DNA from: Paraburkholderia acidisoli
GTDB taxonomy: Bacteria > Pseudomonadota > Gammaproteobacteria > Burkholderiales > Burkholderiaceae
Assembly (NCBI RefSeq): GCF_009789675.1
Contig: NZ_CP046916.1
Span: 620,001 to 684,000, forward strand
Length of the DNA: 64,000 bases
Reading direction: 5' to 3'
Shown here: positions 1-64,000 of the stretch, piece after piece
Position numbering within the stretch: the first letter of the stretch is position 1
Layout: the number at the start of each line of letters is the position of its first letter
Notes under the pieces: model-generated
The model's database searches: none
The model's input: the letters and a program-made list of their open reading frames with translations, nothing else
Told to the model about the DNA's origin: nothing
Translations under genes and position numbers: made by a program

Positions 1-159
1 ATGTCGAAAATCACGCCCGAGATTGCCATAGAAATCAGGCGTAGATATACGCCATATAGTCGGACGGATAGTTCTTGCGCTTTGGGGCGCGAGTTTGGCA
101 TTTCACAGGCCGCAGTATGGGCAATTATCACCGGCAAGACATGGGCTGATTGCTCGTAG
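1..159 (+). CDS. 3' part of HNH endonuclease (duplicate of 63612-63770)
   Basis: The reading frame from position 1 continues the HNH homing-endonuclease-like gene that is complete at the right end of the window. The ATG at position 1 is an internal Met codon, not a start. This part encodes the C-terminal DNA-binding region, with a helix-turn-helix-like stretch around GREFGISQAAVWAIITG. It should not be counted as a separate gene. Confidence 0.9.
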   Translation: MSKITPEIAIEIRRRYTPYSRTDSSCALGREFGISQAAVWAIITGKTWADCS

Positions 160-332
160 CTACTTTGGTCTGCTGCGTCAGGCTAGCGCGAGTCATCAGG
201 ACCGCGCTGCACTAGCCAATGTGGTCCGCAGTCAAGGTCATGCGGTCGACGGCGCGCTCACGAAGAGCTATCGACGGGCACTCCATCAGTAACCCTTTCC
301 GTCGGCAGCAAATCCCGCTGTCGGCGTGTGTT
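160..332 (+). ncRNA. Structured non-coding segment with pseudoknot potential
   Basis: No convincing ORF occupies this stretch between the HNH stop and the next gene. Complementary segments are interleaved: GGCTAG (181-186) with CTAGCC (212-217), and GGACC (199-203) with GGTCC (223-227), which is an H-type pseudoknot order. CTGCG (174-178) and CGCAG (227-231) could close it. A 7-bp hairpin CGGCAGC/GCTGTCG lies at 303-323. It ends at an intrinsic terminator (333-358). Duplicated at 63771-63943. Function unknown; it could also be a 3' UTR. Confidence 0.45.
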
Positions 333-358
333 GAGGCGCCTGTCCGGGCCTCCTTTTT
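333..358 (+). terminator. Rho-independent terminator
   Basis: GAGGC (333-337) pairs with GCCTC (348-352), followed by a run of five T (354-358). It would end transcripts coming from the HNH gene and the structured segment before the next gene starts at 367. Confidence 0.65.
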
Positions 359-366
359 CGAGAGAC

Positions 367-1082
367 ATGATGGAATTCACCGTCCCGCAACTTGTTCGCC
401 ACAAACCATCGGGTAACGTTCTGGTAACGCGACGCTATTACGAAGCGACTCAATCGCGCGGTGCAGGCTATAGCTGCTCACCAGTCAAGAACAGCAACAC
501 AACGCGCGGCTATCCCATCGATGAGCTTGAGGCGATGGTACGAAAGCGCGGCGTGATTGATTACGACCTCGATATCGTGCCTCGCGCTCAGGGCGTCCTC
601 AATTGGGAGGTTATTGAGCCCGTTGATCTTGCGCTGACTCTCTCGAACGTCGCCGCATGCGCTGGATGGACCGCATACCCCGAAATCGCGTGGGTGCAGA
701 AGCCGGGTGACAACAGGAAGTCGTGGGCGCGCATCTTTCTCCATGGCACGCAATGGGGCGGTTGGACGGGCAGGCTCACGCCATCGTATATGAGGGCGGT
801 CAGTCGAAGTATCCGAGTCACTTGCGCGATGCGGTAGTTGATGCCGCAGTGCGTGCCGTGCACAAACGCAGCGAGCCAGCTGGAAATCTAGCCGCAGCCG
901 TTCTGGATATGGAAGCGACGAAATACTACCAGCGCGAGGCCGCGATGCCATCAGCGTGGCTCCTGTCGATCTGCAAGCATGAAGTCGTCGACACCGGCAC
1001 CGCAGATAGCAAGATGCGCGGCTGGCACCCTGCACACTGCTCGAAATGCGGCATGAATCTGTCCGTCGATTCGAGCGACTGA
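367..1082 (+). CDS. Hypothetical phage protein, frame-broken, C-terminal zinc-finger-like
   Basis: Two overlapping frames (about 367-775 and 768-1082) read as one protein of about 238 residues if the G3 run at 768-770 were G4; WGGWTG then continues as QAHAIVYEGGQSKYPSH. I recognise no named family. The middle has an Ala-rich segment, and the C-terminus has spaced Cys/His residues (CKHE...HCSKCG) compatible with a small zinc site. The ATG at 367 follows a GAGAGA purine tract. The last 57 residues (from the Met codon near 909) might be a separate gene. Confidence 0.6.
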
Positions 1083-1108
1083 ACCCCAACTGATTGAGTG
1101 AGACGAGC

Positions 1109-1312
1109 ATGAGCGATATTCGGCATCAACTACGCGATCTAAGAGTCAAGGAAGGTGTCACGCAAACAGATCTCGCAAAATCCGTGGGGCTGAATAGAAC
1201 CTCGATCACGAACATTGAGTCGCTGCGTCAGAAACTGACGATGGACAACCTAATCTGCATTGCGGACGCGCTCGACTATCGAGTCGAGGTCAAATTCGTC
1301 AAGCGTCGCTAA
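1109..1312 (+). CDS. Small XRE-family HTH protein
   Basis: A 67-residue protein that is almost entirely an XRE/Cro helix-turn-helix: LRDLRVKEGVTQTDLAKSVG then LNRTSITNIES. It resembles stand-alone phage DNA-binding regulators and HipB-like antitoxins, but no toxin partner is adjacent. The ATG at 1109 is preferred over an in-frame TTG at 1094 because GAGACGAG precedes it. Its position in the early (+) cluster suggests a transcriptional or copy-control role, which is inference. Confidence 0.8.
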   Translation: MSDIRHQLRDLRVKEGVTQTDLAKSVGLNRTSITNIESLRQKLTMDNLICIADALDYRVEVKFVKRR

Positions 1313-1336
1313 CCCACCACTAACGCAGAGACGCAT

Positions 1337-1690
1337 ATGAGCGATACCGCAAAGAAGCTCCAGCAGATCCAGGTCGTGCGAGACGAAGACGGCTACTTCC
1401 ACCATCCCGACCTGCGCCACTTCTGGGACGTGACGATGGGTGGCGCCGAGCATTGCACGAAGGAGCAGTGGCAGGCATTCGAGGCGGAAGCAGGCGTCAA
1501 GACGCAGATCGTCTACCTCGAAAGCGAGGACATGAACCACCCAGCTTACGTCGAGTACTTCGAGAAAGGTGGTGGCGTCGGCCTTTGGAATCCGGCGCCG
1601 CCTTCCGGTTGGTGGCTGGTCGAAATCAGCGATACCGAGGATGGCCCGTTCGCAGTCTGGGCAACGCATGCCGACACTCACGAGGATTGA
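1337..1690 (+). CDS. Hypothetical phage protein, 117 aa
   Basis: Acidic soluble protein rich in Trp, Tyr and His, with no membrane segment. Nothing in it identifies a catalytic motif. Start at ATG 1337 after an AACGCAGAGACG spacer; the next gene starts 7 nt after its stop, so it belongs to the same early operon. Confidence 0.75.
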   Translation: MSDTAKKLQQIQVVRDEDGYFHHPDLRHFWDVTMGGAEHCTKEQWQAFEAEAGVKTQIVYLESEDMNHPAYVEYFEKGGGVGLWNPAPPSGWWLVEISDTEDGPFAVWATHADTHED

Positions 1691-1696
1691 ACCAAC

Positions 1697-2794
1697 ATGG
1701 ATGCTAAAGAACTGAAGCCGTGCCCGTTTTGCCGTAGCAGCGACGTGTGGACTGAATCCGCGCTGGGCAAACGCCAAGTGCTATGCAACTCGTGCGAGGC
1801 GTCCGGGCCTACTGAAGAGACGGACGACGAAGCAATCGACTCGTGGAATCGACTCGCCGCTATCCCTTCCGATGCAGCGCAAGCGCCGATCATCGCTTGG
1901 GTGCGCGCCGACGATCCCACCGACGCCGTTTCGGATGCAAAAAAGCGCGGCATGATCGAGAGCGCCGGGGCACCCGGCAAGAAGCTCGCCGCGTGCTATT
2001 CGGTGCCTGCATACGCCGCTCCCGTCGCCCCTGCTGCGGCAGCGCCGAAGCTTGTAATCGACGGCAAGCCGACCGAGAAAGGCATCTACGCGTGGATCGT
2101 CGAAGGCTCTGCGGCACTCGTGCACGTCCACAAGCGTCCGACCGATCATTCCCCGGGCAACGTGCTCAACGGCTCGCTGATCCATAACTGCGCGTTCTAC
2201 GATGGCTGCGCCATTGATCAATGGACTGGCGGAACTTGGTACGGCCCGCTCAAGCATCCTGCCGCCCCTACGCCTACCGTCGCCGCAGATGCGGCAGCGC
2301 CGAGCCTGACGCAAGACGAAATCGACATGCTGATTCACGTGCTGCCGGAGCACTTCGGCCTTGATCGCGCGCAGCAGATCATCAACGCGCTGAAAGCTGC
2401 TCCTGCACCCGCAGCGCAGCCCGACGAGCGCGCGGATGCACTGCAAGATATGGCTTTCGTGAACGGCGTGCAGGCCGGCTATAAATTCGGCTTGGTCGAG
2501 GATCACGCTGCCTATGAGAAGTGCATCGCGGCGCGCGACGGCTATTTGAAAGTGCTGCGCGAGACGAGCGCCACCATTCAGCACTCCGACGCGCAAAGCG
2601 AACGGCAACGCCCGGTCGCGTGGGAATGCGCATCGCCGATTGGCGAAAAGCCCGCGCTTGCGTTTCTCACGTCGAAGGCCCCGACGCGAGAGCACTACGA
2701 GGCCCAGGGGTGGCGCGTTACGCCCCTCTATCTCGCCGCCCATCCCACCGAGCAGCGCATGAGCGATGCGGAACGCGGAGAAAGTCATGAGTAG
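1697..2794 (+). CDS. Lar-like zinc-ribbon protein with long C-terminal extension, 365 aa
   Basis: The first 50 residues are a Lar (restriction alleviation) type zinc ribbon: LKPCPFCRSS, CNSCEASGP and the closing AIDSWNR. Lar proteins dampen type I restriction of phage DNA, but many phage paralogues are untested. The rest (residues 60-365) is Ala/Pro-rich linker joining two short globular parts, and ends in a GWRVTPLYL motif common at the C-termini of such phage ORFs. It is much longer than classical Lar (about 60-65 aa). It overlaps the next gene by 8 nt. Confidence 0.7.
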   Translation: MDAKELKPCPFCRSSDVWTESALGKRQVLCNSCEASGPTEETDDEAIDSWNRLAAIPSDAAQAPIIAWVRADDPTDAVSDAKKRGMIESAGAPGKKLAACYSVPAYAAPVAPAAAAPKLVIDGKPTEKGIYAWIVEGSAALVHVHKRPTDHSPGNVLNGSLIHNCAFYDGCAIDQWTGGTWYGPLKHPAAPTPTVAADAAAPSLTQDEIDMLIHVLPEHFGLDRAQQIINALKAAPAPAAQPDERADALQDMAFVNGVQAGYKFGLVEDHAAYEKCIAARDGYLKVLRETSATIQHSDAQSERQRPVAWECASPIGEKPALAFLTSKAPTREHYEAQGWRVTPLYLAAHPTEQRMSDAERGESHE

Positions 2795-3346
2795 TGAATT
2801 GAAACACTGCCCGTTTTGCCGCCGATTGCTTTCCGGGATTCAGCCATCTCTCGGTCTCGTGCAGGTCGTATGTGAGATATGCGAAGCGGCTGGACCGACA
2901 GCAGAGACAGAGGAGGAAGCCATCTCTGCATGGAACTCCGCTGACCCTGCATTGGTTGCGGCATTGCAAAAAGCGCTAGCTTACTGGATGCCCAAAGTGT
3001 TTGATGATCGCTCGGCGCATGACGCGTATCTGCTCGTCGGATACGAAGGCGAAGACGAAACCAGTTGCTGGGGCGATCAGATGGTCGCCGCGCTTCCTCG
3101 CTGGATGCCCGTCGACGAATCGCTGCCGACCGAACCGGATGGTATCTGGCGATCCTTAAGCCCGATAACGATTGGGGACTCATGAGCGATACGGCACTGC
3201 AAGTCGAATTCGATGCGTACACGAACAAGCCCAAAGCGTTCACGTGCTTTTACGACCATCACGGCGACGAGGATATTACTGAGGCCGTCACACACTGGAT
3301 GCGCATGCCTTCCATCGACGCCGCCCGCAAAGGATCCAGCCAATGA
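2787..3346 (+). CDS. Lar-like zinc ribbon fused to DUF551 domain (frame-broken)
   Basis: The N-terminus repeats the Lar motif (LKHCPFCRRL, CEICEAAGP, AISAWNS). The C-terminal half reads WMPVDESLPTE then, in the next frame, GWYLAILKPDNDWGLMSDTA and ends AVTHWMRMP, the typical start and end of a DUF551 domain. The two frames join if the A2 at 3133-3134 is A3. Start at ATG 2787, overlapping the upstream gene. Second Lar-like ORF in a row, probably by duplication. Confidence 0.7.
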
Positions 3347-3729
3347 GCGAAAAGCGAGTCTGCTACTGCCACCGTTGCTGGAAAGAAACGGAAGAGCACG
3401 GCATCGGCTTTTGTGCTGAATGCTACAACCCGGCCTACGACACCTATTTCCTGCCGATGGACCGCGTGCGTCATAAGGCGACGGGGGAGGAATTGACGAT
3501 CAACAGCGCGCACTACTTTTCCGTGGATGGGCGCCCCATGTTTAGTGTCTGTCGGAGACTCAAGCCCGGCGAAGAGCATCCTGGGCAACTCTACTATCAG
3601 GACGAGTGCGAGTTTGTCCATCGGCACGTTTTCCGTCCGTACAAGGGAATCCGCCGTTGCGACTGCGGGCAGATTTTCACCACGATGGCGGACACGATGC
3701 CGCCGAGAGAAAAGGTGACATGGCAATGA
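3343..3729 (+). CDS. Cys-rich hypothetical protein, 128 aa
   Basis: Two Cys clusters at the N-terminus (CYCHRCWKE and CAECY) form a zinc-ribbon-like pair, and a further CDCG lies near the C-terminus. The start ATGA overlaps the stop of the DUF551 gene, indicating translational coupling. Function unknown. Confidence 0.75.
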   Translation: MSEKRVCYCHRCWKETEEHGIGFCAECYNPAYDTYFLPMDRVRHKATGEELTINSAHYFSVDGRPMFSVCRRLKPGEEHPGQLYYQDECEFVHRHVFRPYKGIRRCDCGQIFTTMADTMPPREKVTWQ

Positions 3730-3778
3730 CTATGCAAAAACATCGCGTACCGCGCCCCGCTGCGCAGGATGGTGCGCA

Positions 3779-4075
3779 ATGAGCGAAGCGACGGAAAAAT
3801 GTGCGCACGATGATGCGCAGAGCCGGGCGAAGTTTGAGGCGTGGTGGAACAGCGACGAGATATCGAGCAGCGTTTGGTGGTGGCGCGTAAAGAAGGTCGA
3901 CGCATTCGATATTTGGAAAACCACTCGCGCCGCAGCGCTGGAGGAGGCGGCGCAACTCATTGACGAGGAAACGGAAAACGCACGCCATGAGCGCCTTTAT
4001 CCAGGTCTCGTCGGAACGCTTGAAGAATGCGCCGACGCTATCCGCGCCCTCGCCAAATCCGAAGGGGTAGGCTGA
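3779..4075 (+). CDS. Hypothetical phage protein, 98 aa
   Basis: Trp-rich N-terminus (FEAWW, VWWWRV) followed by a helix AAALEEAAQLIDEE, a pattern seen in many small proteobacterial phage ORFs of unknown role. A 20-codon ORF at 3720-3782 (MAMTMQKHR...) precedes it and overlaps its start, perhaps as a coupling peptide. Confidence 0.7.
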   Translation: MSEATEKCAHDDAQSRAKFEAWWNSDEISSSVWWWRVKKVDAFDIWKTTRAAALEEAAQLIDEETENARHERLYPGLVGTLEECADAIRALAKSEGVG

Positions 4076-4254
4076 TGACCGATTGGCGATATGCCGAATA
4101 CGCTCCCGAAGGCATCGAAGTCATGACCAAGATTGACGACGCGAATGGCGTGCGCAATGTCCAAACTCTCGTGCGGCGCGGAAATTTATGGTTCTTGCCG
4201 GACGAATCAATGTATGTCTACTACACGCCTACCCATTATAGGGAGATATGGTGA
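4075..4254 (+). CDS. Hypothetical small protein, 59 aa
   Basis: Starts at ATG 4075, overlapping the previous TGA, so coupled. Aromatic-rich (MYVYYTPTHYREIW at the end). No recognisable domain. Confidence 0.6.
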   Translation: MTDWRYAEYAPEGIEVMTKIDDANGVRNVQTLVRRGNLWFLPDESMYVYYTPTHYREIW

Positions 4255-4616
4255 GCGATATAAATATCCCCAAACGCTTAAGAGATCGCGCGGATTTGGG
4301 TGACATGGGGCGTAAGCCGGAGAAGAAGGATCTTCTGCGAATCGCAGCAGACCTAATCGAACAGCAAGCCCGTGATCTCGCTGCCCTACGCCAAGATATC
4401 GAAGCGCAGATTCAGATTGCTAAGGAAGCGCGTGAGCGGGCCGAAGAGAATTTGAAGGATGCCAAGCGATATCGTTGGTTGCGAAGTCGGACGCGGTGCT
4501 TCGCTCTTGATATGGGTGGCAAGCATCGTTACGACCCGAGCGGGGCATTTCTACGTCTCGCCGGACCCTCTATAGATGATGCTTTCGATGCTGCTATCGA
4601 AAAGGACTCGAAATGA
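4248..4616 (+). CDS. Hypothetical coiled-coil protein, 122 aa
   Basis: A predicted coiled coil (residues about 28-72, rich in Glu, Lys, Ala) leads into RYRWLRSRTR, a sequence block typical of uncharacterised phage early proteins. Overlaps both neighbours by 4-7 nt in the operon. Confidence 0.7.
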   Translation: MVSDINIPKRLRDRADLGDMGRKPEKKDLLRIAADLIEQQARDLAALRQDIEAQIQIAKEARERAEENLKDAKRYRWLRSRTRCFALDMGGKHRYDPSGAFLRLAGPSIDDAFDAAIEKDSK

Positions 4617-4902
4617 CCAACGATGAAATCGCCGCCATTTGGAATGGCATGCCGGGCGGATATGACGGATTCTGCAAAACATGGGGTTCATTCAGTTTGC
4701 GCGTCGTATTTTGGAAGTCGCCAATATTCAATCGACTACAGACGGTGAACGATACCGCACGCTTCGCGATCCAGGTTGCCCCGGAACGGTGTACGCGTGC
4801 GTGTACACGCGCCGGGAACCATCCCATATCAACGTGCGGTTGTTGGGAGGGAACTTGATTCGGTGATTGACTTCGCTATCGCACAGAAGCAGGAGGAGTG
4901 AT
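4613..4902 (+). CDS. Hypothetical small phage protein (two frame breaks)
   Basis: MTNDEIAAIWNGMPGG continues into another frame (FIQFARRILEVANIQ) if the G4 at 4683-4686 is G5. It then continues to DSVIDFAIAQKQEE if a G is added near 4857. The reconstructed protein is about 96 aa. The ATGA overlap at 4613 ties it to the gene before, and its reconstructed stop overlaps the next ATG at 4901. Function unknown. Confidence 0.5.
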
Positions 4903-5251
4903 GGACGCTATTAAACTCACTGACTGGCATCCTGCTAACGTTGATCCGCTGCGGATCGGCTACTACGAGATGATTAATGAATCCACAGGCACAATTTTTA
5001 CCGCGTGGTATAGCGGCTGCATGTGGTTCCGCGATCTTCACGGGCCCACAGTTCCGCTGCTTCGAATCTGGCCATGGCGAGGCCTCGCTCAAGATCCTCA
5101 GAAGCAGACACTGACGCCCCGCCTGACCCACTGCGCCGCCAGTCGAGATGGCGAATGCAGTCACAAGAAATGCCCTCAAATCCGTGACAACGAACCATCC
5201 AAAAGTGGGCGGCACTGTCCGCTGGATATCAGGGACGAGGACGAATCATGA
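4901..5251 (+). CDS. Hypothetical protein, Trp-rich N-terminus and Cys-rich C-terminus
   Basis: Residues 1-65 (TDWHPANVDPLRIGYYE ... WFRD ... WRGL) resemble the minus-strand protein at 49966-50157, so the two are paralogues on opposite arms. The C-terminal 45 residues (HCAASRDGECSHKKCPQIRD ... GRHCPLD) form a Cys-rich motif that usually stands alone as a small phage protein. The junction could be a natural fusion or a lost stop caused by an indel. Confidence 0.65.
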   Translation: MDAIKLTDWHPANVDPLRIGYYEMINESTGTIFTAWYSGCMWFRDLHGPTVPLLRIWPWRGLAQDPQKQTLTPRLTHCAASRDGECSHKKCPQIRDNEPSKSGRHCPLDIRDEDES

Positions 5252-5418
5252 ACCACGGATACACCTGCCGTCACGGCCTATCCCTTACTGAGCAGTGCGA
5301 AGCTTGCGACAAGGAGATTGCGCAGGATATTTTGCGCCGATGGGGTAAGCCGGTTGACGATGCGAGAGAAGTTGTAGGCGCCCCGGAGCGACGCGATGAA
5401 AGCGCAGTTCAAGGCTGA
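5248..5418 (+). CDS. Small zinc-binding-like protein, 56 aa
   Basis: Starts ATGA at 5248 overlapping the previous stop. It contains CRHGLSLTEQCEAC, a CxH...CxxC arrangement that could bind zinc, then a basic helix ILRRWGK. Overlaps the next gene's start at 5396. Confidence 0.6.
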   Translation: MNHGYTCRHGLSLTEQCEACDKEIAQDILRRWGKPVDDAREVVGAPERRDESAVQG

Positions 5419-5599
5419 GAACCCGTCAGATATTCAGATGACCATGACGCTCACGATGACACTGGGCGAGTGGCGAGAGATTGGCGAGCACTTGACCGAC
5501 ACGCGTAGTTTTCGCGCAGACGGCAAGTTGCTGGACGCGATCAGGACGATGGTGCGCAAGGCGTCGCAGCACTTTGATGAAACGACGGAGGAAGCGTGA
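5396..5599 (+). CDS. Hypothetical protein, 67 aa
   Basis: Begins at ATG 5396 inside the end of the previous gene and itself overlaps the GTG at 5596. It contains LTMTLGEWREIGEHL, an amphipathic segment found in many unnamed phage ORFs. Function unknown. Confidence 0.65.
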   Translation: MKAQFKAENPSDIQMTMTLTMTLGEWREIGEHLTDTRSFRADGKLLDAIRTMVRKASQHFDETTEEA

Positions 5600-5991
5600 C
5601 AGATCGCGAACTGTTGGAGTTGGCGGCGCACGCGGCGAAGTTCCGCGTGCATGGCTGGATTGGCGAGAAATTCTATGTAATCAATCCGCCAAACCCAGCC
5701 GCACATTACGATCCGTTTTCGTGGTCGCCGCTCGACGATGATGGGGATGCGTTGCGACTGGCCGTGAAGTTGGGGGTATGCCTCGAAACGGCGGCATCTA
5801 TAGAGGTGGGCACATTTACTTATGCCGGGGTCACTGAAGGCGAATATGAGTCTGGGGTTGAAGCGTGGTATGTGACTAAAGAAGCAGTCACAATTACGGC
5901 TCAAGAGGTCTACGGCTCTGATCCATGTGCCGCCACACGCCGAGCTATTGTCCGTGCGGCCGCCGAAATCGCGAGGGCACAAGCGCAGTAA
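5596..5991 (+). CDS. Hypothetical phage protein, 131 aa
   Basis: GTG start overlapping the upstream stop (GTGA). The sequence pattern DDDGDALRLAVKLG in the middle and ATRRAIVRAAAEI at the C-terminus is widespread in uncharacterised early proteins of proteobacterial phages. Soluble; no catalytic motif seen. A 19-codon ORF (5991-6049, frame-broken) separates it from xis. Confidence 0.7.
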   Translation: MTDRELLELAAHAAKFRVHGWIGEKFYVINPPNPAAHYDPFSWSPLDDDGDALRLAVKLGVCLETAASIEVGTFTYAGVTEGEYESGVEAWYVTKEAVTITAQEVYGSDPCAATRRAIVRAAAEIARAQAQ

Positions 5992-6045
5992 TGGAAGCAG
6001 CGTTGGAAAAATTCTGGCCGCGACAAAGGCGGCGTGGGAGATCAA

Positions 6046-6243
6046 ATGAAAGTCTTGCTCGGAGATTGGCTCGAATCACAATTCAGCCCAGCACCCGCCA
6101 TTCGGACGGCTCGCACGTGGATCAAACAGGGGCGGATTTTTCCGCCGCCTACCAAAGTAGGCCGGTCCTATTATGTGGAGCAGGATGCCGTATTCAATGA
6201 CGGCACCGCACGACCTCGACTTGCAGATCGCATTCCTCAATGA
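6046..6243 (+). CDS. xis: Excisionase-like winged-helix protein
   Basis: A 65-residue basic protein with the TWIKQGRIFPPPTKVGRSYYV pattern of Xis/MerR-type winged helices, where the recognition helix is followed by the GR-Y-V wing. It sits directly upstream of and overlaps int (ATGA at 6240), the standard pairing in temperate phages. It would bend attachment DNA and steer the integrase toward excision. Start at ATG 6046 after GGGAG. Confidence 0.8.
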   Translation: MKVLLGDWLESQFSPAPAIRTARTWIKQGRIFPPPTKVGRSYYVEQDAVFNDGTARPRLADRIPQ

Positions 6244-7318
6244 GCCCAAGACCTCGAATCAAGAAGCGCTCCAATTGGCCGGAAAACCTCCACGAACCAC
6301 GGCCCGGCTATTTCACCTGGCGCGACCCACGTGACAAGAAAACTCACATTCTCGGGCGCATCCCCTTGGCGCAAGCGATTCACGAGGTAACTGAAGCCAA
6401 CGTGATTGTTGCCAAAGGAAAGGTCACGAAAACGCTTGCCGAGCGGATTTCGGAAGAGGGCAAGACGGTGACCGACCTGATCGCCAGAATGTCGACTGAC
6501 ATTAAGGCGAGCACCCTGGCATCGCGCAAGTATCACGACGAAGAAATTAAGCGAGCATTCGGGAGCAAGGAGTGCAGAGACCTAACGGTAACGGACGCGT
6601 CGGATCTGGTCGAAGCGCTCAGGGAACGAGGTAAGTTGCGATGGGCACAAGCGGTTCGAACCCGTCTTATAAAAGTCTGCGCGAAGGGCGTCGCTCTAGG
6701 CTGGATGGAAAAAAACGTAGCAGAAATCACAGAAAAGGTTGCGGTTAAGGTCCAGCGCCAGCGCCTGACATGGACCAATTCAACCTGATCTTCGAGAAGG
6801 CACCCGAAATCGCCGACTGGCTACAGGACGCCATGCTTTTAGCCCTAGTCTCCGGGCAAGATCGATCCACAGTAGGGCTGTGGCGACGCGACTGGATTGA
6901 GGGCCATGTTGTGGTGGCGAAGCGCATCAAGACAGGCGTGCAGATCGCGATTCCGCTTAAACTGAAGATGAAGGCAATTGACATGTCGCTGGAGGATGTC
7001 ATCGAACGCTGCCGTTCAAGTGGAATCGAATCCGAATATTTGATTCATCATCGAAAGGCACATGGCTCTGTTGTGGCTGGCTCGCCTGTGAGATATCAGA
7101 GTTTTTCTCAGGCGTTCGCGGATGCTAGAACACTGGCTGGGATTGAAGGGGACAATGTGCCCACCTTCCACGAGATCCGCAGTCTTTCGAAGCGCTTATA
7201 CCTTGATCAGGGCGGCGTCGACACGAAAGCGCTGCTTGGTCACAGCAATGATGCAACGGCTGACCTATACGCGAACGCTCGAGGAATTGAGCCTGTCAAG
7301 GTGAAGTACGACGGCTAA
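6240..7318 (+). CDS. int: Tyrosine integrase (frame-broken)
   Basis: Two overlapping frames (6240-6788 and 6770-7318) together make one 360-residue phage integrase. The first holds the SAM-like core-binding domain; the second holds the catalytic domain with the Arg of SGQDRSTVGL, HEIR, LLGHSND and the nucleophile in TADLYANAR. One extra base at 6768-6770 (QRLT then MDQFNLIFEKAP) restores the frame. No slippery heptamer is visible, so this is an indel or real inactivation. Three TTGAAC repeats directly downstream fit an attachment region. Confidence 0.85.
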
Positions 7319-7622
7319 ATCGCTTGTCTTATTTTGAACAAGTATTGAACGATTGTTGAACGAGCCAAAGCCGGACAAGCGTTTGCGCCCCGACATGCAT
7401 ATCCTACCTGCATGTAACATATTTCATGATTTGTATATAAAAATCATATGCTTATGGCCATTTGCGGCGATTGTGTTACGCGTCAAAAGATACAAACGCA
7501 TGCCAACACAATCAGATACTTACGTGGTTTATTAAACAATACTGGAATTTCCCAATTCAGCGACATGCGGCGAATAGCGGGATTATTCACCGCAAAATAT
7601 GCGGCGCATAAATTTCCCAATA
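7319..7622 (+). other. Gene-free AT-rich attachment-like region
   Basis: Over 300 bp downstream of int without a plausible gene, clearly richer in A and T than its surroundings. It holds the TTGAAC repeats (7334-7361), an inverted repeat ACATGCA/TGCATGT (7393-7399 and 7409-7415) and a second AT-rich inverted repeat around 7426-7448. This layout fits attP arm and core sites, but no host sequence is present to identify the crossover core. Confidence 0.4.
7334..7361 (+). repeat. Three TTGAAC direct repeats with 11-bp period
   Basis: TTGAAC occurs at 7334, 7345 and 7356, exactly one helical turn apart, starting 16 bp after the int stop. Evenly phased short direct repeats next to int are typical of integrase arm-type binding sites. 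Confidence 0.5.
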
Positions 7623-7638
7623 CTGTATATGCATACAG
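7623..7638. promoter_or_regulatory. LexA (SOS) box
   Basis: CTGTATATGCATACAG is a perfect CTGT-N8-ACAG palindrome with an AT-rich centre, matching the proteobacterial LexA operator. Flanking bases extend the symmetry (ACTGTATATGCATACAGT). It lies 15 bp upstream of the start of the next gene, so that gene is probably DNA-damage inducible. Confidence 0.7.
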
Positions 7639-7652
7639 TGTTATCGTGGCGC

Positions 7653-7910
7653 ATGAACAGCGTCTACGAATGGTTTCTTGAGCGCTCCGCAATCATGTCC
7701 GCAGATGGCAACATGCCGATCTACCAGGCAGACTTCTGCGCGTACGCCCTCACGGCGAGCTATTGCAAACGCACAGGCCAGACGATGCCGAGCGATGGCT
7801 ATCTGGGTGCATTGCGCCCCGGAGCGAGCGATCCGATATGGTCCGACGAACTGGGCGATGCAGGGTGGTACGAAGATCGCAATTTCAGGATCAAGGGCAA
7901 GATCCGGTAG
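7653..7910 (+). CDS. Hypothetical protein behind a LexA box, 85 aa
   Basis: Begins with MNSVYEWFLERSAIMSADG; soluble and mildly charged, with a C-terminal basic tail (FRIKGKIR). No known family recognised; it does not resemble DinI, UmuD or TisB. The ATG at 7653 is 15 bp after the SOS box and has little Shine-Dalgarno sequence, so leader-poor translation from an SOS promoter is likely. First gene of a small (+) group 7653-8503. Confidence 0.6.
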   Translation: MNSVYEWFLERSAIMSADGNMPIYQADFCAYALTASYCKRTGQTMPSDGYLGALRPGASDPIWSDELGDAGWYEDRNFRIKGKIR

Positions 7911-7949
7911 GTGAGAATTTGAGGCGCAGTGACAGTACGAGGAGGGTGT

Positions 7950-8189
7950 GTGAAGGAACCGAAATACGATGTGTACCGGCTGGAGGTGTATGGGCTGCCA
8001 ATGTTTGGCTGTACCGGCATCGTCATCTGTCACAAATTAGTTGATCACGTGACGACCGATCTTGAAGAGCTTCGACGGAATGTCTACGAGGCTTTCATGC
8101 ATTGCTGCGGCGCACTTTGGATTACGTACCTTGGAGCGCGCAAGCTGGTGACGACTTGCGCTCAGTTTGAGGCTGAGTATGGGCATTGA
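7950..8189 (+). CDS. Hypothetical protein, 79 aa
   Basis: GTG start at 7950 chosen because GGAGGG (7941-7946) lies at correct spacing; an upstream in-frame GTG at 7929 lacks one. Contains FGCTGIVICHKL and HCCGALWI, possibly buried or membrane-associated stretches. Function unknown. Confidence 0.55.
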   Translation: MKEPKYDVYRLEVYGLPMFGCTGIVICHKLVDHVTTDLEELRRNVYEAFMHCCGALWITYLGARKLVTTCAQFEAEYGH

Positions 8190-8233
8190 CGTAACTGAGA
8201 CGAGCAGCTTGAGTCTTGCTAACGGAGACTGTA

Positions 8234-8503
8234 ATGACCGACGAAGAATATCGAGAGCATGTCCGCTCAGCGCTTCTTGACGGATTGATGCAATTTGAGG
8301 GCTCAGCCTACAACGAAGAGACGAAGCAGGCGATGCTCGAGATGATCATTGACGTCTGGCCGCCGCGGCCGCCTGTCAATTGGATTGAAGCAGTCGAGAT
8401 CAAAAGCGGCGCATTGCACTACACGCTGACGCGCGAGGCTGCGGAGTTGCTTAGAAAGCCGGAATGGGAAGAGGTTGACGCGCAACCGAAATCTGCTGTC
8501 TAA
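8234..8503 (+). CDS. Hypothetical acidic protein, 89 aa
   Basis: Starts at ATG 8234 after AACGGAGA. Acidic, with PPRPP in the middle. No family recognised. It is the last gene of the rightward arm and is followed by a hairpin at 8514-8533, where it converges with the leftward late operon. Confidence 0.6.
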   Translation: MTDEEYREHVRSALLDGLMQFEGSAYNEETKQAMLEMIIDVWPPRPPVNWIEAVEIKSGALHYTLTREAAELLRKPEWEEVDAQPKSAV

Positions 8504-8513
8504 AAGAGGGGTG

Positions 8514-8533
8514 CGGGAGCGCAAGCGCTCCCG
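8514..8533. terminator. Convergent hairpin between the two transcription arms
   Basis: CGGGAGCG (8514-8521) and CGCTCCCG (8526-8533) form an 8-bp perfect stem with a CAAG loop. A CTCTTTT stretch follows on the minus-strand side. It sits between the last rightward gene and the end of the leftward late operon, so it probably serves both. Confidence 0.6.
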
Positions 8534-8542
8534 GATGCTTAA

Positions 8543-9214
8543 TCAGGCGGTGATGGCCTTCATGTCGGCCATCAGTTCCTGCCAGCCGATGTTCGACGGC
8601 GAGATGCTTAGCGACGTCGAGCCAGTGGTGCGAGAGGACCGCGTAAGCCTCTTCGCAGTACGCCTTGAGGAACGCGTTCGTCATCTTCAGCGGCTTGCCC
8701 CACGAGACGCACGTGAAACCCGTCTCGTCGTAGGCAAGCAATGGCACCGCATGGCCGCCCCAACTGCCTGGCGCGCCATCCCCCACCGCGCCGCCCGGCG
8801 CCACGTCCACACGTCCTGAGTCTGCGCTGAAATCGGCAGGTTGATGCCGATGTAGGCCGCGCCAAAGTACTCGATCGAGAGTTTCAGTTCATTCAGGTTC
8901 GTGGGCATCAGCGCCGAGAACGCGATCGTGTCGGTGCCATCAGGTGTCGGGATACCGGTCGCGCTCCAGTACGCCAGCACGCGCGTCTCCACGGCGCCGT
9001 CGTCCTCTTTCGGGAAATCGCTCGTGGCCGAGTAAAGCGCGAGCGTCTGCGCTTCCGTAGGCTGAAAATCGACGCCATTGTTGGCGAACCACGTCTGTAC
9101 GATGTGGAACGCCGCGGCGGCCGTGCAGCAGCCGTAGCGGTCATTACCGAGGCTGTTCCACGATTTGACCGCCGTCATCCAGTCCACGGCTGGTTTCGGC
9201 TGCGCCACCATCAT
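8543..9214 (-). CDS. Papain-like/C39-type cysteine peptidase-like protein (two frame breaks)
   Basis: Reassembled from three frames: GNDRYGCCTAAAAFH near the N-terminus, WGGHAVPLLAYDETGFTCVS in the middle and ISPSNIGWQELMADMKAITA at the end. The Cys after GNDRYG and the His of GGHAV fit a papain-fold Cys/His pair, as in C39-like peptidases. Frame changes lie near 8807 (G2 for G3) and 8620. No signal peptide. It ends the late operon after patatin and lipoprotein genes; a role in host surface or protein modification is inference only. Confidence 0.6.
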
Positions 9215-9287
9215 GCTTTTCAGAAGGTGGGGACGCGCGAAGGGATTGCGGCGGGTTTGCGGCCGAGGCGCACCGATGTGAGATCAA

Positions 9288-10102
9288 TCATGCGGAGGCC
9301 ACCGTGGGAAGTGCTGCGAGCGCAGTCGCCGTCGTCGTGTAGCCAACGGCGTACAGTTTCTGTCGCGTCGCGGCGGACATGTTGCGATCGAAGCTGGAAG
9401 CGAAGCCGGTTAGCACGTGAACGATCGTGGCGCCGTTCTTCGTATCGAGCGCGACGTGCGAACTCTCGTTCGAGGCGAGCAACAGGTCAATGATCCGCGG
9501 CGCCAGCGTGCGCAGGCCATAGTTGCCGCTTGAGCGGCGCGTCGTCAGACTCGAGGTAGATCCCGAGACGCGGCACGTCATCGATGGTCAGGACGCTGGT
9601 ACATGTTGTTGCAGCAACCGCCGTCGACGAGCAGCGAGTTTGCGAACGCGACTGGCGCAAAGACAAGCGGTATCGACGCGGACGCGCGCGCGGCGGTCGC
9701 CAGTTCAGCGTCCGGCGTCGCCGCCCGGCTGAAGACGAACTCCTTTTCGGTCAGCAGATCCGATGCGATCACCTTGAGTTCGATCGACAGATCCGAGAAT
9801 TTCTTCCCGTCCGTGAGCTTCTGCAGGTACTGGAGCAGGGTATTGCCCGAGCAGAGGCTCTGGCTCGCGACGAGTGCCCATGGCGAGAAGCTCATCATGG
9901 GCGACCAATCAAGCGACATGCATAGCTCGCGCAGAACGTCGAGCGACATGCCGCTCGCGTACAGGCTGGCGACGATCGAACCGCCGGACGTGCCGGACAG
10001 CTCGACCACCTCATACCCTGCGTCCGCGATCGCCTGAAGTGCGCCGAGGTGGGCCGGGAGGCGAAACCCGGACCCACTAAGAGCGACGCGGATGGGCTTC
10101 AT
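9288..10102 (-). CDS. Patatin-like phospholipase (two frame breaks)
   Basis: Starts MKPIRVALSGSGFRLPAHLG, carries the nucleophile elbow GTSGGS (GxSxG) and the catalytic Asp in VDGGCCNN, the Ser-Asp dyad of patatin lipid acyl hydrolases. After VDGG the frame must change near 9598 (TIDDVPRLGIYLESDDAPLK) and again near 9526 (NYGLRTLAPRIIDLLLASNE) to give about 271 residues. No signal peptide, so the enzyme should act from the cytoplasm on membrane phospholipids. Overlaps the lipoprotein stop by ATGA. Could aid lysis or be a lysogenic-conversion gene. Confidence 0.75.
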
Positions 10103-10602
10103 CAGTCAGCGACCTTCGAAACCAGCTTCACGCTCACGTGCGGCGCGACCGCCGAGCTAAGCGACGTCGGCGTGCCGGTCGCGACCGACAGGTTGTATTC
10201 GGCCAGCGCCACCGACAGCGACGATTGCAGCACCATCAACGCGGCGACAATCCCGTTCTTGGCGCTGAGCGATGAGCTGTTCACGTCGGCAATCGCGGCC
10301 GGGAGCGCCGTGTTGATCAGGTCCGAGACGGTCGTCGTGTTGAGCGCGGAGTTCGCAGCGCACGCGAGCGCGACATCGCTGGTCACGGTGCCGAGCGCGG
10401 GAATGGTGTTCAGCACCAGCGACACGCTGTTCAGCGTCGGCTGGAAGACCGTACACGCGGCGGCGATCTTCGCCTGCGCCGTCGCGGCGAACTGGGTGAT
10501 TTGTGCTTGCGTGACGTCGCCGGTCGTGGTGCTGCCGGTGTTGGCGCAGCCTGCAAAGAAAGTGAGCGCGGCAACGCCTGCCGCGAGAAGCAGCTTCTTC
10601 AT
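10102..10602 (-). CDS. Predicted lipoprotein, 166 aa
   Basis: Classical lipoprotein signal: MKKLLLAAGVAALTFFAGC, with lipobox FAGC giving Cys19 as the lipidated residue. The mature part is Ala/Thr/Ser-rich and helical, with no known domain. The start at 10602 follows AAGGAATCCATC. The product should be anchored in the inner or outer membrane facing the periplasm. Between holin-like and patatin genes, so possibly part of lysis or surface exclusion. Confidence 0.75.
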   Translation of the reverse strand: MKKLLLAAGVAALTFFAGCANTGSTTTGDVTQAQITQFAATAQAKIAAACTVFQPTLNSVSLVLNTIPALGTVTSDVALACAANSALNTTTVSDLINTALPAAIADVNSSSLSAKNGIVAALMVLQSSLSVALAEYNLSVATGTPTSLSSAVAPHVSVKLVSKVAD

Positions 10603-10643
10603 GATGGATTCCTTGGGATGTGCCGCGAGAGCGGCTGAGGACT

Positions 10644-10853
10644 TCAGAAACGCCAGCGGGCGCCGGCCTTGATGGAAAAACTGGTGTTGCTCTTCTTCAC
10701 CGTCACGCTGACTTGCGTGGTCGGCGGGACCTCTGCGTACGCGACGCAGCATGAAACGTCGTAGGTAGCTGGATTTACAACGGGAAGTACCTGCACATGC
10801 TCTACAACCGCGCAGCCGGAAAGGGCTACGCACAACAGCACGCCGCGGATCAC
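10644..10853 (-). CDS. Small predicted lipoprotein, 69 aa
   Basis: GTG start overlapping the upstream stop (GTGA). A short signal VIRGVLLCVALSGC ends in lipobox LSGC. The mature part is about 55 residues and ends KAGARWRF. Size and position after a small membrane protein recall outer-membrane spanin (Rz1-like) subunits, but no proline-rich segment or embedded Rz frame is obvious. Confidence 0.6.
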   Translation of the reverse strand: MIRGVLLCVALSGCAVVEHVQVLPVVNPATYDVSCCVAYAEVPPTTQVSVTVKKSNTSFSIKAGARWRF

Positions 10854-11062
10854 GATGCCTTCGGCTTCTTCGCGGCCACGTAAGCGGCGTACTGCTCTGC
10901 TACCCAGTGAGCAGCCACCACAATGCCGCCCGCGATCGATACCTGGTCCTGTGCCGACAGATTCAGGCCGAAATGGTTGTTCGCCGTCGAGATGACGGCG
11001 ACGAGGCACGCGATGGCCGCGCCCGTGGTGCCGGTAGCGGCCGGGGACGTCGTCTGGTTCAT
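10850..11062 (-). CDS. Holin-like small membrane protein, 70 aa
   Basis: Two hydrophobic stretches (AAIACLVAVIST and VSIAGGIVVAAHWVA) separated by a short polar loop, with a basic tail AAKKPKAS, fit a class II holin topology. Coupled by overlap to the small lipoprotein gene. A strong terminator upstream (11085-11108) means it may need its own promoter or readthrough. Another candidate holin is at 15232-15546. Confidence 0.5.
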   Translation of the reverse strand: MNQTTSPAATGTTGAAIACLVAVISTANNHFGLNLSAQDQVSIAGGIVVAAHWVAEQYAAYVAAKKPKAS

Positions 11063-11084
11063 GAATGCTCCTATGAATAGACAA

Positions 11085-11108
11085 TAAAAAACCCCGCCGA
11101 AGCGGGGT
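11085..11108 (-). terminator. Rho-independent terminator (minus strand)
   Basis: On the minus strand ACCCCGC, a CTTCGG-type loop and GCGGGGT are followed by T6. It lies just past the stop of the HNH-like gene at 11115. Confidence 0.85.
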
Positions 11109-11114
11109 TGTCGT

Positions 11115-11759
11115 TCATCGCCCAGTCTGTGTTCTAGGCGGCGTTTTCAAGGCGATATCAATGGGCCACTTCAATCTATAGATGCGCGCGAAAAGTGTGT
11201 TGTAGGCCAACCCAAATTCGCGCGCCCAATCAGCGATTGATTGTTTGCGGCCATCACACTCAAGAATCGTATTGGTGCGTTTGTTGTTCGACTGTCGTTC
11301 CCGGGTCGCCCACGTACAATTTCCCGGCTCATAATTTCCGTTAACGTCCTCGCGCTCAAGGGTGGCTCCGCGCGGACGCGCCCCCATATCAGCAAGAAAA
11401 CTTTCGAATGAATACCAGCGATCACATACGACAATTCCACGGCCACCGTAATCAGCGTATTTCCATGATTTCGGGTTCGCGCATCTCGTCATCATTGACG
11501 ACCAGGAGTGGTACTCGGGGCTGAATTTTCTACCCTTGGTGTGGCCATGAGTGCGATAGCACTCACCTTCACGTTGAATACAACCGCAAGATTTGGTTTT
11601 GCCAAGGCGTACCTCGGACAAAACATAGTCCCGGACGGTACCGCATTCGCATCGTGCGAATACACGTCTGTTCTTGTTGCTGGTGTGATACGGGGCATCC
11701 CCGAGAACAGTAAGTCGGTTGAATTTTTCCCCAATTGGGGTAGGATTTTTCACAGCCAT
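11115..11759 (-). CDS. Putative HNH/AP2-type homing endonuclease-like protein
   Basis: 214 residues with the block GATLEREDVNGNYEPGNCTW followed by ATRERQSNNKRTN, characteristic of a phage family of DNA-binding, homing-endonuclease-like proteins. Cys pairs near the N-terminus (CECG, CGC) may bind zinc, and the C-terminus holds a helix-turn-helix-like IADWAREFGLAYNTLFARI. Such genes are usually selfish insertions. Flanked by a terminator downstream. Confidence 0.65.
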   Translation of the reverse strand: MAVKNPTPIGEKFNRLTVLGDAPYHTSNKNRRVFARCECGTVRDYVLSEVRLGKTKSCGCIQREGECYRTHGHTKGRKFSPEYHSWSSMMTRCANPKSWKYADYGGRGIVVCDRWYSFESFLADMGARPRGATLEREDVNGNYEPGNCTWATRERQSNNKRTNTILECDGRKQSIADWAREFGLAYNTLFARIYRLKWPIDIALKTPPRTQTGR

Positions 11760-11825
11760 CGTTCGATCTCCAGTATCGGATGGTGGTTAGAGCCGCCTTG
11801 GTGTTGACGCACCTTGGCGGCTCGT

Positions 11826-12389
11826 TCATTTTACGGCCGTCTCGAAGTGGTGGATCGTTTCAAAATCCGAAAATTTGTATCCTTCCTTCGCATATTTTTG
11901 CGCTACCCATAGAGGAAAAGGCAAAGTATGAATTCCGGAATCCTTTGCTGTATGGTGACTACGACACAAAAGCATTCCGTTGACCGTCATGTCGTCGACA
12001 AACTGTGTCCAGTCGGTGAAGTTATCCCAGTCAAACGCACGAATCTTTTCGCCCCACATACCTCCCAACGCATCAGCCTTGAACCGCTCCCAATCGATGA
12101 GCTCGGCCAGTGAACGTTCTATGGGATGATGGTGAGCTTCGAGGGGGTGACCCGATTCCTCTGCGGTGCCGTTGCACACAAAGCAGCGACCGCCTTCGCG
12201 CTCGATCAACTCCTTGCGTGAGCGCTCGAATAGAGCCGTGGCTTTTCTCTCTTCGTGCGCAGGGATGAGCACTTCGATGGAAAGCGTTTCCTTTTCGGCG
12301 TGAGCCTTGGTGACCTTCTCCATACCTTCCTTTCGGCAGTTTGAGCACGGATCCTCCAGCCGAGTCCCGTGGCTACAGCGGGTCGTCAT
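11826..12389 (-). CDS. HNH endonuclease-like zinc protein, 187 aa
   Basis: CSHGTRLEDPCSNC at the N-terminus and an HNH-like core: GRCFVCNG, then LEAHHHPIERS and later LLCRSHHTAKDSG. The order CxxC-HHH-CxxHH fits a zinc-stabilised HNH nuclease fold. ATG at 12389 is chosen because GGAGG lies 6 nt upstream; the upstream Met would start before it. Substrate unknown. Confidence 0.65.
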   Translation of the reverse strand: MTTRCSHGTRLEDPCSNCRKEGMEKVTKAHAEKETLSIEVLIPAHEERKATALFERSRKELIEREGGRCFVCNGTAEESGHPLEAHHHPIERSLAELIDWERFKADALGGMWGEKIRAFDWDNFTDWTQFVDDMTVNGMLLCRSHHTAKDSGIHTLPFPLWVAQKYAKEGYKFSDFETIHHFETAVK

Positions 12390-12402
12390 CGCGACCTCCA
12401 AA

Positions 12403-12425
12403 GAAGAAAGCCCGCTTCCGAGGGC
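12403..12425 (-). terminator. Weak terminator after the surface-protein gene
   Basis: GCCC and GGGC form a short stem (12410-12425) followed on the minus strand by TTTCTTC. It sits one base after the stop at 12426. Confidence 0.45.
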
Positions 12426-14297
12426 CTACTGATTCGCCATCGGCAAGATGGCTTTCAAGACGGGTGAGAACTGTGGATTGCTGGTCTCGCACGGGATCGC
12501 GATCAGGTACTGAGCGCCGAAAGCGCCAGCCGAAGCTTCGGCTTGCACCGCACAACCTGCCTTGATCGTGATGTTCCCGATCGTCACCGGGGCGGAATTG
12601 ATGATGACGTTCGACAGCACAGGTAGTGTTGTGCGATCAGAGCCGAGTTCGGCGGTGATGATAGGCGTGCTGAACTGGGTGAGGGTGGCGCCGTTCAGAA
12701 TCGCTGTCGCGTCGAAGGTGAGCACCACCGTCTCACGAGGGTCCATGGGGGACATCGTTGGGATCGCGATTTGCATGGGACGTATGCGGACAAGAAAGTT
12801 GCGCGCTGGCGCTGCAGCATAGAAGGTGCGATTGGGCGCCTTGCAATAGAACGACCTGTACAGCGATCGAGCGAAGTACGAAGGATTGACCGGGTACGCC
12901 GTCGAGTTGAACACTACGATCGTGCCGGACGCCTTCGCGGCGATCGATGCGTAACCGTTCATGGGCTGACTGGCGGCGAGCCTACCGAATGAGCCCGGCG
13001 TTACAATGGACACGCCTATTGCCTGGACACTCGCACTGCTTATCGACCCGAATGCGAGCCGTCGTCGAAGCCGTAGCGACTGCGCGCTGCGACTGCGCCA
13101 GATTGCTCGCTGCCGAAAAGGCGAGCACCGATGAGCCGATCGCTATCTGGCTTTGAGATAGATCACCAATAGCTGAGGTATCAACAGCCGCCACTCCGAC
13201 GAGAGATTGAGATTGCGCAATCACCGCCGCTGAAGTCGGAACTACTACAGCACGCCCGGATAGCTGATTCGTTCCTTGTGCAACGATGCTGCCGACGGAT
13301 TGAGGCACAACCGATGCGACGCCAGCGGCGAGTTGGGTGCTTCCGCAAATCCCAATTCCAATGGGATGAACCACTGAGGCGCCGACGGCGCTCGCGGATG
13401 TCGACAATAGTCCTGTCGATGACGGCGAGAGTACCCCCGCAGCATTCGCGGAATTGAAGCTTCTTGCGGCACCAACTACACCGGGAACGATTGACGCGGA
13501 CCCGATTGCGGCTACCAAAGCAACCACCGCACCCTTCGCGATGGGGCTACCAGATGAAAGACCGATGGCTGACAGGGTACTCGACGCGGCACCAGCCACG
13601 CTTGGGGCAATCTTCGCCAAGCCGGTCAACGTGTTTGTTGCTGCGCCGGCCGGAATGAGCGGGACAATGACCGAGGCGTAACCACCCGAATCTGCATTCA
13701 GCCCCGACCATGTGATCGATGGAGTGGAAGCGGTGGAGAACGTTTCGTACGCCATCGCCCCGGAGATGCCGGCAGAGTCATCCTGAAGTTGCCAGTCTCT
13801 TGTCCATCCAGAAGACGGTGTAAATGTCTGGTTATAGTCGTTGCCGGAGTCGAAGGCGATTGGGGAGAAGGCAAACTCCCCGACTCCCTGCAATGCCTTT
13901 GCGCTGGTGGCAGTTAAAGTCGTCGAAGTCCCCGTAGCGTATCCGATCGCGCTTACGTCAACTGGGCTCGCGGCAACGCCCGACAGTTCGTAAATTCTCC
14001 CAGTGGGATACTGAGGGTTTGACGTGGAAGCCGTTACGGTCACCGAAACGCTTCCACCAGTCACATACTGGCCAGGCAGGACCGCAACGCACGCACTCGC
14101 CCCCTCACCCGGAGTGAGTTGCGAATAAACAAGCCAGTTAGTCGGGAACTGGGGGACACTTCCACCGCCATACCCGTCACCGAATAAAACAGCGACCACC
14201 AGCGTGTTGCCAGCCGCTACCCAGAGAGCGAAAAGGTTACGGAAGAAACGCCGCCCTCTTCGACAAGGGTGCCCGACTGGACTATCGCGATGGTCAT
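12426..14297 (-). CDS. Large virion surface/adhesin-like protein (two frame breaks)
   Basis: Starts MTIAIVQSGTLVEEGGVSSV at 14297. It switches frame at 14220-14222 (G3 for G4, into VAAGNTLVVAVLFGDG) and again near 13058 (into FGSISSASVQAIGVSIVTPG), giving about 623 residues. Residues about 25-225 are beta-rich and lectin-like. The middle is a long low-complexity Ala/Ser/Val region with a recurring xxSVGxx(S/A)xxVxP pattern. The last 150 residues form a second beta domain. No signal peptide. Placed after the tail genes, it may be a fibre or decoration protein. Confidence 0.6.
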
Positions 14298-14305
14298 GTG
14301 GATCG

Positions 14306-14715
14306 TCAGCTAGATTGCGACGGAACGACGAGAGAAAAGGCCATCTCAACCGATGTGCCAGTTTGGATCGAGGTGTTGCCGAGAATCACATCGGCACCCG
14401 AGGTGCCTACCGTCAACTGCTGCTCGGCGGTCCCACCTGATGTGCTCAGCCTCGCGAACGTTGCCGTACCTGCAGCGGCTGGCGAATAGCTGGCTGCCGA
14501 AAACGTACCAACCGAGGTCATGCCGCCATTCGCGGATACGTACGTTGGTGAGCCCCACGACGTAATCGTCCCCGACGCGAGCAGTGTGTTGCCGCTCAGA
14601 GCCGTATCAGGTAGGCGGGCACCGTGCCGCTGTAGACCGAAAGGACTGCATTGGTGCCAGCGTTGGTGGCGAGCGCGGAAACGGCGGCAGACGCTGCGGA
14701 TTGCGACAGGATCAT
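14306..14715 (-). CDS. Small structural-like protein, about 136 aa (frame-broken)
   Basis: Begins MILSQSAASAAVSALATNAG at 14715 and needs one added G at 14602-14603 to continue as ALSGNTLLASGTITSWGSPT and finish VVPSQSS. Gly/Ser/Thr-rich beta protein with no known domain. Lies 8 bp before the adhesin-like gene and probably works with it. Confidence 0.55.
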
Positions 14716-14772
14716 GTGAGTTCCAGAAAGAAAAGGCCGATCAAAGGCGGCCATGGATTTTGGGGCGTTCGC

Positions 14773-15235
14773 TTAGGCGACGCCTGCGGCGACCGGCATT
14801 ACTCCGGTGCTCATTGCCGAGCACAGGCGAACGGCGCGATCACCAACCTGCCCGAACCATTTCGAGTTCTTCATCTCGGCTGCGGCAACCGCGAAGTTGT
14901 GAAGCTTGAGCGCGGCGAGCATGTGAGCGAATCCGAGCAGTTTGTCGATGCCCATGTTGAAGCACATGTTGGCGATGACGCGCTGACGCACCTCGTCCAA
15001 TTGGCGCCACCACGACAGATGCACGTCGAGTTGATGGAGCGTGTCAGCGATGTCCTGCGAGAGGAGTTGAGTGACCTGCGCATCATTCAGCGGGAATTTC
15101 CAGCCGGCCCGGCAGCGGCGACGAATTCAGGTTATGGCCAACACCACAGGTCGGATTCCCCTCGCTGTCGATGTATCGGACATACCGAACCGCTTCGTCT
15201 CGCCTGAGTTCGGCTTCGAAGAGCGTCAGGATCAT
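14773..15235 (-). CDS. Endolysin, T4-type lysozyme (GH24) (frame-broken)
   Basis: N-terminal ELRRDEAVRYVRYIDSEGNP followed by TCGVGHN gives the GH24 pattern: catalytic Glu or Asp near residue 10, then the GxGH motif. The frame breaks at 15108-15110 (G3 for G2) and continues PAGWKFPLNDAQVTQLL and VIANMCFNMGIDKLLGF, about 154 residues. It cuts peptidoglycan glycan strands. No signal peptide, so a holin is needed. Its ATGA start overlaps the stop of the holin-like gene at 15232. Confidence 0.8.
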
Positions 15236-15546
15236 GATTCACCCGGCCACTTGCCGTGCGCGAGGCCCCAAATAGCGGCTGCGAACATGATGAACGGACC
15301 ACACCAGAGAACGACCTTGCGGAGCACTCGCCCTGTACCAGTGAAGAAACCGAGGCCACTCTTGGCCATCTTCAAAAGTTCGACCAGTTCTTGCGTATTT
15401 CCCTCGACGCGCAGTGTCGCTGCGGTGTTGTCGTCAAGAGATGCCTGATACGTCGCCATCGTCTTTTCGAAATTGGTCATCCGAGCCTCCATTTCCGCGC
15501 GCCACTGCTGGTCAGCGGTGCGTCTGTCAACTGGTTCGTGGTTCAA
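15232..15546 (-). CDS. Holin or holin-accessory protein (XhlA-like), 104 aa
   Basis: A charged coiled-coil N-terminal half (MEARMTNFEKTMATYQ...), then VLWCGPFIMFAAAIWGLAHG as a single C-terminal membrane helix. This is the layout of XhlA-type proteins that work with endolysins. Translationally coupled to the lysozyme. Likely inner membrane. Confidence 0.6.
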   Translation of the reverse strand: MNHEPVDRRTADQQWRAEMEARMTNFEKTMATYQASLDDNTAATLRVEGNTQELVELLKMAKSGLGFFTGTGRVLRKVVLWCGPFIMFAAAIWGLAHGKWPGES

Positions 15547-15560
15547 GGAATGGCCCCGTA

Positions 15561-15586
15561 AAAGAAAAAGCCGCCCGGAGGCGGCC
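15561..15586 (-). terminator. Rho-independent terminator (minus strand)
   Basis: GCCGCC/GGCGGC stem (15570-15585) with a minus-strand T-rich tail (TTTTTCTTTT). Second of two tandem terminators behind the acyltransferase gene. Confidence 0.75.
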
Positions 15587-15606
15587 TTTGGCTGGTCTAT
15601 ATACGT

Positions 15607-15628
15607 AAAAAAGCCGCCCTTGGGCGGC
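15607..15628 (-). terminator. Rho-independent terminator (minus strand)
   Basis: GCCGCCC/GGGCGGC stem (15613-15628) followed by T6 on the minus strand, 27 bp after the acyltransferase stop. Confidence 0.85.
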
Positions 15629-15654
15629 TTGTCGAATTTGCTTCCTGATGTGGA

Positions 15655-16803
15655 TCAGGCTTTAGCAGCGGTCCACTGCCGGATGGATATTTTTTTCACC
15701 ATATCGCGCGCGGGCATTTCGATAAATCGCCACAGAGCGAACGCGCATGCGAGTGCGACAACCCAATACGCGACATAAAGCTGCGCGTCGGAATAGTCGC
15801 GCAGCCAGTCGTCGCGATGAACCCGGATGAGGCCGATCAAAATCTGGTGGATCAGATACAGGGCGAAGCTCGCTTCACCGAGCAGCACCATCGGCCGCAC
15901 GCTGAGAATCTTTGAACAGAGCCCGCGGCCAAATGCCATAGCCGTGATCAGCAGCGCGAATCCAGGCGCCGCGCACGAGTGCCCAAAAAACACGACCCAT
16001 GCGTTGGTATCTAGTCGATGCCCGGCAATCAACATAGGCAGAGATGAGGCGTGGTGCCAAAGGAACCCGATCGAACAGATTGACGCTATTTCGATTGCGG
16101 TCCAGACCCAAACATTGTGCCCACCGCGGTCGACGTTTCGCAGGTAGAAGCCTGCGGCAACCATACCCATCACGAACTCACTGATCCGCGCGAACGGCCC
16201 GATGTAGGCGATGCCGACAGAAGAGATCGCGAGCGGCGTGCGCGGATCGAAATCGGGGAAACCGGCTGCCGTCGATATCGACAGGAGAAGCGCCACCAGA
16301 CACCAAACCAGCGGCGCTTTCCACTTCCACGTGTGATGCCAGTCGCGCACAAGGAGAGGAAACATCAGATAAAAGAACATCTCCGTCGAAATACTCCATG
16401 AAACGCCGTTGTAAGAGAAGAAGTAGCGCGCGACCGGTATCCACGAATTCACCAGGAACACGTTAGTGAGTGCAATCAGTGGAACATCCGGCCCCTCAGG
16501 TCCGACGAACTTCAACCATGGCGGCAACAGGAAAGCGGCGAGAACAAACGTTGTGACGTGCAACGGCCAGATGCGGCCCACACGCAAAGCGTAGTAGCGG
16601 CGGATGCTTCCCGGTTCTTCGAAACCTTTTTTGTACACGCAAGTCAGGATAAAGCCCGACAGCACGAAAAAGAAGCTCACGCCGTAGTCGTAAGGAAGAC
16701 CGTCGAACAGCGTGACGCTGCTTAAAACGGCCCTCATATGCTCAATGACTATCGCTGCTGCTGCGAAAAACCGTAATGTTGTGAGCGCATTTAATTTATT
16801 CAA
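15655..16803 (-). CDS. Acyltransferase 3 family membrane O-acyltransferase
   Basis: 382 residues with about ten hydrophobic helices. The N-terminal LTTLRFFAAAAIVIEHMRAV contains the RFFA..I..EH signature of acyltransferase 3 enzymes, and the Arg-containing YALRVGRIWPLH block follows. Phage members such as OafA/Oac-type enzymes acetylate host O-antigen or other glycans in the inner membrane and change the phage receptor. It has its own terminators and sits right beside the tail spike gene, so spike specificity and receptor change may be linked. Not a truncated copy: length is typical. Confidence 0.85.
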   Translation of the reverse strand: MNKLNALTTLRFFAAAAIVIEHMRAVLSSVTLFDGLPYDYGVSFFFVLSGFILTCVYKKGFEEPGSIRRYYALRVGRIWPLHVTTFVLAAFLLPPWLKFVGPEGPDVPLIALTNVFLVNSWIPVARYFFSYNGVSWSISTEMFFYLMFPLLVRDWHHTWKWKAPLVWCLVALLLSISTAAGFPDFDPRTPLAISSVGIAYIGPFARISEFVMGMVAAGFYLRNVDRGGHNVWVWTAIEIASICSIGFLWHHASSLPMLIAGHRLDTNAWVVFFGHSCAAPGFALLITAMAFGRGLCSKILSVRPMVLLGEASFALYLIHQILIGLIRVHRDDWLRDYSDAQLYVAYWVVALACAFALWRFIEMPARDMVKKISIRQWTAAKA

Positions 16804-16852
16804 TTCGGCACCCCGATTAGGTGCCGAATTATCGCATATTACTTACCAGTTA

Positions 16853-19373
16853 TTACTGGGACTCGTATGAGCCTGAAACCTGATACGCGTAGCCAGCCGA
16901 AATCGGCGAAGTGTTCGTCTGATCGATGATCTGGGCGACTCCGCTCGAACCGGAAATCTGCCCAGTCAGGAAGTTACCCGACGAGCCACTGCGCCCCATC
17001 AGGTTATAGGCCCCCCGGACCAGACGTGAGCGGAAGCGATACCAGGATAGACCCGGAGCATGTTCCAACCGTTGACAGCGTGGCGCTGATCTGGAGAGTG
17101 ATCGTCTTGCCGATTCGCTTATACCGTCCCGACCCGCTTTGCGTCCCAGGCGATCCCGATGCGCACGTCAGAGTCGGCGTATAGGTGACCCACGAGTTGG
17201 AAGTGTTTATCACCTGCGTCGCCGAACTAACGGCCGAGATTTGACCGGAAGTGCCAACGGTGCCGGCCATGCCCTCAAGGAAGTTCCCGCTGGGGTTGCC
17301 GCTTCCATCGTTGTACGTTCCTTCGCCGATTTGCCATGCCATGTGCCCGTACGGGTCAACGACAAAGTTATTGCCAACGCTGTTGGGACCGTTGCTGCCC
17401 CCATACAGAAGAATGCCCGACGTGTAATCACCAGTTGTACCCGCACATTGATTCGGCGCGTAAATGTAATTCCCGGTAACGTTGAGGCGGGTAACAACGT
17501 CTGCGAGTGCTATCCCCGACTTGCAAGGGTTGAAGATCGAATTACCAGTTACCGCGATGTCGCTCGTAATCTCTTGCGGAGACGTTCCCGGCGCGCCATA
17601 AAACGACATGCCGAAATCAGTCGAATGGCTGTTGAAATAGCACGCGTTGCCCGTTACTGCGCCAACGGCACCGTTCTCGACGTTGATGCACTCGATTTGC
17701 GTGCCGTATGCAACATTGTTCGCGACCGTGAAGAACGAGGTTGTGCCAGCCGAGGAAGGGCTCGACACATTGATGCCGAACCCAACACACTCTTCAACGT
17801 GGTTCCCAGTGATCGTGTAGTTCGAACCTTGCTCGACCGCGATGCAATGACTTGAGCCAGAGCTATAGCCCGCATTGACATAGTTGTTCGAGATGTGGCC
17901 AAAGCTTGACGCACCAACAACCGCGATCCCGAGTGCGGTGTCGTTCAGGACGTAATTGTTCTCCAGCGTGAAGTTGGTTCCGGCATTGACGAGAACGCCG
18001 TTTGCCGCGGTGATCGTAGTGTTGCGAACATTGAAGTTCGACGAACCGCTCAGGCGAATACCGGAGTTGTTCGTGTACGTCCCGGTCGCAACCTGAATGC
18101 GTGGGCCGTCAATGACCAAGCCGCCAGTGTTGCTATCAGCTTCAAGCAGCCCCGCGCCGGACGTCACGGTACCGCTCGCGATCAACGTGCACGCGCCATA
18201 GATACGCGTGGTGGTCGTCGGAACCGTGATCCCGCCGATATAGAACGTCTGACCATCCGGGCAGTGAAACACCGGATTTGCCGCCATCGCGTTCTGAAAC
18301 GCGGTCGTGTTCGTCGCGGCAGCAGCGCTACTGTTCGCAACGGCGCCGAAATCGAACGGATTGCTCGCGTTCGAATAGCAGTCGGACGGCGTGCTGGCAG
18401 ACGTGGAGGCGTTGCACTTATAGCTGTTGGCCGGCGTCGAAGCAAGATCGGCATTTGTGACAAGGCCCGGTGCCGAGAAGGAACCGGCGACTGCGAGACC
18501 ATCGCTGATCGTCGTCAGCCCCGAGGCGTTGTTGATCTTGAATGGGTAATCGACGACCGAGCCAGAGTTGTATCGACCGAAATAGAGGTTGCCATTGGTG
18601 GACGAATTGCCGTCAATGAGCATTTCCCAATTCGTCGTGCCGCTGTGCTGCAAATTGATGCCAGCAAAGCCGCCGCTGGTATCGTTGACCGTCAGGTGTG
18701 CAGCGGAATAGCTGAGCCCAAGCGCGCCGGTGTACGTCCCCCCCGTTAGCGATGCCGGGCTTGCGAGGTTCGCGCTGTCCCAAGGCGTTGCGCCGTTGAA
18801 GGTGGGGCGAACAGTAAAAGACGCTTGACCTGTTGATGCCAGAATACTGAAAGGGTAATCAACAAATGATCCGGAAGCATATCTCTGGATGTAATAGCCG
18901 GTCGTTCCGACTGTCGTTCCGAAATACTTGGTGCCGCCCACGGCATATGAAATCGTGGTCGCTGCGCCGCCGCTGCTGTCATTCAGCGCAAAGATCGGAT
19001 TCGTATAACTCAGTCCGGTAGGGCCTGCGAAAGATGCCCCCGAAAGCGCAGCACCGCCCAGATTCGACAACGCAGTGGCTGCACTATTGGCACCCGTACC
19101 GCCGCTGGCGACAGGTACAGCGGTCGTCAAGCCGCTGATTGAGCCGCCTGTGATGGCCGGGTTCGTCAGCGCTGGCGAGTTCGAAAGAACAGCCGAGCCG
19201 GTGCCGGTCGAAGTCGTTGCACCCGTACCGCCATTCGAAGGCGAAAGGGGATTCTGGAGAACTACGCTATTGAACGTCGGCGACGGATAGGACTGCGCCG
19301 ATGCAATCAGCGGCAGGGCCAAAAAAAAAGCCGCCCCGAAGGCGGCAATCTTATTCAGTTGGCTTTTCATCAT
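16853..19373 (-). CDS. Tail spike with right-handed beta-helix and N-terminal signal-like leader (frame-broken)
   Basis: About 840 residues after correcting the G6 run at 17011-17016 (minus strand). Residues 1-27 look like a Sec signal (KIAAFGAAFFLALPLIASAQ). Then comes SYPSPTFNSVVLQNPLSPSN, shared with the next gene, a GGTG-rich stalk, and from about residue 330 a parallel beta-helix with many short repeats (NNYV, GNHVE, TGNAC), starting with the FDFGAV pectate-lyase-type lead. It likely binds and cleaves host polysaccharide. Starts at 19373 or 19370. Confidence 0.75.
19321..19346 (-). terminator. Intrinsic terminator embedded in the spike leader codons
   Basis: On the minus strand GCCGCC-TTCG-GGGCGGC is followed by nine T. 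The same bases encode residues IAAFGAAFF of the spike leader, and the hairpin lies 24 bp past the stop of the upstream gene. It should attenuate spike transcription. Confidence 0.8.
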
Positions 19374-19765
19374 GATTTGCTCAAGACCCCCCCGTTATTC
19401 CAGTAGACGCCGCTCGTTGCGGGCAACGTAGTTGGGAGGCTGTTGAACCACGAGGCATATAGCGTGCCGAATACCGAAGTAGAGATACCGGTGATCGCGC
19501 TGCCTACGAATGCGGTGGTGGCAAACTGGGTGGTGCTGGTGCCAGCCGCTGCGGTGGGACCAGAGGGCGTACCCGAGAACGTCGGCGACGTGTTCAAGAC
19601 AACTGAGCCTGTACCCGTTGCTGTCGTGGTCCCGGTGCCGCCGTTCGCCGCCGTCAGCGGGCTTTGCAGTGTGATGCTGTTGAATGTGGGCGACGGATAG
19701 CTTTGCGCGAAAGCGACGACCGGCGAAAAGAGGGCGATCAGGAGTAGTTTTTTCATCAGTGTCAT
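19370..19765 (-). CDS. Tail-associated protein with signal-like leader, 131 aa
   Basis: MKKLLLIALFSPVVAFAQ is a signal-peptide-like leader, followed by SYPSPTFNSITLQSPLTAAN, nearly the same as in the spike gene just downstream. The C-terminus has TPSGPTAAAGTSTTQFATTA, a Thr/Ala block often seen before the trimer region of tail fibres, and ends VYWNNGGVLSKS. It may form the base to which the spike attaches. True start could be Met1 or Met4. Confidence 0.65.
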   Translation of the reverse strand: MTLMKKLLLIALFSPVVAFAQSYPSPTFNSITLQSPLTAANGGTGTTTATGTGSVVLNTSPTFSGTPSGPTAAAGTSTTQFATTAFVGSAITGISTSVFGTLYASWFNSLPTTLPATSGVYWNNGGVLSKS

Positions 19766-19926
19766 GCCGCCACGATTTGGCCGTTAGAAAGCTTCCACAA
19801 AGCCGGAGACTTCCATTGCTCGAAAGTACAAACGAGTTCGTTGCTCGAAAGTTCCGGTTCGCTGGAATACGAGCCGACTGCTTCGACCAGATCCGTCTTC
19901 GGATTAAAGATCAAGGTGTAGATCAT
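19762..19926 (-). CDS. Small protein between fibre genes, 54 aa
   Basis: MIYTLIFNPKTDLVEAVGSY to the end IVAA; coupled to the next gene by ATGA. Size and place suggest a tail-fibre assembly factor, but no family is recognised. Confidence 0.55.
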   Translation of the reverse strand: MIYTLIFNPKTDLVEAVGSYSSEPELSSNELVCTFEQWKSPALWKLSNGQIVAA

Positions 19927-19933
19927 TCGAGCC

Positions 19934-20820
19934 TCACGAAGGCATGAACTGGTATTCGAGCCAGTGGGAGGCGGGGATAGTTGTCCCGGCATTCGAAGTC
20001 GCCGTGGCCGAAACCGTCACACTAGAACCGGATGCAACGTTTTGAACGGTCGAAACAATGGAACTACCAATGATGGATTCCGCGCCACCCGCTACGCCGT
20101 TGATGCTCGCGTAATTGGTGAAAGATGCTGTCTGACCAGCATTGGAATTGACAAAGCTTCGTGAAATCACAACACCGTTACAAGGTGCCGTAAAAGTCAC
20201 CGATCGAACATCTGAACTCGCGGTGCTTGGGGTCCATCCGATGTTCGCTTGCGTCCCTGCAAGGGCAGCGGAGCCGTGTTTGACATAACGGGCGTCTCCC
20301 GTATCCAGATTGACAGCGGCATCGCCGATGGTAGGAGCCGCGCAATATAGTTCTGCGTATGCGGTATTGGTGCTATTGACTACGCTTACGTGAGAGTCTG
20401 TTTCGAGGAACAGCGGCGACGCGCCTGCTTCGATAGTTCCTGTATTTACCGTAGGGGCGGTAACTGTTTCGGTGAACGTATTGGCGCCAGTCCATGTGTT
20501 AGCAGCGCCTTCCTGCCCAAACGATTCTTGCTGACCAGCGGTAGGGCCGCTGAATGCGAAGTCACCGACCAACCAGGAAAGCGCCGCTGTACTTTCTTGC
20601 GCACGCTGAACCGTGAGCGTTGCGCCAGAAATTGCTGTTGCGTAGACGACTTCATAGTTATTCCGCGTGGCCACATCGTTCAACGTGACGACCAGCACGG
20701 AACCAGACGGAATGCTAGAAGGAAGGTTCGCGGAACTGGCTAATGTGATCGAGGTGGCGGTGTTCGATACTGCACCAGCCAGCGTCGTATTGACGTTGTT
20801 GGCAAAATGAATGCTGTCAT
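19934..20820 (-). CDS. Tail fibre/baseplate protein, about 295 aa (frame-broken)
   Basis: Begins MTAF at 20820 and continues HFANNVNTTLAGAVSNTATS after one missing base near 20808. The N-terminus is typical of fibre or baseplate-attachment proteins. The middle has a FTETVTAPTVNTGTIEAG shaft-like stretch, and the C-terminal 100 residues are a beta-sandwich-like tip. Gap of 2 bp to the gene upstream. Confidence 0.65.
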
Positions 20821-20822
20821 GG

Positions 20823-21713
20823 TCACGAAATGGAAACGACGCCGCCGTTATTCCAGAGCTGGTTCGTATTGTTCGGGTTGGTGGTCGGCAAACCGGCGCC
20901 GCCAGACGAAAGAAGTTGCGCTGCGGTAACTGATCCAAAATAGACTGGGGCGCCCGTTCCCGATCCGCCCGACACAACAGCCACCGTTCCGCCGTTGTAC
21001 CAAACCGCCCCGGCAGCAAGTCCCATAGGACTGGTTGGATAGTTCAGGGGAGCCGACATCCACAACACGCCGCCATCGTTATAGAAACTGATGGCCTTGA
21101 ACTCGAAGTTGTACTGGAACGGAACCGAAACCAGTCGCGCGTTGATCAGTTCCTGAAGCGCGGTAAAGACCGCATCGTCGAAGGAAGTGATCGTGAACGT
21201 GTTGCCCGATACCGTGATCGACGGCGGATTGTCCAGAACTGCATAATCCGAACCGTTCGCACCGTTGATGAATCGGCTAACACGATTCTTCAACCATCCC
21301 ATCGTGAACATCTGTCCGTCGCCGCGGTACAGGTTCCACGTCATCATCCGTTTGTAGATATCGTCGGATGCGGTCTGCGCTGTGCCTGATGAGGAATAGC
21401 TCAGGTAGTTGTATGGGACAGTGTTGTAGGCGAAGGCGTCATAGCCTGCGGTGATAGTTGTCGTTTGTGTTGAGAGAACCGGGCGCGATATGCCGTAAAT
21501 CCCCTGTCCAATCCAGTCAAGCAGCGTACCTGTGATGTTGGGCGAAGTGTAAAGCCCAAGCGGGGTATTGTTGAACCACGACAAGTAACCTTGTGCGAGG
21601 CTGTTATAGCTGTCAACAAAAGCCTGAATACTCGAATCATCGAAGTATTGCTGGTACAGGTAGGCGGGAATAACCTGCTGGAGAGGCTGCACAGCAAATG
21701 ATTCGAGTTGCAT
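20823..21713 (-). CDS. Baseplate/tail protein, 296 aa
   Basis: N-terminal QVIPAYLYQQYFDDSSIQAF and GTLLDWIGQGIYGISRP fit baseplate proteins that follow baseplate J in contractile tails (gpI-like position). The C-terminus turns into repeats ending WNNGGVV, the same ending as in the nearby fibre genes (VLWMSAPLN, VWYNGGTV, LWNNGGVV). Confidence 0.7.
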   Translation of the reverse strand: MQLESFAVQPLQQVIPAYLYQQYFDDSSIQAFVDSYNSLAQGYLSWFNNTPLGLYTSPNITGTLLDWIGQGIYGISRPVLSTQTTTITAGYDAFAYNTVPYNYLSYSSSGTAQTASDDIYKRMMTWNLYRGDGQMFTMGWLKNRVSRFINGANGSDYAVLDNPPSITVSGNTFTITSFDDAVFTALQELINARLVSVPFQYNFEFKAISFYNDGGVLWMSAPLNYPTSPMGLAAGAVWYNGGTVAVVSGGSGTGAPVYFGSVTAAQLLSSGGAGLPTTNPNNTNQLWNNGGVVSIS

Positions 21714-21716
21714 GCA

Positions 21717-23153
21717 TCACCCCTGAACAACAGTAACGCCGGACGCGCTCGCAGAAAAGACGCTCTCGGGATCGCCAGCTATGATGCTGGTGCCAGCACT
21801 CGGACTTACTGTCACGCCGTTGATCTGAACGACATATTGAAGTGTCGTAATGTTGGCCGCCGAGATGACCGAAGCAACAGCACCACGGAAGGCGGCCGTC
21901 ATTTCCAGTTCATTGATCGGCTGGCCTACATAGATACTGTTGATATACGACTGGATCGCCGGGATAGCTAACTGATTGACCGAATCGCCCGCCGTGAAAT
22001 TTGGCAGCGTCGTATTCCATGTCACCGCTACCGTAACGATCTGCGTGGGCGGATTGACGAACGGAATGTTGTACGTATCTGGATTCTGGAATAACGATAC
22101 GTTCACATTTCTCGGATTGGGTGAGAACGTCGCGCCACCTGTATAGGCTCCGAACGCGCTCCCATTCGTGCTGGTGGTGATCGTGTCACCACTTATCGAG
22201 CGGACAATCGACACCACTGTGTATGTGCCGTTGTATGCGGTTGGCGTCGCCCCCGATACTGTAAATGTCTGCCCAACAGTGAAGTTGGTTGTCAGGTTTG
22301 TCGTCACGACGACTGGGCTCGCCGCTGTCATGCCGCTGATGGAAAGCTGCGAGCCTTGCAGCGTTGCGATATCGCCTACACCTTGCAGGATCGCGTTTGC
22401 TACGGCATAGGCATCGCCACCGCCACACACGATTCGCCAGCCGCCAGTTGCCTGCTGGATAGAAACAAGCCGAGCCTGAACGCCGGTTACTTTCTCAAGC
22501 AGCGTCTTGAGATATGCGGGCGATCCGACCGAAGCGACGACACCGGCTTGCAAGACGCGCGCACGATAGTCTTGCGGACTTTCCGCACTACTGGCTGGCG
22601 TGCCTGCTTCTGGGTTCGTGACCGTGATCGCATAGCCAGTCGGAACCGAAGTGATAATCTGATTGACCGAACCCGCTGGAATGGCAAAAGTGCCGCTATT
22701 GGTGGCGACGGCAAAGAGTTGGGCGCTTACGCCGCCAGTCTGAATGACGCCGCCGTCTTGCAGCTTGTATTGATTCGTCCCGTCGCCGACTACGAAACCC
22801 GGCTGGAACACGTATCCTGCGGGTCCAGCGAACTGAACATAGACGCTCGCGTTGGCACTGACGCCTTGTTCAATCCCGAATTGAACGCCGAGTTGCGCGA
22901 GAACCGAGGCATTTGCGCCATAAGGCGTAACGCTGGAAATGCAATCAACGCGCGCCTGGTCAATCGCGACTAGCGCACCGGTCGCCGTCGAGGAAATGTC
23001 CTCAATCAGAAGGCCCGGAAGGTTTGCGGTATAGTCGGGGACTTCTGCGGCGACGCCATTGATGAGCGCTGCGTTCAGCGTAGCGGGCGGCGTGGTTTGC
23101 GGGCCTGCCGCGGTCATCACCAGCGGAACATTCGTAGGCGTGATCGTGGTCAT
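21717..23153 (-). CDS. Baseplate J-like protein with inserted domain
   Basis: 478 residues, related to phage baseplate J/gp47: AALINGVAAEVPDYTANLPG and IDQARVDCISSVTPYGANAS at the start, then ESPQDYRARVLQAG and PAYLKTLLEKVTGVQ in the core. J forms the baseplate wedge that changes conformation upon contraction. Residues about 270-345 (FTVGQTFTVSGATPTAYNGT) are a small beta domain inserted into the fold, related to one in the sheath protein. Coupled to the next gene by ATGA. Confidence 0.85.
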   Translation of the reverse strand: MTTITPTNVPLVMTAAGPQTTPPATLNAALINGVAAEVPDYTANLPGLLIEDISSTATGALVAIDQARVDCISSVTPYGANASVLAQLGVQFGIEQGVSANASVYVQFAGPAGYVFQPGFVVGDGTNQYKLQDGGVIQTGGVSAQLFAVATNSGTFAIPAGSVNQIITSVPTGYAITVTNPEAGTPASSAESPQDYRARVLQAGVVASVGSPAYLKTLLEKVTGVQARLVSIQQATGGWRIVCGGGDAYAVANAILQGVGDIATLQGSQLSISGMTAASPVVVTTNLTTNFTVGQTFTVSGATPTAYNGTYTVVSIVRSISGDTITTSTNGSAFGAYTGGATFSPNPRNVNVSLFQNPDTYNIPFVNPPTQIVTVAVTWNTTLPNFTAGDSVNQLAIPAIQSYINSIYVGQPINELEMTAAFRGAVASVISAANITTLQYVVQINGVTVSPSAGTSIIAGDPESVFSASASGVTVVQG

Positions 23154-23497
23154 GTCGCGACGGTGGTGTTAAGAATGGCCCCTGATGGGCACAAGGCCGT
23201 AATGTTGTACTGCGGCGGATTGCTGCCAACGACGCGGACGATCGTTAGGGTCGCGAAATATTGGGCATACTGTTGTTGCAAACTTTGTACGTAGAAGTCG
23301 GGGTTGACTTGCGTAAGGATCGTTTGCTGCTGCGGGATTCCCGTATTGGAGTAAAAGGGGCTTTCCCCGAGATTGAGCTTGATCGCCTGACACAGCGCCG
23401 TAAGGTAGCAATTGCTGTTAAATCCTGCTGAATCGGTGGTGACTGCTACCCATTGATATGTGCCATCTGAAGAATACTGTCGCCCCCAAACTCTCAT
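23150..23497 (-). CDS. Baseplate wedge-like protein, 115 aa
   Basis: Small protein upstream of baseplate J with QAIKLNLGESPFYSNTGIPQ, a pattern of the gp25/GPW-like wedge region in short-tailed-baseplate myophages. Ends overlap the J start. Confidence 0.7.
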   Translation of the reverse strand: MRVWGRQYSSDGTYQWVAVTTDSAGFNSNCYLTALCQAIKLNLGESPFYSNTGIPQQQTILTQVNPDFYVQSLQQQYAQYFATLTIVRVVGSNPPQYNITALCPSGAILNTTVAT

Positions 23498-23508
23498 AAT
23501 GCGTACCT

Positions 23509-24153
23509 ATGTCTGAATCGCATTCATCGCCTTCTTTGACTCATGAGAGTCTTTGCGCGCTATCGCACAATCACCTTGTGATCGTGCTATTTGTAAATAG
23601 CCGGTCGGCGGCGTTTGATCTTGCAATTGATGTGGCGAAGCGCGCGCCGTTATTCGAAGTGCGCGATCTGGAATCGATCAGAATCTATGCGGCGGGATTT
23701 GCGCGTAGCTTCGAAGGTGCCATTCTGGCGATGGACTTGATTCACTATGTTCGAGGCTGGAAGGGGACGCACTTCTATGCGCGTGGCCGCATGGTGATCG
23801 GTGAGATGAAACAGGCTTACGATGTTGAAGCGGTGCTTCAATGCTTCATGGATTCATGCAAAACGGATGATTGGCGCGCGCACTGTCAGCGCACCATTGA
23901 TTCGCCATATTTCCCGATTCACTTGCGCACGAAATTCGAATACATTCATCCGATGTTTCGCCATATCACAGCTGCTTCGGATGAAGGGAATTTCCTTTTT
24001 CCTTGCTCTTACATGCTTCAATGGTTTGAGGCGCAACCGGATCATCCATCATCCGTCACAGACCAGATTCAGGCCGAGGGCGTCGCCAAGATGTGCGATA
24101 TATGCCCCAGATTTAACCCGAACGATTTCCAGTCACTGAGAGAAGAAAAATGA
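23509..24153 (+). CDS. Moron-like protein on the opposite strand, 214 aa
   Basis: Transcribed against all neighbouring baseplate genes. Contains two clusters of Cys and Trp and an even polar composition; no membrane helix, no signal peptide, no named domain recognised. ATG 23509 lies 12 bp from the divergent baseplate start, so a divergent promoter would have to lie in coding DNA. Lower-GC codons than the tail genes point to a separate origin. Superinfection exclusion or host defence is a guess from context. Confidence 0.65.
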   Translation: MSESHSSPSLTHESLCALSHNHLVIVLFVNSRSAAFDLAIDVAKRAPLFEVRDLESIRIYAAGFARSFEGAILAMDLIHYVRGWKGTHFYARGRMVIGEMKQAYDVEAVLQCFMDSCKTDDWRAHCQRTIDSPYFPIHLRTKFEYIHPMFRHITAASDEGNFLFPCSYMLQWFEAQPDHPSSVTDQIQAEGVAKMCDICPRFNPNDFQSLREEK

Positions 24154-24353
24154 CCCAGACCATTCAAAGAACCGGGAAACCCTACAAGGCGCTCATCCTT
24201 TTGGGCCAGCTTTCCATGCTGGCTTCCCCATTCCTATTTTTCACGCATCACGGTGCTATGTCCGCTGCCGCTCTGATTACTGGGCTCGTCGTCTACTGGC
24301 TCGGTAAAATCGGTGCCGGTGGAATAACGGCTAGTTCTGCATGGGATCGGTGA
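24150..24353 (+). CDS. Small membrane protein of the moron cassette, 67 aa
   Basis: ATGA overlap with the upstream gene. Two hydrophobic helices (ALILLGQLSMLASPFLFF and AALITGLVVYWLGKIG) separated by THHGAMS. Its 3' end overlaps the antisense 3' end of the spike gene at 24331 by 23 bp. Confidence 0.65.
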   Translation: MTQTIQRTGKPYKALILLGQLSMLASPFLFFTHHGAMSAAALITGLVVYWLGKIGAGGITASSAWDR

Positions 24354-25011
24354 CGCCACCGCCGTTCTGCACATTGCCGTGATTGTGTTCATTCACCGCG
24401 CCATTAGGTAGTACAACGTCTGGCGCCTTGATTGGCAGGGTAGATACCGCCTGAGTTCCGCCCCATGTGAATGTCTGGCCGCCAACTGTCAACGTAATTC
24501 CTGAAGCGTTGACAACGAGCGTGGTCGACTCGCAGGTGATTGTGGTTCCATCCGTATTGGTCACGATCGACGATGCGCCAGCAGTCGTCCTCAGTATCGT
24601 GCCATTCGGACCTTGAATCTGGGCTGCGTTCGGATCAATGGGGGAGAACGATTTATTCCCCACTGGCACGAAAACGAGTGCCGTCAGGTTACCGCGCTGA
24701 CGGAAATCGGCATTGCCGCCGCCAAGCCCCGATATCCCGCCCAAATATGCGTCCGCAGGCATAGTCATGCCCTCGTCGCCAATCTGCGTGGGCTCGGTGA
24801 GCCATTGACTTTCCGCCTTCGGTATCGTGATGGGCGGCAAAGTCCATGGCGTAGTGTCCATCTGGAACTCAACCGTAACGATCTTGCCAGTTACGCTTGT
24901 CACCCGACAGGGTAACGCTCTACCCAAACTTTTAATGGCCTGCTGGGCTCGGGTTATCGCAACCTGATTGAGATTACCCTGGAGCCAAAGTTTGGAAAAA
25001 TCGTCACTCAT
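24331..25011 (-). CDS. Baseplate central spike (gpV/gp45-like)
   Basis: 226 residues: an OB-fold-like N-terminal part (CRVTSVTGKIVTVEFQMDTT), then beta-helical repeats and a C-terminal EHNHGNVQNGGG, which matches the His-x-His metal-binding tip of phage central spikes. It pierces the outer membrane during contraction. Coupled to the hub gene by ATGA. Confidence 0.8.
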   Translation of the reverse strand: MSDDFSKLWLQGNLNQVAITRAQQAIKSLGRALPCRVTSVTGKIVTVEFQMDTTPWTLPPITIPKAESQWLTEPTQIGDEGMTMPADAYLGGISGLGGGNADFRQRGNLTALVFVPVGNKSFSPIDPNAAQIQGPNGTILRTTAGASSIVTNTDGTTITCESTTLVVNASGITLTVGGQTFTWGGTQAVSTLPIKAPDVVLPNGAVNEHNHGNVQNGGGVTDPMQN

Positions 25012-26006
25012 GGGCTATTCGTTATGCATTTGATGACGGTTACCCACGATGACCCATCGGCTGAGCGATACGATCCAATATGGCGCAACTCTGAAACGGA
25101 AAACGTCCCCTGGAATGCTGTTTGATAATTGCTGCTCGACGGATACGATTGCGCAGTTGTTCCCACAATTCCGGGACTAGCGCTCGCCAAAGCTGGGCCG
25201 CTAGCGCTGGAATATGTCAGTTGCGGCATCCGGATGGTAGAGCCAAGTTGAATATCGTGCCGCAATATCAACTTGCAGATCATCGTGTTGACATCAATCC
25301 AGGTCGGCTGACCGACAAAATCGTTGAAAGACAACTGGATCGCGTTGGGTAGATACGTGCTATCCCAAACGAAAAATTGACCGTTCTGACAGGTCAGATT
25401 GACGCCGCTATAGGTCGGACCGACAAAATAGCTTTGTGTCACACCCTTGATGCACTGGCACAACTCCTGGAGCGTTGAGCAAAAATGAATCTCGTCGAAA
25501 TCCTGCACGAGTTGCGACGTGACGTTCGCAGTGAACGGAAGCGCTGGATAGGCAACGGATAATGTTTGCTGAAGGGCGTCCGAAAGGGTTTGCCCCGCCT
25601 GCCAGTTCAAGACCAGATTGCCGGGATTCGATAGGGTATAGATAGACGGCGAGATCACGAGATCCAGCCGCATATCGACGCCTTCCCAGTTGCCGTAAGC
25701 CTGAAACACCGTCCCGGCTACCAGCAACCCAGCCTGCTGTGGATTAGCAAGCGGAAGTCCCGCCTGCATGCCGCCGCTCATGCTGAATTGCATCCCGGTA
25801 AATTGCTGAGCCTGGGATAGATCAGCCAGCGAAACACCGTGAATCGTGACGGTGAACAACTGCGGCGAAGTCGCGAAATCCTGAACCTGACAATCGAACT
25901 CGATATCAAGCGCGCTCGGGTCAAACGTACCGCCAGGATGAGAGGTCCATGTTCGTATCGGTTGCGTGGCGCCATCGGGCGTGAGCGTGATCGAATAAAA
26001 CCTCAC
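25008..26006 (-). CDS. Baseplate hub (gpD/gp44-like) protein
   Basis: 332 residues with LTPDGATQPIRTWTSHPGGT at the start and the AGLLVAGTVFQAYGNWEGVD and TLSDALQQTLSVAYP segments of hub proteins that link tail tube to spike. Position between the plug-like protein and the spike supports this. Confidence 0.75.
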   Translation of the reverse strand: MRFYSITLTPDGATQPIRTWTSHPGGTFDPSALDIEFDCQVQDFATSPQLFTVTIHGVSLADLSQAQQFTGMQFSMSGGMQAGLPLANPQQAGLLVAGTVFQAYGNWEGVDMRLDLVISPSIYTLSNPGNLVLNWQAGQTLSDALQQTLSVAYPALPFTANVTSQLVQDFDEIHFCSTLQELCQCIKGVTQSYFVGPTYSGVNLTCQNGQFFVWDSTYLPNAIQLSFNDFVGQPTWIDVNTMICKLILRHDIQLGSTIRMPQLTYSSASGPALASASPGIVGTTAQSYPSSSNYQTAFQGTFSVSELRHIGSYRSADGSSWVTVIKCITNSP

Positions 26007-26281
26007 GGCGAAACCTCGAAGTTACCCGTATCTTCTCGCCAAAGGATCGTCGAAGTCGTGAAAATGCCCGGCGCGAGCGGGATATCGTAGTCAAGCGGGG
26101 AGCCAACAAGCGGGCCGTTCCAGACCACATTTGCAAGTTGATCCTGCAACGTGAAATACCAGCGTTGCGCATAGACGTTCCACGTCACCGATCCAGTGTA
26201 TGACGCGCTATCAAGCGTAAAGACGTAGGAAAAGGGTGGCGATGCTGAGTTGTTCAGCGTGAGCGCAACCAGTGTCGTCAT
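26003..26281 (-). CDS. Small baseplate plug-like protein, 92 aa
   Basis: Beta-rich protein with YVFTLDSASYTGSVTWNVYA and WYFTLQD, the pattern of plug-domain proteins (DUF6983 type) next to hubs in contractile phages. Overlaps the hub start. Confidence 0.65.
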   Translation of the reverse strand: MTTLVALTLNNSASPPFSYVFTLDSASYTGSVTWNVYAQRWYFTLQDQLANVVWNGPLVGSPLDYDIPLAPGIFTTSTILWREDTGNFEVSP

Positions 26282-26282
26282 A

Positions 26283-27020
26283 TCATTGCGCCACGAAATT
26301 ATTTACGGCAGCCGTGATTCCATTGATGCCTTGCGCTGCACCTTGCGCTGCGGAGCCTATAGCGGTTGCCGCGCTCGACCAGATTGATGTTCCAGCCAGA
26401 CCGGAGGGCGAAATCTGCTGCCCGCCGCTGAGCTTCGACATCAATGAATTTTGAGCGGATTGCGTATCGGAAAGGGAGACAAGCGGCTGGAAGAAATCCC
26501 ATTGGAACTGCACCATCTGTTGCTTACCCATCTCGCCGCTCGTGACATCAGTGATGTTGTTGAGCAAACAATTTAGATAAATGTGTGCTGGCGTTGCAAT
26601 GTGGAAAGTACCGCCCGCTGCCACGTGTGATTCAATGGAACTTCGCAGCGCCTCGAAGATCGCCAGTTTCGTCAGATAGCCGCCCGTATCCTGAACGGGC
26701 GCATACATGACGAGAGAAATGTTTTTAGGCTGCTTGATGACGGCATTCGCTGCGACAAACTGGTTTGCGAAGGGATATGTCGCAACCGTATTTGCCACTA
26801 GCGTGCTACCGGGTGCGGGAACGAATCGCGCGAACGGCTCGTTGTTTCCCGACAAAACACCTTGTGCGAGCGCCGCCAGTTGCCCGGTCAGTCCGATGAT
26901 TGGCATCATGCCGCCCAACGAATTCGCTACGATCCCGCCATTCAGAATAATAGGAGATATTTGAAAGGCAAGATCGTATGCGAAACTAAACGCTGACTGA
27001 GAGACGGTAGAAATGCTCAT
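26283..27020 (-). CDS. Baseplate/tail protein, 245 aa
   Basis: Hydrophobic Gly/Ala-rich ends around a central beta region (NISLVMYAPVQDTGGYLTKL and FHIATPAHIYLNCLLNNITD). Location between tape measure and plug fits a hub-proximal protein. No precise family assigned. Confidence 0.6.
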   Translation of the reverse strand: MSISTVSQSAFSFAYDLAFQISPIILNGGIVANSLGGMMPIIGLTGQLAALAQGVLSGNNEPFARFVPAPGSTLVANTVATYPFANQFVAANAVIKQPKNISLVMYAPVQDTGGYLTKLAIFEALRSSIESHVAAGGTFHIATPAHIYLNCLLNNITDVTSGEMGKQQMVQFQWDFFQPLVSLSDTQSAQNSLMSKLSGGQQISPSGLAGTSIWSSAATAIGSAAQGAAQGINGITAAVNNFVAQ

Positions 27021-28878
27021 TGGGCTGCGGCCGCATTGGCTTGGACCGCCACCCGGGCGGCGGTACTATTTTGAACGGTCACGCGAACATTCTGCTTTTG
27101 GGAATTGAGAATTTTCGCGATCTTGATGTAGTCCATCGATTCCGCGGGCAAGCCCTTCTGCCAGTTAGCGCCGTTTTGGGCAATCGTCTTGTCGACATTA
27201 CCTGGCCCCCAGTCGTAGGCGGCCAGCGCCTTAGCTATATCGCCCTGGTAGCGCTTGGACAGGAACCCCATATAGGCGCCCCCTGATTTCGCTTCGTCCA
27301 TGAAATTCCAGCGATCGCCGCCTTTGCCCCAGTCCTTCCACGCGGCTCCTGTGAATTGAAGATCGCCAATTGCCTGATCGCCATTTCGCAGGACGGGCCC
27401 AACCAGATTTTTCCCTTCACTGGATTCTTTCGCCCACATTGCTTCCAGTGTACCTGCGGGCAAACCGTTCTTCGCGTCCATCTCGGCAAGAACAGCGCGA
27501 GGGTCTGACGGCATGTTCAGCTTGTGACGGGTATATCCAAGCGCCTTGTCAGCGAAAGATACGCCGCCGTATCCGCGAACTTGCCCCCGCGTCTCCCGCT
27601 GCACCTCATCAGGATCCAGACCGGGATTGACAGGAATTGATGCTGGATTCGTCGACGACGAAGGGCTTGTGTCAATGCCCAAGAATCTTGCCGCCTTGCG
27701 CATGGCTCCGGCCACTGCGGCAACGAGCCCAGCGAAGTCCTTCATGTCCTGCTGGAACTGGCTCGATCCGAGATACTTCGTGAAGCCGTTGATGCCGTCT
27801 TCAAGTGCGTTCAGATTGGCGGGCGTGAAGATTTGATCAATAAGGACCGTTACATCCTTGCCAACTGCATCTGCAAAATGCTGAAGCGGACCAGCAAGGT
27901 CCGAAAGCTTATTCGTAAGATGCGTCTCGATGAAGTTTCCGGCATCCTTGATCTGTCGAAGGAAACCATACCAAGCATCGGTGTTGCGATCGCTTACGTT
28001 AAATCGCCCTTGATCTGAACCGTACTGGGCTGCGGCTCTTTGAAGTTCCGCAAGAGGCGTATTACCCAATTGCTTCATCAAATTAAGATTGAAGCCCGAC
28101 TGGGTGAAGCCGGTAGATTGCAGGACTTCTGCGGTACGCATGGAAGCGGGCGTATTCACCCACCAGTTATGCGCACGAATAGCGAGGTTAGCAGCTAGTT
28201 GACCGGGGTCTTCGCCACCGGCCCATATTCTCGCCTGCCGCGCGAGCAAGCCACATCCGACCAGAAAAGCTGCTCTGCGCGCTTGATATCGAGCCCAACA
28301 CCCCCGGGTCAAGATATCGCGTCCCGAAGTCCTGATTGAACGCAGTCAACTGGCCCGGTGTCATACCCAGTCCGCGAGCGCTGCGTTGTGTATCGACCGC
28401 CGACGATGCAAGGTCTTTCAGACCGATGCCGCTTAGCAATCCACCCAAGCCCGCCAGACTTCCGCCGAGGGCACCAAGACGCATGAGGAAACTACCGAGC
28501 CCGAAAATCTCGTGAGCGAACTCGCTGGCCCCTTTTAGCTCCTTCATGTGCTTTTCGCTGCGCTCAGCCTGATCAGCGAAAGATTTTTGAGCCGTCACGT
28601 TTTTCGTGAGGCTTTCCAGGAGCGCGTTGTTCGCAGCGCTTGCCTTGCGAATTTCACGGGAGATGATTTCCGATTGCGTCGCAGCGATTAGCAGGAATTC
28701 TTTTGATGCCTTGGAAGCATCGGCGAAATCCTCCATATCCGCACCGGCATCACCAATGGCGTCGCCAACCTTTTTCCAGTCGTCCGGAGCACTCTCAAAG
28801 ATATCCCTGGTAAAGGTCAAGGAATGACTTGAACTGGGTATCGTCAACCTGGACCTTGATGATTGACGTACTCGACAT
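27017..28878 (-). CDS. Tape measure protein with lytic transglycosylase domain (two frame breaks)
   Basis: Reads from MSSTSIIKVQVDDTQFKSFL (28878). It changes frame near 28797-28799 into ESAPDDWKKVGDAIGDAG and near 28265-28268 into LVGCGLLARQARIWAGGEDP, about 620 residues in all. Helical and Ala-rich, with a hydrophobic stretch at about 145-175. An SLT-type domain near the C-terminus has LEAMWAKESSEGKN (catalytic Glu) and ALAAYDWGPGNVD. Tail length scales with this protein, so the tail should be short for a myophage. Upstream chaperone gene ends 2 bp before the start. Confidence 0.8.
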
Positions 28879-28880
28879 GT

Positions 28881-29653
28881 TTATCCTTTCAGGGCTTCTA
28901 TGATGTATCGCTCGCGATGCTCTCGCGCACTACGAAAAGGGAATTCGTGGCGCTCGGCGAATTCCCGGAATCCCTCGTGCGCGACGTAATTCAGGATGGA
29001 ACCGAGGATACCGCCTTGTGCACGGAAGTCGCGGCCTGCGTCAAGTTCGGCAAGGAAGCGAGGTACACCGACAAAGGAGAGGGCGTAGTCGATGCCTTCA
29101 GGAAAGTAGCCGTGCTCTGTCCAATCCGCTTTCGATCTGACTTTTTTGCCATGGACCAGTGGCAGCAGAAAAAAACGATGGACGCTTCCACCTCCTCCCA
29201 GTCCTCAGCATCAATTTTCCCACCGGAGATTGCAAGATCCACCGGAAGCATTTCCCAGCCGCCACTACCCGGGCAAAGAATGGTCGTGAGCCGACGTAGT
29301 TCCGCGAAGAACGCTTTAACTTCGTCCTCTTTGGGCTTGCCGTTGTCGTCCACGTAACCGCGTTCTTCCGCGTCTCGCAAACCTTCCGCGCGCAACGTTA
29401 ATGCGGCCACCCGCGGGCCTGCGGACATCAGATATTGACGACCTTTCCCTTCAAGTGTCGCTTTGGTCGCAGCGAGAAGGGCAAAGTTCTGGTCAAACAC
29501 AGCCTTGCTGATGGGGGTGTGAAAAGCATGGACGCGCACGATATTTTCATGCACGTCCTTTTCTTCGCCCGTTACCTTGTCCTTTTCCTTGCGTGTCACG
29601 CGATCCGTGACGACAGGGAATACGACGTTGAAGTTCTCATCTAAAGAAGCCAT
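28881..29653 (-). CDS. Tail assembly chaperone with T7 slippery run
   Basis: The zero frame gives 220 residues (28991-29653). Shifting -1 at seven T (plus strand A7 at 29169-29175) gives VHRFFLLPLVHGKKVRSKAD and then FLAELDAGRDFRAQGG to a stop at 28881, 257 residues. Genes in this place, just before tape measure, often make two products by -1 frameshifting at T-TTT-TTn type sites. A homopolymer error is an alternative. Confidence 0.7.
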
Positions 29654-29741
29654 CTCAATCCCTTTTTGAGCCCCCGTTTAGAAGCTGCGGCAACCGGCAG
29701 GGGTCCGGCTTTCGGGTCGCGTCCCTAGCCGCAGCAAACTA

Positions 29742-30187
29742 TTACGCCGACCAGAGCGATGCGTTGATCGGCATGGAACCACTTAGCACTACGCGCACAA
29801 CCGGGTCGGTGCCATCAAAGGCGCCTGGATCAACCGAAACGATCGATGTATCTGTCATCGTCGAGACGGGGAAGGTCGAGGTATCGCTATGCACGTTGAC
29901 CTGACCGAGATACGTTGCCGTTTGACCTTGCGTGACCCAGCTTGCGGAAAGCGCCTGCGTGCGCAGCAGATTCATCGTTACGCGTGCCATGACATATGGC
30001 TCTGGAGAATTCACAATCCCGGTGCCTGTGCCGACCTGGCCCGTCCAGTCGCCAGAGAATTCAAGCCGGCGAATCCCTTCGCCATGTACGGTGCCGTTAC
30101 GTTGAGCGCCGTATTGCCGGGAATAATGACCGCAGTTAGGACGCGGTTAAGGACGCCCTGCGCAATCTGAGGGTTTTGAGTTGCCAT
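29742..30187 (-). CDS. Tail tube-like protein (DUF3277 type, frame-broken)
   Basis: Starts MATQNPQIAQGVLNRVLTAV at 30187 and after one base missing near 30060 continues SGDWTGQVGTGTG and PYVMARVTMNLLRTQALSAS, about 148 residues. Beta-rich with the SIVSVDPGAFDGTDP segment seen in tube proteins downstream of DUF3383 sheaths. It polymerises as the inner tail tube. Confidence 0.75.
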
Positions 30188-30196
30188 TTATCGTCC

Positions 30197-31748
30197 TTAT
30201 GCGAACTGGACCGCATCCAAGGTAAAAGCCGATGGTCAAAAATCCGTTCTGACCAACTACAGTCGCCTGAAAGCCCTTGTAAATGCCCGCGGCGTAATCA
30301 TCGGGATTGGCCGTCGTGTAATCAGCAAACGACGTTGCCGTGATCGTGATCGACAATGCGCACTGGAATTTCACGGCGCTATTGGCGCGACCCTGAGCAA
30401 CAGCGAGCAGCGAATTGATACCGTTCTGGTCGTAGACCAGCGGCGGATTCTGGTTCGAGCCGTTGATTACGGCCGCGGCAAGGTCTTGTGCAACCTGAAT
30501 CTGGAACCAGTCGATGCCGTACCACCAGGACGCTTGCGTGCCGTCCATCATCGTTCCCTTCCAGATGCCGGCCTTGGAGATGCCGCCTTCCGACGTGGGA
30601 TAGATGATGTTGCCGTATGCCGACAGAATGCTATTGACGGTCGCCTGATTGCCCGAGATTGCCCACGGCGTTACGCCTGTGAGATACCGATACGACATCG
30701 GGCCGAGCGGATTGGCTGCTGACGGATTGTTCACCAGCCATTGGTAAAACATCGCGCCGGCATCAAATTCCTGAGAAGTCGCAGTCGGCGCCGGAGCGGT
30801 CGCGTACACCGATTTCAACGTCGCATAATTCGGGAGATTCGCGAGGGTCGTCGTCGGGAAGAAGTAGGTCTTTCCGGTTGCGCTCGCATACTTCCCCGCG
30901 AGAATATTGATCGCCGATGCGAGGTTCGCCGTGGCCACAGCGCCTACGCCGCCACCGCCGCTAAATGTCACAGTAGGAGCGGCCGTATAGCCAGAACCCG
31001 GGCTGGTGACGGCAACCGCTACCACGACGCCGTTTTGAACAGTAGCGGTGCCAGTCGCAGTCGTACCGCCGCCACCAGGAGCCGAAAATGTGACGGTCGG
31101 CGCCACCGTATAGCCATTGCCGCCATTATTGATGACGACCGAGCCGACCTCATCCTTCGAGTAGTCCCATGCGGCGGGCGTCAGGTAGCTATAGAAAACG
31201 CCAGGGTTGCTTGTGATCCAAGCGTCAAGCGTGGCGATCTGAGCATCTACGCCCGTCACGTTTCCAAGCTCAAGCACATAAACACCAACTGACGTGCCTT
31301 GCGCGAAGAACGAAGTCGCGGGATAGGTAATCGGCGACGCGCCCGAAATCGTGAACGAACCGAGGGCGGTTTCGGTGCCCGGATTCGATGCTACTGCGTA
31401 GGTGAACGTAGTCGACGAAGCAACGGTAGCGATATACGTTCCGTTGTAGCCACTCGGCGCAGCGCCAGAAATGGTCGTCGTGAACGTCGATCCGACAGTA
31501 GGAAGGACGCCAGCCGCAACAGTTGCCGTGACTTCGCTAGACGCCCACGTCAACGAGGCGATCGAATACGAAGTCGCCGAGATGGAATTGACGGTGGGCA
31601 GATTGCCGCAATACTGATAAGTACCAGGCGTCAGAGTCGTGCCGCCCACCGAGACGATTGCACCGCTTTGCTGGAGCTGTGATGGCTCGGGTGCAGTGGT
31701 GACAACTGCGGTGAGATTGACGATCTGGGGAGTGATCGTGTTAGCCAT
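30197..31748 (-). CDS. Contractile tail sheath (DUF3383 type) with decoration repeats (frame-broken at 3' end)
   Basis: About 516 residues. The C-terminus becomes GFTLDAVQFA if T4 (plus A4, 30224-30227) is T3, which is the usual sheath ending. Core signatures include GVYVLELG, LDAWITSNPG and GIDWFQIQVAQDLAAA. Residues about 55-135 carry a beta insert with AAPSGYNGTYIAT. Two tandem repeats near 205-275 (GNGYTVAPTVTFS and GSGYTAAPTVTFS) look like surface-exposed Ig-like decorations. The sheath contracts to drive the tube through the envelope. Confidence 0.85.
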
Positions 31749-31759
31749 GCAGGCTCCAG

Positions 31760-31789
31760 AAAAACGAAACCCCGCTCACTGGCGGGGTT
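31760..31789 (-). terminator. Terminator or attenuator before the sheath gene
   Basis: CCCCGC/GCGGGG stem (31770-31787) with a T-rich tail (GTTTTT) on the minus strand, between the small upstream gene and the sheath. Confidence 0.6.
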
Positions 31790-31809
31790 GATGATAGGGC
31801 GGCGGGAAT

Positions 31810-32106
31810 TTACGACCAGGAAACTGCGAGCGTTTGACCAGTACCCGGCACAACCACGATCCCCGCAGCAGTCGGCATGGCATTGAAGTTGATTGGACCC
31901 GCGACATCAGCAATGACGCCAATCTGGTTGGCCGCCGTATTGCCAGTCGTGGCCACGCTGTCATACACGGCGCCCGCCGCGGTGCCTGCGACCAAGACCG
32001 AAACAGTGAACAGGCGACCCGGTGCATTTTTGATAACTGTCGCTGCGGTCACGTCCAACGTGGTAGTTGTGCCGCCCGGGACGGGAGCGAGGGGATACTG
32101 GGGCAT
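31810..32106 (-). CDS. Small structural-like protein, 98 aa
   Basis: MPQYPLAPVPGGTTTTLDVT start at 32106; beta-rich, Gly/Ala/Thr-rich, ending TLAVSWS. Resembles small head or tail decoration proteins in composition only. Bracketed by two terminators, so it may be expressed at a different level from its neighbours, as expected of an abundant virion part. Confidence 0.6.
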   Translation of the reverse strand: MPQYPLAPVPGGTTTTLDVTAATVIKNAPGRLFTVSVLVAGTAAGAVYDSVATTGNTAANQIGVIADVAGPINFNAMPTAAGIVVVPGTGQTLAVSWS

Positions 32107-32120
32107 CAAAGACTCCAAAT

Positions 32121-32143
32121 AAAAAAGCCCGCACAAGACGGGC
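32121..32143 (-). terminator. Rho-independent terminator (minus strand)
   Basis: GCCCG/CGGGC stem (32127-32143) followed on the minus strand by T6, 28 bp after the stop at 32171. Confidence 0.75.
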
Positions 32144-32170
32144 AATGAACGTCATGCGGGGATGCCCCGT

Positions 32171-33130
32171 CTAGACGGTGATTGAACTGAATCCGGCGGA
32201 GAGGATCAGGCGACGCGCAATGGCGTCTGCGGCTGCCTGGTAATACCAGGCGACGATCTGAATGGTTTTTTTCATGGCAAGCGCACTGATTTCCACTTGA
32301 GTGCGCTTTTCATCGCGAGGAACCGGCGTGTTGCCAAATCCAAAGTTGTCGGTATTGACGGAGTAATCAATCAGCATGGCAAGGTATTGCCATGCCATCT
32401 GGTTCGTGAATCCGTACAACGTCAGTCTTACGTTGTCCTTCGCTAGTTGCGATATGGACATCTGGACCAACTGATTGGGCGATACAGGGTTGCCGGGCCA
32501 TTGTGCGATCGGGAACGAAGGCGCCTCCGTCATATCGGGCTCGACGTGGGCCACGATGTATGGCGGCACTACATTGTCGGGCACCAAGTATGACGGATAA
32601 ACGGGCACAGTCGTTGTGCCAAATGTGGTCTGGCTTAACCATATCGGCAGGCTGTTTGAAACAATTGGCTCGGGTGGCAGATCAGCGGCACTTTCGACAA
32701 GCTGAGACGAAAGGGCGGGGTAGACCGCAAATCCGCGGTAATGCCATAGACCGGCTTGTTGATAGTTCGCGCCCGTTTCGGAGAACGCCACCTGAAGTGT
32801 CGTCCCGTCCACGTTCCACGATCCAACCCACATCGTGCCCGGAGCAATCGCATTGAGCTGCGATACTTCTTCCGTTGCCGTGAACACCATCTTGTTCGCG
32901 GCAATCGTCTGGTCTTCTTCACGGTGCCGATCAGTCAGGACATGCAATGATCCGGAAAACTGCTGACTTGTTCCCGTCGCAACCCAGAATACGTAACCAT
33001 CTATGGGAAGCGTTGATTTCGTATATTGCTGAAACGAAACCGTTTGATCATCCGATATCTGTGCGACACCGGCTGCTAGAGAGGCAGCCAATTGCCCGGG
33101 TGCGCTAGCGGCTTCGGATATCAGGGTCAT
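32171..33130 (-). CDS. Neck/tail terminator-region structural protein, 319 aa
   Basis: Upstream half has SDDQTVSFQQYTKSTLPIDG and YVFWVATG; a C-terminal segment with IQIVAWYYQAAADAIARRL. Such proteins are found between the connector genes and the sheath of DUF3383 phages. I cannot assign a family. Coupled to the gene upstream by ATGA. Confidence 0.55.
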   Translation of the reverse strand: MTLISEAASAPGQLAASLAAGVAQISDDQTVSFQQYTKSTLPIDGYVFWVATGTSQQFSGSLHVLTDRHREEDQTIAANKMVFTATEEVSQLNAIAPGTMWVGSWNVDGTTLQVAFSETGANYQQAGLWHYRGFAVYPALSSQLVESAADLPPEPIVSNSLPIWLSQTTFGTTTVPVYPSYLVPDNVVPPYIVAHVEPDMTEAPSFPIAQWPGNPVSPNQLVQMSISQLAKDNVRLTLYGFTNQMAWQYLAMLIDYSVNTDNFGFGNTPVPRDEKRTQVEISALAMKKTIQIVAWYYQAAADAIARRLILSAGFSSITV

Positions 33131-33606
33131 GATTCGTCATTGGTGAGCCACGCTCGGAACGAGGCTTGATACAACCCGGTATCAACAAAAGCTGCGCGCG
33201 CCTTGTTTTTACTTGAGTTGGGATGTTTCTTCTTATGACTGACGCCTGCATCAGCCGCATCAATGGTCTGGCCGCTTGTCGTTTGCCACTCGCGCGAATC
33301 GAGATAATCTCGGAATGCTTCTTCTATGCGACCGTTGACACTTTGGCCTTCGATAACACGGTCACCAAGCGTTGTCGTGACATCGCGACTCGCAAATGGA
33401 ATGACCGGCTTTCCTTGAGCAAGCGATTCAATCTCGTCTGCCATTGCATTTGCGAGAAAGTCTCCAATCTCGTCTTCGTGCAATTCCAGGAACGTCCGCA
33501 TGACGTGATAGTCGTTCTCGATGTATTGAGCGACATCGCCTGTCGTCGTGGCGCCGTCAGCATCGGAATAGGCGACATCCACGACACCGAGATTCAGGGT
33601 GACCAT
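33127..33606 (-). CDS. Head-tail joining/tail completion-like protein, 159 aa
   Basis: Helical N-terminus (MRTFLELHEDEIGDFLANAM), a basic stretch SHKKKHPNSSKNKAR, and an end TGLYQASFRAWL. Position between a connector-like and a tail protein is that of tail completion proteins (gp10-like). Evidence is mostly context. Confidence 0.55.
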   Translation of the reverse strand: MVTLNLGVVDVAYSDADGATTTGDVAQYIENDYHVMRTFLELHEDEIGDFLANAMADEIESLAQGKPVIPFASRDVTTTLGDRVIEGQSVNGRIEEAFRDYLDSREWQTTSGQTIDAADAGVSHKKKHPNSSKNKARAAFVDTGLYQASFRAWLTNDES

Positions 33607-34250
33607 CAGCTAACACCGACGATATTCGGGCCGTAGCTCTGCGAATAGTCCAGGTACTCACGGCCCCAAGGCGTCAGTAGCAGATCAAGATCGCCCATCG
33701 TCAAACCTTTCAGGAAATCCGGGGTGAGCAGCGTATCCGATGTGGATTGATCCGCCGAAGCGCTGACGGGACCAGCCTTGAACGACATCAGCTTGAATGC
33801 GGCTCTTTGCTGCGTGAAGAATGTTTGGCCCGGTTGATCCTGACCGATCTTCAGCAGTTTATGCATCCCGTAGTTATAAACCGCTGTCACGTACAGGATC
33901 GGCGGCATACAGGCAGGCGGGATCAGTGTTACCGCCTCCGCACCAAGGAACGCCCACGCCAGATACGGCGAGTACGTTCCGGCTGAAGCGGCACTGACGG
34001 ACGCAGTAGGTACAGGCATCACCGTGCCGCTTGTGCCGTCCCATGTTGCGATGTAGGTATTGATGTCCACACCAACGAGCGCCATTCCAGCCGCAACCGT
34101 TCCCGTTGAACTTACTGCGGTCAAATTGCCTGATTCATCAATACTGACGTTCGCAAGCGCGCCGCTCGGCAGATCGGTAAGCGGCACACCTTGATTCAAT
34201 ACGAACGCATTGAAATCGGCAAGATTCGGCTGGGTCGGATTGGTCCACAT
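33606..34250 (-). CDS. Head-tail connector-like protein (DUF4054 region), 214 aa
   Basis: Starts MWTNPTQPNLADFNAFVLNQ at 34250, ends GREYLDYSQSYGPNIVGVS. The repeating TxADFxAFV start and GLTMGDLDLLLTPWGREYLD end are typical of connector adaptors in phages with DUF2184 capsids. Stop overlaps the next start at 33606. Confidence 0.6.
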   Translation of the reverse strand: MWTNPTQPNLADFNAFVLNQGVPLTDLPSGALANVSIDESGNLTAVSSTGTVAAGMALVGVDINTYIATWDGTSGTVMPVPTASVSAASAGTYSPYLAWAFLGAEAVTLIPPACMPPILYVTAVYNYGMHKLLKIGQDQPGQTFFTQQRAAFKLMSFKAGPVSASADQSTSDTLLTPDFLKGLTMGDLDLLLTPWGREYLDYSQSYGPNIVGVS

Positions 34251-34251
34251 A

Positions 34252-34512
34252 TCAGGAAATCGTGACGATTTCGCCGCCCAACGCCAGATACTGGCTGACA
34301 TCGTGGGCAGCAGGAAAGGCCGCACTGTACGGCGACCAGCAGGACAACGCTTTCGGGGCGAACGCCCATACAGCATGGCCACGCGTAAAGATGATCTTCA
34401 TCCCCTTGGCCATGAGCGCCTTGACTTCTTCGGCGTGCGTCATTGGCGCGGGCTGAGGAAGATCGCGCAACGCCTTCCTGCCTTCCTCGGTGATCCGGAA
34501 AGAGGCTTTCAT
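34252..34512 (-). CDS. Hypothetical protein, 86 aa
   Basis: MKASFRITEEGRKALRDLPQ resembles a winged-helix N-terminus; the centre AHAVWAF... and the end LGGEIVTIS are unremarkable. One bp from the connector-like start. Function unknown. Confidence 0.6.
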   Translation of the reverse strand: MKASFRITEEGRKALRDLPQPAPMTHAEEVKALMAKGMKIIFTRGHAVWAFAPKALSCWSPYSAAFPAAHDVSQYLALGGEIVTIS

Positions 34513-34514
34513 GA

Positions 34515-35036
34515 TCAGATCGGCAACTTGGCGGTGCGATTGTCGCTCGCGCCATCTTCAGCGATAGTGAGTTGCATGTTGACCTCTTTGCCGGTCGCCT
34601 TCTCCCGCGGCGGGATGTCCTGCTCGACCGTGACTTCAACGGCCTTTGCCAGACGCTTGCGCTTGTCCTTCGGTGCACGGTTGACGGTATCGACTGCGAG
34701 CGCGGCTTTTGTCGCCTCGGATGCCGAGCGATACTCCTGATGCTCAATCAGGGCCTCGTTGCCCTGATAGATGTGATCTTCGATAATCGGCTTGTCGACG
34801 CTATAAAGAAAACCGGAGAATTCCGTAAGTTTGCGACTCGTTTCCGCGGCACGACGAAATCCGCAGCGCTCCAGATCCCTGACAAATGCTTCGACTTGCG
34901 GTTGATTCCATTGCTCGCCGACAACTTTCTGATGACCGGAATCGATTTCAATCATCGAAAGTTTGTTTGACTCCGCAATGCGATAGCAATGCTTGAGGTG
35001 TTGGCGAGTGCAGTTCGCGAGGTAGATCTTTGCCAT
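34515..35036 (-). CDS. Hypothetical protein, 173 aa
   Basis: MAKIYLANCTRQHLKHCYRI at 35036. N-terminal domain of about 110 residues with FSGFLYSVDKPI, then a basic helix KDKRKRLAKAVEVTVEQDIP. The recurring QHLKHCYRIPE-type block occurs in phage structural clusters of unknown role. A terminator separates it from the capsid gene upstream. Confidence 0.6.
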   Translation of the reverse strand: MAKIYLANCTRQHLKHCYRIAESNKLSMIEIDSGHQKVVGEQWNQPQVEAFVRDLERCGFRRAAETSRKLTEFSGFLYSVDKPIIEDHIYQGNEALIEHQEYRSASEATKAALAVDTVNRAPKDKRKRLAKAVEVTVEQDIPPREKATGKEVNMQLTIAEDGASDNRTAKLPI

Positions 35037-35050
35037 TTCACTTTCCCTGA

Positions 35051-35076
35051 AAAGAAAAAGCCGCGCGAGGCGGCTT
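35051..35076 (-). terminator. Rho-independent terminator after the capsid gene
   Basis: GCCGC/GCGGC stem (35060-35074) with T-rich minus-strand tail (TTTTTCTTTTC), about 80 bp past the capsid stop. It probably gives high capsid expression relative to downstream genes. Confidence 0.8.
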
Positions 35077-35154
35077 GACCCTGTATTTGATGCCCGCACC
35101 AGGCCAGACAGGGACTGGCTTTTCGACCGCGCGATCTAGGTGCGGGGCAAATCG

Positions 35155-36180
35155 TTAATGCGGAATGGACAAGAGGTACAAGCCTTGCCCGCGGAGGTTC
35201 CAACCGCTGGAAATTCGCATTTCCTGAACTTCCGTGATAGCACCATCCGGGATCGGCGTCGGGATCTTCATCGGCGCTGGCATGTCGGTGTACATCGCGT
35301 TCACCGCCTTCGTGGACGGTTGAACGTCACCGAACACGTTGGTGTTGATGCCGGGCATATCGGGTTGCTCGATTTCCGGGATGGTCAGAATGACCATATC
35401 CGCGCCGCCCGCGCCCTTGCCCTGCAACGTGTCATCGAAGTAGTACTCGACTTCATCGCCAGCTTCTGCGGTCACGTTCGCCACGACCTGACCCGTCGTC
35501 GACGTGCCAGCACCCGGACGCTGATATGCCGTCACACGGACGATGTTGGCAAGTTGCCAGTTCAGCAGAATGCGTTGCGGCCCGATGAAACGAATGCGGT
35601 TCGTGATCTGCGCGCCTGATTGGAACATGCCCGACTTGATGTTCACGATCTGCGACAGCAGCCACAGCGACATATCGCCATTGTCGTAGGTCGATGCGGT
35701 CGTGTTGCCGTACTGGTCGGGAGGCAGAGTAACGGCTGTCGCAGCAGCAGCGTTGAGCAGGCCTTCGTTGTTCGACGGCTGGTAGCCGTAGAGCAGCGCT
35801 GTGCGCATTTGCTGATAGATGCCCTGCCGAGCGGCCAGATCTTGAGCGGCGGGCAGGCTCACGTTGTAGTGAGCCGCTGCGGCGATGTCGTGATGATCCC
35901 AGATCGATCGCGTGCGAATCAGGTACGTCTGTGTGCTGTACTGCGTGCCAACAAGCGTTGCCGAAGGCAGGAAATTACCGGCAGCCTGGGCCGAAAGCGT
36001 TTCCGTGCGCAGATCAAGCGCGTTGATGTAGACGTACAGGTCATCGTTGCCGAGTTTCACCTTAGGCTTGTTGCCGGGAAGTGCGGCGAATGCGCCCGAT
36101 GCCTGCGCATACGTGACGATCAGATCGGGTTCCGCGAAGTGCGGATTGACCCGTACCTGGGCGGGGAAGTTGTTTGCCAT
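35155..36180 (-). CDS. Major capsid protein (DUF2184 family)
   Basis: 341 residues starting MANNFPAQVRVNPHFAEPDL. Segments KVKLGNDDLYVYINALDLRT, IDTRTRSIWDHHDIAAA-like YLIRTRSIWDHHDIAA and MYTDMPAPMKIPTPIPDGAI fit DUF2184, the HK97-fold capsid class that travels with DUF3383 sheaths and DUF2213 proteases. No frame break. It follows cement and protease/scaffold genes, the usual order. Confidence 0.85.
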   Translation of the reverse strand: MANNFPAQVRVNPHFAEPDLIVTYAQASGAFAALPGNKPKVKLGNDDLYVYINALDLRTETLSAQAAGNFLPSATLVGTQYSTQTYLIRTRSIWDHHDIAAAAHYNVSLPAAQDLAARQGIYQQMRTALLYGYQPSNNEGLLNAAAATAVTLPPDQYGNTTASTYDNGDMSLWLLSQIVNIKSGMFQSGAQITNRIRFIGPQRILLNWQLANIVRVTAYQRPGAGTSTTGQVVANVTAEAGDEVEYYFDDTLQGKGAGGADMVILTIPEIEQPDMPGINTNVFGDVQPSTKAVNAMYTDMPAPMKIPTPIPDGAITEVQEMRISSGWNLRGQGLYLLSIPH

Positions 36181-36192
36181 GTGGTGGGCTCC

Positions 36193-36797
36193 TTAGATCT
36201 GGATGATGGCGGCCGAACCCGTCGTCCAGGTGAGAGCCCCGGTGCCCGAGTTGTAGCTGACGATCTTGCTGTTCGAGTTGAATGAGATGATGCGCGTCGT
36301 GGACGGCAGTGCGAATGCGCCGCTCGTACCCGATGCGGTCAACTGGAACAACACCGGATCCCAATACAGCGTCTGATTGACTGCGCCACCTTCAAGAGAT
36401 GCAACCAGCGATGCGAGACACGAAACAGCGATGCGGGCATTCGAGCCAGTGCGGAAATAGGCCATCGTCATGCCAGCAACAGCCTGTTGCACGTTGTTGC
36501 CGGCACGAGCAGCATGTTGTTCGACTGGTTGAAGACCGTAAAGCCGGTCACAGTCCCTGCGCTCGCTGCGGGCGTGATCGAACTGCCGAGTGCGTTGGCG
36601 TTGACTTGGGCGACTGTTTCTTCGATCGCCAGACCGCCCCACATCGGCTGCGTTACGCTCGACCCGACAACGCCGCTCAAAAGCCAGTTCTTCGTCGACG
36701 GATCGTCGAAGTAGTTACCTTGAACGTAACCTTCCGTTTGCAGGAGGAAGGTATTCTGCGGCGAAGTGGTCAGCGCCGGATTGAAGCTGATGGTCAT
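36193..36797 (-). CDS. Capsid cement/decoration protein (frame-broken)
   Basis: MTISFNPALTTSPQNTFLLQ at 36797 runs to NNMLLVP, then in the next frame GNNVQQAVAGMTMAYFRTGS to SAAIIQI, about 201 residues if C2 at 36500-36501 is C3. This size and position directly before the capsid gene fit a structural cement protein that stabilises the shell after expansion. Confidence 0.7.
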
Positions 36798-38699
36798 TTA
36801 TCGTGCTCCGTGATTTTGACGCAGGACCTTGGCGACAACGCCGTGGTGTTTGAAGTGATTGAGCCAGACATCCATATCGCCGTGGTATTCGGTAATCTGA
36901 CGACCGGCGCTGTCCATGCGGATGGTCGGCAGGAGGCGGCCGGCGGGCATCACGGACGGGCTCTTGGCATACGCCTGTGCGTCTTGACGGATCTGATCTT
37001 CGATCGTGTCGAACACGGCACCGTCCAGCGAGTCAAGGCGAATGCCCTTGAACTTGTCCGAGTGCTTCTGGAACTTTTCAGCCAGGCGCTTGCGATAAGC
37101 GATCGGCGTTTCGAAGTGCAGGGGAGCCGGTACCGAATCGCCGAGCATCTGCGCGACCGAATCCCAGCGAGCTTGCGCGGCGCTGAGTTGATCGCGATCC
37201 GATGCAGACGGGGGCGTGGCGAGTGCCTTGATCTGCGCGTTCATTGCCTCGATCTGCTTCTTCATCTCGGCGTTTTCGCCGCGCAACTGGGCATCCGCGC
37301 GAACTTGGGCGTCCATGCGTTCCTTCTCCTCTTTTTCCTTGCGCTCTTTCTCGGTGCGTTCCGCCTCTTCCGAGTCGAGGCGAGCTTGCTCAGCGTCCTG
37401 CCGCTCCTTCAGTTCACGCGCAGCCTTGGCTTCTGCGGTTTCTTCTGCGGCGCCAGCAGCTTCGGCAGCGGCCAAATCAGCAGCCGCAGCAGCTTCGTGG
37501 CCGCTTGCATCTGGGCGAAGCTCTGCGGCCGGCATTGTTTCGCCGCCTTTTTGCTCGATTGCATCCATGCGCGCATTCAATGTCGAATATGCTTCATCAA
37601 AGCGCTTGCCGAGAGCGTCGGCCCACGCGGGCACTTGCTCCTGAACGTTTTCGTCCATCTGTGAATCTCCGTTATTAATTCCGCTGGGCTCGCCGCCCTT
37701 ATCCCAAACACCAACCGGGCAAACCGCCAGATGGTCGAGGAAAGAGGGTTTGCCTTCTATGAGAACCGTTTTGCCGTCAATCTCGACGGTTTCGGTCGAG
37801 CCCGCGTCGCGGAAAATCACCGCGGGACTAGTCGATTCGTGCGATGTCAACATCAGTTGAGCACCGTCCGAATCGAATATCTTAACTACACCGCGGACCT
37901 CATCGCCCGCGATATAAGGAAAGAAAATCGAGCCGATATTTCGGTCTCGATACTCCTGCGTGTTAAGGGCGCCTTTGGAGTGCAGGAAGAGAACCGGTAG
38001 GCCGTAACAGCGCTCGCGGAACTCTTCGGTGAGGAATGTTTCGGGCGGGCGGTAGGCGTACTCATCGAGCGCCTTGCGATAGCTCGTGCCCGTTCCGGTG
38101 ATCCGAAGATCAAAGAGCCACGCACCTTCATACTTCTGCGGAGAGAGCAGATAGCCCGCGGCCATCCGCTTGGCGATATCGAGTTCATTGCCAGTAACCA
38201 ACTCGATCGTGCGGGCGACCGGCACCAGCATGTTTTCTGGCAGGGCATCTGCGGCGGCCCATTGCCATGCTGTGTGCTCGTGGTTTAGCTTTGGCTCGAA
38301 TGGCTCTGGCACGTCCTGCAGGAAGCAGGTGTATTCACCGCTGCCATCGGGAATCGGATTGCGTCGAACCGGCCAGCGAATGCCATCTGGGCACACGCCG
38401 ATCTCTTCTTCGCATTCGCGGACTGCCGCAGCTTCGGGCGTTTCATCGCCTTCCGCGTGGCCCCCAGGCTGCTCCCATTCGCCCGTATCGCTACGCCTGA
38501 CGAGCAGATAGAGCGGGCCGGGGGCGCGGAAGAGGACGCCGGCACAGTTAATTTGCGTGGATTCTTCGGCGTCTTGGCGGCTCTTTCCAGCCTCGCTATA
38601 TGCAATCGCGATCGCCTGCTTCTCGGGCTTTCCTGCTGCGCGCTCGGTCGCGATGTTGTGGCTTATCGCCTCGCGCGACGATCCTTGTTCAAGCGGCAT
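36798..38699 (-). CDS. Fusion: Nudix hydrolase + DUF2213 head protease + scaffold-like coiled coil
   Basis: 633 residues from MPLEQGSSREAISHNIATER. Residues 80-102 are a complete Nudix box (GHAEGDETPEAAAVRE then CEEEIGV), in a domain of about 50-170. Residues about 180-340 form a DUF2213 head-maturation protease domain (AYRPPETFLTEEF, CYGLPVLFLHSKG, GKPSFLDHLAVCPVG). Residues about 400-500 are a long Glu/Lys/Ala coiled coil like scaffolding proteins, and the C-terminal 100 residues may be scaffold-capsid contact. The Nudix part is unusual in a capsid gene. Start placed after the terminator at 38711-38736. Confidence 0.8.
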   Translation of the reverse strand: MPLEQGSSREAISHNIATERAAGKPEKQAIAIAYSEAGKSRQDAEESTQINCAGVLFRAPGPLYLLVRRSDTGEWEQPGGHAEGDETPEAAAVRECEEEIGVCPDGIRWPVRRNPIPDGSGEYTCFLQDVPEPFEPKLNHEHTAWQWAAADALPENMLVPVARTIELVTGNELDIAKRMAAGYLLSPQKYEGAWLFDLRITGTGTSYRKALDEYAYRPPETFLTEEFRERCYGLPVLFLHSKGALNTQEYRDRNIGSIFFPYIAGDEVRGVVKIFDSDGAQLMLTSHESTSPAVIFRDAGSTETVEIDGKTVLIEGKPSFLDHLAVCPVGVWDKGGEPSGINNGDSQMDENVQEQVPAWADALGKRFDEAYSTLNARMDAIEQKGGETMPAAELRPDASGHEAAAAADLAAAEAAGAAEETAEAKAARELKERQDAEQARLDSEEAERTEKERKEKEEKERMDAQVRADAQLRGENAEMKKQIEAMNAQIKALATPPSASDRDQLSAAQARWDSVAQMLGDSVPAPLHFETPIAYRKRLAEKFQKHSDKFKGIRLDSLDGAVFDTIEDQIRQDAQAYAKSPSVMPAGRLLPTIRMDSAGRQITEYHGDMDVWLNHFKHHGVVAKVLRQNHGAR

Positions 38700-38710
38700 G
38701 AAAGTACCAA

Positions 38711-38736
38711 AAGAAAAAGCCACCCGAAGGTGGCTT
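38711..38736 (-). terminator. Rho-independent terminator before the head protease gene
   Basis: GCCACC/GGTGGC stem (38719-38734) followed by a T-rich minus-strand tail (TTTTTCTTTT). It separates packaging genes from the capsid-forming block. Confidence 0.8.
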
Positions 38737-38756
38737 CTATGTGTGGATGGTGCAAG

Positions 38757-39068
38757 TTAGACGTTGCCGAGGGGATCGCTCAATCTGACGAATTCGCCAC
38801 TGACGAACTTGCCGAAACTGCTAGTGGCATCGGCAATCTGTGCATCAGTCAAACTGACGATCGTCATATAGTGGCGAGAGTTTTCGTATCCCTTGTCTGG
38901 ATATGCGCGCTTCATCAAGTCTTCGCCATCCATGTTTCGCGTCGCCAAATGGTATGAGCGTTCGCCATTGGCGATGATTTCGAAACAGTACGCAGGTCCA
39001 TAAGGCAAACTATCCGCATCACCTTGTGCGCGGAAAATGTAAGGCTTGCAGCTCAAAAGCGGATTCAT
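38757..39068 (-). CDS. Hypothetical protein, 103 aa
   Basis: Starts MNPLLSCKPYIFRAQGDADS; soluble with mixed composition. It lies 4 bp after the MuF-like stop and ends before the terminator. Function unknown. Confidence 0.65.
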   Translation of the reverse strand: MNPLLSCKPYIFRAQGDADSLPYGPAYCFEIIANGERSYHLATRNMDGEDLMKRAYPDKGYENSRHYMTIVSLTDAQIADATSSFGKFVSGEFVRLSDPLGNV

Positions 39069-39072
39069 GCAG

Positions 39073-39909
39073 TTACCTTCCTGTAAGTCGCGTCTCGTCG
39101 AGAACCTTGCGCCCCTTTTCAGTCAGCATTTCATCGGGCAATTCACGCAGCGCGTAGACTGCAACAACGTAGCACTCGCAGAAGGGCTCTTGGGCGGCGG
39201 CAGTTATTTCGTCGTAGTATCCGGCGTCGCCTTTTTTCACAAGACCCTGTTCGTGCGCCCAACTGCCGCGAATCAGATAGATCTTCTGATCCCGTTCTTT
39301 GTGGTCCTCACGATAGTCATACCCGGCACGTCGCCAATGCGAACGCCAGCGGTAGGCGATGGCGCCAGCCTGCGTCGCCACGACCTCATTGATCGCCGCA
39401 ACAAGTTTGGCGCCCTGATCTATCTGGCAACGACGCGCTTCATACTTGATCTGCTGAATTGGTTTGGCGATGTTTTCCTTGACATCAACCTTCTCGACTA
39501 TCCGCGATCCGCCATCAGGGATCGAGGTGGCCCAGCCAGAGAACCGGCGGAGCGTTTTCTCGATCGCCTCTTCTCGATTCAGCTTGATCAACTGCGCACT
39601 CGACCGAATGCGCCGATCCAGTTCTTCCCGCGCGAAAGGCTTAAGACGTTCTACCGTGAAGCGCGGCACGCACGGGTGATACTTGAGCACCGATGATTTG
39701 GAGAATGTACGGTCAAAGACCGCCTTCATCGCCAGTTGCATCCTGCTCTCAATTTCCTCCGGTGTTGGCAGGTCAGCGACCGCAGCAAGCCTCAAACGTC
39801 TCAGCCACTCGTCGAGCCGCCCAACGTCGTCGTAACCATTCTCTGTGATATCCCGAACGGCAGCAGTCAGGACCTCTTGGAATGTCTGACTGGCGGAACG
39901 GGATTTCAT
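39073..39909 (-). CDS. Minor head protein, MuF/SPP1 gp7-like
   Basis: 278 residues. The C-terminal GSWAHEQGLVKKGDAGYYDE and PFCECYVVAVYALRELPDEM mark the phage Mu gpF-like head morphogenesis domain, with the Cys pair of the usual HPNCRC-type motif as PFCEC. Packaged internally or bound to the portal in related phages. ATGA overlap with the portal stop. Confidence 0.75.
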   Translation of the reverse strand: MKSRSASQTFQEVLTAAVRDITENGYDDVGRLDEWLRRLRLAAVADLPTPEEIESRMQLAMKAVFDRTFSKSSVLKYHPCVPRFTVERLKPFAREELDRRIRSSAQLIKLNREEAIEKTLRRFSGWATSIPDGGSRIVEKVDVKENIAKPIQQIKYEARRCQIDQGAKLVAAINEVVATQAGAIAYRWRSHWRRAGYDYREDHKERDQKIYLIRGSWAHEQGLVKKGDAGYYDEITAAAQEPFCECYVVAVYALRELPDEMLTEKGRKVLDETRLTGR

Positions 39910-41368
39910 AGATGCGATGACTCGACAATGGGCTTGGGCTCGGTCTCAGGTGCAACTGGCTCGTATGCGGCGATCGCATCTTCGTCCAGTTCGAGCGGCG
40001 ACGAGAACATGAGCTTGCGCTCGTTCATCGTCTCTGCGAGCCAGATTGCTGCGCGAGCCTTTTCGGATTGCGGCAGCAGCGGCGATAAGACTTCAACCGC
40101 AGAGATTGCCGCCTTCAGGATCTCGGAATCAACCTTGATCTTCTCGCTATCCGGTTCGACCAGTAGATTCGGCCATGTTGCAGTGAAGGCGTTCTTCCAC
40201 TCGTAAAACGCCGTCTCGTAGGGCACCGACTTATATTCAGCATACTTGCGCTGCATCGTCTTGTAGAACTCTGGACTCCACGCCCGTCGCATCACGATCT
40301 GATCCATGAAGCGATAGGCCGGATTCATTTCGATGCGCATTCGATCAATGAAGCGCGCGATGATCTTGGCATCTTCCGAGCCTTCGCCGAATCCTTCAGT
40401 CAGCGTTTCCTGATAGAGCATCGAGGCGGGCATCTTGGCCGCCGTGGCGATGTTCTTGACGCAGTTGTTGCGCGAGAACTCTGCGGCATCACGGAGGTTC
40501 TTAAGATCTACTGATTCGATATTTTCATCAATACCGATCGAGATGACGTTACCCGTCTTGGCGCCTTTGAGCGCGGAGCGCTTAAGTCCAAACCAGTTAC
40601 GCGCCCGCTGATCGATGATTGCCCCCGGTGATTTCATCTTCATCACCAGCAACGCAGCCTTTTCCGCCACTGCCTGGTCGGTGATCATCGTCTGGACGTA
40701 GGTTTTCAGCGGATAAAGTGCCCGCTGATAGACCGATCGCCCCACAAAGCCGAATGCGCTATTCGTCCACTCGATGTAAATCGGAGATTCATTGAGTGCG
40801 ATTACCGCCAGGACGAGTGGTAATCCTTCCCCGCCACACGCAGATATTGAGGCTTCTGAAAATCAGGCGCATTGGGATTCTGGTTCAGCACGAGAGACCC
40901 CGCCGTATTCAGCGGATCCCACGTGTTGAAGTACACCTCCATCTCATGGAGGCGCTCATAGGGGAGTGGCTCGTTCGTCGGAAAATCATCCCCATTGAGG
41001 AATCGGCCACCGACACCCAGCGAGGCAATCCCATAGACGCGCTTGAGCGTCATGAGACCTCTGATGATCTCGTCGGCCCCCGTCATGCCGATCGCCATCC
41101 ATTCGCGGTTGAATGCCGAGATCAGGTCTTCTTCGGGTGCGCCCGGGATTGTGATCTCGCGTTCTTGGCTTTGGGCCTCCTCAATAGGAGCCTCGGCCAT
41201 CTTGGCACCAAGCGGATGAAAGCTATACAGCGTCTTGCAGCTTTCATACGAGGGAGCGGCGCCGGGCACGATGTCATCGGCCATCAGGATCCGCATGAGC
41301 GAAGACGGAACAGTAGCGCCAAGCCCGATTGATGCCTGGCTGCCGTCGTCAATTAATGGGTCGCTCAT
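39906..41368 (-). CDS. Portal protein (DUF1073 type, frame-broken)
   Basis: About 487 residues. N-terminal part ends at DYHSSWR; after adding a base at 40805-40806 it continues VIALNESPIYIEWTNSAFGF and RSVYQRALYPLKTYVQTMIT. Central GMTGADEIIRGLMTLKRVYG and C-terminal helices match the DUF1073 portal class. It forms the dodecameric channel for DNA packaging at one capsid vertex. Confidence 0.85.
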
Positions 41369-42643
41369 TTACCAGCCATATGAATCGCCGAGCGATATTG
41401 CTGCGGCATAACAGAACACGTCGAGCGCGTCCATGTGATGAGGCGTTTTCGTACCAATGCGGAAGCCGCACACTTGGGCAAGTAAGTGGTTGCGGGTCTG
41501 CCCCTTGTAGTTGGTCACTTTGTCGTAGGCATTGCGACTAAATTTCACGTCTCCGCGATAGACATATCCGCTCACCGATAGGGCTCGCCCCTCTTTCCCC
41601 ATATCGACGAGCTTTTCCTCAATGGGATAAACGGGAAGCCCGCGACGCTCGGATTGCTGGATCAGCACGATTCCGCTGCCTTTATCTTCGACCCAGATAC
41701 CGACATTGCCTTGCCGGGCACCCGTTTCCTTCGCCAGATCCTCAAGCCGTTGATTAACGGAGGGAAGCCATTCTTCGAGAAGTGCGCCCTGTATCTGAAC
41801 AATGTCCCAATCAAGAATGATCAGTGGGTGTCCAGCGATCTTGTTGCGCGCGCAGTAGATAACAGCCGTACCGTCATGTTCAAGCCCATCTTTGAGGGCC
41901 GTGTCGACTACAGCAAAGACCTGATCGCATCGCGTCGGATATTCGACCGGTTGACCGTCTTCGAGAAGATTGACTTCGGAGAAGAACGCCGAACCGCGCC
42001 AGTCAACAAACTCGGCAAGAAACTCCTGCTGATATACCAGCGGCGGATATTCATTGACGAGCTTCGCTACAGCATCAGGATCCAGCTTCGGGTTCGAAGC
42101 GGTAGGAGCGTGGAATTCAACCCAACCCAGCGCTTTGTCCGTGCAAGCCTGATAGAAGAAGTTTTCGGGGTCTACGCCCTTCGGCGTCCCTGCCATCATC
42201 GCCTTACCGCGGCGATCCAGCAAAGTAGGGCGAATCGACTGTTCCCACGTCTCGCGCAAGCCCTTTGCTACGAGACTTGCCTCATCGACGATCACCCGAT
42301 CATAGAAACGCGAGCGCCCGGCATCCTCGTCTTGCAGCGTCCAGAATTCGACGCACCCGCCTTTCTGTGTCTCGATGATCTGATCGATCTTCGACTTCGA
42401 TACGACGACCGGGGAGATCGTCTGAAGCACCCGCTTATAGGTCGGGAGGTTGAGCTTGTATGTCGGCCCGAACCAGCCAACGCGCAACCCTTGGTAGGAC
42501 CATTTCGTGGCACAACGCTCGAGCAGCGTGGTCTTACCGAAACGTCGCCCACACCGAACGACGACAAGATCGTGTTCGCTAAAAGCCTTCCCGATCTCAA
42601 CCTGCTTCGAATGAAGCTCCTGTAACTTGACAGATTGCTTCAT
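41369..42643 (-). CDS. terL: Terminase large subunit
   Basis: 424 residues. Walker A CGRRFGKTT at 31-39, Walker B-like YDRVIVDEAS near 120, a coupling-type GTPKGVD, and a C-terminal RNase H-like nuclease with VVDTALKDGLEHDGTAVIYC, WVEDKGSG and HMDALDVFCYA. It packages DNA into the prohead and cuts concatemers. Coupled with terS by ATGA. Confidence 0.92.
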   Translation of the reverse strand: MKQSVKLQELHSKQVEIGKAFSEHDLVVVRCGRRFGKTTLLERCATKWSYQGLRVGWFGPTYKLNLPTYKRVLQTISPVVVSKSKIDQIIETQKGGCVEFWTLQDEDAGRSRFYDRVIVDEASLVAKGLRETWEQSIRPTLLDRRGKAMMAGTPKGVDPENFFYQACTDKALGWVEFHAPTASNPKLDPDAVAKLVNEYPPLVYQQEFLAEFVDWRGSAFFSEVNLLEDGQPVEYPTRCDQVFAVVDTALKDGLEHDGTAVIYCARNKIAGHPLIILDWDIVQIQGALLEEWLPSVNQRLEDLAKETGARQGNVGIWVEDKGSGIVLIQQSERRGLPVYPIEEKLVDMGKEGRALSVSGYVYRGDVKFSRNAYDKVTNYKGQTRNHLLAQVCGFRIGTKTPHHMDALDVFCYAAAISLGDSYGW

Positions 42644-43101
42644 ACGTCAGGATTTGGGTCGTCGAGGCCGGGGCCGCCTTCGCCGCCACCATCGGAATCA
42701 ATCTTGATTGCTCCATATTTCTTTGGGAGCATCTTGGACATCAGCCATTTACGCGTCTCGACTCGCAGCTTCGACCTCTGAACGGCCTCGCCGTTGACGC
42801 GCCAGCCTACGGTATCGCCGTCTTTGCCGACGATTTCCATCCAGTCGTTTCTGCCATCGTCCGATATTTCAAGGATGTCATCGGCCATTGACTCAGACTG
42901 AAGCTCGCGCGCACGCGCGTACTGGTCACGAAAAGCTATATAACGGTCATCCCCCAACCAACGAAGAATAGTTGTCTTGGTCGGCATTCCTTCCAAGTCG
43001 CCGATCTGACGCAAGGTCATGCCGTCAATGATGCTTTCGCAGATCTTGTCCGCTAGCGCTTTAGAGAAACCAGACGTTCTGGCCATACCCGCAATGGGCA
43101 T
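42640..43101 (-). CDS. terS: Terminase small subunit
   Basis: About 153 residues. N-terminal helix-turn-helix ICESIIDGMTLRQIGDLEGM then PTKTTILRWLGDDR binds the packaging site; a coiled oligomerisation part YARARELQSESMADDILEIS follows, and the acidic C-terminus ends GLDDPNPDV. Start MPIAGMARTS at 43101 or MARTS at 43086. The tRNA-Thr ends only 20 bp upstream. Confidence 0.85.
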   Translation of the reverse strand: MPIAGMARTSGFSKALADKICESIIDGMTLRQIGDLEGMPTKTTILRWLGDDRYIAFRDQYARARELQSESMADDILEISDDGRNDWMEIVGKDGDTVGWRVNGEAVQRSKLRVETRKWLMSKMLPKKYGAIKIDSDGGGEGGPGLDDPNPDV

Positions 43102-43121
43102 GCGCCCTTTATTTCTATGAT

Positions 43122-43197
43122 TGGTGCCGGATGCAGGACTCGAACCCACCACCCACTGATTACAAATCAGTTGCTCTACCTGATGAGCTAATCCGGC
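43122..43197 (-). tRNA. tRNA-Thr: tRNA-Thr (anticodon UGU)
   Basis: 76 nt with CCA encoded. Acceptor GCCGGAT/ATCCGGC, D arm GCTC...GAGC, anticodon loop TTTGTAA closed by ACTGA/TCAGT, T-loop TTCGAGT. It decodes ACA/ACG-type Thr codons. Lies between a small gene and terS on the same strand. Confidence 0.95.
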
Positions 43198-43257
43198 GCA
43201 GAATAAGAAATGCCCGAGTGGGCAAAGCCGAAGGGTGTCGGCAGGAGAAACTGTTGC

Positions 43258-43479
43258 TTACCCAATGACTAGCTTGTCTTGGACGCTGCCAATCGCACGA
43301 TCGGCGATGCTGCCGCGCCGGATTTCCAACATTTCGGAAATCTCCACAGCAGCCTTCATAACAGCAAGTGCACGTGAGATAACATGCTTCTCATCGGCAC
43401 CGTTAATGGAGGCGTTGTATGCGACGTCCATTGCGCGCTGGAAGGCGTAATCGCCAAGATCTTTTGTCAAAAAAGCCAT
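43258..43479 (-). CDS. Hypothetical protein, 73 aa
   Basis: MAFLTKDLGDYAFQRAMDVA; helical. Start preceded by AGGGGACGCAAA. No family recognised. First gene of the packaging end of the operon. Confidence 0.6.
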   Translation of the reverse strand: MAFLTKDLGDYAFQRAMDVAYNASINGADEKHVISRALAVMKAAVEISEMLEIRRGSIADRAIGSVQDKLVIG

Positions 43480-43739
43480 TTTGCGTCCCCTGTAAACGCA
43501 GATTAAGGAAAGCTACTGGTCGTCGGCCCGCATGGCACTTTGGCTTCCTATCGGAACGCGCGGCTAACGATATTCGCCTTCGAGAGTGCGCTCTCTGTCG
43601 GCCGACTTTAGCTACCGGTGTCGCCCAGCAGCATGAGAACGCACGCGCGAAGGCCCGCGACCCAAACGCATCGAGTACCACTCAGACATGCGCTGGGATG
43701 CGGGTTAGTAATCACCAAACTCCCGGTCGAATATCCATC

Positions 43740-43847
43740 TCACACCTTCAAATACCAAGCCGCCCATTCATCCATCCATCTTGACCATAGCCATGCGTTG
43801 CGAGCCATGGCGTTCAGGTAGTGGCTGATGATTAGATTGGCGTTCAT
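43740..43847 (-). CDS. Possible small ORF, 35 aa
   Basis: MNANLIISHYLNAMARNAWL then Trp-rich WSRWMDEWAAWYLKV. No clear Shine-Dalgarno sequence. The rest of 43487-43870 shows no other plausible gene. Confidence 0.3.
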   Translation of the reverse strand: MNANLIISHYLNAMARNAWLWSRWMDEWAAWYLKV

Positions 43848-43869
43848 GATTGAAGAGAGCGGCCCGCGC

Positions 43870-44480
43870 TGATTTCGAGCTTATGGGACTGTCTAAGACT
43901 TCGCTTCCCGTCCTGTAACGGATAGGTAATCGCCCCTACGGCGAACTCCATCGGGCTTTTGGGCTTTAACCCCGTTCCCGCGCGCAGTCAGCACCTGCGC
44001 ATTCGCTCTCAACGGAGGGGACTGGCATGCGAGTGCGCGCCACTCACCAATCCCGTGCTGCGCGCTCCGTTGAGAGGACCGGTTACGCCGGTCAAGCGAC
44101 CGCTTAGGGTATATGCGGTTCCGTCGTAACGTCACGGACCTTCCCAAACGCTGGCTCTAATTTTCTCCAGCCGCCACCGCAGTTTTTGGATTGCGGCTCC
44201 CGTCCGCCCAGCGACGCGCCGGACACTACCACATCAGCCCATCCAATACGCAAAGCGCAAGCTATGGGGGTGTCGCACCGTCGAGAGCGGCGGGATTCGA
44301 ACCCGCGATACACGGCTGCCGAGGCATTGCCGTAGTCCATCCCATCTCGACTTATCGCTCTCAAGCATGGCGAACCCTTCACCCCGGACGGCCAGTCCTC
44401 ACCTTTCGGCTGATAGGCACTTACACCAGACCCTAAAGGGATCGCCATGCGTGAAACGGCTGGTAACGAGTTCCAGCGCC
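43870..44480 (-). ncRNA. Large structured non-coding RNA locus with tRNA-like core
   Basis: No ORF with phage-like sequence fills these 600 bases. Minus-strand helices include GCATGGCGATCCCTT (44436-44450) with AAGGGTTCGCCATGC (44365-44379), 14 of 15 pairs, and the perfect 12-bp arms at 44006-44017 and 44065-44076. The latter enclose a nested hairpin stack (GGGATTGG/CCAGTCCC, GAGTG/CACTC). Short hairpins (GCCGC/GCGGC, CCGCA/TGCGG, GCGCAG/CTGCGC) fill the rest. A tRNA-like domain is at its centre (44282-44362). Exact ends and promoter are unknown. Confidence 0.65.
44282..44362 (-). ncRNA. tRNA-like domain with 12-nt anticodon-position loop
   Basis: Acceptor stem GAGAGCG/CGCTCTC (7 bp, extendable to 9), D-like arm AGTC/GACT, perfect T arm GCGGG-TTCGAAT-CCCGC. 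The anticodon-position stem ACGGC/GCCGT carries the 12-nt loop AATGCCTCGGCA instead of 7. No CCA is encoded. It cannot decode normally, so it is more likely a structural or processing element. Confidence 0.6.
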
Positions 44481-44483
44481 GCT

Positions 44484-44609
44484 CTATCTTTGCGGCCGAT
44501 TTTCGCGCCTAGCACACAGCCAGCACGCAATTACTGCGGCCGATGCTACCCAAGGGCTATCTGCGGCTACGGCGGTCATGACTATCAGAAAGCATAGGGT
44601 TGATAGCAT
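44484..44609 (-). CDS. Small membrane protein, 41 aa
   Basis: MLSTLCFLIVMTAVAADSPW then VASAAVIACWLCARRENRPQ: two hydrophobic segments and a basic end. AAGG precedes the ATG by 7 nt. Possible small holin- or toxin-like membrane peptide. Confidence 0.5.
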   Translation of the reverse strand: MLSTLCFLIVMTAVAADSPWVASAAVIACWLCARRENRPQR

Positions 44610-44621
44610 GACGCGCCTTGA

Positions 44622-44735
44622 TTACAAATCCCAACCTTCTCGCATGTTCAAGCGCTCCATTGGATCGCAGCAGCGCTGACCCTCTTCGACTACATTCGCG
44701 CAGTACCAGCAGCGGTAGACGTAGCGATGATTCAT
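44622..44735 (-). CDS. Small Cys-rich protein, 37 aa
   Basis: MNHRYVYRCWYCANVVEEGQ followed by RCCDPMERLN: CxxC plus CC suggests a tiny zinc knuckle. Its ATG shares a base with the upstream stop (TGATG), indicating coupling. Confidence 0.55.
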   Translation of the reverse strand: MNHRYVYRCWYCANVVEEGQRCCDPMERLNMREGWDL

Positions 44736-45031
44736 CAGCAAATGAGGATGCTACTGTCTGCTTGTTGACCGTTGGTGCATGTGATTGTGTAGGGCGGTGA
44801 GAATAGTGAAGGCGCTCCTGTCCAATACTTCTTCAGCAACTCGTCCACGCTCTTGCCCGCCATTGGATCATGCGTTCCGGGCTCCGGTCCGGTTTGCACG
44901 GGCGCCGTCATCTTCTTGAACACAAGGTCAAGATGCTCAAGAATCGACTTCCATTGCGCCGGGTTAGGCGTTTGGCCTTGCGTCAGTTCGGCAAAACCTT
45001 GGAGCCAATAAGCGAAATTCTCGGGCGTCAT
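44735..45031 (-). CDS. Hypothetical phage protein, 98 aa
   Basis: MTPENFAYWLQGFAELTQGQ to the C-terminus; the N-terminal MTPxxFAYWLQGFxE block is widely seen in proteobacterial phage small proteins of unknown role. Coupled to the phosphoesterase gene by ATGA. Confidence 0.7.
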   Translation of the reverse strand: MTPENFAYWLQGFAELTQGQTPNPAQWKSILEHLDLVFKKMTAPVQTGPEPGTHDPMAGKSVDELLKKYWTGAPSLFSPPYTITCTNGQQADSSILIC

Positions 45032-46195
45032 GCTGCCTCCAACATTCCGACATCGCAGCGATGCCGTTCAATTTCACCAAATTCGCGATGATGGACAATG
45101 CACTGCATGTCCCGACCCGCGCGATACCCATGCCCCGCGGCGTATGAATCCTGCGCCGCGAGAGTGCGAAATGACTCGCAGAGGACGCCCGGCAATTCCG
45201 TGACCGACTTTGAATGAATATGGCCTGTGTACCAATATCGATACAATGTTTCGCCCCAATCTTTCGCGCGATCACATGCCATGATGCCGCCGAGTTGGCC
45301 GTGTTTCGTCGTATCGCCATGAGTCGACCCGATCAAAACCTTGCCGAAACGGTAATACCAGTGTTTGGCAGGCCCAAGATCAACTTCTACACGGGATTCA
45401 TTTGAAGTAGGCCGACAGCGTAAATGCTAGCGACCAAATCGCGTGCGGATCGTGATTGCCGGGAATCGCCTTGACGACGACCCTTGCGTGCTTTTCAAGT
45501 GCGCGAAGAATGGCATGTCGGTATGTTTCGATGCCGACCTGCAATACCTTCACATACCGCGAATCAACATCGAGCGGGTTATGGTGTTGGGGCGTTCTAT
45601 TGGTGCCATCATCGGCATGGAATACGTCGCCGAGAAGGAGGAGAATTGCCGTTTCGGCAGGGGGCGCACTGGAAACTAAGCGATCAACCGCTCCAAGAGT
45701 CAATCTTCGCCCGATTTCGAGGTCAAACGCCTCCCCGCATTCCTTTGCCCAAACGTACAATCCCACATGAGGATCGCCGAACGGATAAACACACAGAAGG
45801 TCACCAAGTACACGTTTCGGTGATTCTGTAATTGGCGCCAATCCCCGAACATTTTCGGAGAGCACCGAGACGGCCTCGCGCACCAATTCTTCAGCTCGAT
45901 TATGGTCAACGGCGGACTTAACCCACTGGCCCCGCGGCTTACCTTCGTCGTCATAGTACGTCGAAACGCCCTGGACGCGGAATCCATCGGGCACTACGTG
46001 CGTCCAATCATGCTCGGGCGAATAGCCCATCTTGGCCGCTTTCTGCTGCAACGACACAATGGCATTCCCCACCGTCCCGCGCGAAACACCCAACGCGTCT
46101 GCGGCGGCTCGCTGGCTACCGTGCTTCTCGATCGCGTCCAGATATGCAATCTGACGCTCCGAAGCAAATTCGCGCAGCTTTTGATCGATTGCCAT
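45028..46195 (-). CDS. Calcineurin-like metallophosphoesterase with N-terminal HTH (frame-broken)
   Basis: About 388 residues, joining two frames at the T3 run 45401-45403 (FNESRVEVDLGPAKHWYYRF). N-terminus RQIAYLDAIEKHGSQRAAAD plus ALGVSRGTVGNAI is a helix-turn-helix. Metal motifs: GDPHVG, GDVFHADDG, GNHDPHA, STHGD and GHIHSK. This is the phage DNA-repair-exonuclease-like branch acting on DNA or nucleotides. Intact motif set argues the frame break is a sequence error. Confidence 0.8.
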
Positions 46196-46198
46196 AGG

Positions 46199-46411
46199 TC
46201 AGGAATTAAGCTGCGGACTAAACTCGCCGCATACCAGTTCGGGCGCGACAATTGGGAAGCTGCTACAGGGACAGCCTTCTTCGTAGTCGTATGTGACTGC
46301 GGGAGGATAGCGGCGGCACATCCATACGCCATTCAAATGCCAACTATGGCGACACGTTTTGCATGTCTCAGTCGGCTCCGCGACGATCTTTACCTGCTTC
46401 CGGGCAGCCAT
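46199..46411 (-). CDS. Zinc-ribbon-like small protein, 70 aa
   Basis: CKTCRHSWHLNGVWMCRRYP then GCPCSSFP: four or more Cys plus His in a rubredoxin-like spacing. Role unknown. Shares its start base with the next gene's stop. Confidence 0.65.
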   Translation of the reverse strand: MAARKQVKIVAEPTETCKTCRHSWHLNGVWMCRRYPPAVTYDYEEGCPCSSFPIVAPELVCGEFSPQLNS

Positions 46412-46533
46412 TACGGCACCAGCTTTCGTAATTCGTCTAGCCGCGCGGTCATGCTCGCCAGCAGCGCCGGATCGAGATTCCGAATGCGAATCAAGTCGGC
46501 CTCAATCGAGTCGATAATTTGCTGGACGTTCAT
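46411..46533 (-). CDS. Small helical protein, 40 aa
   Basis: MNVQQIIDSIEADLIRIRNL and onwards: one amphipathic helix pair. Coupled on both sides. Function unknown. Confidence 0.5.
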   Translation of the reverse strand: MNVQQIIDSIEADLIRIRNLDPALLASMTARLDELRKLVP

Positions 46534-46778
46534 GTGTTCTTCCCGGTTGAAGCGCCGGGACGATCCCCGTTGCGGAGAATGCGACTCGTGGATGGCTGAG
46601 CAGCCGAGTCGGCGAAGTCGGTGAATAAGGCCTCGGCGCGCTTGCGTGCGTCGCTCCACCCCGATTTGGCGTGGAGTGTGCCGCGTTTGCGTTGCCGCTC
46701 TTCCTGCGCCTGCTTACGCTCCAGAATAGCCATCGGATCGCCGTACATGTGCGATTCGAGAGGTTGAGAGCGTTTCAT
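46530..46778 (-). CDS. Hypothetical basic protein, 82 aa
   Basis: MKRSQPLESHMYGDPMAILE then ERKQAQEERQRKRGTLH; basic, likely nucleic-acid-associated. A terminator lies upstream (46789-46820), so this gene begins a new transcription segment or is attenuated. Confidence 0.55.
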   Translation of the reverse strand: MKRSQPLESHMYGDPMAILERKQAQEERQRKRGTLHAKSGWSDARKRAEALFTDFADSAAQPSTSRILRNGDRPGASTGKNT

Positions 46779-46788
46779 GGCGTAGAAA

Positions 46789-46820
46789 TGAAAAACCCGC
46801 TCGGCGCGAACCGGCGGGGT
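46789..46820 (-). terminator. Rho-independent terminator (minus strand)
   Basis: GCGGG/CCCGC stem (46796-46800 with 46814-46818) followed by T5 on the minus strand. Ends the segment with the NinX-like gene. Confidence 0.65.
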
Positions 46821-46888
46821 TGGAATTCTGTGTGGTTTGGACGTAGCTCGACGACCACGGATGTAAAGGTACACCAACTTTTCTGAGT

Positions 46889-47283
46889 TTACAAGCCCTG
46901 TATGAAAATATTTTCGTCCGGTACTTCTTTTCCGAATTTCGACACCACAAAGGCACGCATAGCCGCAATTAGCGGATCAACTCCGTATGAAGTCGCGTCC
47001 ATATCTCCCGTCGCGTAAGCCTTCCAATCAATCCCAGCCGGGATAATCCCAATACGCTCCCGCCCGATAATATCACCGCCGATTGTCCAATCCGATGACG
47101 GCCTCCATGCGGAGATAACATCTTCTCGGGCGATGCGCAGAGTTCCTTGTGCCGTTTTGAATATGCACGGAGCCATTTGCCCATCAAGAGCAAGTGCGGC
47201 CTCACGGGCGGTCTTGAATTCAATTCCCGATGCGCGAGCTACCCAGTAATCAAGAGTATCCCAGATACGAATTCCACTCTCAC
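46889..47283 (-). CDS. NinX-like (DUF2591) phage protein (frame-broken)
   Basis: YWVARASGIEF, then SSDWTIGGDIIGRERIGIIP and DPLIAAMRAFVVSKFGKEVP match the DUF2591/NinX pattern. No Met start exists in that frame; the GTG at 47283 (GTGA overlap, VRVEFVSGILL) joins it with one base missing near 47250, giving 131 aa. Role of NinX is not settled. Confidence 0.6.
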
Positions 47284-47684
47284 GCTGCCTCCGCACTAAT
47301 CTTGATAAGCCCACGCGCGACAAACTTGGGGTAGAGCGCCTCCTTGGCTTGCTGGAAGAAGATGTGGATTTCTTCCTTTGAGAATCGCTCGCTCTTGAAT
47401 ACGTCATAGCCAATGCGCTTGTTGCGAAGCGTCGTTTGCAGGCCCGCACGCTGTTGCCACGTCAACCCCTCCACGAGCGCGTCAACGGTTTCGCCATTCC
47501 GCTTCCAGATTTTCAAATCAGAGATTGCCGCGGCTTCGTCAGCCGAAAGCCTATCCACCGGGAGCTGATAGGCGCGACAGGTTGAGTCGCAACGCGGCAA
47601 GCCCAAACGGACTGCATACACCTCCTGCCAGCGGTGCGAGGACACTAACAGGTCATCGACGAGATTCGATTCGTCCAGCGTCAT
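47280..47684 (-). CDS. Hypothetical protein, 134 aa
   Basis: MTLDESNLVDDLLVSSHRWQ to GLIKISAEAA. Charged and helical (RFSKEEIHIFFQQAKEALYP). No family recognised. Begins a leftward run after a 110-bp gap (47685-47795) where I see nothing besides AT-rich intergenic DNA. Confidence 0.6.
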   Translation of the reverse strand: MTLDESNLVDDLLVSSHRWQEVYAVRLGLPRCDSTCRAYQLPVDRLSADEAAAISDLKIWKRNGETVDALVEGLTWQQRAGLQTTLRNKRIGYDVFKSERFSKEEIHIFFQQAKEALYPKFVARGLIKISAEAA

Positions 47685-47795
47685 TTCCTTCTCCCAGCAG
47701 GGGCGAATGCGCCCAAAGATTAGCGATCTGACAATGCTTAAGCATCCTAATTATATAGCGAATTCAATGCCTTGCGTTGCCGATCACCCTCTTAC

Positions 47796-48059
47796 TTAGT
47801 AAAGATTTTCGGAGTAAAGAGTTCCGCCGTTTGTGTCATCGCCACCAACGCGACGAATGATCTGACCGGCTTCTTCGGCGATGCACCACGCAGCATGACG
47901 GTCAACAAATTCGCCTTTGTTCGTGATGAATCCTTGCTCCACCGGATCACCTTCCGTATCGAGCATGTTGGTCATGAAAGCATCCCAATGACGGATACCA
48001 AGCACGATTTGGCCAGTGAAGCGCTTGCGGTTTGCCGCGCATACGATTCGACGAATCAC
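47796..48059 (-). CDS. Hypothetical protein, 87 aa
   Basis: GTG start overlapping the previous TGA. IRRIVCAANRKRFTGQIVLG then RHWDAFM is the start of a common phage protein with an ASNRVGxRHWD-like pattern; the end CIAEEAGQIIRRVGGDDTNG supports this. Function unknown. Confidence 0.65.
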   Translation of the reverse strand: MIRRIVCAANRKRFTGQIVLGIRHWDAFMTNMLDTEGDPVEQGFITNKGEFVDRHAAWCIAEEAGQIIRRVGGDDTNGGTLYSENLY

Positions 48060-48244
48060 TTCCCATCCGCATCGTGAATGCACACGAAATCGACGTGTTG
48101 ATAGGTATCGTGCAATTTCTGCTCGACGGACTGCCCAGCAGTCTGACACGCGTTCTGTTGATAGAAACGCGCGCTTGTGATGGCGATGTCGTCGTTGTGC
48201 GACATCATACCGGCGTGAATCATTACCAGGAGAATCCAGTTCAT
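48056..48244 (-). CDS. Small exported or membrane protein, 62 aa
   Basis: A short hydrophobic start MNWILLVMIHAGMM is followed by a polar part with two Cys (QQNACQTAGQ and FVCIHDADGK). Looks like a single-pass or secreted peptide. Coupled to the gene after it. Confidence 0.55.
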   Translation of the reverse strand: MNWILLVMIHAGMMSHNDDIAITSARFYQQNACQTAGQSVEQKLHDTYQHVDFVCIHDADGK

Positions 48245-48260
48245 ACGGCTTCCTTTTCAA

Positions 48261-48680
48261 TTAGGTTGATGCCAATTTTCTAGTCCTGACAGGCTCCCAC
48301 TCCGCGTAGGCAAGATCGAATACAAGCCTCTTTTCTGCGCGCGTAGCCGATCCTTGGTCCAGCCACCTATGGCACCAGAAACACCCTGGCACAGTCTTTT
48401 CGTGACTAGATTTGATTCCCATGCCCTTGCCGGATGCCAAACTATTGTCGTGGCATGGAACAACCGTCTCGTCGGCAGGAACGCGCCAGCATTCGGACGC
48501 CACGCGCAAGTAGCAATCGGCCCCGCGGCACGCTTCAAGATACTTCGACCCCTCCGCGACGGTCGGCTTCTTAACGCGCCGCTTCATCTCGCTTCTTTTA
48601 AGTTGCTGTTTCGCCGTAGCGAGGGGCCATGCGCTTCGTTTGAGAGGCGTTTTGCGAGGGCCGAATGATGAGCGTTTCAT
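48261..48680 (-). CDS. DUF1364 nuclease-like protein
   Basis: 139 residues. CRGADCYLRVASECW, CHDNSLASGKGMGIKSSH and GCFWCHRWLDQG are the conserved blocks of DUF1364, an HNH-related zinc protein found near replication and recombination genes. Basic N-terminus suggests DNA binding. Confidence 0.8.
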   Translation of the reverse strand: MKRSSFGPRKTPLKRSAWPLATAKQQLKRSEMKRRVKKPTVAEGSKYLEACRGADCYLRVASECWRVPADETVVPCHDNSLASGKGMGIKSSHEKTVPGCFWCHRWLDQGSATRAEKRLVFDLAYAEWEPVRTRKLAST

Positions 48681-48874
48681 TCGCTCCGCTCCGATTTTAT
48701 GGGCCGAAATTTAAATGCGAACGCCCACGGCCCAACTATCAAACGCCAACACGATCCGTCCTTCATGATGAGATGCGACAGAGATATCACGTGGTATAGA
48801 CGGCTGCGACTTTTGCGCGTGCGGTCATACCAAATCTTCTTCCCGCCGTGACCGGTAGCCTTTCGAATTATCAT
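48677..48874 (-). CDS. Hypothetical basic protein, 65 aa
   Basis: MIIRKATGHGGKKIWYDRTR and an end FAFKFRPIKSERSE. Basic, maybe nucleic-acid-binding. Overlaps both neighbours. Confidence 0.55.
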   Translation of the reverse strand: MIIRKATGHGGKKIWYDRTRKSRSRLYHVISLSHLIMKDGSCWRLIVGPWAFAFKFRPIKSERSE

Positions 48875-48999
48875 TTCCTCACCTTGCAATCAAAGACCTT
48901 CGAGCCGACCAAGAAAGAGCCCATAAGGTTGCATTCAGCGGAAACGGTGGAATAGGCTAGTACCCATGCTACAAAGAAAATTGCAGCGCCTCGGATCAT
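48871..48999 (-). CDS. Small secreted-type protein, 42 aa
   Basis: MIRGAAIFFVAWVLAYSTVS then AECNLMGSFL: signal-peptide-like N-terminus and two Cys in the mature part. AGGAGG lies 6 nt upstream. Function unknown. Confidence 0.55.
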   Translation of the reverse strand: MIRGAAIFFVAWVLAYSTVSAECNLMGSFLVGSKVFDCKVRK

Positions 49000-49117
49000 T
49001 TCGACCTCCTAAAGCCGACAGCAAATCCTTGCGCGATTGCGGCCACGCAAAGATAAGCGATATATCCCAAAATGCCGTCAAAATTGGATGCTCACCCATG
49101 AATTGCCAGCCGTTCAT
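48996..49117 (-). CDS. Small membrane protein, about 40 aa (frame-broken)
   Basis: MNGWQFMGEHPILTAF then, with one T added at the A4 run 49069-49072, LGYIAYLCVAAIAQGFAVGF and RRSK. Single hydrophobic helix; coupled to both neighbours. Confidence 0.5.
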
Positions 49118-49458
49118 AACGTTCTCGCTTCGGCGCGCTTCGTCGCCTCAATGGTCCGCCATGCCTCAATCTTTGCTTCGGCTGCCGTGATAAGCCAGCG
49201 GAGTCTTTCCTCCTCAGCGGTCGCGGTTTGCAATGCCTCCAGAACCTCGATGTATTCAGGATCGGCGTAGGCTTCGCGCTCCTGCATCGCAGCAGTCTTG
49301 TGGCCTTTAAGCTCCGCCGATCGCATCAAAAGTGCCTTCTTGCTCTTGCGAAAGTTCTCTAGATATACGCGCTGAGCTTTGGCTTGTGCGTATTCCGGTG
49401 CGTTGTCGCGGATAAAATCCAGACAACGGAAGATGTTCAGTTCGCTATCGTCGCTCAT
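49114..49458 (-). CDS. Hypothetical helical protein, 114 aa
   Basis: MSDDSELNIFRCLDFIRDNA, then YLENFRKSKKALLMRSAELK and a coiled C-terminus. This pattern (RDxAPxYAQAKAxRVYLExxRKSxKA) occurs in many phage early regions. Function unknown. Confidence 0.7.
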   Translation of the reverse strand: MSDDSELNIFRCLDFIRDNAPEYAQAKAQRVYLENFRKSKKALLMRSAELKGHKTAAMQEREAYADPEYIEVLEALQTATAEEERLRWLITAAEAKIEAWRTIEATKRAEARTL

Positions 49459-49615
49459 CCCATTCTCCCCAGCGCGAACGCACAAACAGTCACCAGACAA
49501 CATACCCACCATGTGCCCGATTCAGGTCCGATTCGGCGGCATGTCAGCGACAGAAGTAGCACCATTATTAGGGCAGCCAAGAGAGGCCGGTCAGTGCGAA
49601 GTTGGAGGTAATCAT
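49455..49615 (-). CDS. Small two-helix membrane protein, about 53 aa (frame-broken)
   Basis: MITSNFALTGLSWLP continues LIMVLLLSLTC and TWWVCCLVTVCAFALGRMG if G3 (49571-49573) is G4. Hydrophobic throughout. Coupled at both ends (ATGA). Confidence 0.5.
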
Positions 49616-49797
49616 TTCACACCCACATAGCACTCACGCATACAGACCGGGCAGTTGTGCCGAAGAACATCGCCATCTCGCTGGTTCGAGATGTATTGGC
49701 ATTCGCGCTGCGTAGCCTCAAAAACCGTTTTGCAGCGAGTGCATTGGAACGTATAGGCACGTTCTTCAGGGATTTGACCGCGAGTGATGATTTTCAA
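49612..49797 (-). CDS. Zinc-ribbon-like protein, 61 aa
   Basis: FQCTRCKTVFEATQRECQYI then HNCPVCMRECY: two CxxC pairs. Role unknown, probably nucleic-acid binding. Confidence 0.6.
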   Translation of the reverse strand: MKIITRGQIPEERAYTFQCTRCKTVFEATQRECQYISNQRDGDVLRHNCPVCMRECYVGVK

Positions 49798-49979
49798 GCG
49801 GCCTCCTTATTTCCCGCAGCCCAGAATTCGGCGGTCGCCAACTCAAGCAGCGTGCCAACGGTTTCCTCGATCTTGTAAAGGATTTGCATCGCCTCTCTAG
49901 AAACAAATCCCTTTGCACTCGCTTCTTCGAGCTTCGATTGCAATTGCCCAATCTTCACCACCAGCTCAGCACTCTGCAT
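49794..49979 (-). CDS. Small coiled-coil protein, 61 aa
   Basis: MQSAELVVKIGQLQSKLEEA and onwards, heptad-like throughout, ending GNKEAA. Overlaps the gene upstream by 14 nt. Confidence 0.6.
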   Translation of the reverse strand: MQSAELVVKIGQLQSKLEEASAKGFVSREAMQILYKIEETVGTLLELATAEFWAAGNKEAA

Positions 49980-50157
49980 CTTGACCTCTCCATTTCACGT
50001 TTTGATTTGCCAGCGCCCAGCCATTCGGGCAGTCGCGCCATGTTTCGCCGTCAAACCACATTCGCCACTCGTAGATCCAGCCGCCATCGAATACCTCAGC
50101 CTCGTAATAGCCAACTCGGACAGGCTTTTGATTCGGCTCGTACCAGTCGGTCTTCAC
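49966..50157 (-). CDS. Trp-rich small protein, 63 aa
   Basis: WYEPNQKPVRVGYYEAEVFD, WIYEWRMWFDGETW and WRGQ. Paralogue of the N-terminal half of the plus-strand protein at 4901-5251. Function unknown. Confidence 0.65.
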   Translation of the reverse strand: MKTDWYEPNQKPVRVGYYEAEVFDGGWIYEWRMWFDGETWRDCPNGWALANQNVKWRGQDAEC

Positions 50158-50339
50158 GCTGCTTCCTTTTTGTCGTCATTCGTTGATTGAGCGGCTAGGG
50201 CGCGACGCTGCGCTTCCTGCAAGATGCGAGCGAATTTGTCGTGTCCGCAGAAGATGCCGTTGTCGGCCATGATGGTCAGCATCTCCCGGTGAGTCATTCC
50301 AACGACTAACTCGGTAGGTTCTTTGAGGGGCTTGGTCAT
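50154..50339 (-). CDS. Hypothetical protein, 61 aa
   Basis: MTKPLKEPTELVVGMTHREM; soluble, ends DDKKEAA. Coupled by ATGA overlap on both sides. Confidence 0.6.
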   Translation of the reverse strand: MTKPLKEPTELVVGMTHREMLTIMADNGIFCGHDKFARILQEAQRRALAAQSTNDDKKEAA

Positions 50340-50578
50340 TTCATCTCCAGCATCGCGCCTTTAATCGATTCCTTTATTGCTTCCTCAATCGGGACGTACT
50401 TTTCGGCATCCCAATAACCGTCGTATGTGTAACATCCGCTCGGATCGCGAACCGTGATGTACCAGCGCTCATCGTCAACGCGCTTTACCCAAATCTGATG
50501 ACTGTCCCACTCGCCGAAGAATTCGTTCGGTTCGTTGATATCGACGGTGCCTTCGTCGAGGATTTTTTGTAGGGTCAT
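50336..50578 (-). CDS. Hypothetical acidic protein, 80 aa
   Basis: Rich in Trp, Tyr and acidic residues (WDSHQIWVKRVDDERWYITV). No known motif. Part of the coupled run. Confidence 0.6.
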   Translation of the reverse strand: MTLQKILDEGTVDINEPNEFFGEWDSHQIWVKRVDDERWYITVRDPSGCYTYDGYWDAEKYVPIEEAIKESIKGAMLEMK

Positions 50579-51222
50579 GCCGCCTCCTTCAGATCGTCAA
50601 CATCCATTGATTGCTGATAGATTCTTGACGGCAACGTCGCCAAACTTTTTTCGTCTGCGACACGCGCCCCGAAGAGGGCGGCTGTGAGCGGATCACGATT
50701 CGGAGTGGAAGATTTCGTAGCGGCTTTCTTTCCCCGCTTTTCCTCGTATCGCGCACGATGAAGCTTCATTTTTTCGCTGCGCACTTCCGGAGATTCCGGC
50801 TCCGGATATGACGCATCGGGCTTATTGCCGAACGCCCAGATACGCGTTCTACTGCCGCCATTTTTCCCGATGTCATAGTCACAGATATAGACCTTTTTAT
50901 TTTGATGGAAGCATTCTAGGACGTGATCAATCGTGACTTGCGATAGACCAGTCTTGATTACGAGAAGAGAGGTAGTGGCTTGCTTCGACTCGCGAAGTGC
51001 GACACTAATTGCCTCTACGTTCTCAGGCTTGTGAGGGAGGTTCAGTGAAGTCTTCGAGCGTCGTTTAAAGACTGGCAATTTCGCCCAGTCCGATTGCCTC
51101 ATCACGAATGGGGTATGTCGCGGTTTTTTGCACACTACGTATCCAGGAATCTCGGCGACAAAATGAAGCCGCTCTTTGCGATACAAGCGAGTACGAATGT
51201 CCACAGCTACTGTCGGGTTCAT
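50575..51222 (-). CDS. Hypothetical DNA-associated protein, 215 aa
   Basis: Basic. Contains a winged-helix-like block KTGLSQVTIDHVLECFHQ and then KKVYICDYDIGKNGGSRTRI and IWAFGNKPDA, suggesting a helix-turn-helix domain (residues about 95-150), and a basic C-terminal linker. Placed between a nuclease and small ORFs. Could be a replication accessory or regulator. Confidence 0.55.
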   Translation of the reverse strand: MNPTVAVDIRTRLYRKERLHFVAEIPGYVVCKKPRHTPFVMRQSDWAKLPVFKRRSKTSLNLPHKPENVEAISVALRESKQATTSLLVIKTGLSQVTIDHVLECFHQNKKVYICDYDIGKNGGSRTRIWAFGNKPDASYPEPESPEVRSEKMKLHRARYEEKRGKKAATKSSTPNRDPLTAALFGARVADEKSLATLPSRIYQQSMDVDDLKEAA

Positions 51223-51632
51223 GCTGCCTCCTTCAAATTTGCGATCTCACGGGCGACTGCGGCCCATGCGGCAATGCTTCCTTCGATGGCCCATTCGTAG
51301 CGCAGCCAATTTTCAGCAGTGTTCACGCCGAGTTGCTGGCCGAGCGCCCACACTGCGCGCCATTCGTCGCGGTCCTTGCGATAGAAAAGGACGGGTAGCG
51401 CTTTTTCGCTCGTTGCTTGCATCGTTGCTTGCAACCACCAATCGGAGACTTCGCCGCGCGTTGCCGTAGCGTGTCGCTTCACTTCGATGCACCAACCGGG
51501 GACGCCTTCAAGATCAGATTCGCCATCGAGTTGTCGAACCTTGCGGCGAACAGTCCAGCCAGTCAGGTCGGAGACGATCAACGCAATCTCACGCTCGCCG
51601 GTCTTTCCTTTGTTACGCGACTTCAATCCCAT
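51219..51632 (-). CDS. PD-(D/E)xK nuclease, Holliday junction resolvase/VRR-NUC-like
   Basis: 137 residues. Catalytic pattern: Glu in GEREIAL, Asp in GESDLEG, and IEVKRH (E-x-K). Small size and phage replication context suggest a resolvase-type enzyme for branched DNA. Coupled to the gene after it. Confidence 0.75.
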   Translation of the reverse strand: MGLKSRNKGKTGEREIALIVSDLTGWTVRRKVRQLDGESDLEGVPGWCIEVKRHATATRGEVSDWWLQATMQATSEKALPVLFYRKDRDEWRAVWALGQQLGVNTAENWLRYEWAIEGSIAAWAAVAREIANLKEAA

Positions 51633-51684
51633 TTCGCACTCCTATGCATATCTGTTACTTGTTGGCCCATCGAGTTATCTCCGT

Positions 51685-51942
51685 TTAGACGTCTACCGTA
51701 TCCGCTAATTCGCCCACGTAAGGGTGGGGTATTCCGTGCGTCGCGCAATACACCGCCAATCCTTCGCCGCCACTAGCTGCGTAACCTGTTCGATGGGCCT
51801 GCGCGAGCGATGCAAGGTAATGGCTAAATTCGTTCGGCGACTCCCGAAGTGCGGCCTTTACGTGATCTTTCATCCATTCTTGCCACTCGTAATACCAAGC
51901 GAGATATTTCAAATCCTGAAGAAGTTGGGGAGAGATGCGCAT
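51685..51942 (-). CDS. Hypothetical protein, 85 aa
   Basis: MRISPQLLQDLKYLAWYYEW; helical start and GIPHPYVGEL near the end. Touches the helicase stop. Function unknown. Confidence 0.55.
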   Translation of the reverse strand: MRISPQLLQDLKYLAWYYEWQEWMKDHVKAALRESPNEFSHYLASLAQAHRTGYAASGGEGLAVYCATHGIPHPYVGELADTVDV

Positions 51943-52900
51943 TAGAAGCTCTCAAGATCAACCGATTCGCCGTCAACCGGATATTTCCTCGGCAACTGCC
52001 CACGGTTTTCAACGTATTGCATTGATGGACCGTCAAACCAAAGCCCGAACACGCCTTCGTAATCGCCGTTGCGCTGCTTTTCGAGAGACAGGTAGCAATC
52101 CGGCTCGCCCATCACCAAATCGGCCTCTTCGCGCTTTAGTTTCAGTTTTTCGCTGCCAACCGCTTCCTTGCGCTTGTTGCGCCACACGATGAAAAGATTG
52201 TCGGCAAGGTCGGTAATCGAACCGCTGCCCTTAACATCGAACTTGCCGGGCCGGTCGTATTCACTGCCACCTTTCTTCACGTGAGCAATCAGGTGAATGT
52301 GCGCGCCGGTATCGTGAGCAATGGCCGTCAGCGAATTCACGAAATCCTTTTGCCCGTTGTAGTCATCGTCTCCGGCACGCACTTCATCAGGTTGTCGATG
52401 ACGAAGTGTTGAATGTGGTAGTTGTCCACGGCGTACCGAATCACAGCGAGCATCTTTTGCGGCTTGACGCTACCGGTGTGGTCATAGAGCCACAGACGGT
52501 TATCAGTCCAGCTATGCAGGCTACGAATGAACTCCTGAGAAGGGCGCGCATCTCCGGCAGCCTGCTTGCTCATGCGCAGCATCGTCTTTTCTGGCTTCAT
52601 TTCCAGCGAAGCTATGCAGACGCGTTGATCCTGCATACACAGGTCAAGCGCCACCTGGCTCGTGAGCATCGACTTGCCGTGGCCGTTAATGCCGCCCCAG
52701 ATCGTGACCTCCGAACCGCGAAACGCAAACCGGCCCTCGGTTTTTTGCCAGCCCAACTGAATATCCGGCACCGTCGCGCGCGTATATAGCGCGTCGATGA
52801 CGCCTTGCGACCATTCGCTGGCAGGGCGGATCTTATGAACGTCCTCCGGCTCGGACATGTAGTCCGACAGGTTGATTTTTTCTCCGTCGATGACTCTCAT
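51942..52900 (-). CDS. DnaB-like replicative helicase/ATPase (frame-broken)
   Basis: About 319 residues. Walker A GGINGHGKS and a Walker B region FVIDNLM, then AGDDDYNGQKDFVNSL after one base added near 52375, LIAHVKKGG (arginine or sensor region) and GSGSITDLADNLFIVWRNKR. RecA-fold helicase core without a long N-terminal domain, as in phage T7-like or Twinkle-related helicases. It would unwind DNA at the phage origin, which may lie in the upstream gene. Confidence 0.8.
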
Positions 52901-52901
52901 T

Positions 52902-53309
52902 TCAGAAGCCCATTTTCAAAAATTCACGTTCTTGCCAACTGAACCATGGCATCAGTTCGATATTCATCGTCCTGCCGCGTGCACGCTTGCAAAGTTCAGC
53001 AATGTCGGCGGGGTAATCGAAATACACACCAGCGCCGCTTTTGCGATCCACATCCCACAACGAGAGAGACTTAGGCCGCTCGTTGCGGATTGCCTTCAGC
53101 GAAGCCGCGACAGCCTGTCCGCGACGCGCGAACGCAATCAGGTCAAGCCCAACCGTCCAGCGCCAGTCGTAATCGCGATCCGGGCGCGCATACACCGTGA
53201 AACCGTTGTCCTCGTTCGCGATGCGGCCGATGAACGAGACAAGCACCCAAGCGGCAGGTTGTTTGCCTTGTTCGCGCAGGGCGGCGATCTGGGAAGCGTT
53301 GGCAGCCAT
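52902..53309 (-). CDS. Hypothetical replication-region protein, 135 aa
   Basis: Starts MAANASQIAALREQGKQPAA (or one Met earlier). Contains AWVLVSFIGRIANEDNGFTV and KAIRNERPKSLSLWDVDRKS. Between initiator and helicase, where helicase loaders usually lie, but it has no ATPase motif. Confidence 0.6.
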   Translation of the reverse strand: MAANASQIAALREQGKQPAAWVLVSFIGRIANEDNGFTVYARPDRDYDWRWTVGLDLIAFARRGQAVAASLKAIRNERPKSLSLWDVDRKSGAGVYFDYPADIAELCKRARGRTMNIELMPWFSWQEREFLKMGF

Positions 53310-54088
53310 CACAGGTATTTCTCCCCACTCGCGAACAGTGGGACCACGTTGCTTTGTCCAAGCTGACCGACATAGCTCGCGAACTTCGTGGCGTTGAACA
53401 ACGTTTCAGGCCGCAGGTACTGAGACCACTTCTCGTCGTTCAGCCATTCATCAGTCTTTGCGTCGATAACGGCTACGCAATCAGCCTCGGTTGCTCCCTC
53501 CTTGAGGCGAGCGCGTATCAGCTTGAGGTTCGACTCAACCGGCTTGTAAGACCTACCCGACTTTTCGTTCAGGTGGGCAAGGATTGCCTTGGCAACGTCC
53601 GGCTCGCCGGACATATGCTTTTCTTTATCTTCTCTACTCTTATCTAATCTATCGTTCCCGAGCGTTGCATCGTGTTGCATCTGCGTTGCATCCGTTGCAT
53701 AGCGTTTCTTTTCGTCCCTGTGTTTGCGACTGCGTTCCGTACTGGAAAGCGCGCCGGTATTGGGATTGCCGGAATCTTCGCGCTTCGGTTGGCGATCCTC
53801 CCAACGAGCGAGACGGCCATCAACAATCAGATTTTTCTCAACCATTGCATCGAAAATCTTGCGAACGCTTCCATCGTCCAAACCAAATGCAACGTCGTAA
53901 TCGTTGCAATCGAACGATGCAACGTTGCCGCGCGTTGCATCTGCGTTGCATTGCGTTGCATTGCTCGCGCATTCCAGAAGCGCAGCCCAAACAGCGATAA
54001 CCGATGCGACTGTCTGCCCGCTCTTGCGAGCGACCCATCCGAACTTGGGGTCGTTCACCGTGCCATGCCACCAGCGGAGCCAATCCAT
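53309..54088 (-). CDS. Replication initiator-like protein (phage O-type) with internal iterons
   Basis: 259 residues. N-terminal DWLRWWHGTVNDPKFGWVAR and a winged helix AFGLDDGSVRKIFDAMVEKN; C-terminal LAHLNEKSGRSYKPVESNLK, LIRARLKEGATEADCVAVID and KTDEWLNDEKWSQYLRPETL, matching the conserved phage C-terminal domain of O-like proteins. The two low-complexity parts (ATQCNADATRGN, ATDATQMQHDATLGN) are encoded by GTTGCAT repeats, as in lambda O where the origin is inside the gene. Confidence 0.75.
   Translation of the reverse strand: MDWLRWWHGTVNDPKFGWVARKSGQTVASVIAVWAALLECASNATQCNADATRGNVASFDCNDYDVAFGLDDGSVRKIFDAMVEKNLIVDGRLARWEDRQPKREDSGNPNTGALSSTERSRKHRDEKKRYATDATQMQHDATLGNDRLDKSREDKEKHMSGEPDVAKAILAHLNEKSGRSYKPVESNLKLIRARLKEGATEADCVAVIDAKTDEWLNDEKWSQYLRPETLFNATKFASYVGQLGQSNVVPLFASGEKYL
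53664..53700. repeat. Iteron-like cluster 1: four GTTGCAT
   Basis: Perfect copies begin at 53664, 53674, 53685 and 53694, 9-11 bp apart, so on one face of the helix. Candidate initiator-binding sites. Confidence 0.65.
53887..53961. repeat. Iteron-like cluster 2: GTTGCAT in both orientations
   Basis: Copies at 53934, 53945 and 53955 (forward, 10-11 bp apart) and 53887 and 53917 (reverse), with a one-mismatch copy at 53903. Together with cluster 1 this gives nine perfect copies in 300 bp of the initiator gene. Confidence 0.65.
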
Positions 54089-54096
54089 TTCCTACC

Positions 54097-54432
54097 TCAG
54101 TTGTTAGTGCCGGCGGTTGACTGGTGTGAGTCTGCGTAGCAAGCCTCGGAGAGCCACTTACAGACGACCGGGATTTGATCTGGATGCAAGGTGACGACTG
54201 AATTCCCGCCATTCCCGTCATCCTGCTGAATCCAGATAACGCCGCCTTCATTCGTGATCTTGACGCCGAACATTTCCATCTCACTTCCCTTAATCATCCG
54301 AACCAACGACTGGCAGAGAAGGTGCGCCTGTTGCTTCTTGGCCTTCTTGCTTTTCAGGCGGGCGATGTTCGTCGCCATGCGATCTTGATCGCGTTGCATT
54401 TCAGGCTTCATGTTCAACAGGTCACGCTTCAT
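54097..54432 (-). CDS. Hypothetical protein, 111 aa
   Basis: Basic coiled N-terminus (MKRDLLNMKPEMQRDQDRMA, LKSKKAKKQQ) and a C-terminal beta part (GVIWIQQDDGNGGNSVVTLH). Lies 8 bp before the initiator start. Function unknown. Confidence 0.6.
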   Translation of the reverse strand: MKRDLLNMKPEMQRDQDRMATNIARLKSKKAKKQQAHLLCQSLVRMIKGSEMEMFGVKITNEGGVIWIQQDDGNGGNSVVTLHPDQIPVVCKWLSEACYADSHQSTAGTNN

Positions 54433-54536
54433 CGCTGTTGCTCCAACCGCATAAAGCGGTCACGTTTTCTTTACTCATATGGCATCGAAGTGCCAAATTT
54501 ACCGATATATGGGCCGCGAAAAGCGGCTCTCGCCGC

Positions 54537-54758
54537 TCACAATTTTTTGACCCTTATCGTCCTATGCTGCGTTCTGGGCTCCCCCAGGAAGTCCCCCGGA
54601 TCTGTCCTGAACCACTCAACTTCCATCTTCGAAAGTGGCTCGGGCGATTCGATAATCCGTTGTGATCGCCCTCGGACATACCGGCTGTACCTGATGTGGC
54701 CGTCGTTGGCGGCCTCGATACGGACTAGCGGTATGTGATTAAAGATTCTCTCGTTCAT
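54537..54758 (-). CDS. Hypothetical protein, 73 aa
   Basis: Basic soluble protein (MNERIFNHIPLVRIEAANDG). Coupled by ATGA to the HTH gene upstream. No family recognised. Confidence 0.55.
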   Translation of the reverse strand: MNERIFNHIPLVRIEAANDGHIRYSRYVRGRSQRIIESPEPLSKMEVEWFRTDPGDFLGEPRTQHRTIRVKKL

Positions 54759-55176
54759 GCGGCCCTGGTCTCCAATCGTTGTGACAACTGCTCCTCAACG
54801 AGTCGAGAAACCAGCGCCTGCATTTCCGGGGAAAGTGCAGGTTCCGTTTTCTCGATCATTTCTTCAAGCTGGGTTTCGCGGCGAGCCGCGTATTGGCGAA
54901 TCGCCCAGTTTGAACAAATGCGCTGAAGAACAAGTTCTTGATCGGTAGTCAGATAACCTTTGCCCATCTTTACTTTCGCCAGGTGCGGGCCGCTGAAGCC
55001 CAGATACCCGGCGATTTCCGCTTCGCTCATACGACGAAGGCGGTACTCGAACAGAGACGAACGGCGTCGCTGTAGTCCTTGCACGACTTGATCAACAGAT
55101 CATCAAGGGAGCGCATCGGCGGAACGTCAGTAATCACCGGAAGGGACAACTGAACGAGTTGGTCGAAGCTTTTCAT
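54755..55176 (-). CDS. HTH regulator-like protein, about 140 aa (frame-broken)
   Basis: MKSFDQLVQLSLPVITDVPP at 55176 continues in the next frame as FEYRLRRMSEAEIAGYLGFS if A2 at 55050-55051 is A3. SEAEIAGYLGFSGPHLAKVK is a helix-turn-helix and the C-terminal 60 residues are helical. As an early leftward gene it may control replication or late genes (CII-like position), unproven. Confidence 0.6.
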
Positions 55177-55279
55177 CGAAATCGCCTTTAATTGACTGTT
55201 GATGCGTCTTGCTTTAACTGTTGGCTATAGGGAAAATAATTGGCGTCACATCGGACGCCAAGAAGAAAATTTGAAACTC

Positions 55280-55564
55280 TTAAATTGTTGCTGCACGCGC
55301 CAACTTTTCCTTACCGCTGGAGCCGCCGATGGGTGGCTGGACGTCATCACTCGATTCGACATCGGTAATCTCGTTTGCCTCGATTTGCCGCTGACGAAGC
55401 AATTGTTGAAGGTCAGTGACAAGTTGATAGGAGGGGCGCGCTTTCCCGATCTTTCCGTTTTGGATCTCGGAGATGGTCGACTGAGCGCAATGCACCGACG
55501 CCGCAATTTCCGCCTGGGTCATGCCGAGGCGCTTCAATTCGAGAACGATGTGTTGGATGTCCAT
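55280..55564 (-). CDS. Cro-like HTH repressor, 94 aa
   Basis: IVLELKRLGMTQAEIAASVH followed by CAQSTISEIQNG is a canonical Cro/XRE helix-turn-helix. Divergent from the CI gene with 77 bp between, in which the shared operators lie. Probably the lytic-switch regulator. Confidence 0.8.
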   Translation of the reverse strand: MDIQHIVLELKRLGMTQAEIAASVHCAQSTISEIQNGKIGKARPSYQLVTDLQQLLRQRQIEANEITDVESSDDVQPPIGGSSGKEKLARAATI

Positions 55565-55573
55565 GAATCAAAG

Positions 55574-55613
55574 TATAGGCGTACCGATATCGGAATGCAA
55601 TAGGCAAACCTAT
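55574..55613. promoter_or_regulatory. Operators O1 and O2 in the switch region
   Basis: TATAGGCGTACCGATA (55574-55589) and ATAGGCAAACCTAT (55600-55613) lie between the divergent regulators. O1 matches 14 of 16 bases of the reverse of O3 at 56525-56540, pointing to one DNA-binding protein, presumably CI or the Cro-like protein. Confidence 0.7.
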
Positions 55614-55641
55614 GCCATTCTGTATCAGAATTCCGATAATT

Positions 55642-56405
55642 ATGAAAACTACGCTAGGATCACGTCTAAAGCAGGCGCGCAAAGAGGCGGGGCTAACTCA
55701 AAAAGAGTTGGCCGCAAAAACGGGTATCAAACAACCGACCGTCTCTGAGTTAGAAAACGATACCTATCAAGGATCGTCTTATGCGCCCCAGATCGCCGCA
55801 GTGCTCGGCGTGGAGGCTCTATGGCTCTCGTCCGGGAAGGGGCCGCAGCGCTCTCAGCACAATTCCTCGTCAGCCAATGGGCCGAGCAAGTCGCCAACGA
55901 CGCCCGTTATCGCTGGATTGGAAGCGGGAAAAGAAGCTACGATTGGGAAAACAAAGCCAGCAGCGTATGGGAATTTTGAACATGCGCCAGTGGGCTATCG
56001 AGAGATCCCAGTAATTAGTTACGTGCAGGCCGGCATGATGACAGAAGCAGTAGACCCATTCTCATTGGGCGACGGGTTTGAAACACTAACCACCGATCTG
56101 GATTTATCTGGGGGAGCGTTCGGCCTCATCATCAAAGGGCTGTCCATGTCCCCTGAATTCAAGGAGGGGGATAAGGTAATCATCGATCCGGCCGTTGCTC
56201 CGCACACGGTGATTTCGTTGTGGCTAAAAACACCGAAGAAGAGGCCACCTTCAAGAAGTACCGGCCGCGCGGGACGAGCGAGCGCGGCGAGATGATTTTC
56301 GAGCTGGTCCCGCTGAATGATGATTTCGCGACCCTTCATAGCGAGCGCGATCACCTTCACATTATCGGGGTCATGGTCGAGCATCGTAAGTACCGACGAC
56401 GCTGA
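55642..56405 (+). CDS. CI-type LexA-like repressor (frame-broken)
   Basis: About 254 residues. N-terminal XRE helix-turn-helix (RLKQARKEAGLTQKELAAKT, TVSELEND). S24 peptidase C-terminus: AG in VQAGMM as cleavage site, catalytic Ser in GLSMSPEF, Lys in VVAKNTEE. The frame changes near 56207 (one base missing). RecA-stimulated self-cleavage would link induction to DNA damage, fitting the SOS box at 7623. It should bind the operators on both sides of its own gene. Confidence 0.85.
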
Positions 56406-56437
56406 TCTCACGATTCAAAGCTCCCCTGTTTGCAACC

Positions 56438-56463
56438 AAGCCCGCCGCGAGCGGGCTTTTTTG
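56438..56463 (+). terminator. Rho-independent terminator of the repressor gene
   Basis: AAGCCCGC (56438-56445) pairs with GCGGGCTT (56451-56458) and runs into T6. It isolates the repressor transcript from the rightward promoter just after it. Confidence 0.9.
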
Positions 56464-56499
56464 CGCCCTCAACTAGCCAGAATAAAAATCTCCAAAAAA

Positions 56500-56542
56500 T
56501 ATCGGATCGCCTATTGACTCAAAGTATCGGCATGCCTATACT
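56500..56542 (+). promoter_or_regulatory. Rightward promoter with operators O3 and O4
   Basis: TTGACT (56514-56519), 17-bp spacer, TATACT (56537-56542): a strong sigma70 promoter. Operators TATCGGATCGCCTATT (56500-56515) and TATCGGCATGCCTATA (56525-56540) overlap the -35 and -10 elements with 25 bp between centres, so repressor binding should shut it off. It drives the non-coding locus and the early (+) operon. Confidence 0.85.
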
Positions 56543-56600
56543 TCACTCCATCAACAGCAGCAACCCAGCGCAACGGCGCGACGATCGGGGACAGCGATCG

Positions 56601-56609
56601 TGCTCTTTA
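56601..56609 (+). promoter_or_regulatory. rrn-type boxA antitermination element
   Basis: TGCTCTTTA followed by AAAAATT is the boxA leader signature of ribosomal operons (NusB/NusE binding). A 7-bp hairpin (56581-56601) sits just before it. It may allow the early transcript to read through RNA structure and terminators. Confidence 0.6.
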
Positions 56610-57196
56610 AAAATTGACGACCGATGAATAGATGCGAGCAATCGTGTCCAGCCCAATGCCTCGTGCGGCTGAAGTAAAAGCGCGAGAAATGGCGGCCTGA
56701 TGAGCTGCTACCGAAAGGCGCCCCGTGTCGATGGCGTGGTAATCGATGCAAACGTCCCCGGCCCGGAGCTGGCTTGCCAGGTGTTGCCGCGGCGGGGACG
56801 TAAAGCAATGTTGAGTGAATGACGCTGTGCGGCGTGGAGAGCAGACACGCAACGCAAGCAGGGAGCAGGCCTGCAACCCCTAGCGCATTGAATGGAAGCC
56901 CGTTGATTAATTACCTTTCGGTACGTTCCCGGCTTCGCGCAGCGTGGGTGGGGGTTCCAATAGCTAAAACTGGTAGCCAGATTCGCGACTGGCCACAGCG
57001 TCATTCACTGAGCAACGCAGCAGATTCAGGGAACGGGAATGCGCAGGCTGATGCGCCTTGTGAAAGCGATCGCAACGGAACTAAGTAACGCCATGGGGCG
57101 GCCCTAAAGCGATTCGCGAAGCTTGGGGAGGCACCGCAAGCCCGAAAAGTCATGCCAGAGATCAGCACCGGCCCCGTTCCCTGAGTTTGTTTTATT

Positions 57197-57313
57197 GCCG
57201 GATGAGTCCGTTGGCCGACGGTATGAATCAATAAGAGTTGCGTTGCGGTTAGCTACCGCTTTTCTGGTTACCCAGACACAACCCAAGGGGTTCGAATCCC
57301 CGATCCGGCTCCA
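57197..57313 (+). ncRNA. tRNA-like 3' domain of the rightward RNA
   Basis: GCCGGAT (57197-57203) pairs with ATCCGGC (57303-57309), then T and encoded CCA. T arm GGGG-TTCGAAT-CCCC is intact. Between them are a CCGT/ACGG hairpin, GCGGT/ACCGC and TCTGG/CCAGA hairpins but no 7-nt anticodon loop. The acceptor stem equals that of the phage tRNA-Thr. Likely recognised by tRNA-processing enzymes. Confidence 0.6.
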
Positions 57314-57404
57314 TTCAATACAGCAATCTAAATCGCGCCCGTTCCAACGAGTAGGCGCCGCTTGGGTGTTGTCAAACAGAAAGTTAGGACAACTGGAGAT
57401 ATCT

Positions 57405-57779
57405 ATGAGCGAAATCAATAGCGCAATCGAACTGCCGGAACTCCGCGAAGGCGAAATCTACCTCTGCGGCCTCGTCAACGGTAATGGCAGCGTGACGCAC
57501 ACGATCTTGCTTCCGGGTGATAACGACGACGCCAACTGGAGTGCGCAGCTCGAATGGGCGAAAAGCATCGGCGGCGATCTGCCGACGCGCGTGGAACTCG
57601 CAGTTGCGTTCGAGCAGCATCGCGATCAGTTTCAGCGCGACTGGTATTGGTCGAATCAGGATCACGAGGACGATAGCGCCTACGCCTGGTATCAGGACTT
57701 CGGCGACGGCTACCAGAACGACGACCTCAAGAGCGACGACGTTTGCCGCGCGCGGGCCGTCCGCAGATTAATTATTTAG
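57405..57779 (+). CDS. DUF1566 (C-type-lectin-like) protein 1, 124 aa
   Basis: ELREGEIYLCGLVNGNGSVT, HTILLPGDND, WAKSIGGDLPTRVEL, DWYWSNQ and the end DDVCRARAVRR are the DUF1566/FGE-like signature seen in phage ligand-binding proteins and in targets of diversity-generating retroelements. Residues after AYAWYQ differ strongly from the two paralogues at 62.4-63.3 kb, while the flanks are almost the same. First gene after the structured RNA; GGAG before the ATG. Confidence 0.8.
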   Translation: MSEINSAIELPELREGEIYLCGLVNGNGSVTHTILLPGDNDDANWSAQLEWAKSIGGDLPTRVELAVAFEQHRDQFQRDWYWSNQDHEDDSAYAWYQDFGDGYQNDDLKSDDVCRARAVRRLII

Positions 57780-57817
57780 TCTTTATCAATTTAATTCGAG
57801 CACGCCGGAGATGCTTT

Positions 57818-58290
57818 ATGAGGGAGATCCCGCTGTCAAAGGGCTTGACCGCTATTGTGGATGACGAAGACTTCGATACCTTGCGAGGCTTCAATTGGTT
57901 TGTATCGAGTTGGGGATATGCGGTAAGGAATGCGGGTGGAAAACAAATTCGTATGCATCGACAAATAATGGGTGTCGAAAACAATCGGCAAATTTTGATC
58001 GATCATATCAATATGGATCGACTTGACAATCGACGATCAAATCTGCGTTCCTGCACGCAGTCACAGAATCTTTCAAATCGCCCTCTCCGAAAAATTCCAC
58101 AGGATTCAAAGGCGTCACAAAAAGGAATAAAAAATGGACGCCGAGGATTTTTTACAAGGGGCGTATGAGACATCTGGGTTGTTATACGACACCTGAAGAG
58201 GCACACGAAGTCTATTGCTTGTGGGCTGATTTGATTCAGGGCGAATTCGCGCATTATGGAGTGAAAGCATGTCCCTCTACGCCGACTTAA
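57818..58290 (+). CDS. HNH/AP2-type homing endonuclease (frame-broken)
   Basis: MREIPLSKGLTAIVDDEDFD, HRQIMGVENNRQILIDHINM and DRLDNRRSNLRSCTQSQN are the HNH core (HR..D.iN.ldNR..NLR). After adding one A at 58090-58094 it runs on as the AP2-like NSTGFKGVTKRNKKWTPRI and HLGCYTTPEEAHEVY, about 158 residues. GGAG precedes the ATG. Adjacent to DUF1566, as is the other HNH gene. Confidence 0.8.
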
Positions 58291-58415
58291 CCCGCGAGCC
58301 GATACGCCAGCGGGTATCGCGGTACATCTTAAGGTATTGGTTGCACTACAGCGAGTACAGAAATAGTCAGTTTGTGCGCACCGTCGATCTCGTTAGCGAG
58401 GTTGTGTGGTGTTAG
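58269..58415 (+). CDS. Small protein, 48 aa
   Basis: MSLYADLTREPIRQRVSRYI then LRYWLHYSEYRNSQFVRTVD: basic and aromatic. Overlaps the HNH 3' end in another frame. Function unknown. Confidence 0.5.
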   Translation: MSLYADLTREPIRQRVSRYILRYWLHYSEYRNSQFVRTVDLVSEVVWC

Positions 58416-58440
58416 CCATTTACTTCGAGAGGGTAGCGAC

Positions 58441-58575
58441 ATGCCCACATGGATTTACTGGACCGCACTTATTGCTGCGGCAGACGTAGCACTGGTGCTG
58501 TTTTTCAAAGGTGCAGCGCGAAAAGATGAGCCGCGCGAGTTTCGGCGGATTCGAGCAATGGAGGGGCCGCAATGA
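58441..58575 (+). CDS. Small membrane protein, 44 aa
   Basis: WIYWTALIAAADVALVLFF is one membrane helix, followed by a basic/acidic tail. ATGA overlap with the acyl carrier protein gene. Confidence 0.6.
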   Translation: MPTWIYWTALIAAADVALVLFFKGAARKDEPREFRRIRAMEGPQ

Positions 58576-58817
58576 GCACGATCCACCAAGGCAACATATC
58601 CGAACGCCTCAAGAAGTGTATCGCCGAGATAACGGGCCTCAACGCTGAAGAGATCGCCGACACATCTTCTTTCGCTGACCTCGGTTGCGATTCCATCGAA
58701 CTACTCGAAATCGTAATGGCTGTGGAGGACGAATTTGGGATCGAAGTTTCGGATGACGACGGCGATAAGTTGAAGACGGTTCAGCAGGCGATTGATTACG
58801 TTACGGCGAAAGTTTAA
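58572..58817 (+). CDS. Acyl carrier protein
   Basis: 81 residues with the phosphopantetheine motif GCDSIELLEIV (Ser in D-S-I-E), preceded by ISERLKKCIAEITGLNAEEI and followed by EDEFGIEVSDDD: a full ACP four-helix pattern including helix II-III. ACPs carry fatty acyl or other acyl chains. No acyl synthase gene is present in the window, so it would use host enzymes or act on host lipid metabolism; an acyltransferase and a patatin are elsewhere in the genome. Confidence 0.88.
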   Translation: MSTIHQGNISERLKKCIAEITGLNAEEIADTSSFADLGCDSIELLEIVMAVEDEFGIEVSDDDGDKLKTVQQAIDYVTAKV

Positions 58818-58836
58818 TCTCCATTCGGAAAACAAC

Positions 58837-59424
58837 ATGAGCGCAGATAAACGCAGCGTAGCGACCGACGCACTGGAAACTCTCGGCACGATCATCGACG
58901 GCTCGCAGGCGCGCGATGCCATTCACCTGGCGGTTGAGCCTGTGATTGCCGCCCACAACATGGAACCCGGCGCGCACGTCGGCTTGATGGCTGACGGCAG
59001 AGCATCCGAGATTGCGGACAAGCATGTAGGCATCGTCGACCCGTTCTTGAAGGATGGCGTTTGTGCGGGGGAGCGCTTCTGGCTCGTCGTCTATCCGCGT
59101 CAGATTACTTCGCTTCGCCATGTTTGGGAGCACCCAGATTTCGCACGATCGCCAGATGTAACGCTCGCACCGCAATACAGCGAATCTGAGCAATGGATTC
59201 GCAACTTTGCCGATCGTGTGAGCCTTCAATACGACATATTGATGGATGGCGCTCGCGATTGGGTGGATAGCCAAAAGCGCGGTAGCTGGGGGGAATACCT
59301 CTGTTTCGGCGGTCTGCTCGAAGGCGAGAGTGTGCCGGACGAGTTTTGGCCACACTACGAAGCTGTAACGGGTGAAAAGGTTGAGGAAACTCATCGCGGC
59401 TCGTTCTTCACCTGTAGCTGCTGA
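58837..59424 (+). CDS. Hypothetical phage protein, 195 aa
   Basis: MSADKRSVATDALETLGTII then DAIHLAVEPVIAAHNMEPGA, VGIVDPFLKDGVCAGERFWL and YPRQITSLRHVWEHPDF: a conserved phage early protein with no assigned function. The WVDSQKRGSWGEYLCFGG block is typical. Start at ATG 58837. Confidence 0.75.
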   Translation: MSADKRSVATDALETLGTIIDGSQARDAIHLAVEPVIAAHNMEPGAHVGLMADGRASEIADKHVGIVDPFLKDGVCAGERFWLVVYPRQITSLRHVWEHPDFARSPDVTLAPQYSESEQWIRNFADRVSLQYDILMDGARDWVDSQKRGSWGEYLCFGGLLEGESVPDEFWPHYEAVTGEKVEETHRGSFFTCSC

Positions 59425-59449
59425 TTTTCAAAGCGACGGCCGCTCTAAG

Positions 59450-59790
59450 CATCTATAAGCCGCTGAGGTGCAATGCCTCCGCCCGGTCCCCGTCAACGGA
59501 CCGCCCTGATGTGTGCGTCATGCCGCGGCCGGGTTGATCTCCGGTTTGGCGTGGGCGGTCCCAGCAGTTCGAATCTGCAACGCATGGCGCACGCATGAGG
59601 GTGAATCTCGAAAGAGACGACGGAGTTTGTCGCCGACACGTCAAGCGTGTGACCGATACGCCGAAAGGCTGGTAGTGCGCGACACGCCCTCACCAATGCG
59701 CCCGAAGCCGCGACCGAAAGGCCGGATCTGAGGGGTAGACCGCCGCAGTTCCCCCAGGCGGGCAGTCGGGTGGAAGCCCCGGCCCATATA
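59450..59790 (+). ncRNA. Structured non-coding RNA with tRNA-like arm
   Basis: 380 bp without a gene (59425-59804). Helices: GGTCC/GGACC (59485-59502), CCGG/CCGG, T arm GCAG-TTCGAAT-CTGC (59574-59588) inside stem GTGCGTCATGC/GCATGGCGCAC, CGCAT+GAGGG (59602-59611) with CCCTC and ATGCG (59687-59700), TCTC-GAAA-GAGA, and GGCCGG/CCGGCC (59720-59784). Contains CAATGCCTC at 59471, shared with the two larger loci. The next gene has a normal GGAG start just after. Confidence 0.55.
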
Positions 59791-59804
59791 CATAGGAGTC
59801 CGAT

Positions 59805-60041
59805 ATGTCAGAAATAATCGAACTAGCCTGCTTCATCAAATGCGACGGCGGCCTTGAAATCGACAATGCCGATTTGGTACTGGTCTACGAAGAACACATG
59901 AACGATCGCATCGAAATCAAGGCGAAAAGCATCGTGCCCCATGTGAGCGATGCGCAACTTGTTCGTGCGATCAGGGACGCGCTTAAACAGCGCAAGGCAG
60001 ATTCGAAGGTTGAAGCGGCGCAGGCTGCGGCGGGAGTGTGA
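59805..60041 (+). CDS. Hypothetical protein, 78 aa
   Basis: MSEIIELACFIKCDGGLEID, then coil-like ALKQRKADSKVEAAQAA. ATAGGAG at correct spacing. No function known. Confidence 0.65.
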   Translation: MSEIIELACFIKCDGGLEIDNADLVLVYEEHMNDRIEIKAKSIVPHVSDAQLVRAIRDALKQRKADSKVEAAQAAAGV

Positions 60042-60042
60042 G

Positions 60043-60252
60043 ATGAAAACTTCTGGGCGAAGGTATTTTTATTCTCTCGGTTTTCGGTCCGTCGACCCTA
60101 GCTATACCGGTCCCAGAACCGAGTCACTTAGCCATCAATGGGCTCTCGATTCATTCACCCAAGGACAACATGACGGTCGATGGGCCCGTGCTCGAAATAT
60201 CACAAAAGAGTGGCCTACGCAAAAACTTGTCGATTCAATTACAGGGAAATGA
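60043..60252 (+). CDS. Hypothetical protein, 69 aa
   Basis: MKTSGRRYFYSLGFRSVDPS and QWALDSFTQGQHDGRW; basic and aromatic. Coupled to the next gene. Confidence 0.55.
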   Translation: MKTSGRRYFYSLGFRSVDPSYTGPRTESLSHQWALDSFTQGQHDGRWARARNITKEWPTQKLVDSITGK

Positions 60253-60253
60253 A

Positions 60254-60584
60254 ATGAAAGTCACTTTGACGGGCTTCCTCATGGCCCAAAAGCTCACCCG
60301 ATACGACTATGAGCAACGCTGCATCGTCGGCGATTTGAATGTTACGTTCAGTCACTACGATTCGTCGATCTATAACGCCGATCAAGTTGTTATCGGACCC
60401 CATTCGTTTGAGGTCGAAGTCCCGGACGACTTTGATATGCGAGATGGCCTCGTTGCCAATCTCCAGCGCGAAGCGCAAGGCCGCTGCCGAATATCAAGCC
60501 CGCATCACTGAACTTGACGGCCAGATTGGCAAGTATCTCGCCATCGAAAACGCTGCGGAGATTCGCGATGTACACCACACCTGA
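60254..60584 (+). CDS. Hypothetical protein, about 110 aa (frame-broken)
   Basis: MKVTLTGFLMAQKLTRYDYE (LTGFLMA is common in phage single-strand and replication-region ORFs), then after a frame change near 60475 AAAEYQARITELDGQIGKYL to RDVHHT. Function unknown. Confidence 0.55.
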
Positions 60585-60717
60585 GTTCGAAATGGCATGT
60601 CGAATCAACACGGTTGCCTGCATCGTTTTCTTCGCCCTGTTCGTTGTACTCGCGATTCTGGAAATGGTGCCCGGCGTCAATAACTGGCTGTTTTCGCTGT
60701 TTGGAGGTGCGCTTTGA
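60568..60717 (+). CDS. Small membrane protein, 49 aa
   Basis: TVACIVFFALFVVLAILEMV is a membrane helix; overlaps the gene before and couples to the TTG of the next. Confidence 0.6.
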   Translation: MYTTPEFEMACRINTVACIVFFALFVVLAILEMVPGVNNWLFSLFGGAL

Positions 60718-61034
60718 AAACCATCAAACGTCTGGTTGACTGGAATGACCGGCGCCGTGCCCGCGAAGCCGTGCAAGCGTATTGCGATGACCGCGTGAAG
60801 GCAATTCGCGCTCTCGATACGGCGCATCGGCTCGCCCTTCGTGCAACGGAAGAGGCGGCGAAGCTTGAAGCGGAACAATTCCGCGCTGCGTTCTTCGGTG
60901 GCCGAGATCAGGTGCATTCAGGGTTCATGGAGGGATCGGCAAAGCTGTTCGGTATTGCTGAACCCACGCGCTATACGGTGAGCGTGTTGCCGTTGACCGC
61001 AATCGCACCCCTTCGTTTGGTGAAGGCAGCATGA
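60714..61034 (+). CDS. Hypothetical helical protein, 106 aa
   Basis: KRLVDWNDRRRAREAVQAYC then long Ala/Glu helices. TTG start overlapping the previous TGA. Function unknown. Confidence 0.6.
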   Translation: MKTIKRLVDWNDRRRAREAVQAYCDDRVKAIRALDTAHRLALRATEEAAKLEAEQFRAAFFGGRDQVHSGFMEGSAKLFGIAEPTRYTVSVLPLTAIAPLRLVKAA

Positions 61035-61186
61035 AGTCATTCATCAACTGGACTAACCGAAACCATCTACTCGCCGCCTGCCTCGGCCTATTCGTCTACA
61101 TGGCAATTCTTATTGCCGCCAGTGCATGGGATGAGCATGCGGATAGTACGGTTAGGGCGCAGATTGTTGCGCAGCACGCCACATAA
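61031..61186 (+). CDS. Small membrane protein, 51 aa
   Basis: NHLLAACLGLFVYMAILIAA as one helix with a polar C-terminus. ATGA overlap with the previous gene. Confidence 0.6.
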   Translation: MKSFINWTNRNHLLAACLGLFVYMAILIAASAWDEHADSTVRAQIVAQHAT

Positions 61187-61227
61187 TTCAATTCCGATTT
61201 GTCGGATTCGCGGCTAAGGAGCCGGAC

Positions 61228-62358
61228 ATGGACAACCAAAAGACACACTGGAAGCGACTCATCAATCCCGATTACATCGGGGCCTACGCGCTAAATCCGG
61301 ACGAGGATTTGACGGTAACGATTGACTATGTGCAGCGTGAGCAGATCGTCGGAACGGATGGCAAGAAGGAAGAAGCCACGGTTGCACACCTCAAGGGCAA
61401 CAAGCCCCTCATCCTCAATGTTACGAACTCGAAATCAATCGCCAAGCTCTACGGTCCGTACATTGAAGAATGGGCGGGAAAGGAAATAACCCTCTACGCG
61501 AGCATGACCAAGGCGTTCGGTGATGTTGTCGAGTGTCTGAGGATTCGTCCCAATGTAGCCAAGAAGAAAAAGCCGTCGATTACACCAGATCGCCTGAAGA
61601 ATGCAATCAAGTCTATCGTATCCGGCCAGTACACGACGGAGAAGCTCCGCGCCAATTTCGACATCACCAAGGCGCAAGAGAAAGAAATTAACGACGCTGT
61701 GCGCGCTGCCGTGGAGGAAAAGAGAATGCTTAAGATTCGTTGTTCGTCACTGAGCAAGATCATGACTGAACCGAAGTCGAAAACGGAAAAGCTTTCAGTC
61801 GGAGCGAAGACGTACATCGAAGATCTTGCAAAGGAATTTGTCTACAACTACCAAAAGGTAGTTACCTCGAAAGAAATGGAGAAGGGGACGCTCGTTGAGC
61901 CGCACGCAATCCAACTGATTAATGACGTGTTTTTCACTAGCTACGAGAAGAATGCCGAGCGGCGTGAGAATGAATGGCTAACTGGTGAGTGCGATATCTT
62001 CGTGCCAACTACAAAGATCATTGATGTCAAATCTCCTTGGTCGCTCGCCACGTTTCCTGCCACTATTTTTGCGGGACAGAATAAAGATTACGAATGGCAA
62101 GGGCGCGGCTACATGATGCTCTGGGATGTTGATCTTTTTGAGATCAATTATTGCATGGTCAACACACCCGATGAACTTATTCGATTCGAGGATCCGAACG
62201 TTCATTACGTTGATCACATTGAACCATCTCTTCGCGTTACACGCGTGCCATATGAGCGCGATTCGGAACTTGAAGAAAAAATCAAGGAAAAAGTGGAAGC
62301 TGCCCGCGAATACTTCAACGAAGTAGTTGATTTGATCGCAATGGAGCATGCCGCCTAA
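61228..62358 (+). CDS. Fusion of phage early protein with YqaJ-type recombination nuclease
   Basis: 376 residues. Residues 1-150 match a phage protein that is usually separate (THWKRLINPDYIGAYALNPD, KPLILNVTNSKSIAKLYG, EITLYASMTKAFGDVVECLR). The rest is a YqaJ/lambda-exonuclease-like domain: SSLSKIMTEPKSK start, KGTLVEPHAIQLIND (Glu), GECDIFVPTTKIIDVKSPWS (Asp and E/D-x-K as DVK) and DYEWQGRGYMML. It would resect dsDNA 5' ends for phage recombination. No separate annealing protein is obvious. Confidence 0.75.
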   Translation: MDNQKTHWKRLINPDYIGAYALNPDEDLTVTIDYVQREQIVGTDGKKEEATVAHLKGNKPLILNVTNSKSIAKLYGPYIEEWAGKEITLYASMTKAFGDVVECLRIRPNVAKKKKPSITPDRLKNAIKSIVSGQYTTEKLRANFDITKAQEKEINDAVRAAVEEKRMLKIRCSSLSKIMTEPKSKTEKLSVGAKTYIEDLAKEFVYNYQKVVTSKEMEKGTLVEPHAIQLINDVFFTSYEKNAERRENEWLTGECDIFVPTTKIIDVKSPWSLATFPATIFAGQNKDYEWQGRGYMMLWDVDLFEINYCMVNTPDELIRFEDPNVHYVDHIEPSLRVTRVPYERDSELEEKIKEKVEAAREYFNEVVDLIAMEHAA

Positions 62359-62447
62359 TTTACCGCCTCAGCATCGCAGCGGATCGGCACAAGCGTTTCC
62401 CGCGGAAGACGCGATGCAGAGGCCCAATTTCTCAACAAGGAGATGCA

Positions 62448-62813
62448 ATGCAGCAACTTCAAATTCCGCCGCTCGAAGAAGGCGAAATCTACATCGGTGC
62501 GATCGGCGACAAGAATGGCGATTTTTATCATGTGATCTTGCTGCCCGGCGACAACGGCTATGCACCGTGGCAGGAGCAGATGGATTGGGCAAAGAGCATC
62601 GGCGGTGATCTTCCGAATCGCATCGAACAGGCCATGCTCTGGGCGAACCACAAGGATCAGTTCGAGCAGGACTGGTACTGGAGCAACGAGACGTATCACC
62701 GCAATGACGCCTACGCCTGGTATCAGGGCTTCGGCATCGGCGGCCAGAGCTACTACGGCCACAAGGACGACGACAGGTGCCGAGCGCGGGCCGTCCGCAG
62801 ATTGCCCATTTAA
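62448..62813 (+). CDS. DUF1566 protein 2, 121 aa
   Basis: Same domain as the gene at 57405 (EEGEIYIGAIGDKNGDFYHV, WAKSIGGDLPNRIEQ, WYWSNET, CRARAVRR). Variable centre GFGIGGQSYYGHKDDD. Encodes one extra residue there. Function likely ligand or receptor binding. Confidence 0.8.
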   Translation: MQQLQIPPLEEGEIYIGAIGDKNGDFYHVILLPGDNGYAPWQEQMDWAKSIGGDLPNRIEQAMLWANHKDQFEQDWYWSNETYHRNDAYAWYQGFGIGGQSYYGHKDDDRCRARAVRRLPI

Positions 62814-62842
62814 TCATTCATCTATTTCAACGGAGCATCGCA

Positions 62843-63307
62843 ATGACGATCACGCTTGAGGCCATCGAGGCCAAGCAATCGGAGATTTCGAAGTTGATCG
62901 AATCGTTCAAGAAACAGTCAACTCGCAGCACCATTACGATTTTGGGCGCGACGATCAAGCTGGAGGCTGGCGAACATTACGCCGGCATCATTCTCGGAGA
63001 CGACGGGCAACCGCTTCATCACTTGATTCTTCTCCCCGGCGACGTAGACGAAAAATCGTGGTCGGACGCGAAGTCGTGGGCCGCAGAGCAGGGCGGGGAA
63101 TTGCCGACTCGACGCGAACAATCACTGCTATTCGCGAATTTGAAACAGTGTTTCGAGTCACGTTATTACTGGTCGGCGGAAGAGCGTGAATCGGATTCCG
63201 CCTACGCCTGGTGTCAGGACTTCGACGACGGCTTCCAGTACGACGGCCACAAGGCCAGCAGCGGTTGCCGAGCGCGGGCCGTCCGCAGGATAGCGGTAGG
63301 AGCATGA
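62843..63307 (+). CDS. DUF1566 protein 3 with coiled-coil N-terminus, 154 aa
   Basis: N-terminal helix MTITLEAIEAKQSEISKLIE, then DUF1566 (HLILLPGDVD, WAAEQGGELPTRREQ, YYWSAEE, GCRARAVRR) with variable centre DFDDGFQYDGHKASS. Third paralogue, directly before an HNH gene. Confidence 0.8.
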   Translation: MTITLEAIEAKQSEISKLIESFKKQSTRSTITILGATIKLEAGEHYAGIILGDDGQPLHHLILLPGDVDEKSWSDAKSWAAEQGGELPTRREQSLLFANLKQCFESRYYWSAEERESDSAYAWCQDFDDGFQYDGHKASSGCRARAVRRIAVGA

Positions 63308-63308
63308 C

Positions 63309-63770
63309 TTGGCGACCATCGAAAGCCTGATGAGTCGCACGCGAAAAGTCGGCGACTGTCTTGAGTTCACAGGTTACATCTGCAAAGCGGGCTATGGCCT
63401 CGTTTGGCACAACGGCAAGAACCGACTGGCCCATAGGGTGTCGTTTGATCTTCATCACGGAACGATTACGGATGGACGCGATGTGATGCATTCCTGTGAC
63501 AACAGAAAATGCCTCAATCCAAAGCATTTGAATCTCGGGACGCGATTAGAAAACATGCAGGACATGATCGCGAAGAGAAGAGACAAACATCCCTGCGGAT
63601 TGCACTCTGGAATGTCGAAAATCACGCCCGAGATTGCCATAGAAATCAGGCGTAGATATACGCCATATAGTCGGACGGATAGTTCTTGCGCTTTGGGGCG
63701 CGAGTTTGGCATTTCACAGGCCGCAGTATGGGCAATTATCACCGGCAAGACATGGGCTGATTGCTCGTAG
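63309..63770 (+). CDS. HNH endonuclease-like protein, 153 aa
   Basis: Core NRLAHRVSFDLHHG, VMHSCDNRKCLNPKHLNLGT and LENMQDMIAKRRDKH are the HNH motif of small phage homing endonucleases; C-terminal helix-turn-helix GISQAAVWAIITGKTW. TTG at 63309 or ATG at 63330. Its 3' third is duplicated at positions 1-159. Confidence 0.8.
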   Translation: MATIESLMSRTRKVGDCLEFTGYICKAGYGLVWHNGKNRLAHRVSFDLHHGTITDGRDVMHSCDNRKCLNPKHLNLGTRLENMQDMIAKRRDKHPCGLHSGMSKITPEIAIEIRRRYTPYSRTDSSCALGREFGISQAAVWAIITGKTWADCS

Positions 63771-64000
63771 CTACTTTGGTCTGCTGCGTCAGGCTAGCGC
63801 GAGTCATCAGGACCGCGCTGCACTAGCCAATGTGGTCCGCAGTCAAGGTCATGCGGTCGACGGCGCGCTCACGAAGAGCTATCGACGGGCACTCCATCAG
63901 TAACCCTTTCCGTCGGCAGCAAATCCCGCTGTCGGCGTGTGTTGAGGCGCCTGTCCGGGCCTCCTTTTTCGAGAGACATGATGGAATTCACCGTCCCGCA
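63612..64000. repeat. Direct terminal repeat, right copy
   Basis: Identical to 1-389. It includes the end of the HNH gene, the structured non-coding segment (63771-63943), its terminator (63944-63969) and the first bases of the gene at 367. Confidence 0.97.

Follow-up and report, generated by a model that had tools for sequence, protein, structure and literature searches.

A conserved boxA-led RNA core and exchangeable structured modules behind a PL-type promoter of a Paraburkholderia prophage

In phage lambda, the promoter PL lies downstream of the co-directional cI gene, and nutL occupies the same place in its operon as the RNA described here. The put RNA binds RNA polymerase directly, the boxC of Escherichia coli rRNA leaders reads UCUGUGUGGG, and the universally conserved part of GOLLD is its 3' region. 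According to the accessible text of the respective papers, put of phage HK022 is an element of about 70 nt with two stem-loops that acts without a dedicated protein (PMC9378689, in whose accessible text the word boxA is absent), the rRNA leader carries boxB, boxA and boxC and is associated with the rrn antitermination complex (PMC10250234), and GOLLD and ROOL are large phage RNAs of unknown function that often lie near tRNAs (PMC12286853). Here, we describe an RNA in a Paraburkholderia acidisoli prophage that shares features with each of these systems.

Promoter, operators and folding of the RNA

The window, that is, the whole stretch of 64,000 nt analysed here, spans roughly one unit of a prophage of ~63.6 kb that is repeated in tandem, and its positions 1-389 are identical to 63612-64000. 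The RNA region occurs a second time on the contig, 63,616 bp upstream. The RNA stretch is identical in both prophage copies, which over 3.9 kb differ by 4 mismatches and 6 gaps, some of them within the repressor gene. The prophage also carries two int-alpA RNAs (RF02996; 29671-29735 and 35079-35146, both on the minus strand). The genes and sites around the RNA are as follows.

55280..55564, minus strand: cro-like regulator gene (PHROG 6831, transcriptional regulator, E = 1.1e-14)
55576..55589, minus strand: third exact operator TATCGGNNNGCCTA, in the gap between the cro-like and repressor genes, 0 mismatches
55612..56295, plus strand: phage repressor gene (PHROG 4, E = 3.9e-32), in a stretch that varies between the two prophage copies
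56438..56464, plus strand: G+C-rich inverted repeat with a T-run 3' of the repressor gene, terminator-like by eye
56500-56513 and 56525-56538, plus strand: two operator copies TATCGGNNNGCCTA at the promoter, 0 mismatches
56514..56542, plus strand: sigma-70-like promoter TTGACT-17-TATACT, 10 of 12 consensus bases
57405..57779, plus strand: first gene of the operon (PHROG 4245, function unknown, E = 2.5e-7)

Promoter-like sites are no commoner in this region than in shuffled sequence (6 versus a shuffle mean of 6.8), so the case for the promoter rests on the operators. The exact operator occurs at three places in the 64 kb and is confined to this promoter and the cro-repressor gap, which bears out the claim of an earlier note on this DNA that the promoter carries two repressor operators. 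That note was also right that the promoter does not lead into cro. Since the cro-like gene lies on the opposite strand, the operon is PL-type and not PR-type, and the promoter follows a co-directional repressor gene, as lambda PL follows cI. The description of the RNA as heading the rightward lytic operon therefore holds for the head of a lytic-type operon but not for the side, which is PL. Upstream of the core described below, promoter-like sites scoring at least 9/12 were found in 8 of 17 sequences in an uncontrolled count. An exonuclease gene lies farther downstream on the same strand as the promoter and the RNA. In addition, the early operon includes a gene for an acyl carrier protein-like product (58572-58817, plus strand; PHROG 5934, E = 3.6e-17) and, in the 3' parts of genes, three repeats (57677-57766, 62708-62803 and 63199-63288; DNA identity 81-86%).

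About 770 bases 3' of the promoter contain no recognisable gene, as previously claimed, and six ORFs of 76-104 aa in the region were without Pfam or PHROGs matches at E up to 0.1. A degraded protein gene was rejected on the lack of such matches and on the length of the P2 loop of the core, which is 13 or 14 nt depending on the relative. When positions 56400-57500 were compared with 4227 Rfam families at E up to 5, the RNA was unmatched, GOLLD, ROOL and OLE included, in line with the statement that it could not be placed in GOLLD or ROOL; the only two hits were weak and upstream of the RNA (56400-56464 and 56437-56489). We also rejected a hammerhead ribozyme, for which the core-like CTGATGAG...CGAAA is altered in relatives and a stem is missing (by eye).

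Four helices had been proposed, with 16 perfect pairs (56814-56829/56994-57009), 12 perfect pairs (57026-57037/57173-57184), 9 pairs (56583-56591/57297-57305) and 7 pairs (GCCGGAT 57197-57203/ATCCGGC 57303-57309, by eye and fold). By a rough chance expectation, 770 nt should hold ~1 perfect 9-mer, ~0.02 12-mers and < 1e-4 16-mers. Homologues back the 16- and 12-bp helices, whereas the 9-bp long-range closure is unsupported and probably due to chance; it competes with the hairpin 5' of boxA and with the T-arm. The folding energy had a z-score of -1.9 for the whole RNA (20 shuffles), -4.2 for 56809-57014, -3.0 for 57020-57190, -1.3 for the core (21 of 200 shuffles as good) and -1.4 for the 3' end (18 of 200 as good). 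Taken alone, folding energy is weak support for part of the RNA.

The boxA-led core and its pseudoknot

The 5' part of the RNA contains the following elements.

56581..56601, plus strand: hairpin immediately 5' of boxA (ACGATCG/CGATCGT), from complementarity
56601..56610, plus strand: boxA TGCTCTTTAA, rrn-type
56623..56750, plus strand: conserved core of ~130 nt, five helices and an H-type pseudoknot, from the R1 model and covariation
56631-56637/56642-56648, plus strand: P1
56660-56666/56680-56686, plus strand: P2
56691-56696/56704-56709, plus strand: P3
56711-56712/56717-56718, plus strand: P4
56725-56732/56742-56749, plus strand: P5
56649..56671, plus strand: pseudoknot, CAGCC 56649-56653 with GGCTG 56667-56671 in the P2 loop; all cells paired, covaries
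56752..56801, plus strand: P6, long two-part hairpin with an internal loop, outermost pair kept in 15 of 17 sequences

The blastn search of 50,697 phage records returned one relative, Burkholderia phage Bcep176, and that of plasmids gave no match. Among 144 genomes of the genus, a DNA match was obtained in five at E 0.001; the core was present in the own genome and in one other (G104) only, and the remaining matches were two short ones elsewhere and one, in genome G085, that shares module F (see below). The covariance model R1 was built from the window, Bcep176, G104 and one IMG/VR contig, and 13 of 33 pairs were changed on both sides in this initial alignment. R1 matched 5 of 398 genomes of the family, the own genome included and one match being weak and divergent. 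In an order-level draw it matched 3 of 399 genomes at E 0.01, of which the own genome alone was taken as true. Of 20 contigs obtained with a first viral pattern, L016 (the Bcep176 sequence) and L026 were true and the other 18 look protein-coding by eye; a second pattern gave 13 viral stretches. Collectively, the relatives in Bcep176, Burkholderiaceae prophages and IMG/VR contigs comprise 17 distinct sequences, after exclusion of duplicates (L016, L051 and L053, and the second copies L006, L030, L035, L042, L044, L045 and L059) and of divergent or chance matches (L036, L040 and L043, the last from Schlesneria, scoring 18.5 bits and taken as chance). Two further candidates, L106 and L107, have neither boxA nor the P2-loop motif by eye and were rejected.

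Two-sided changes were found in 17 of the 30 core pairs among the 17 sequences, and 96.0% of the core cells were paired versus 84.9% in shuffled and 28-45% in slid controls, in an alignment that leans towards the structure because it was fitted to R1. RNAalifold on an independent MAFFT alignment gave a structure of 40 pairs, 17 of them with two-sided changes, that contains P2, P3 and P6 and lacks P1, P4 and P5; P5 was replaced by a pairing of an invariant GCGCC with the P5 loop, and in this alignment P1 and partly P5 were misaligned by eye. Many pairs of P6 are changed on both sides. The P1 loops vary in length and sequence, the P3 and P5 loops are strongly conserved, and the P2 loop is A-rich besides GGCTG. 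The other strand of the pseudoknot lies between P1 and P2, and all 85 of its cells are paired across the 17 sequences (88.1% shuffled, 13-60% slid), with the variants CACCC/GGGTG, CTGCC/GGCAG, CCTCC/GGAGG and one G-U. By eye, even the divergent L040 and L036 keep it as CTACC/GGTAG and CTGCC/GGCAG. Two pseudoknot pairs have two-sided changes, a number that 73 of 500 shuffles reached and that is not significant alone; the covariation score was reached by none of 500. These results demonstrate that the RNA is real and conserved and that the core is a structure with covariation, the check that the earlier note had named.

The boxA is likewise kept. In all 17 sequences, GCTCTTTAA is found 20-22 nt 5' of the core with no more than 1 mismatch, while in random windows on the core loci even two mismatches to it were reached in only 40 of 5100; the bases between boxA and core vary while the spacing is constant. 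The claim of an rrn-type boxA was thus correct. The hairpin preceding it occupies the position of the rrn boxB, and relatives too have hairpins upstream of boxA (by eye). Among the sequences in which a script recognised both elements, the distance from the end of the -10 to boxA was 44-58 nt in five (58 nt in the window; also L046, L041, L040 and L036) and 145 nt in L039. Genes can also precede the core: in Bcep176 the annotated gp22-gp27 do so on the same strand, and in L038 an ORF seems, by eye, to separate a promoter-like repeat from the core.

At six other loci (L070, L083, L099, L085, L102 and L105) we observed boxA-led leaders with the same kind of promoter and different cores, of which one type seems to retain P5/P6-like hairpins (by eye). 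They were rejected as core relatives, the best R1 match over 11 loci being E = 0.048. Furthermore, it was noticed post hoc that AAGCAAAAG, found 3' of the rrn boxA in the host rrn leaders L060-L065, also occurs in the P2 loop of L052 and L057.

Modules 3' of the core

Behind the core, the RNA of the window continues with three further elements.

56809..57014, plus strand: module B2, closed by the 16-bp helix, interior varying between phages
57026..57184, plus strand: module F, a 12-bp outer stem and two hairpins with an insert, from the R2 model and covariation
57197..57313, plus strand: tRNA-like 3' end with an acceptor-like 7-bp stem, the T-arm GGGGTTCGAATCCCC and TCCA, from complementarity

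By eye, the stretch 3' of the core differs among relatives. The closing helix and last hairpin of B2 are common to the window, L052, L056 and L057; L058 has the B2 arm sequence in a stretch that looks coding by eye and was rejected. One hairpin module follows the core in six relatives (L050, L046, L055, L037, L047 and L038), and in L039 the core and one further hairpin are followed by the first gene. Module D, CGGCGCGGCGNCNNNAAATAGCCCGTA, occurs twice in Bcep176 and also in L038, L052 and L056, and 41 stretches of viral contigs (L068-L105, L004, L052 and L056) contain it within a long hairpin; some copies lie directly 3' of a promoter-like site without boxA (by eye). Its exact key words are absent from the window, and no Rfam match lay on it in the loci searched. 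We also observed a Betaproteobacteria-1 RNA (RF02932) ~230-240 nt downstream of module D in L104 and L089, and an RT-15 RNA (RF03018) on the strand of the core, ~3-4 kb downstream of it, in L046 (7223-7405), L050 (7384-7566) and L037 (3846-4028, minus strand).

Module F consists of the 12-bp helix enclosing AATGCGCAGGCTGATGCGC and, 97 nt on, a hairpin with a loop complementary to the first; the hairpins read TGCGC-AGGCTGAT-GCGC, insert, GCC...GGC, with the complementary loop sequences GCTGAT/ATCAGC. The R2 model, built without the window, matched 57029-57181 (E = 6.1e-15) and a second copy in the prophage at 43853-44012 on the minus strand (E = 1.5e-7), located between the two tRNA genes of the prophage, tRNA-Gly (44280-44363) and tRNA-Thr (43122-43197). 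A borderline match at 8822-8916 (plus strand, E = 0.0012) was absent at E 0.01 in the whole-genome search. In the window, the defining pairs of F are intact except for a mismatch in hairpin 2, and all 9 pairs of the tested part of the outer stem are formed.

The pattern AATGYGCAGRCTGATGYGC was found in at least 120 stretches of viral contigs. For the outer-stem test, hairpin 2 was anchored by its motif alone, and duplicates and hits without this motif were left out, giving 95 distinct hits of the 129 listed, window included. These had a mean of 7.83 of 9 pairs versus 5.50 after permutation (maximum 5.99 in 1,000 permutations), and 86 of the 95 had at least 7; for the 45 distinct stems among the matches listed, the values were 7.47 and 4.86. 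In 20 aligned copies (A7), two-sided changes were found in 8 of 9 outer-stem pairs, a count that is biased because the copies were selected by outer-stem complementarity, in 3 of 5 pairs of hairpin 2 and in 1 of 6 kissing pairs; hairpin 1 is uninformative because it was fixed by the search pattern. In 99 copies among the matches listed, a T at the first kissing pair faced A in 3 of 4 cases and a C faced G in 87 of 95 (Fisher p = 0.003 for the 98 C/T cases, with relatedness left out of account).

Module F recurs in many enteric phages. One copy with its flanks matched 121 of 50,697 phage records by blastn; among 30 places listed, 19 were without a feature, 7 lay under a hypothetical protein and 4 were in unannotated records. 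Of 5,426 E. coli genomes, 423 had partial matches to a megablast query, none of the 12 places listed overlapping a feature. HK620 has F between its annotated late promoter pR' and the terminator tQ; in this phage as well as in CUS-3, the module sits between Q and the holin gene. F is free of Rfam matches in the window, and so are seven F loci at the gathering threshold. One leader in genome G085 combines boxA with two F modules and has no R1 match, and none of the other core loci has F beside the core (L049 has a weak F elsewhere, E = 1.4e-5). Furthermore, the boxA motif [CT]GCTCTTT occurred within 62 nt upstream of F in 17 of 107 distinct upstreams from viral contigs among the matches listed versus 0.5 expected, and at 11-12 nt from the same point in 15 of the 17, many of these upstreams being near-identical relatives.

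The tRNA-like end is the least supported part. Its sequence is present with CCA as claimed, but ARAGORN and Rfam (E up to 5) called no tRNA there, its fold has the acceptor-like stem, the T-arm and other hairpins only, with no recognised cloverleaf with an anticodon, and no homologue was found in the genus genomes, the own genome or the core relatives. The 3' 26-mer occurs in its own genome, at up to 3 mismatches, in the two prophage copies only, and an attP (a tRNA 3' end serving as prophage attachment site) was rejected on this ground. Taken together, the RNA looks like a chain of exchangeable modules, not one giant fold. The earlier note's giant structured RNA is thus untranslated and structured but modular, and the part shared between phages is the 5' core, whose pseudoknot that note had not listed.

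Possible function and relation to known systems

We propose that the RNA is the untranslated leader of a phage PL-type early operon in which boxA and the core recruit the host rrn antitermination machinery, a reading to which we give about even weight. In the lysogen, the repressor would shut the promoter through the operators common with the cro side. Upon induction, the first RNA out would carry boxA and the pseudoknotted core; boxA may recruit the host rrn-type antitermination complex, NusB/S10 included, and the core may stabilise this complex or bind RNA polymerase directly, as put does. The polymerase could thereby cross several hundred untranslated, Rho-exposed bases into the operon. B2, F and the tRNA-like end would form a payload of folded RNAs exchanged among phages, possibly released through cleavage by RNase P or RNase E at the tRNA-like end.

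The fixed spacing between boxA and core, the PL position and the occurrence of boxA before different structured RNAs argue most strongly for a role in transcription. Against certainty stand, above all, the lack of a clear downstream terminator signal, the genes preceding the core in Bcep176 and a function that is read from sequence. Terminator-like sites downstream of the core in 13 phages (63 kb) numbered 5 on the operon strand and 4 on the opposite strand versus 2.4 in mononucleotide shuffles, no clear excess, and the window had 9 on both strands versus 12.0 in shuffles; since such sites are not clearly enriched, any termination resisted would be Rho-dependent. Weak sites were found at 57245, inside the RNA, and at 57973, none being listed between the end of the RNA and the first gene; the inverted repeat at 56438..56464 was not among the sites of the scan. 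Up to 4.2 kb behind the core in 15 phages, the largest real protein family occurred in 7, so no family is kept there and no N-like gene is apparent; a group of 8 was rejected as the core itself read as protein.

The lack of a listed terminator between RNA and first gene also bears on a different reading, in which the whole 770 nt acts in trans as one early-lytic molecule in the manner of GOLLD or ROOL and the downstream genes are incidental. Its length, the folding of B2 and F, the tRNA-like 3' end and the presence of F apart from the core in many phages, and twice in this prophage, are consistent with such a molecule. However, the 5' core is the only part conserved between phages, L039 has no more than the core and one hairpin in front of its first gene, and the Rfam search up to E 5 was negative; we regard a trans-acting RNA as unlikely.

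It is rather improbable, in our view, that only the 5' core is functional and that the stretch from B2 to the tRNA-like end is mosaic debris from a phage tRNA island. The perfect closing helix of B2 and the nearly intact pairs of F in the window point away from decay, although F also lies in the prophage's own tRNA island, has a tRNA no more than 600 nt away in 12 of 124 contigs among the matches listed versus 4% of random positions, and is here followed by an end unrecognised as a tRNA. Least probable is a cis-acting attenuator or riboswitch-like element whose pseudoknot senses a host signal and adjusts expression of the first genes, for although the pseudoknot with its conserved A-rich loop, the conserved P3 and P5 loops and the leader position would suit it, the core of the window ends ~600 bases short of the first gene, from which variable modules separate it, and so cannot directly mask the ribosome site there, and the downstream gene differs between phages.

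Returning to the antitermination leader, we tentatively suggest a broader picture, which we hold to be possible but doubtful: Burkholderiaceae phages may have a new class of RNA-based antitermination in which boxA and the pseudoknotted core hijack the host complex for rRNA transcription to produce a modular giant RNA and perhaps to assist its folding. The cassettes of this RNA, among them the kissing-loop module F of enteric phages and tRNA islands, would pass back and forth between early leaders, late leaders and tRNA islands. With the boxA-led core and module F, neither of which has an Rfam 15 match, at least two structured elements are added to those of phages, and F is largely unannotated in more than 100 other phage sequences. 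The leader offers an explanation, open to testing, of how long untranslated RNA is transcribed by phages despite Rho, and the location of F in HK620 and CUS-3, together with the E. coli matches, makes a role of such RNAs testable in laboratory E. coli. The accessible text of the literature on phage RNAs and antitermination (PMC9378689, PMC12286853, PMC10250234 and PMC13192938) gave no description of the leader or of module F, and the sequence of F itself led to no paper; this is no proof of novelty because most subscription papers lay outside the scope of the search.

Like GOLLD and ROOL, this is a large phage RNA; unlike GOLLD, its conserved part is the 5' core, and what follows differs among relatives. 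It shares boxA with lambda nutL but has no conserved boxB-like hairpin, the P1 loop being variable, and lacks an apparent N-like partner. The likeness to put of the lambdoid phage HK022 lies in the start of a PL early transcript, a compact fold and no apparent phage protein, and the position just behind an early promoter is found in the window but not in Bcep176. In contrast to put, the core with P6 measures ~180 nt, is boxA-led and known from sequence alone, and precedes hundreds of structured bases; its five helices and pseudoknot set it apart from the two stem-loops by which put is described. Behind boxA, no boxC was seen by eye where host rrn leaders have GTGTGGG, and rrn mimicry beyond boxA was rejected, the core model being unmatched in six host rrn leaders. 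With these leaders the RNA has in common the rrn-type boxA, the preceding hairpin and the untranslated structured RNA behind, and their AAGCAAAAG recurs in the P2 loop of some core relatives. Overall, the RNA appears to be a phage leader of a new kind, with a transcription signal borrowed from the rRNA of the host.
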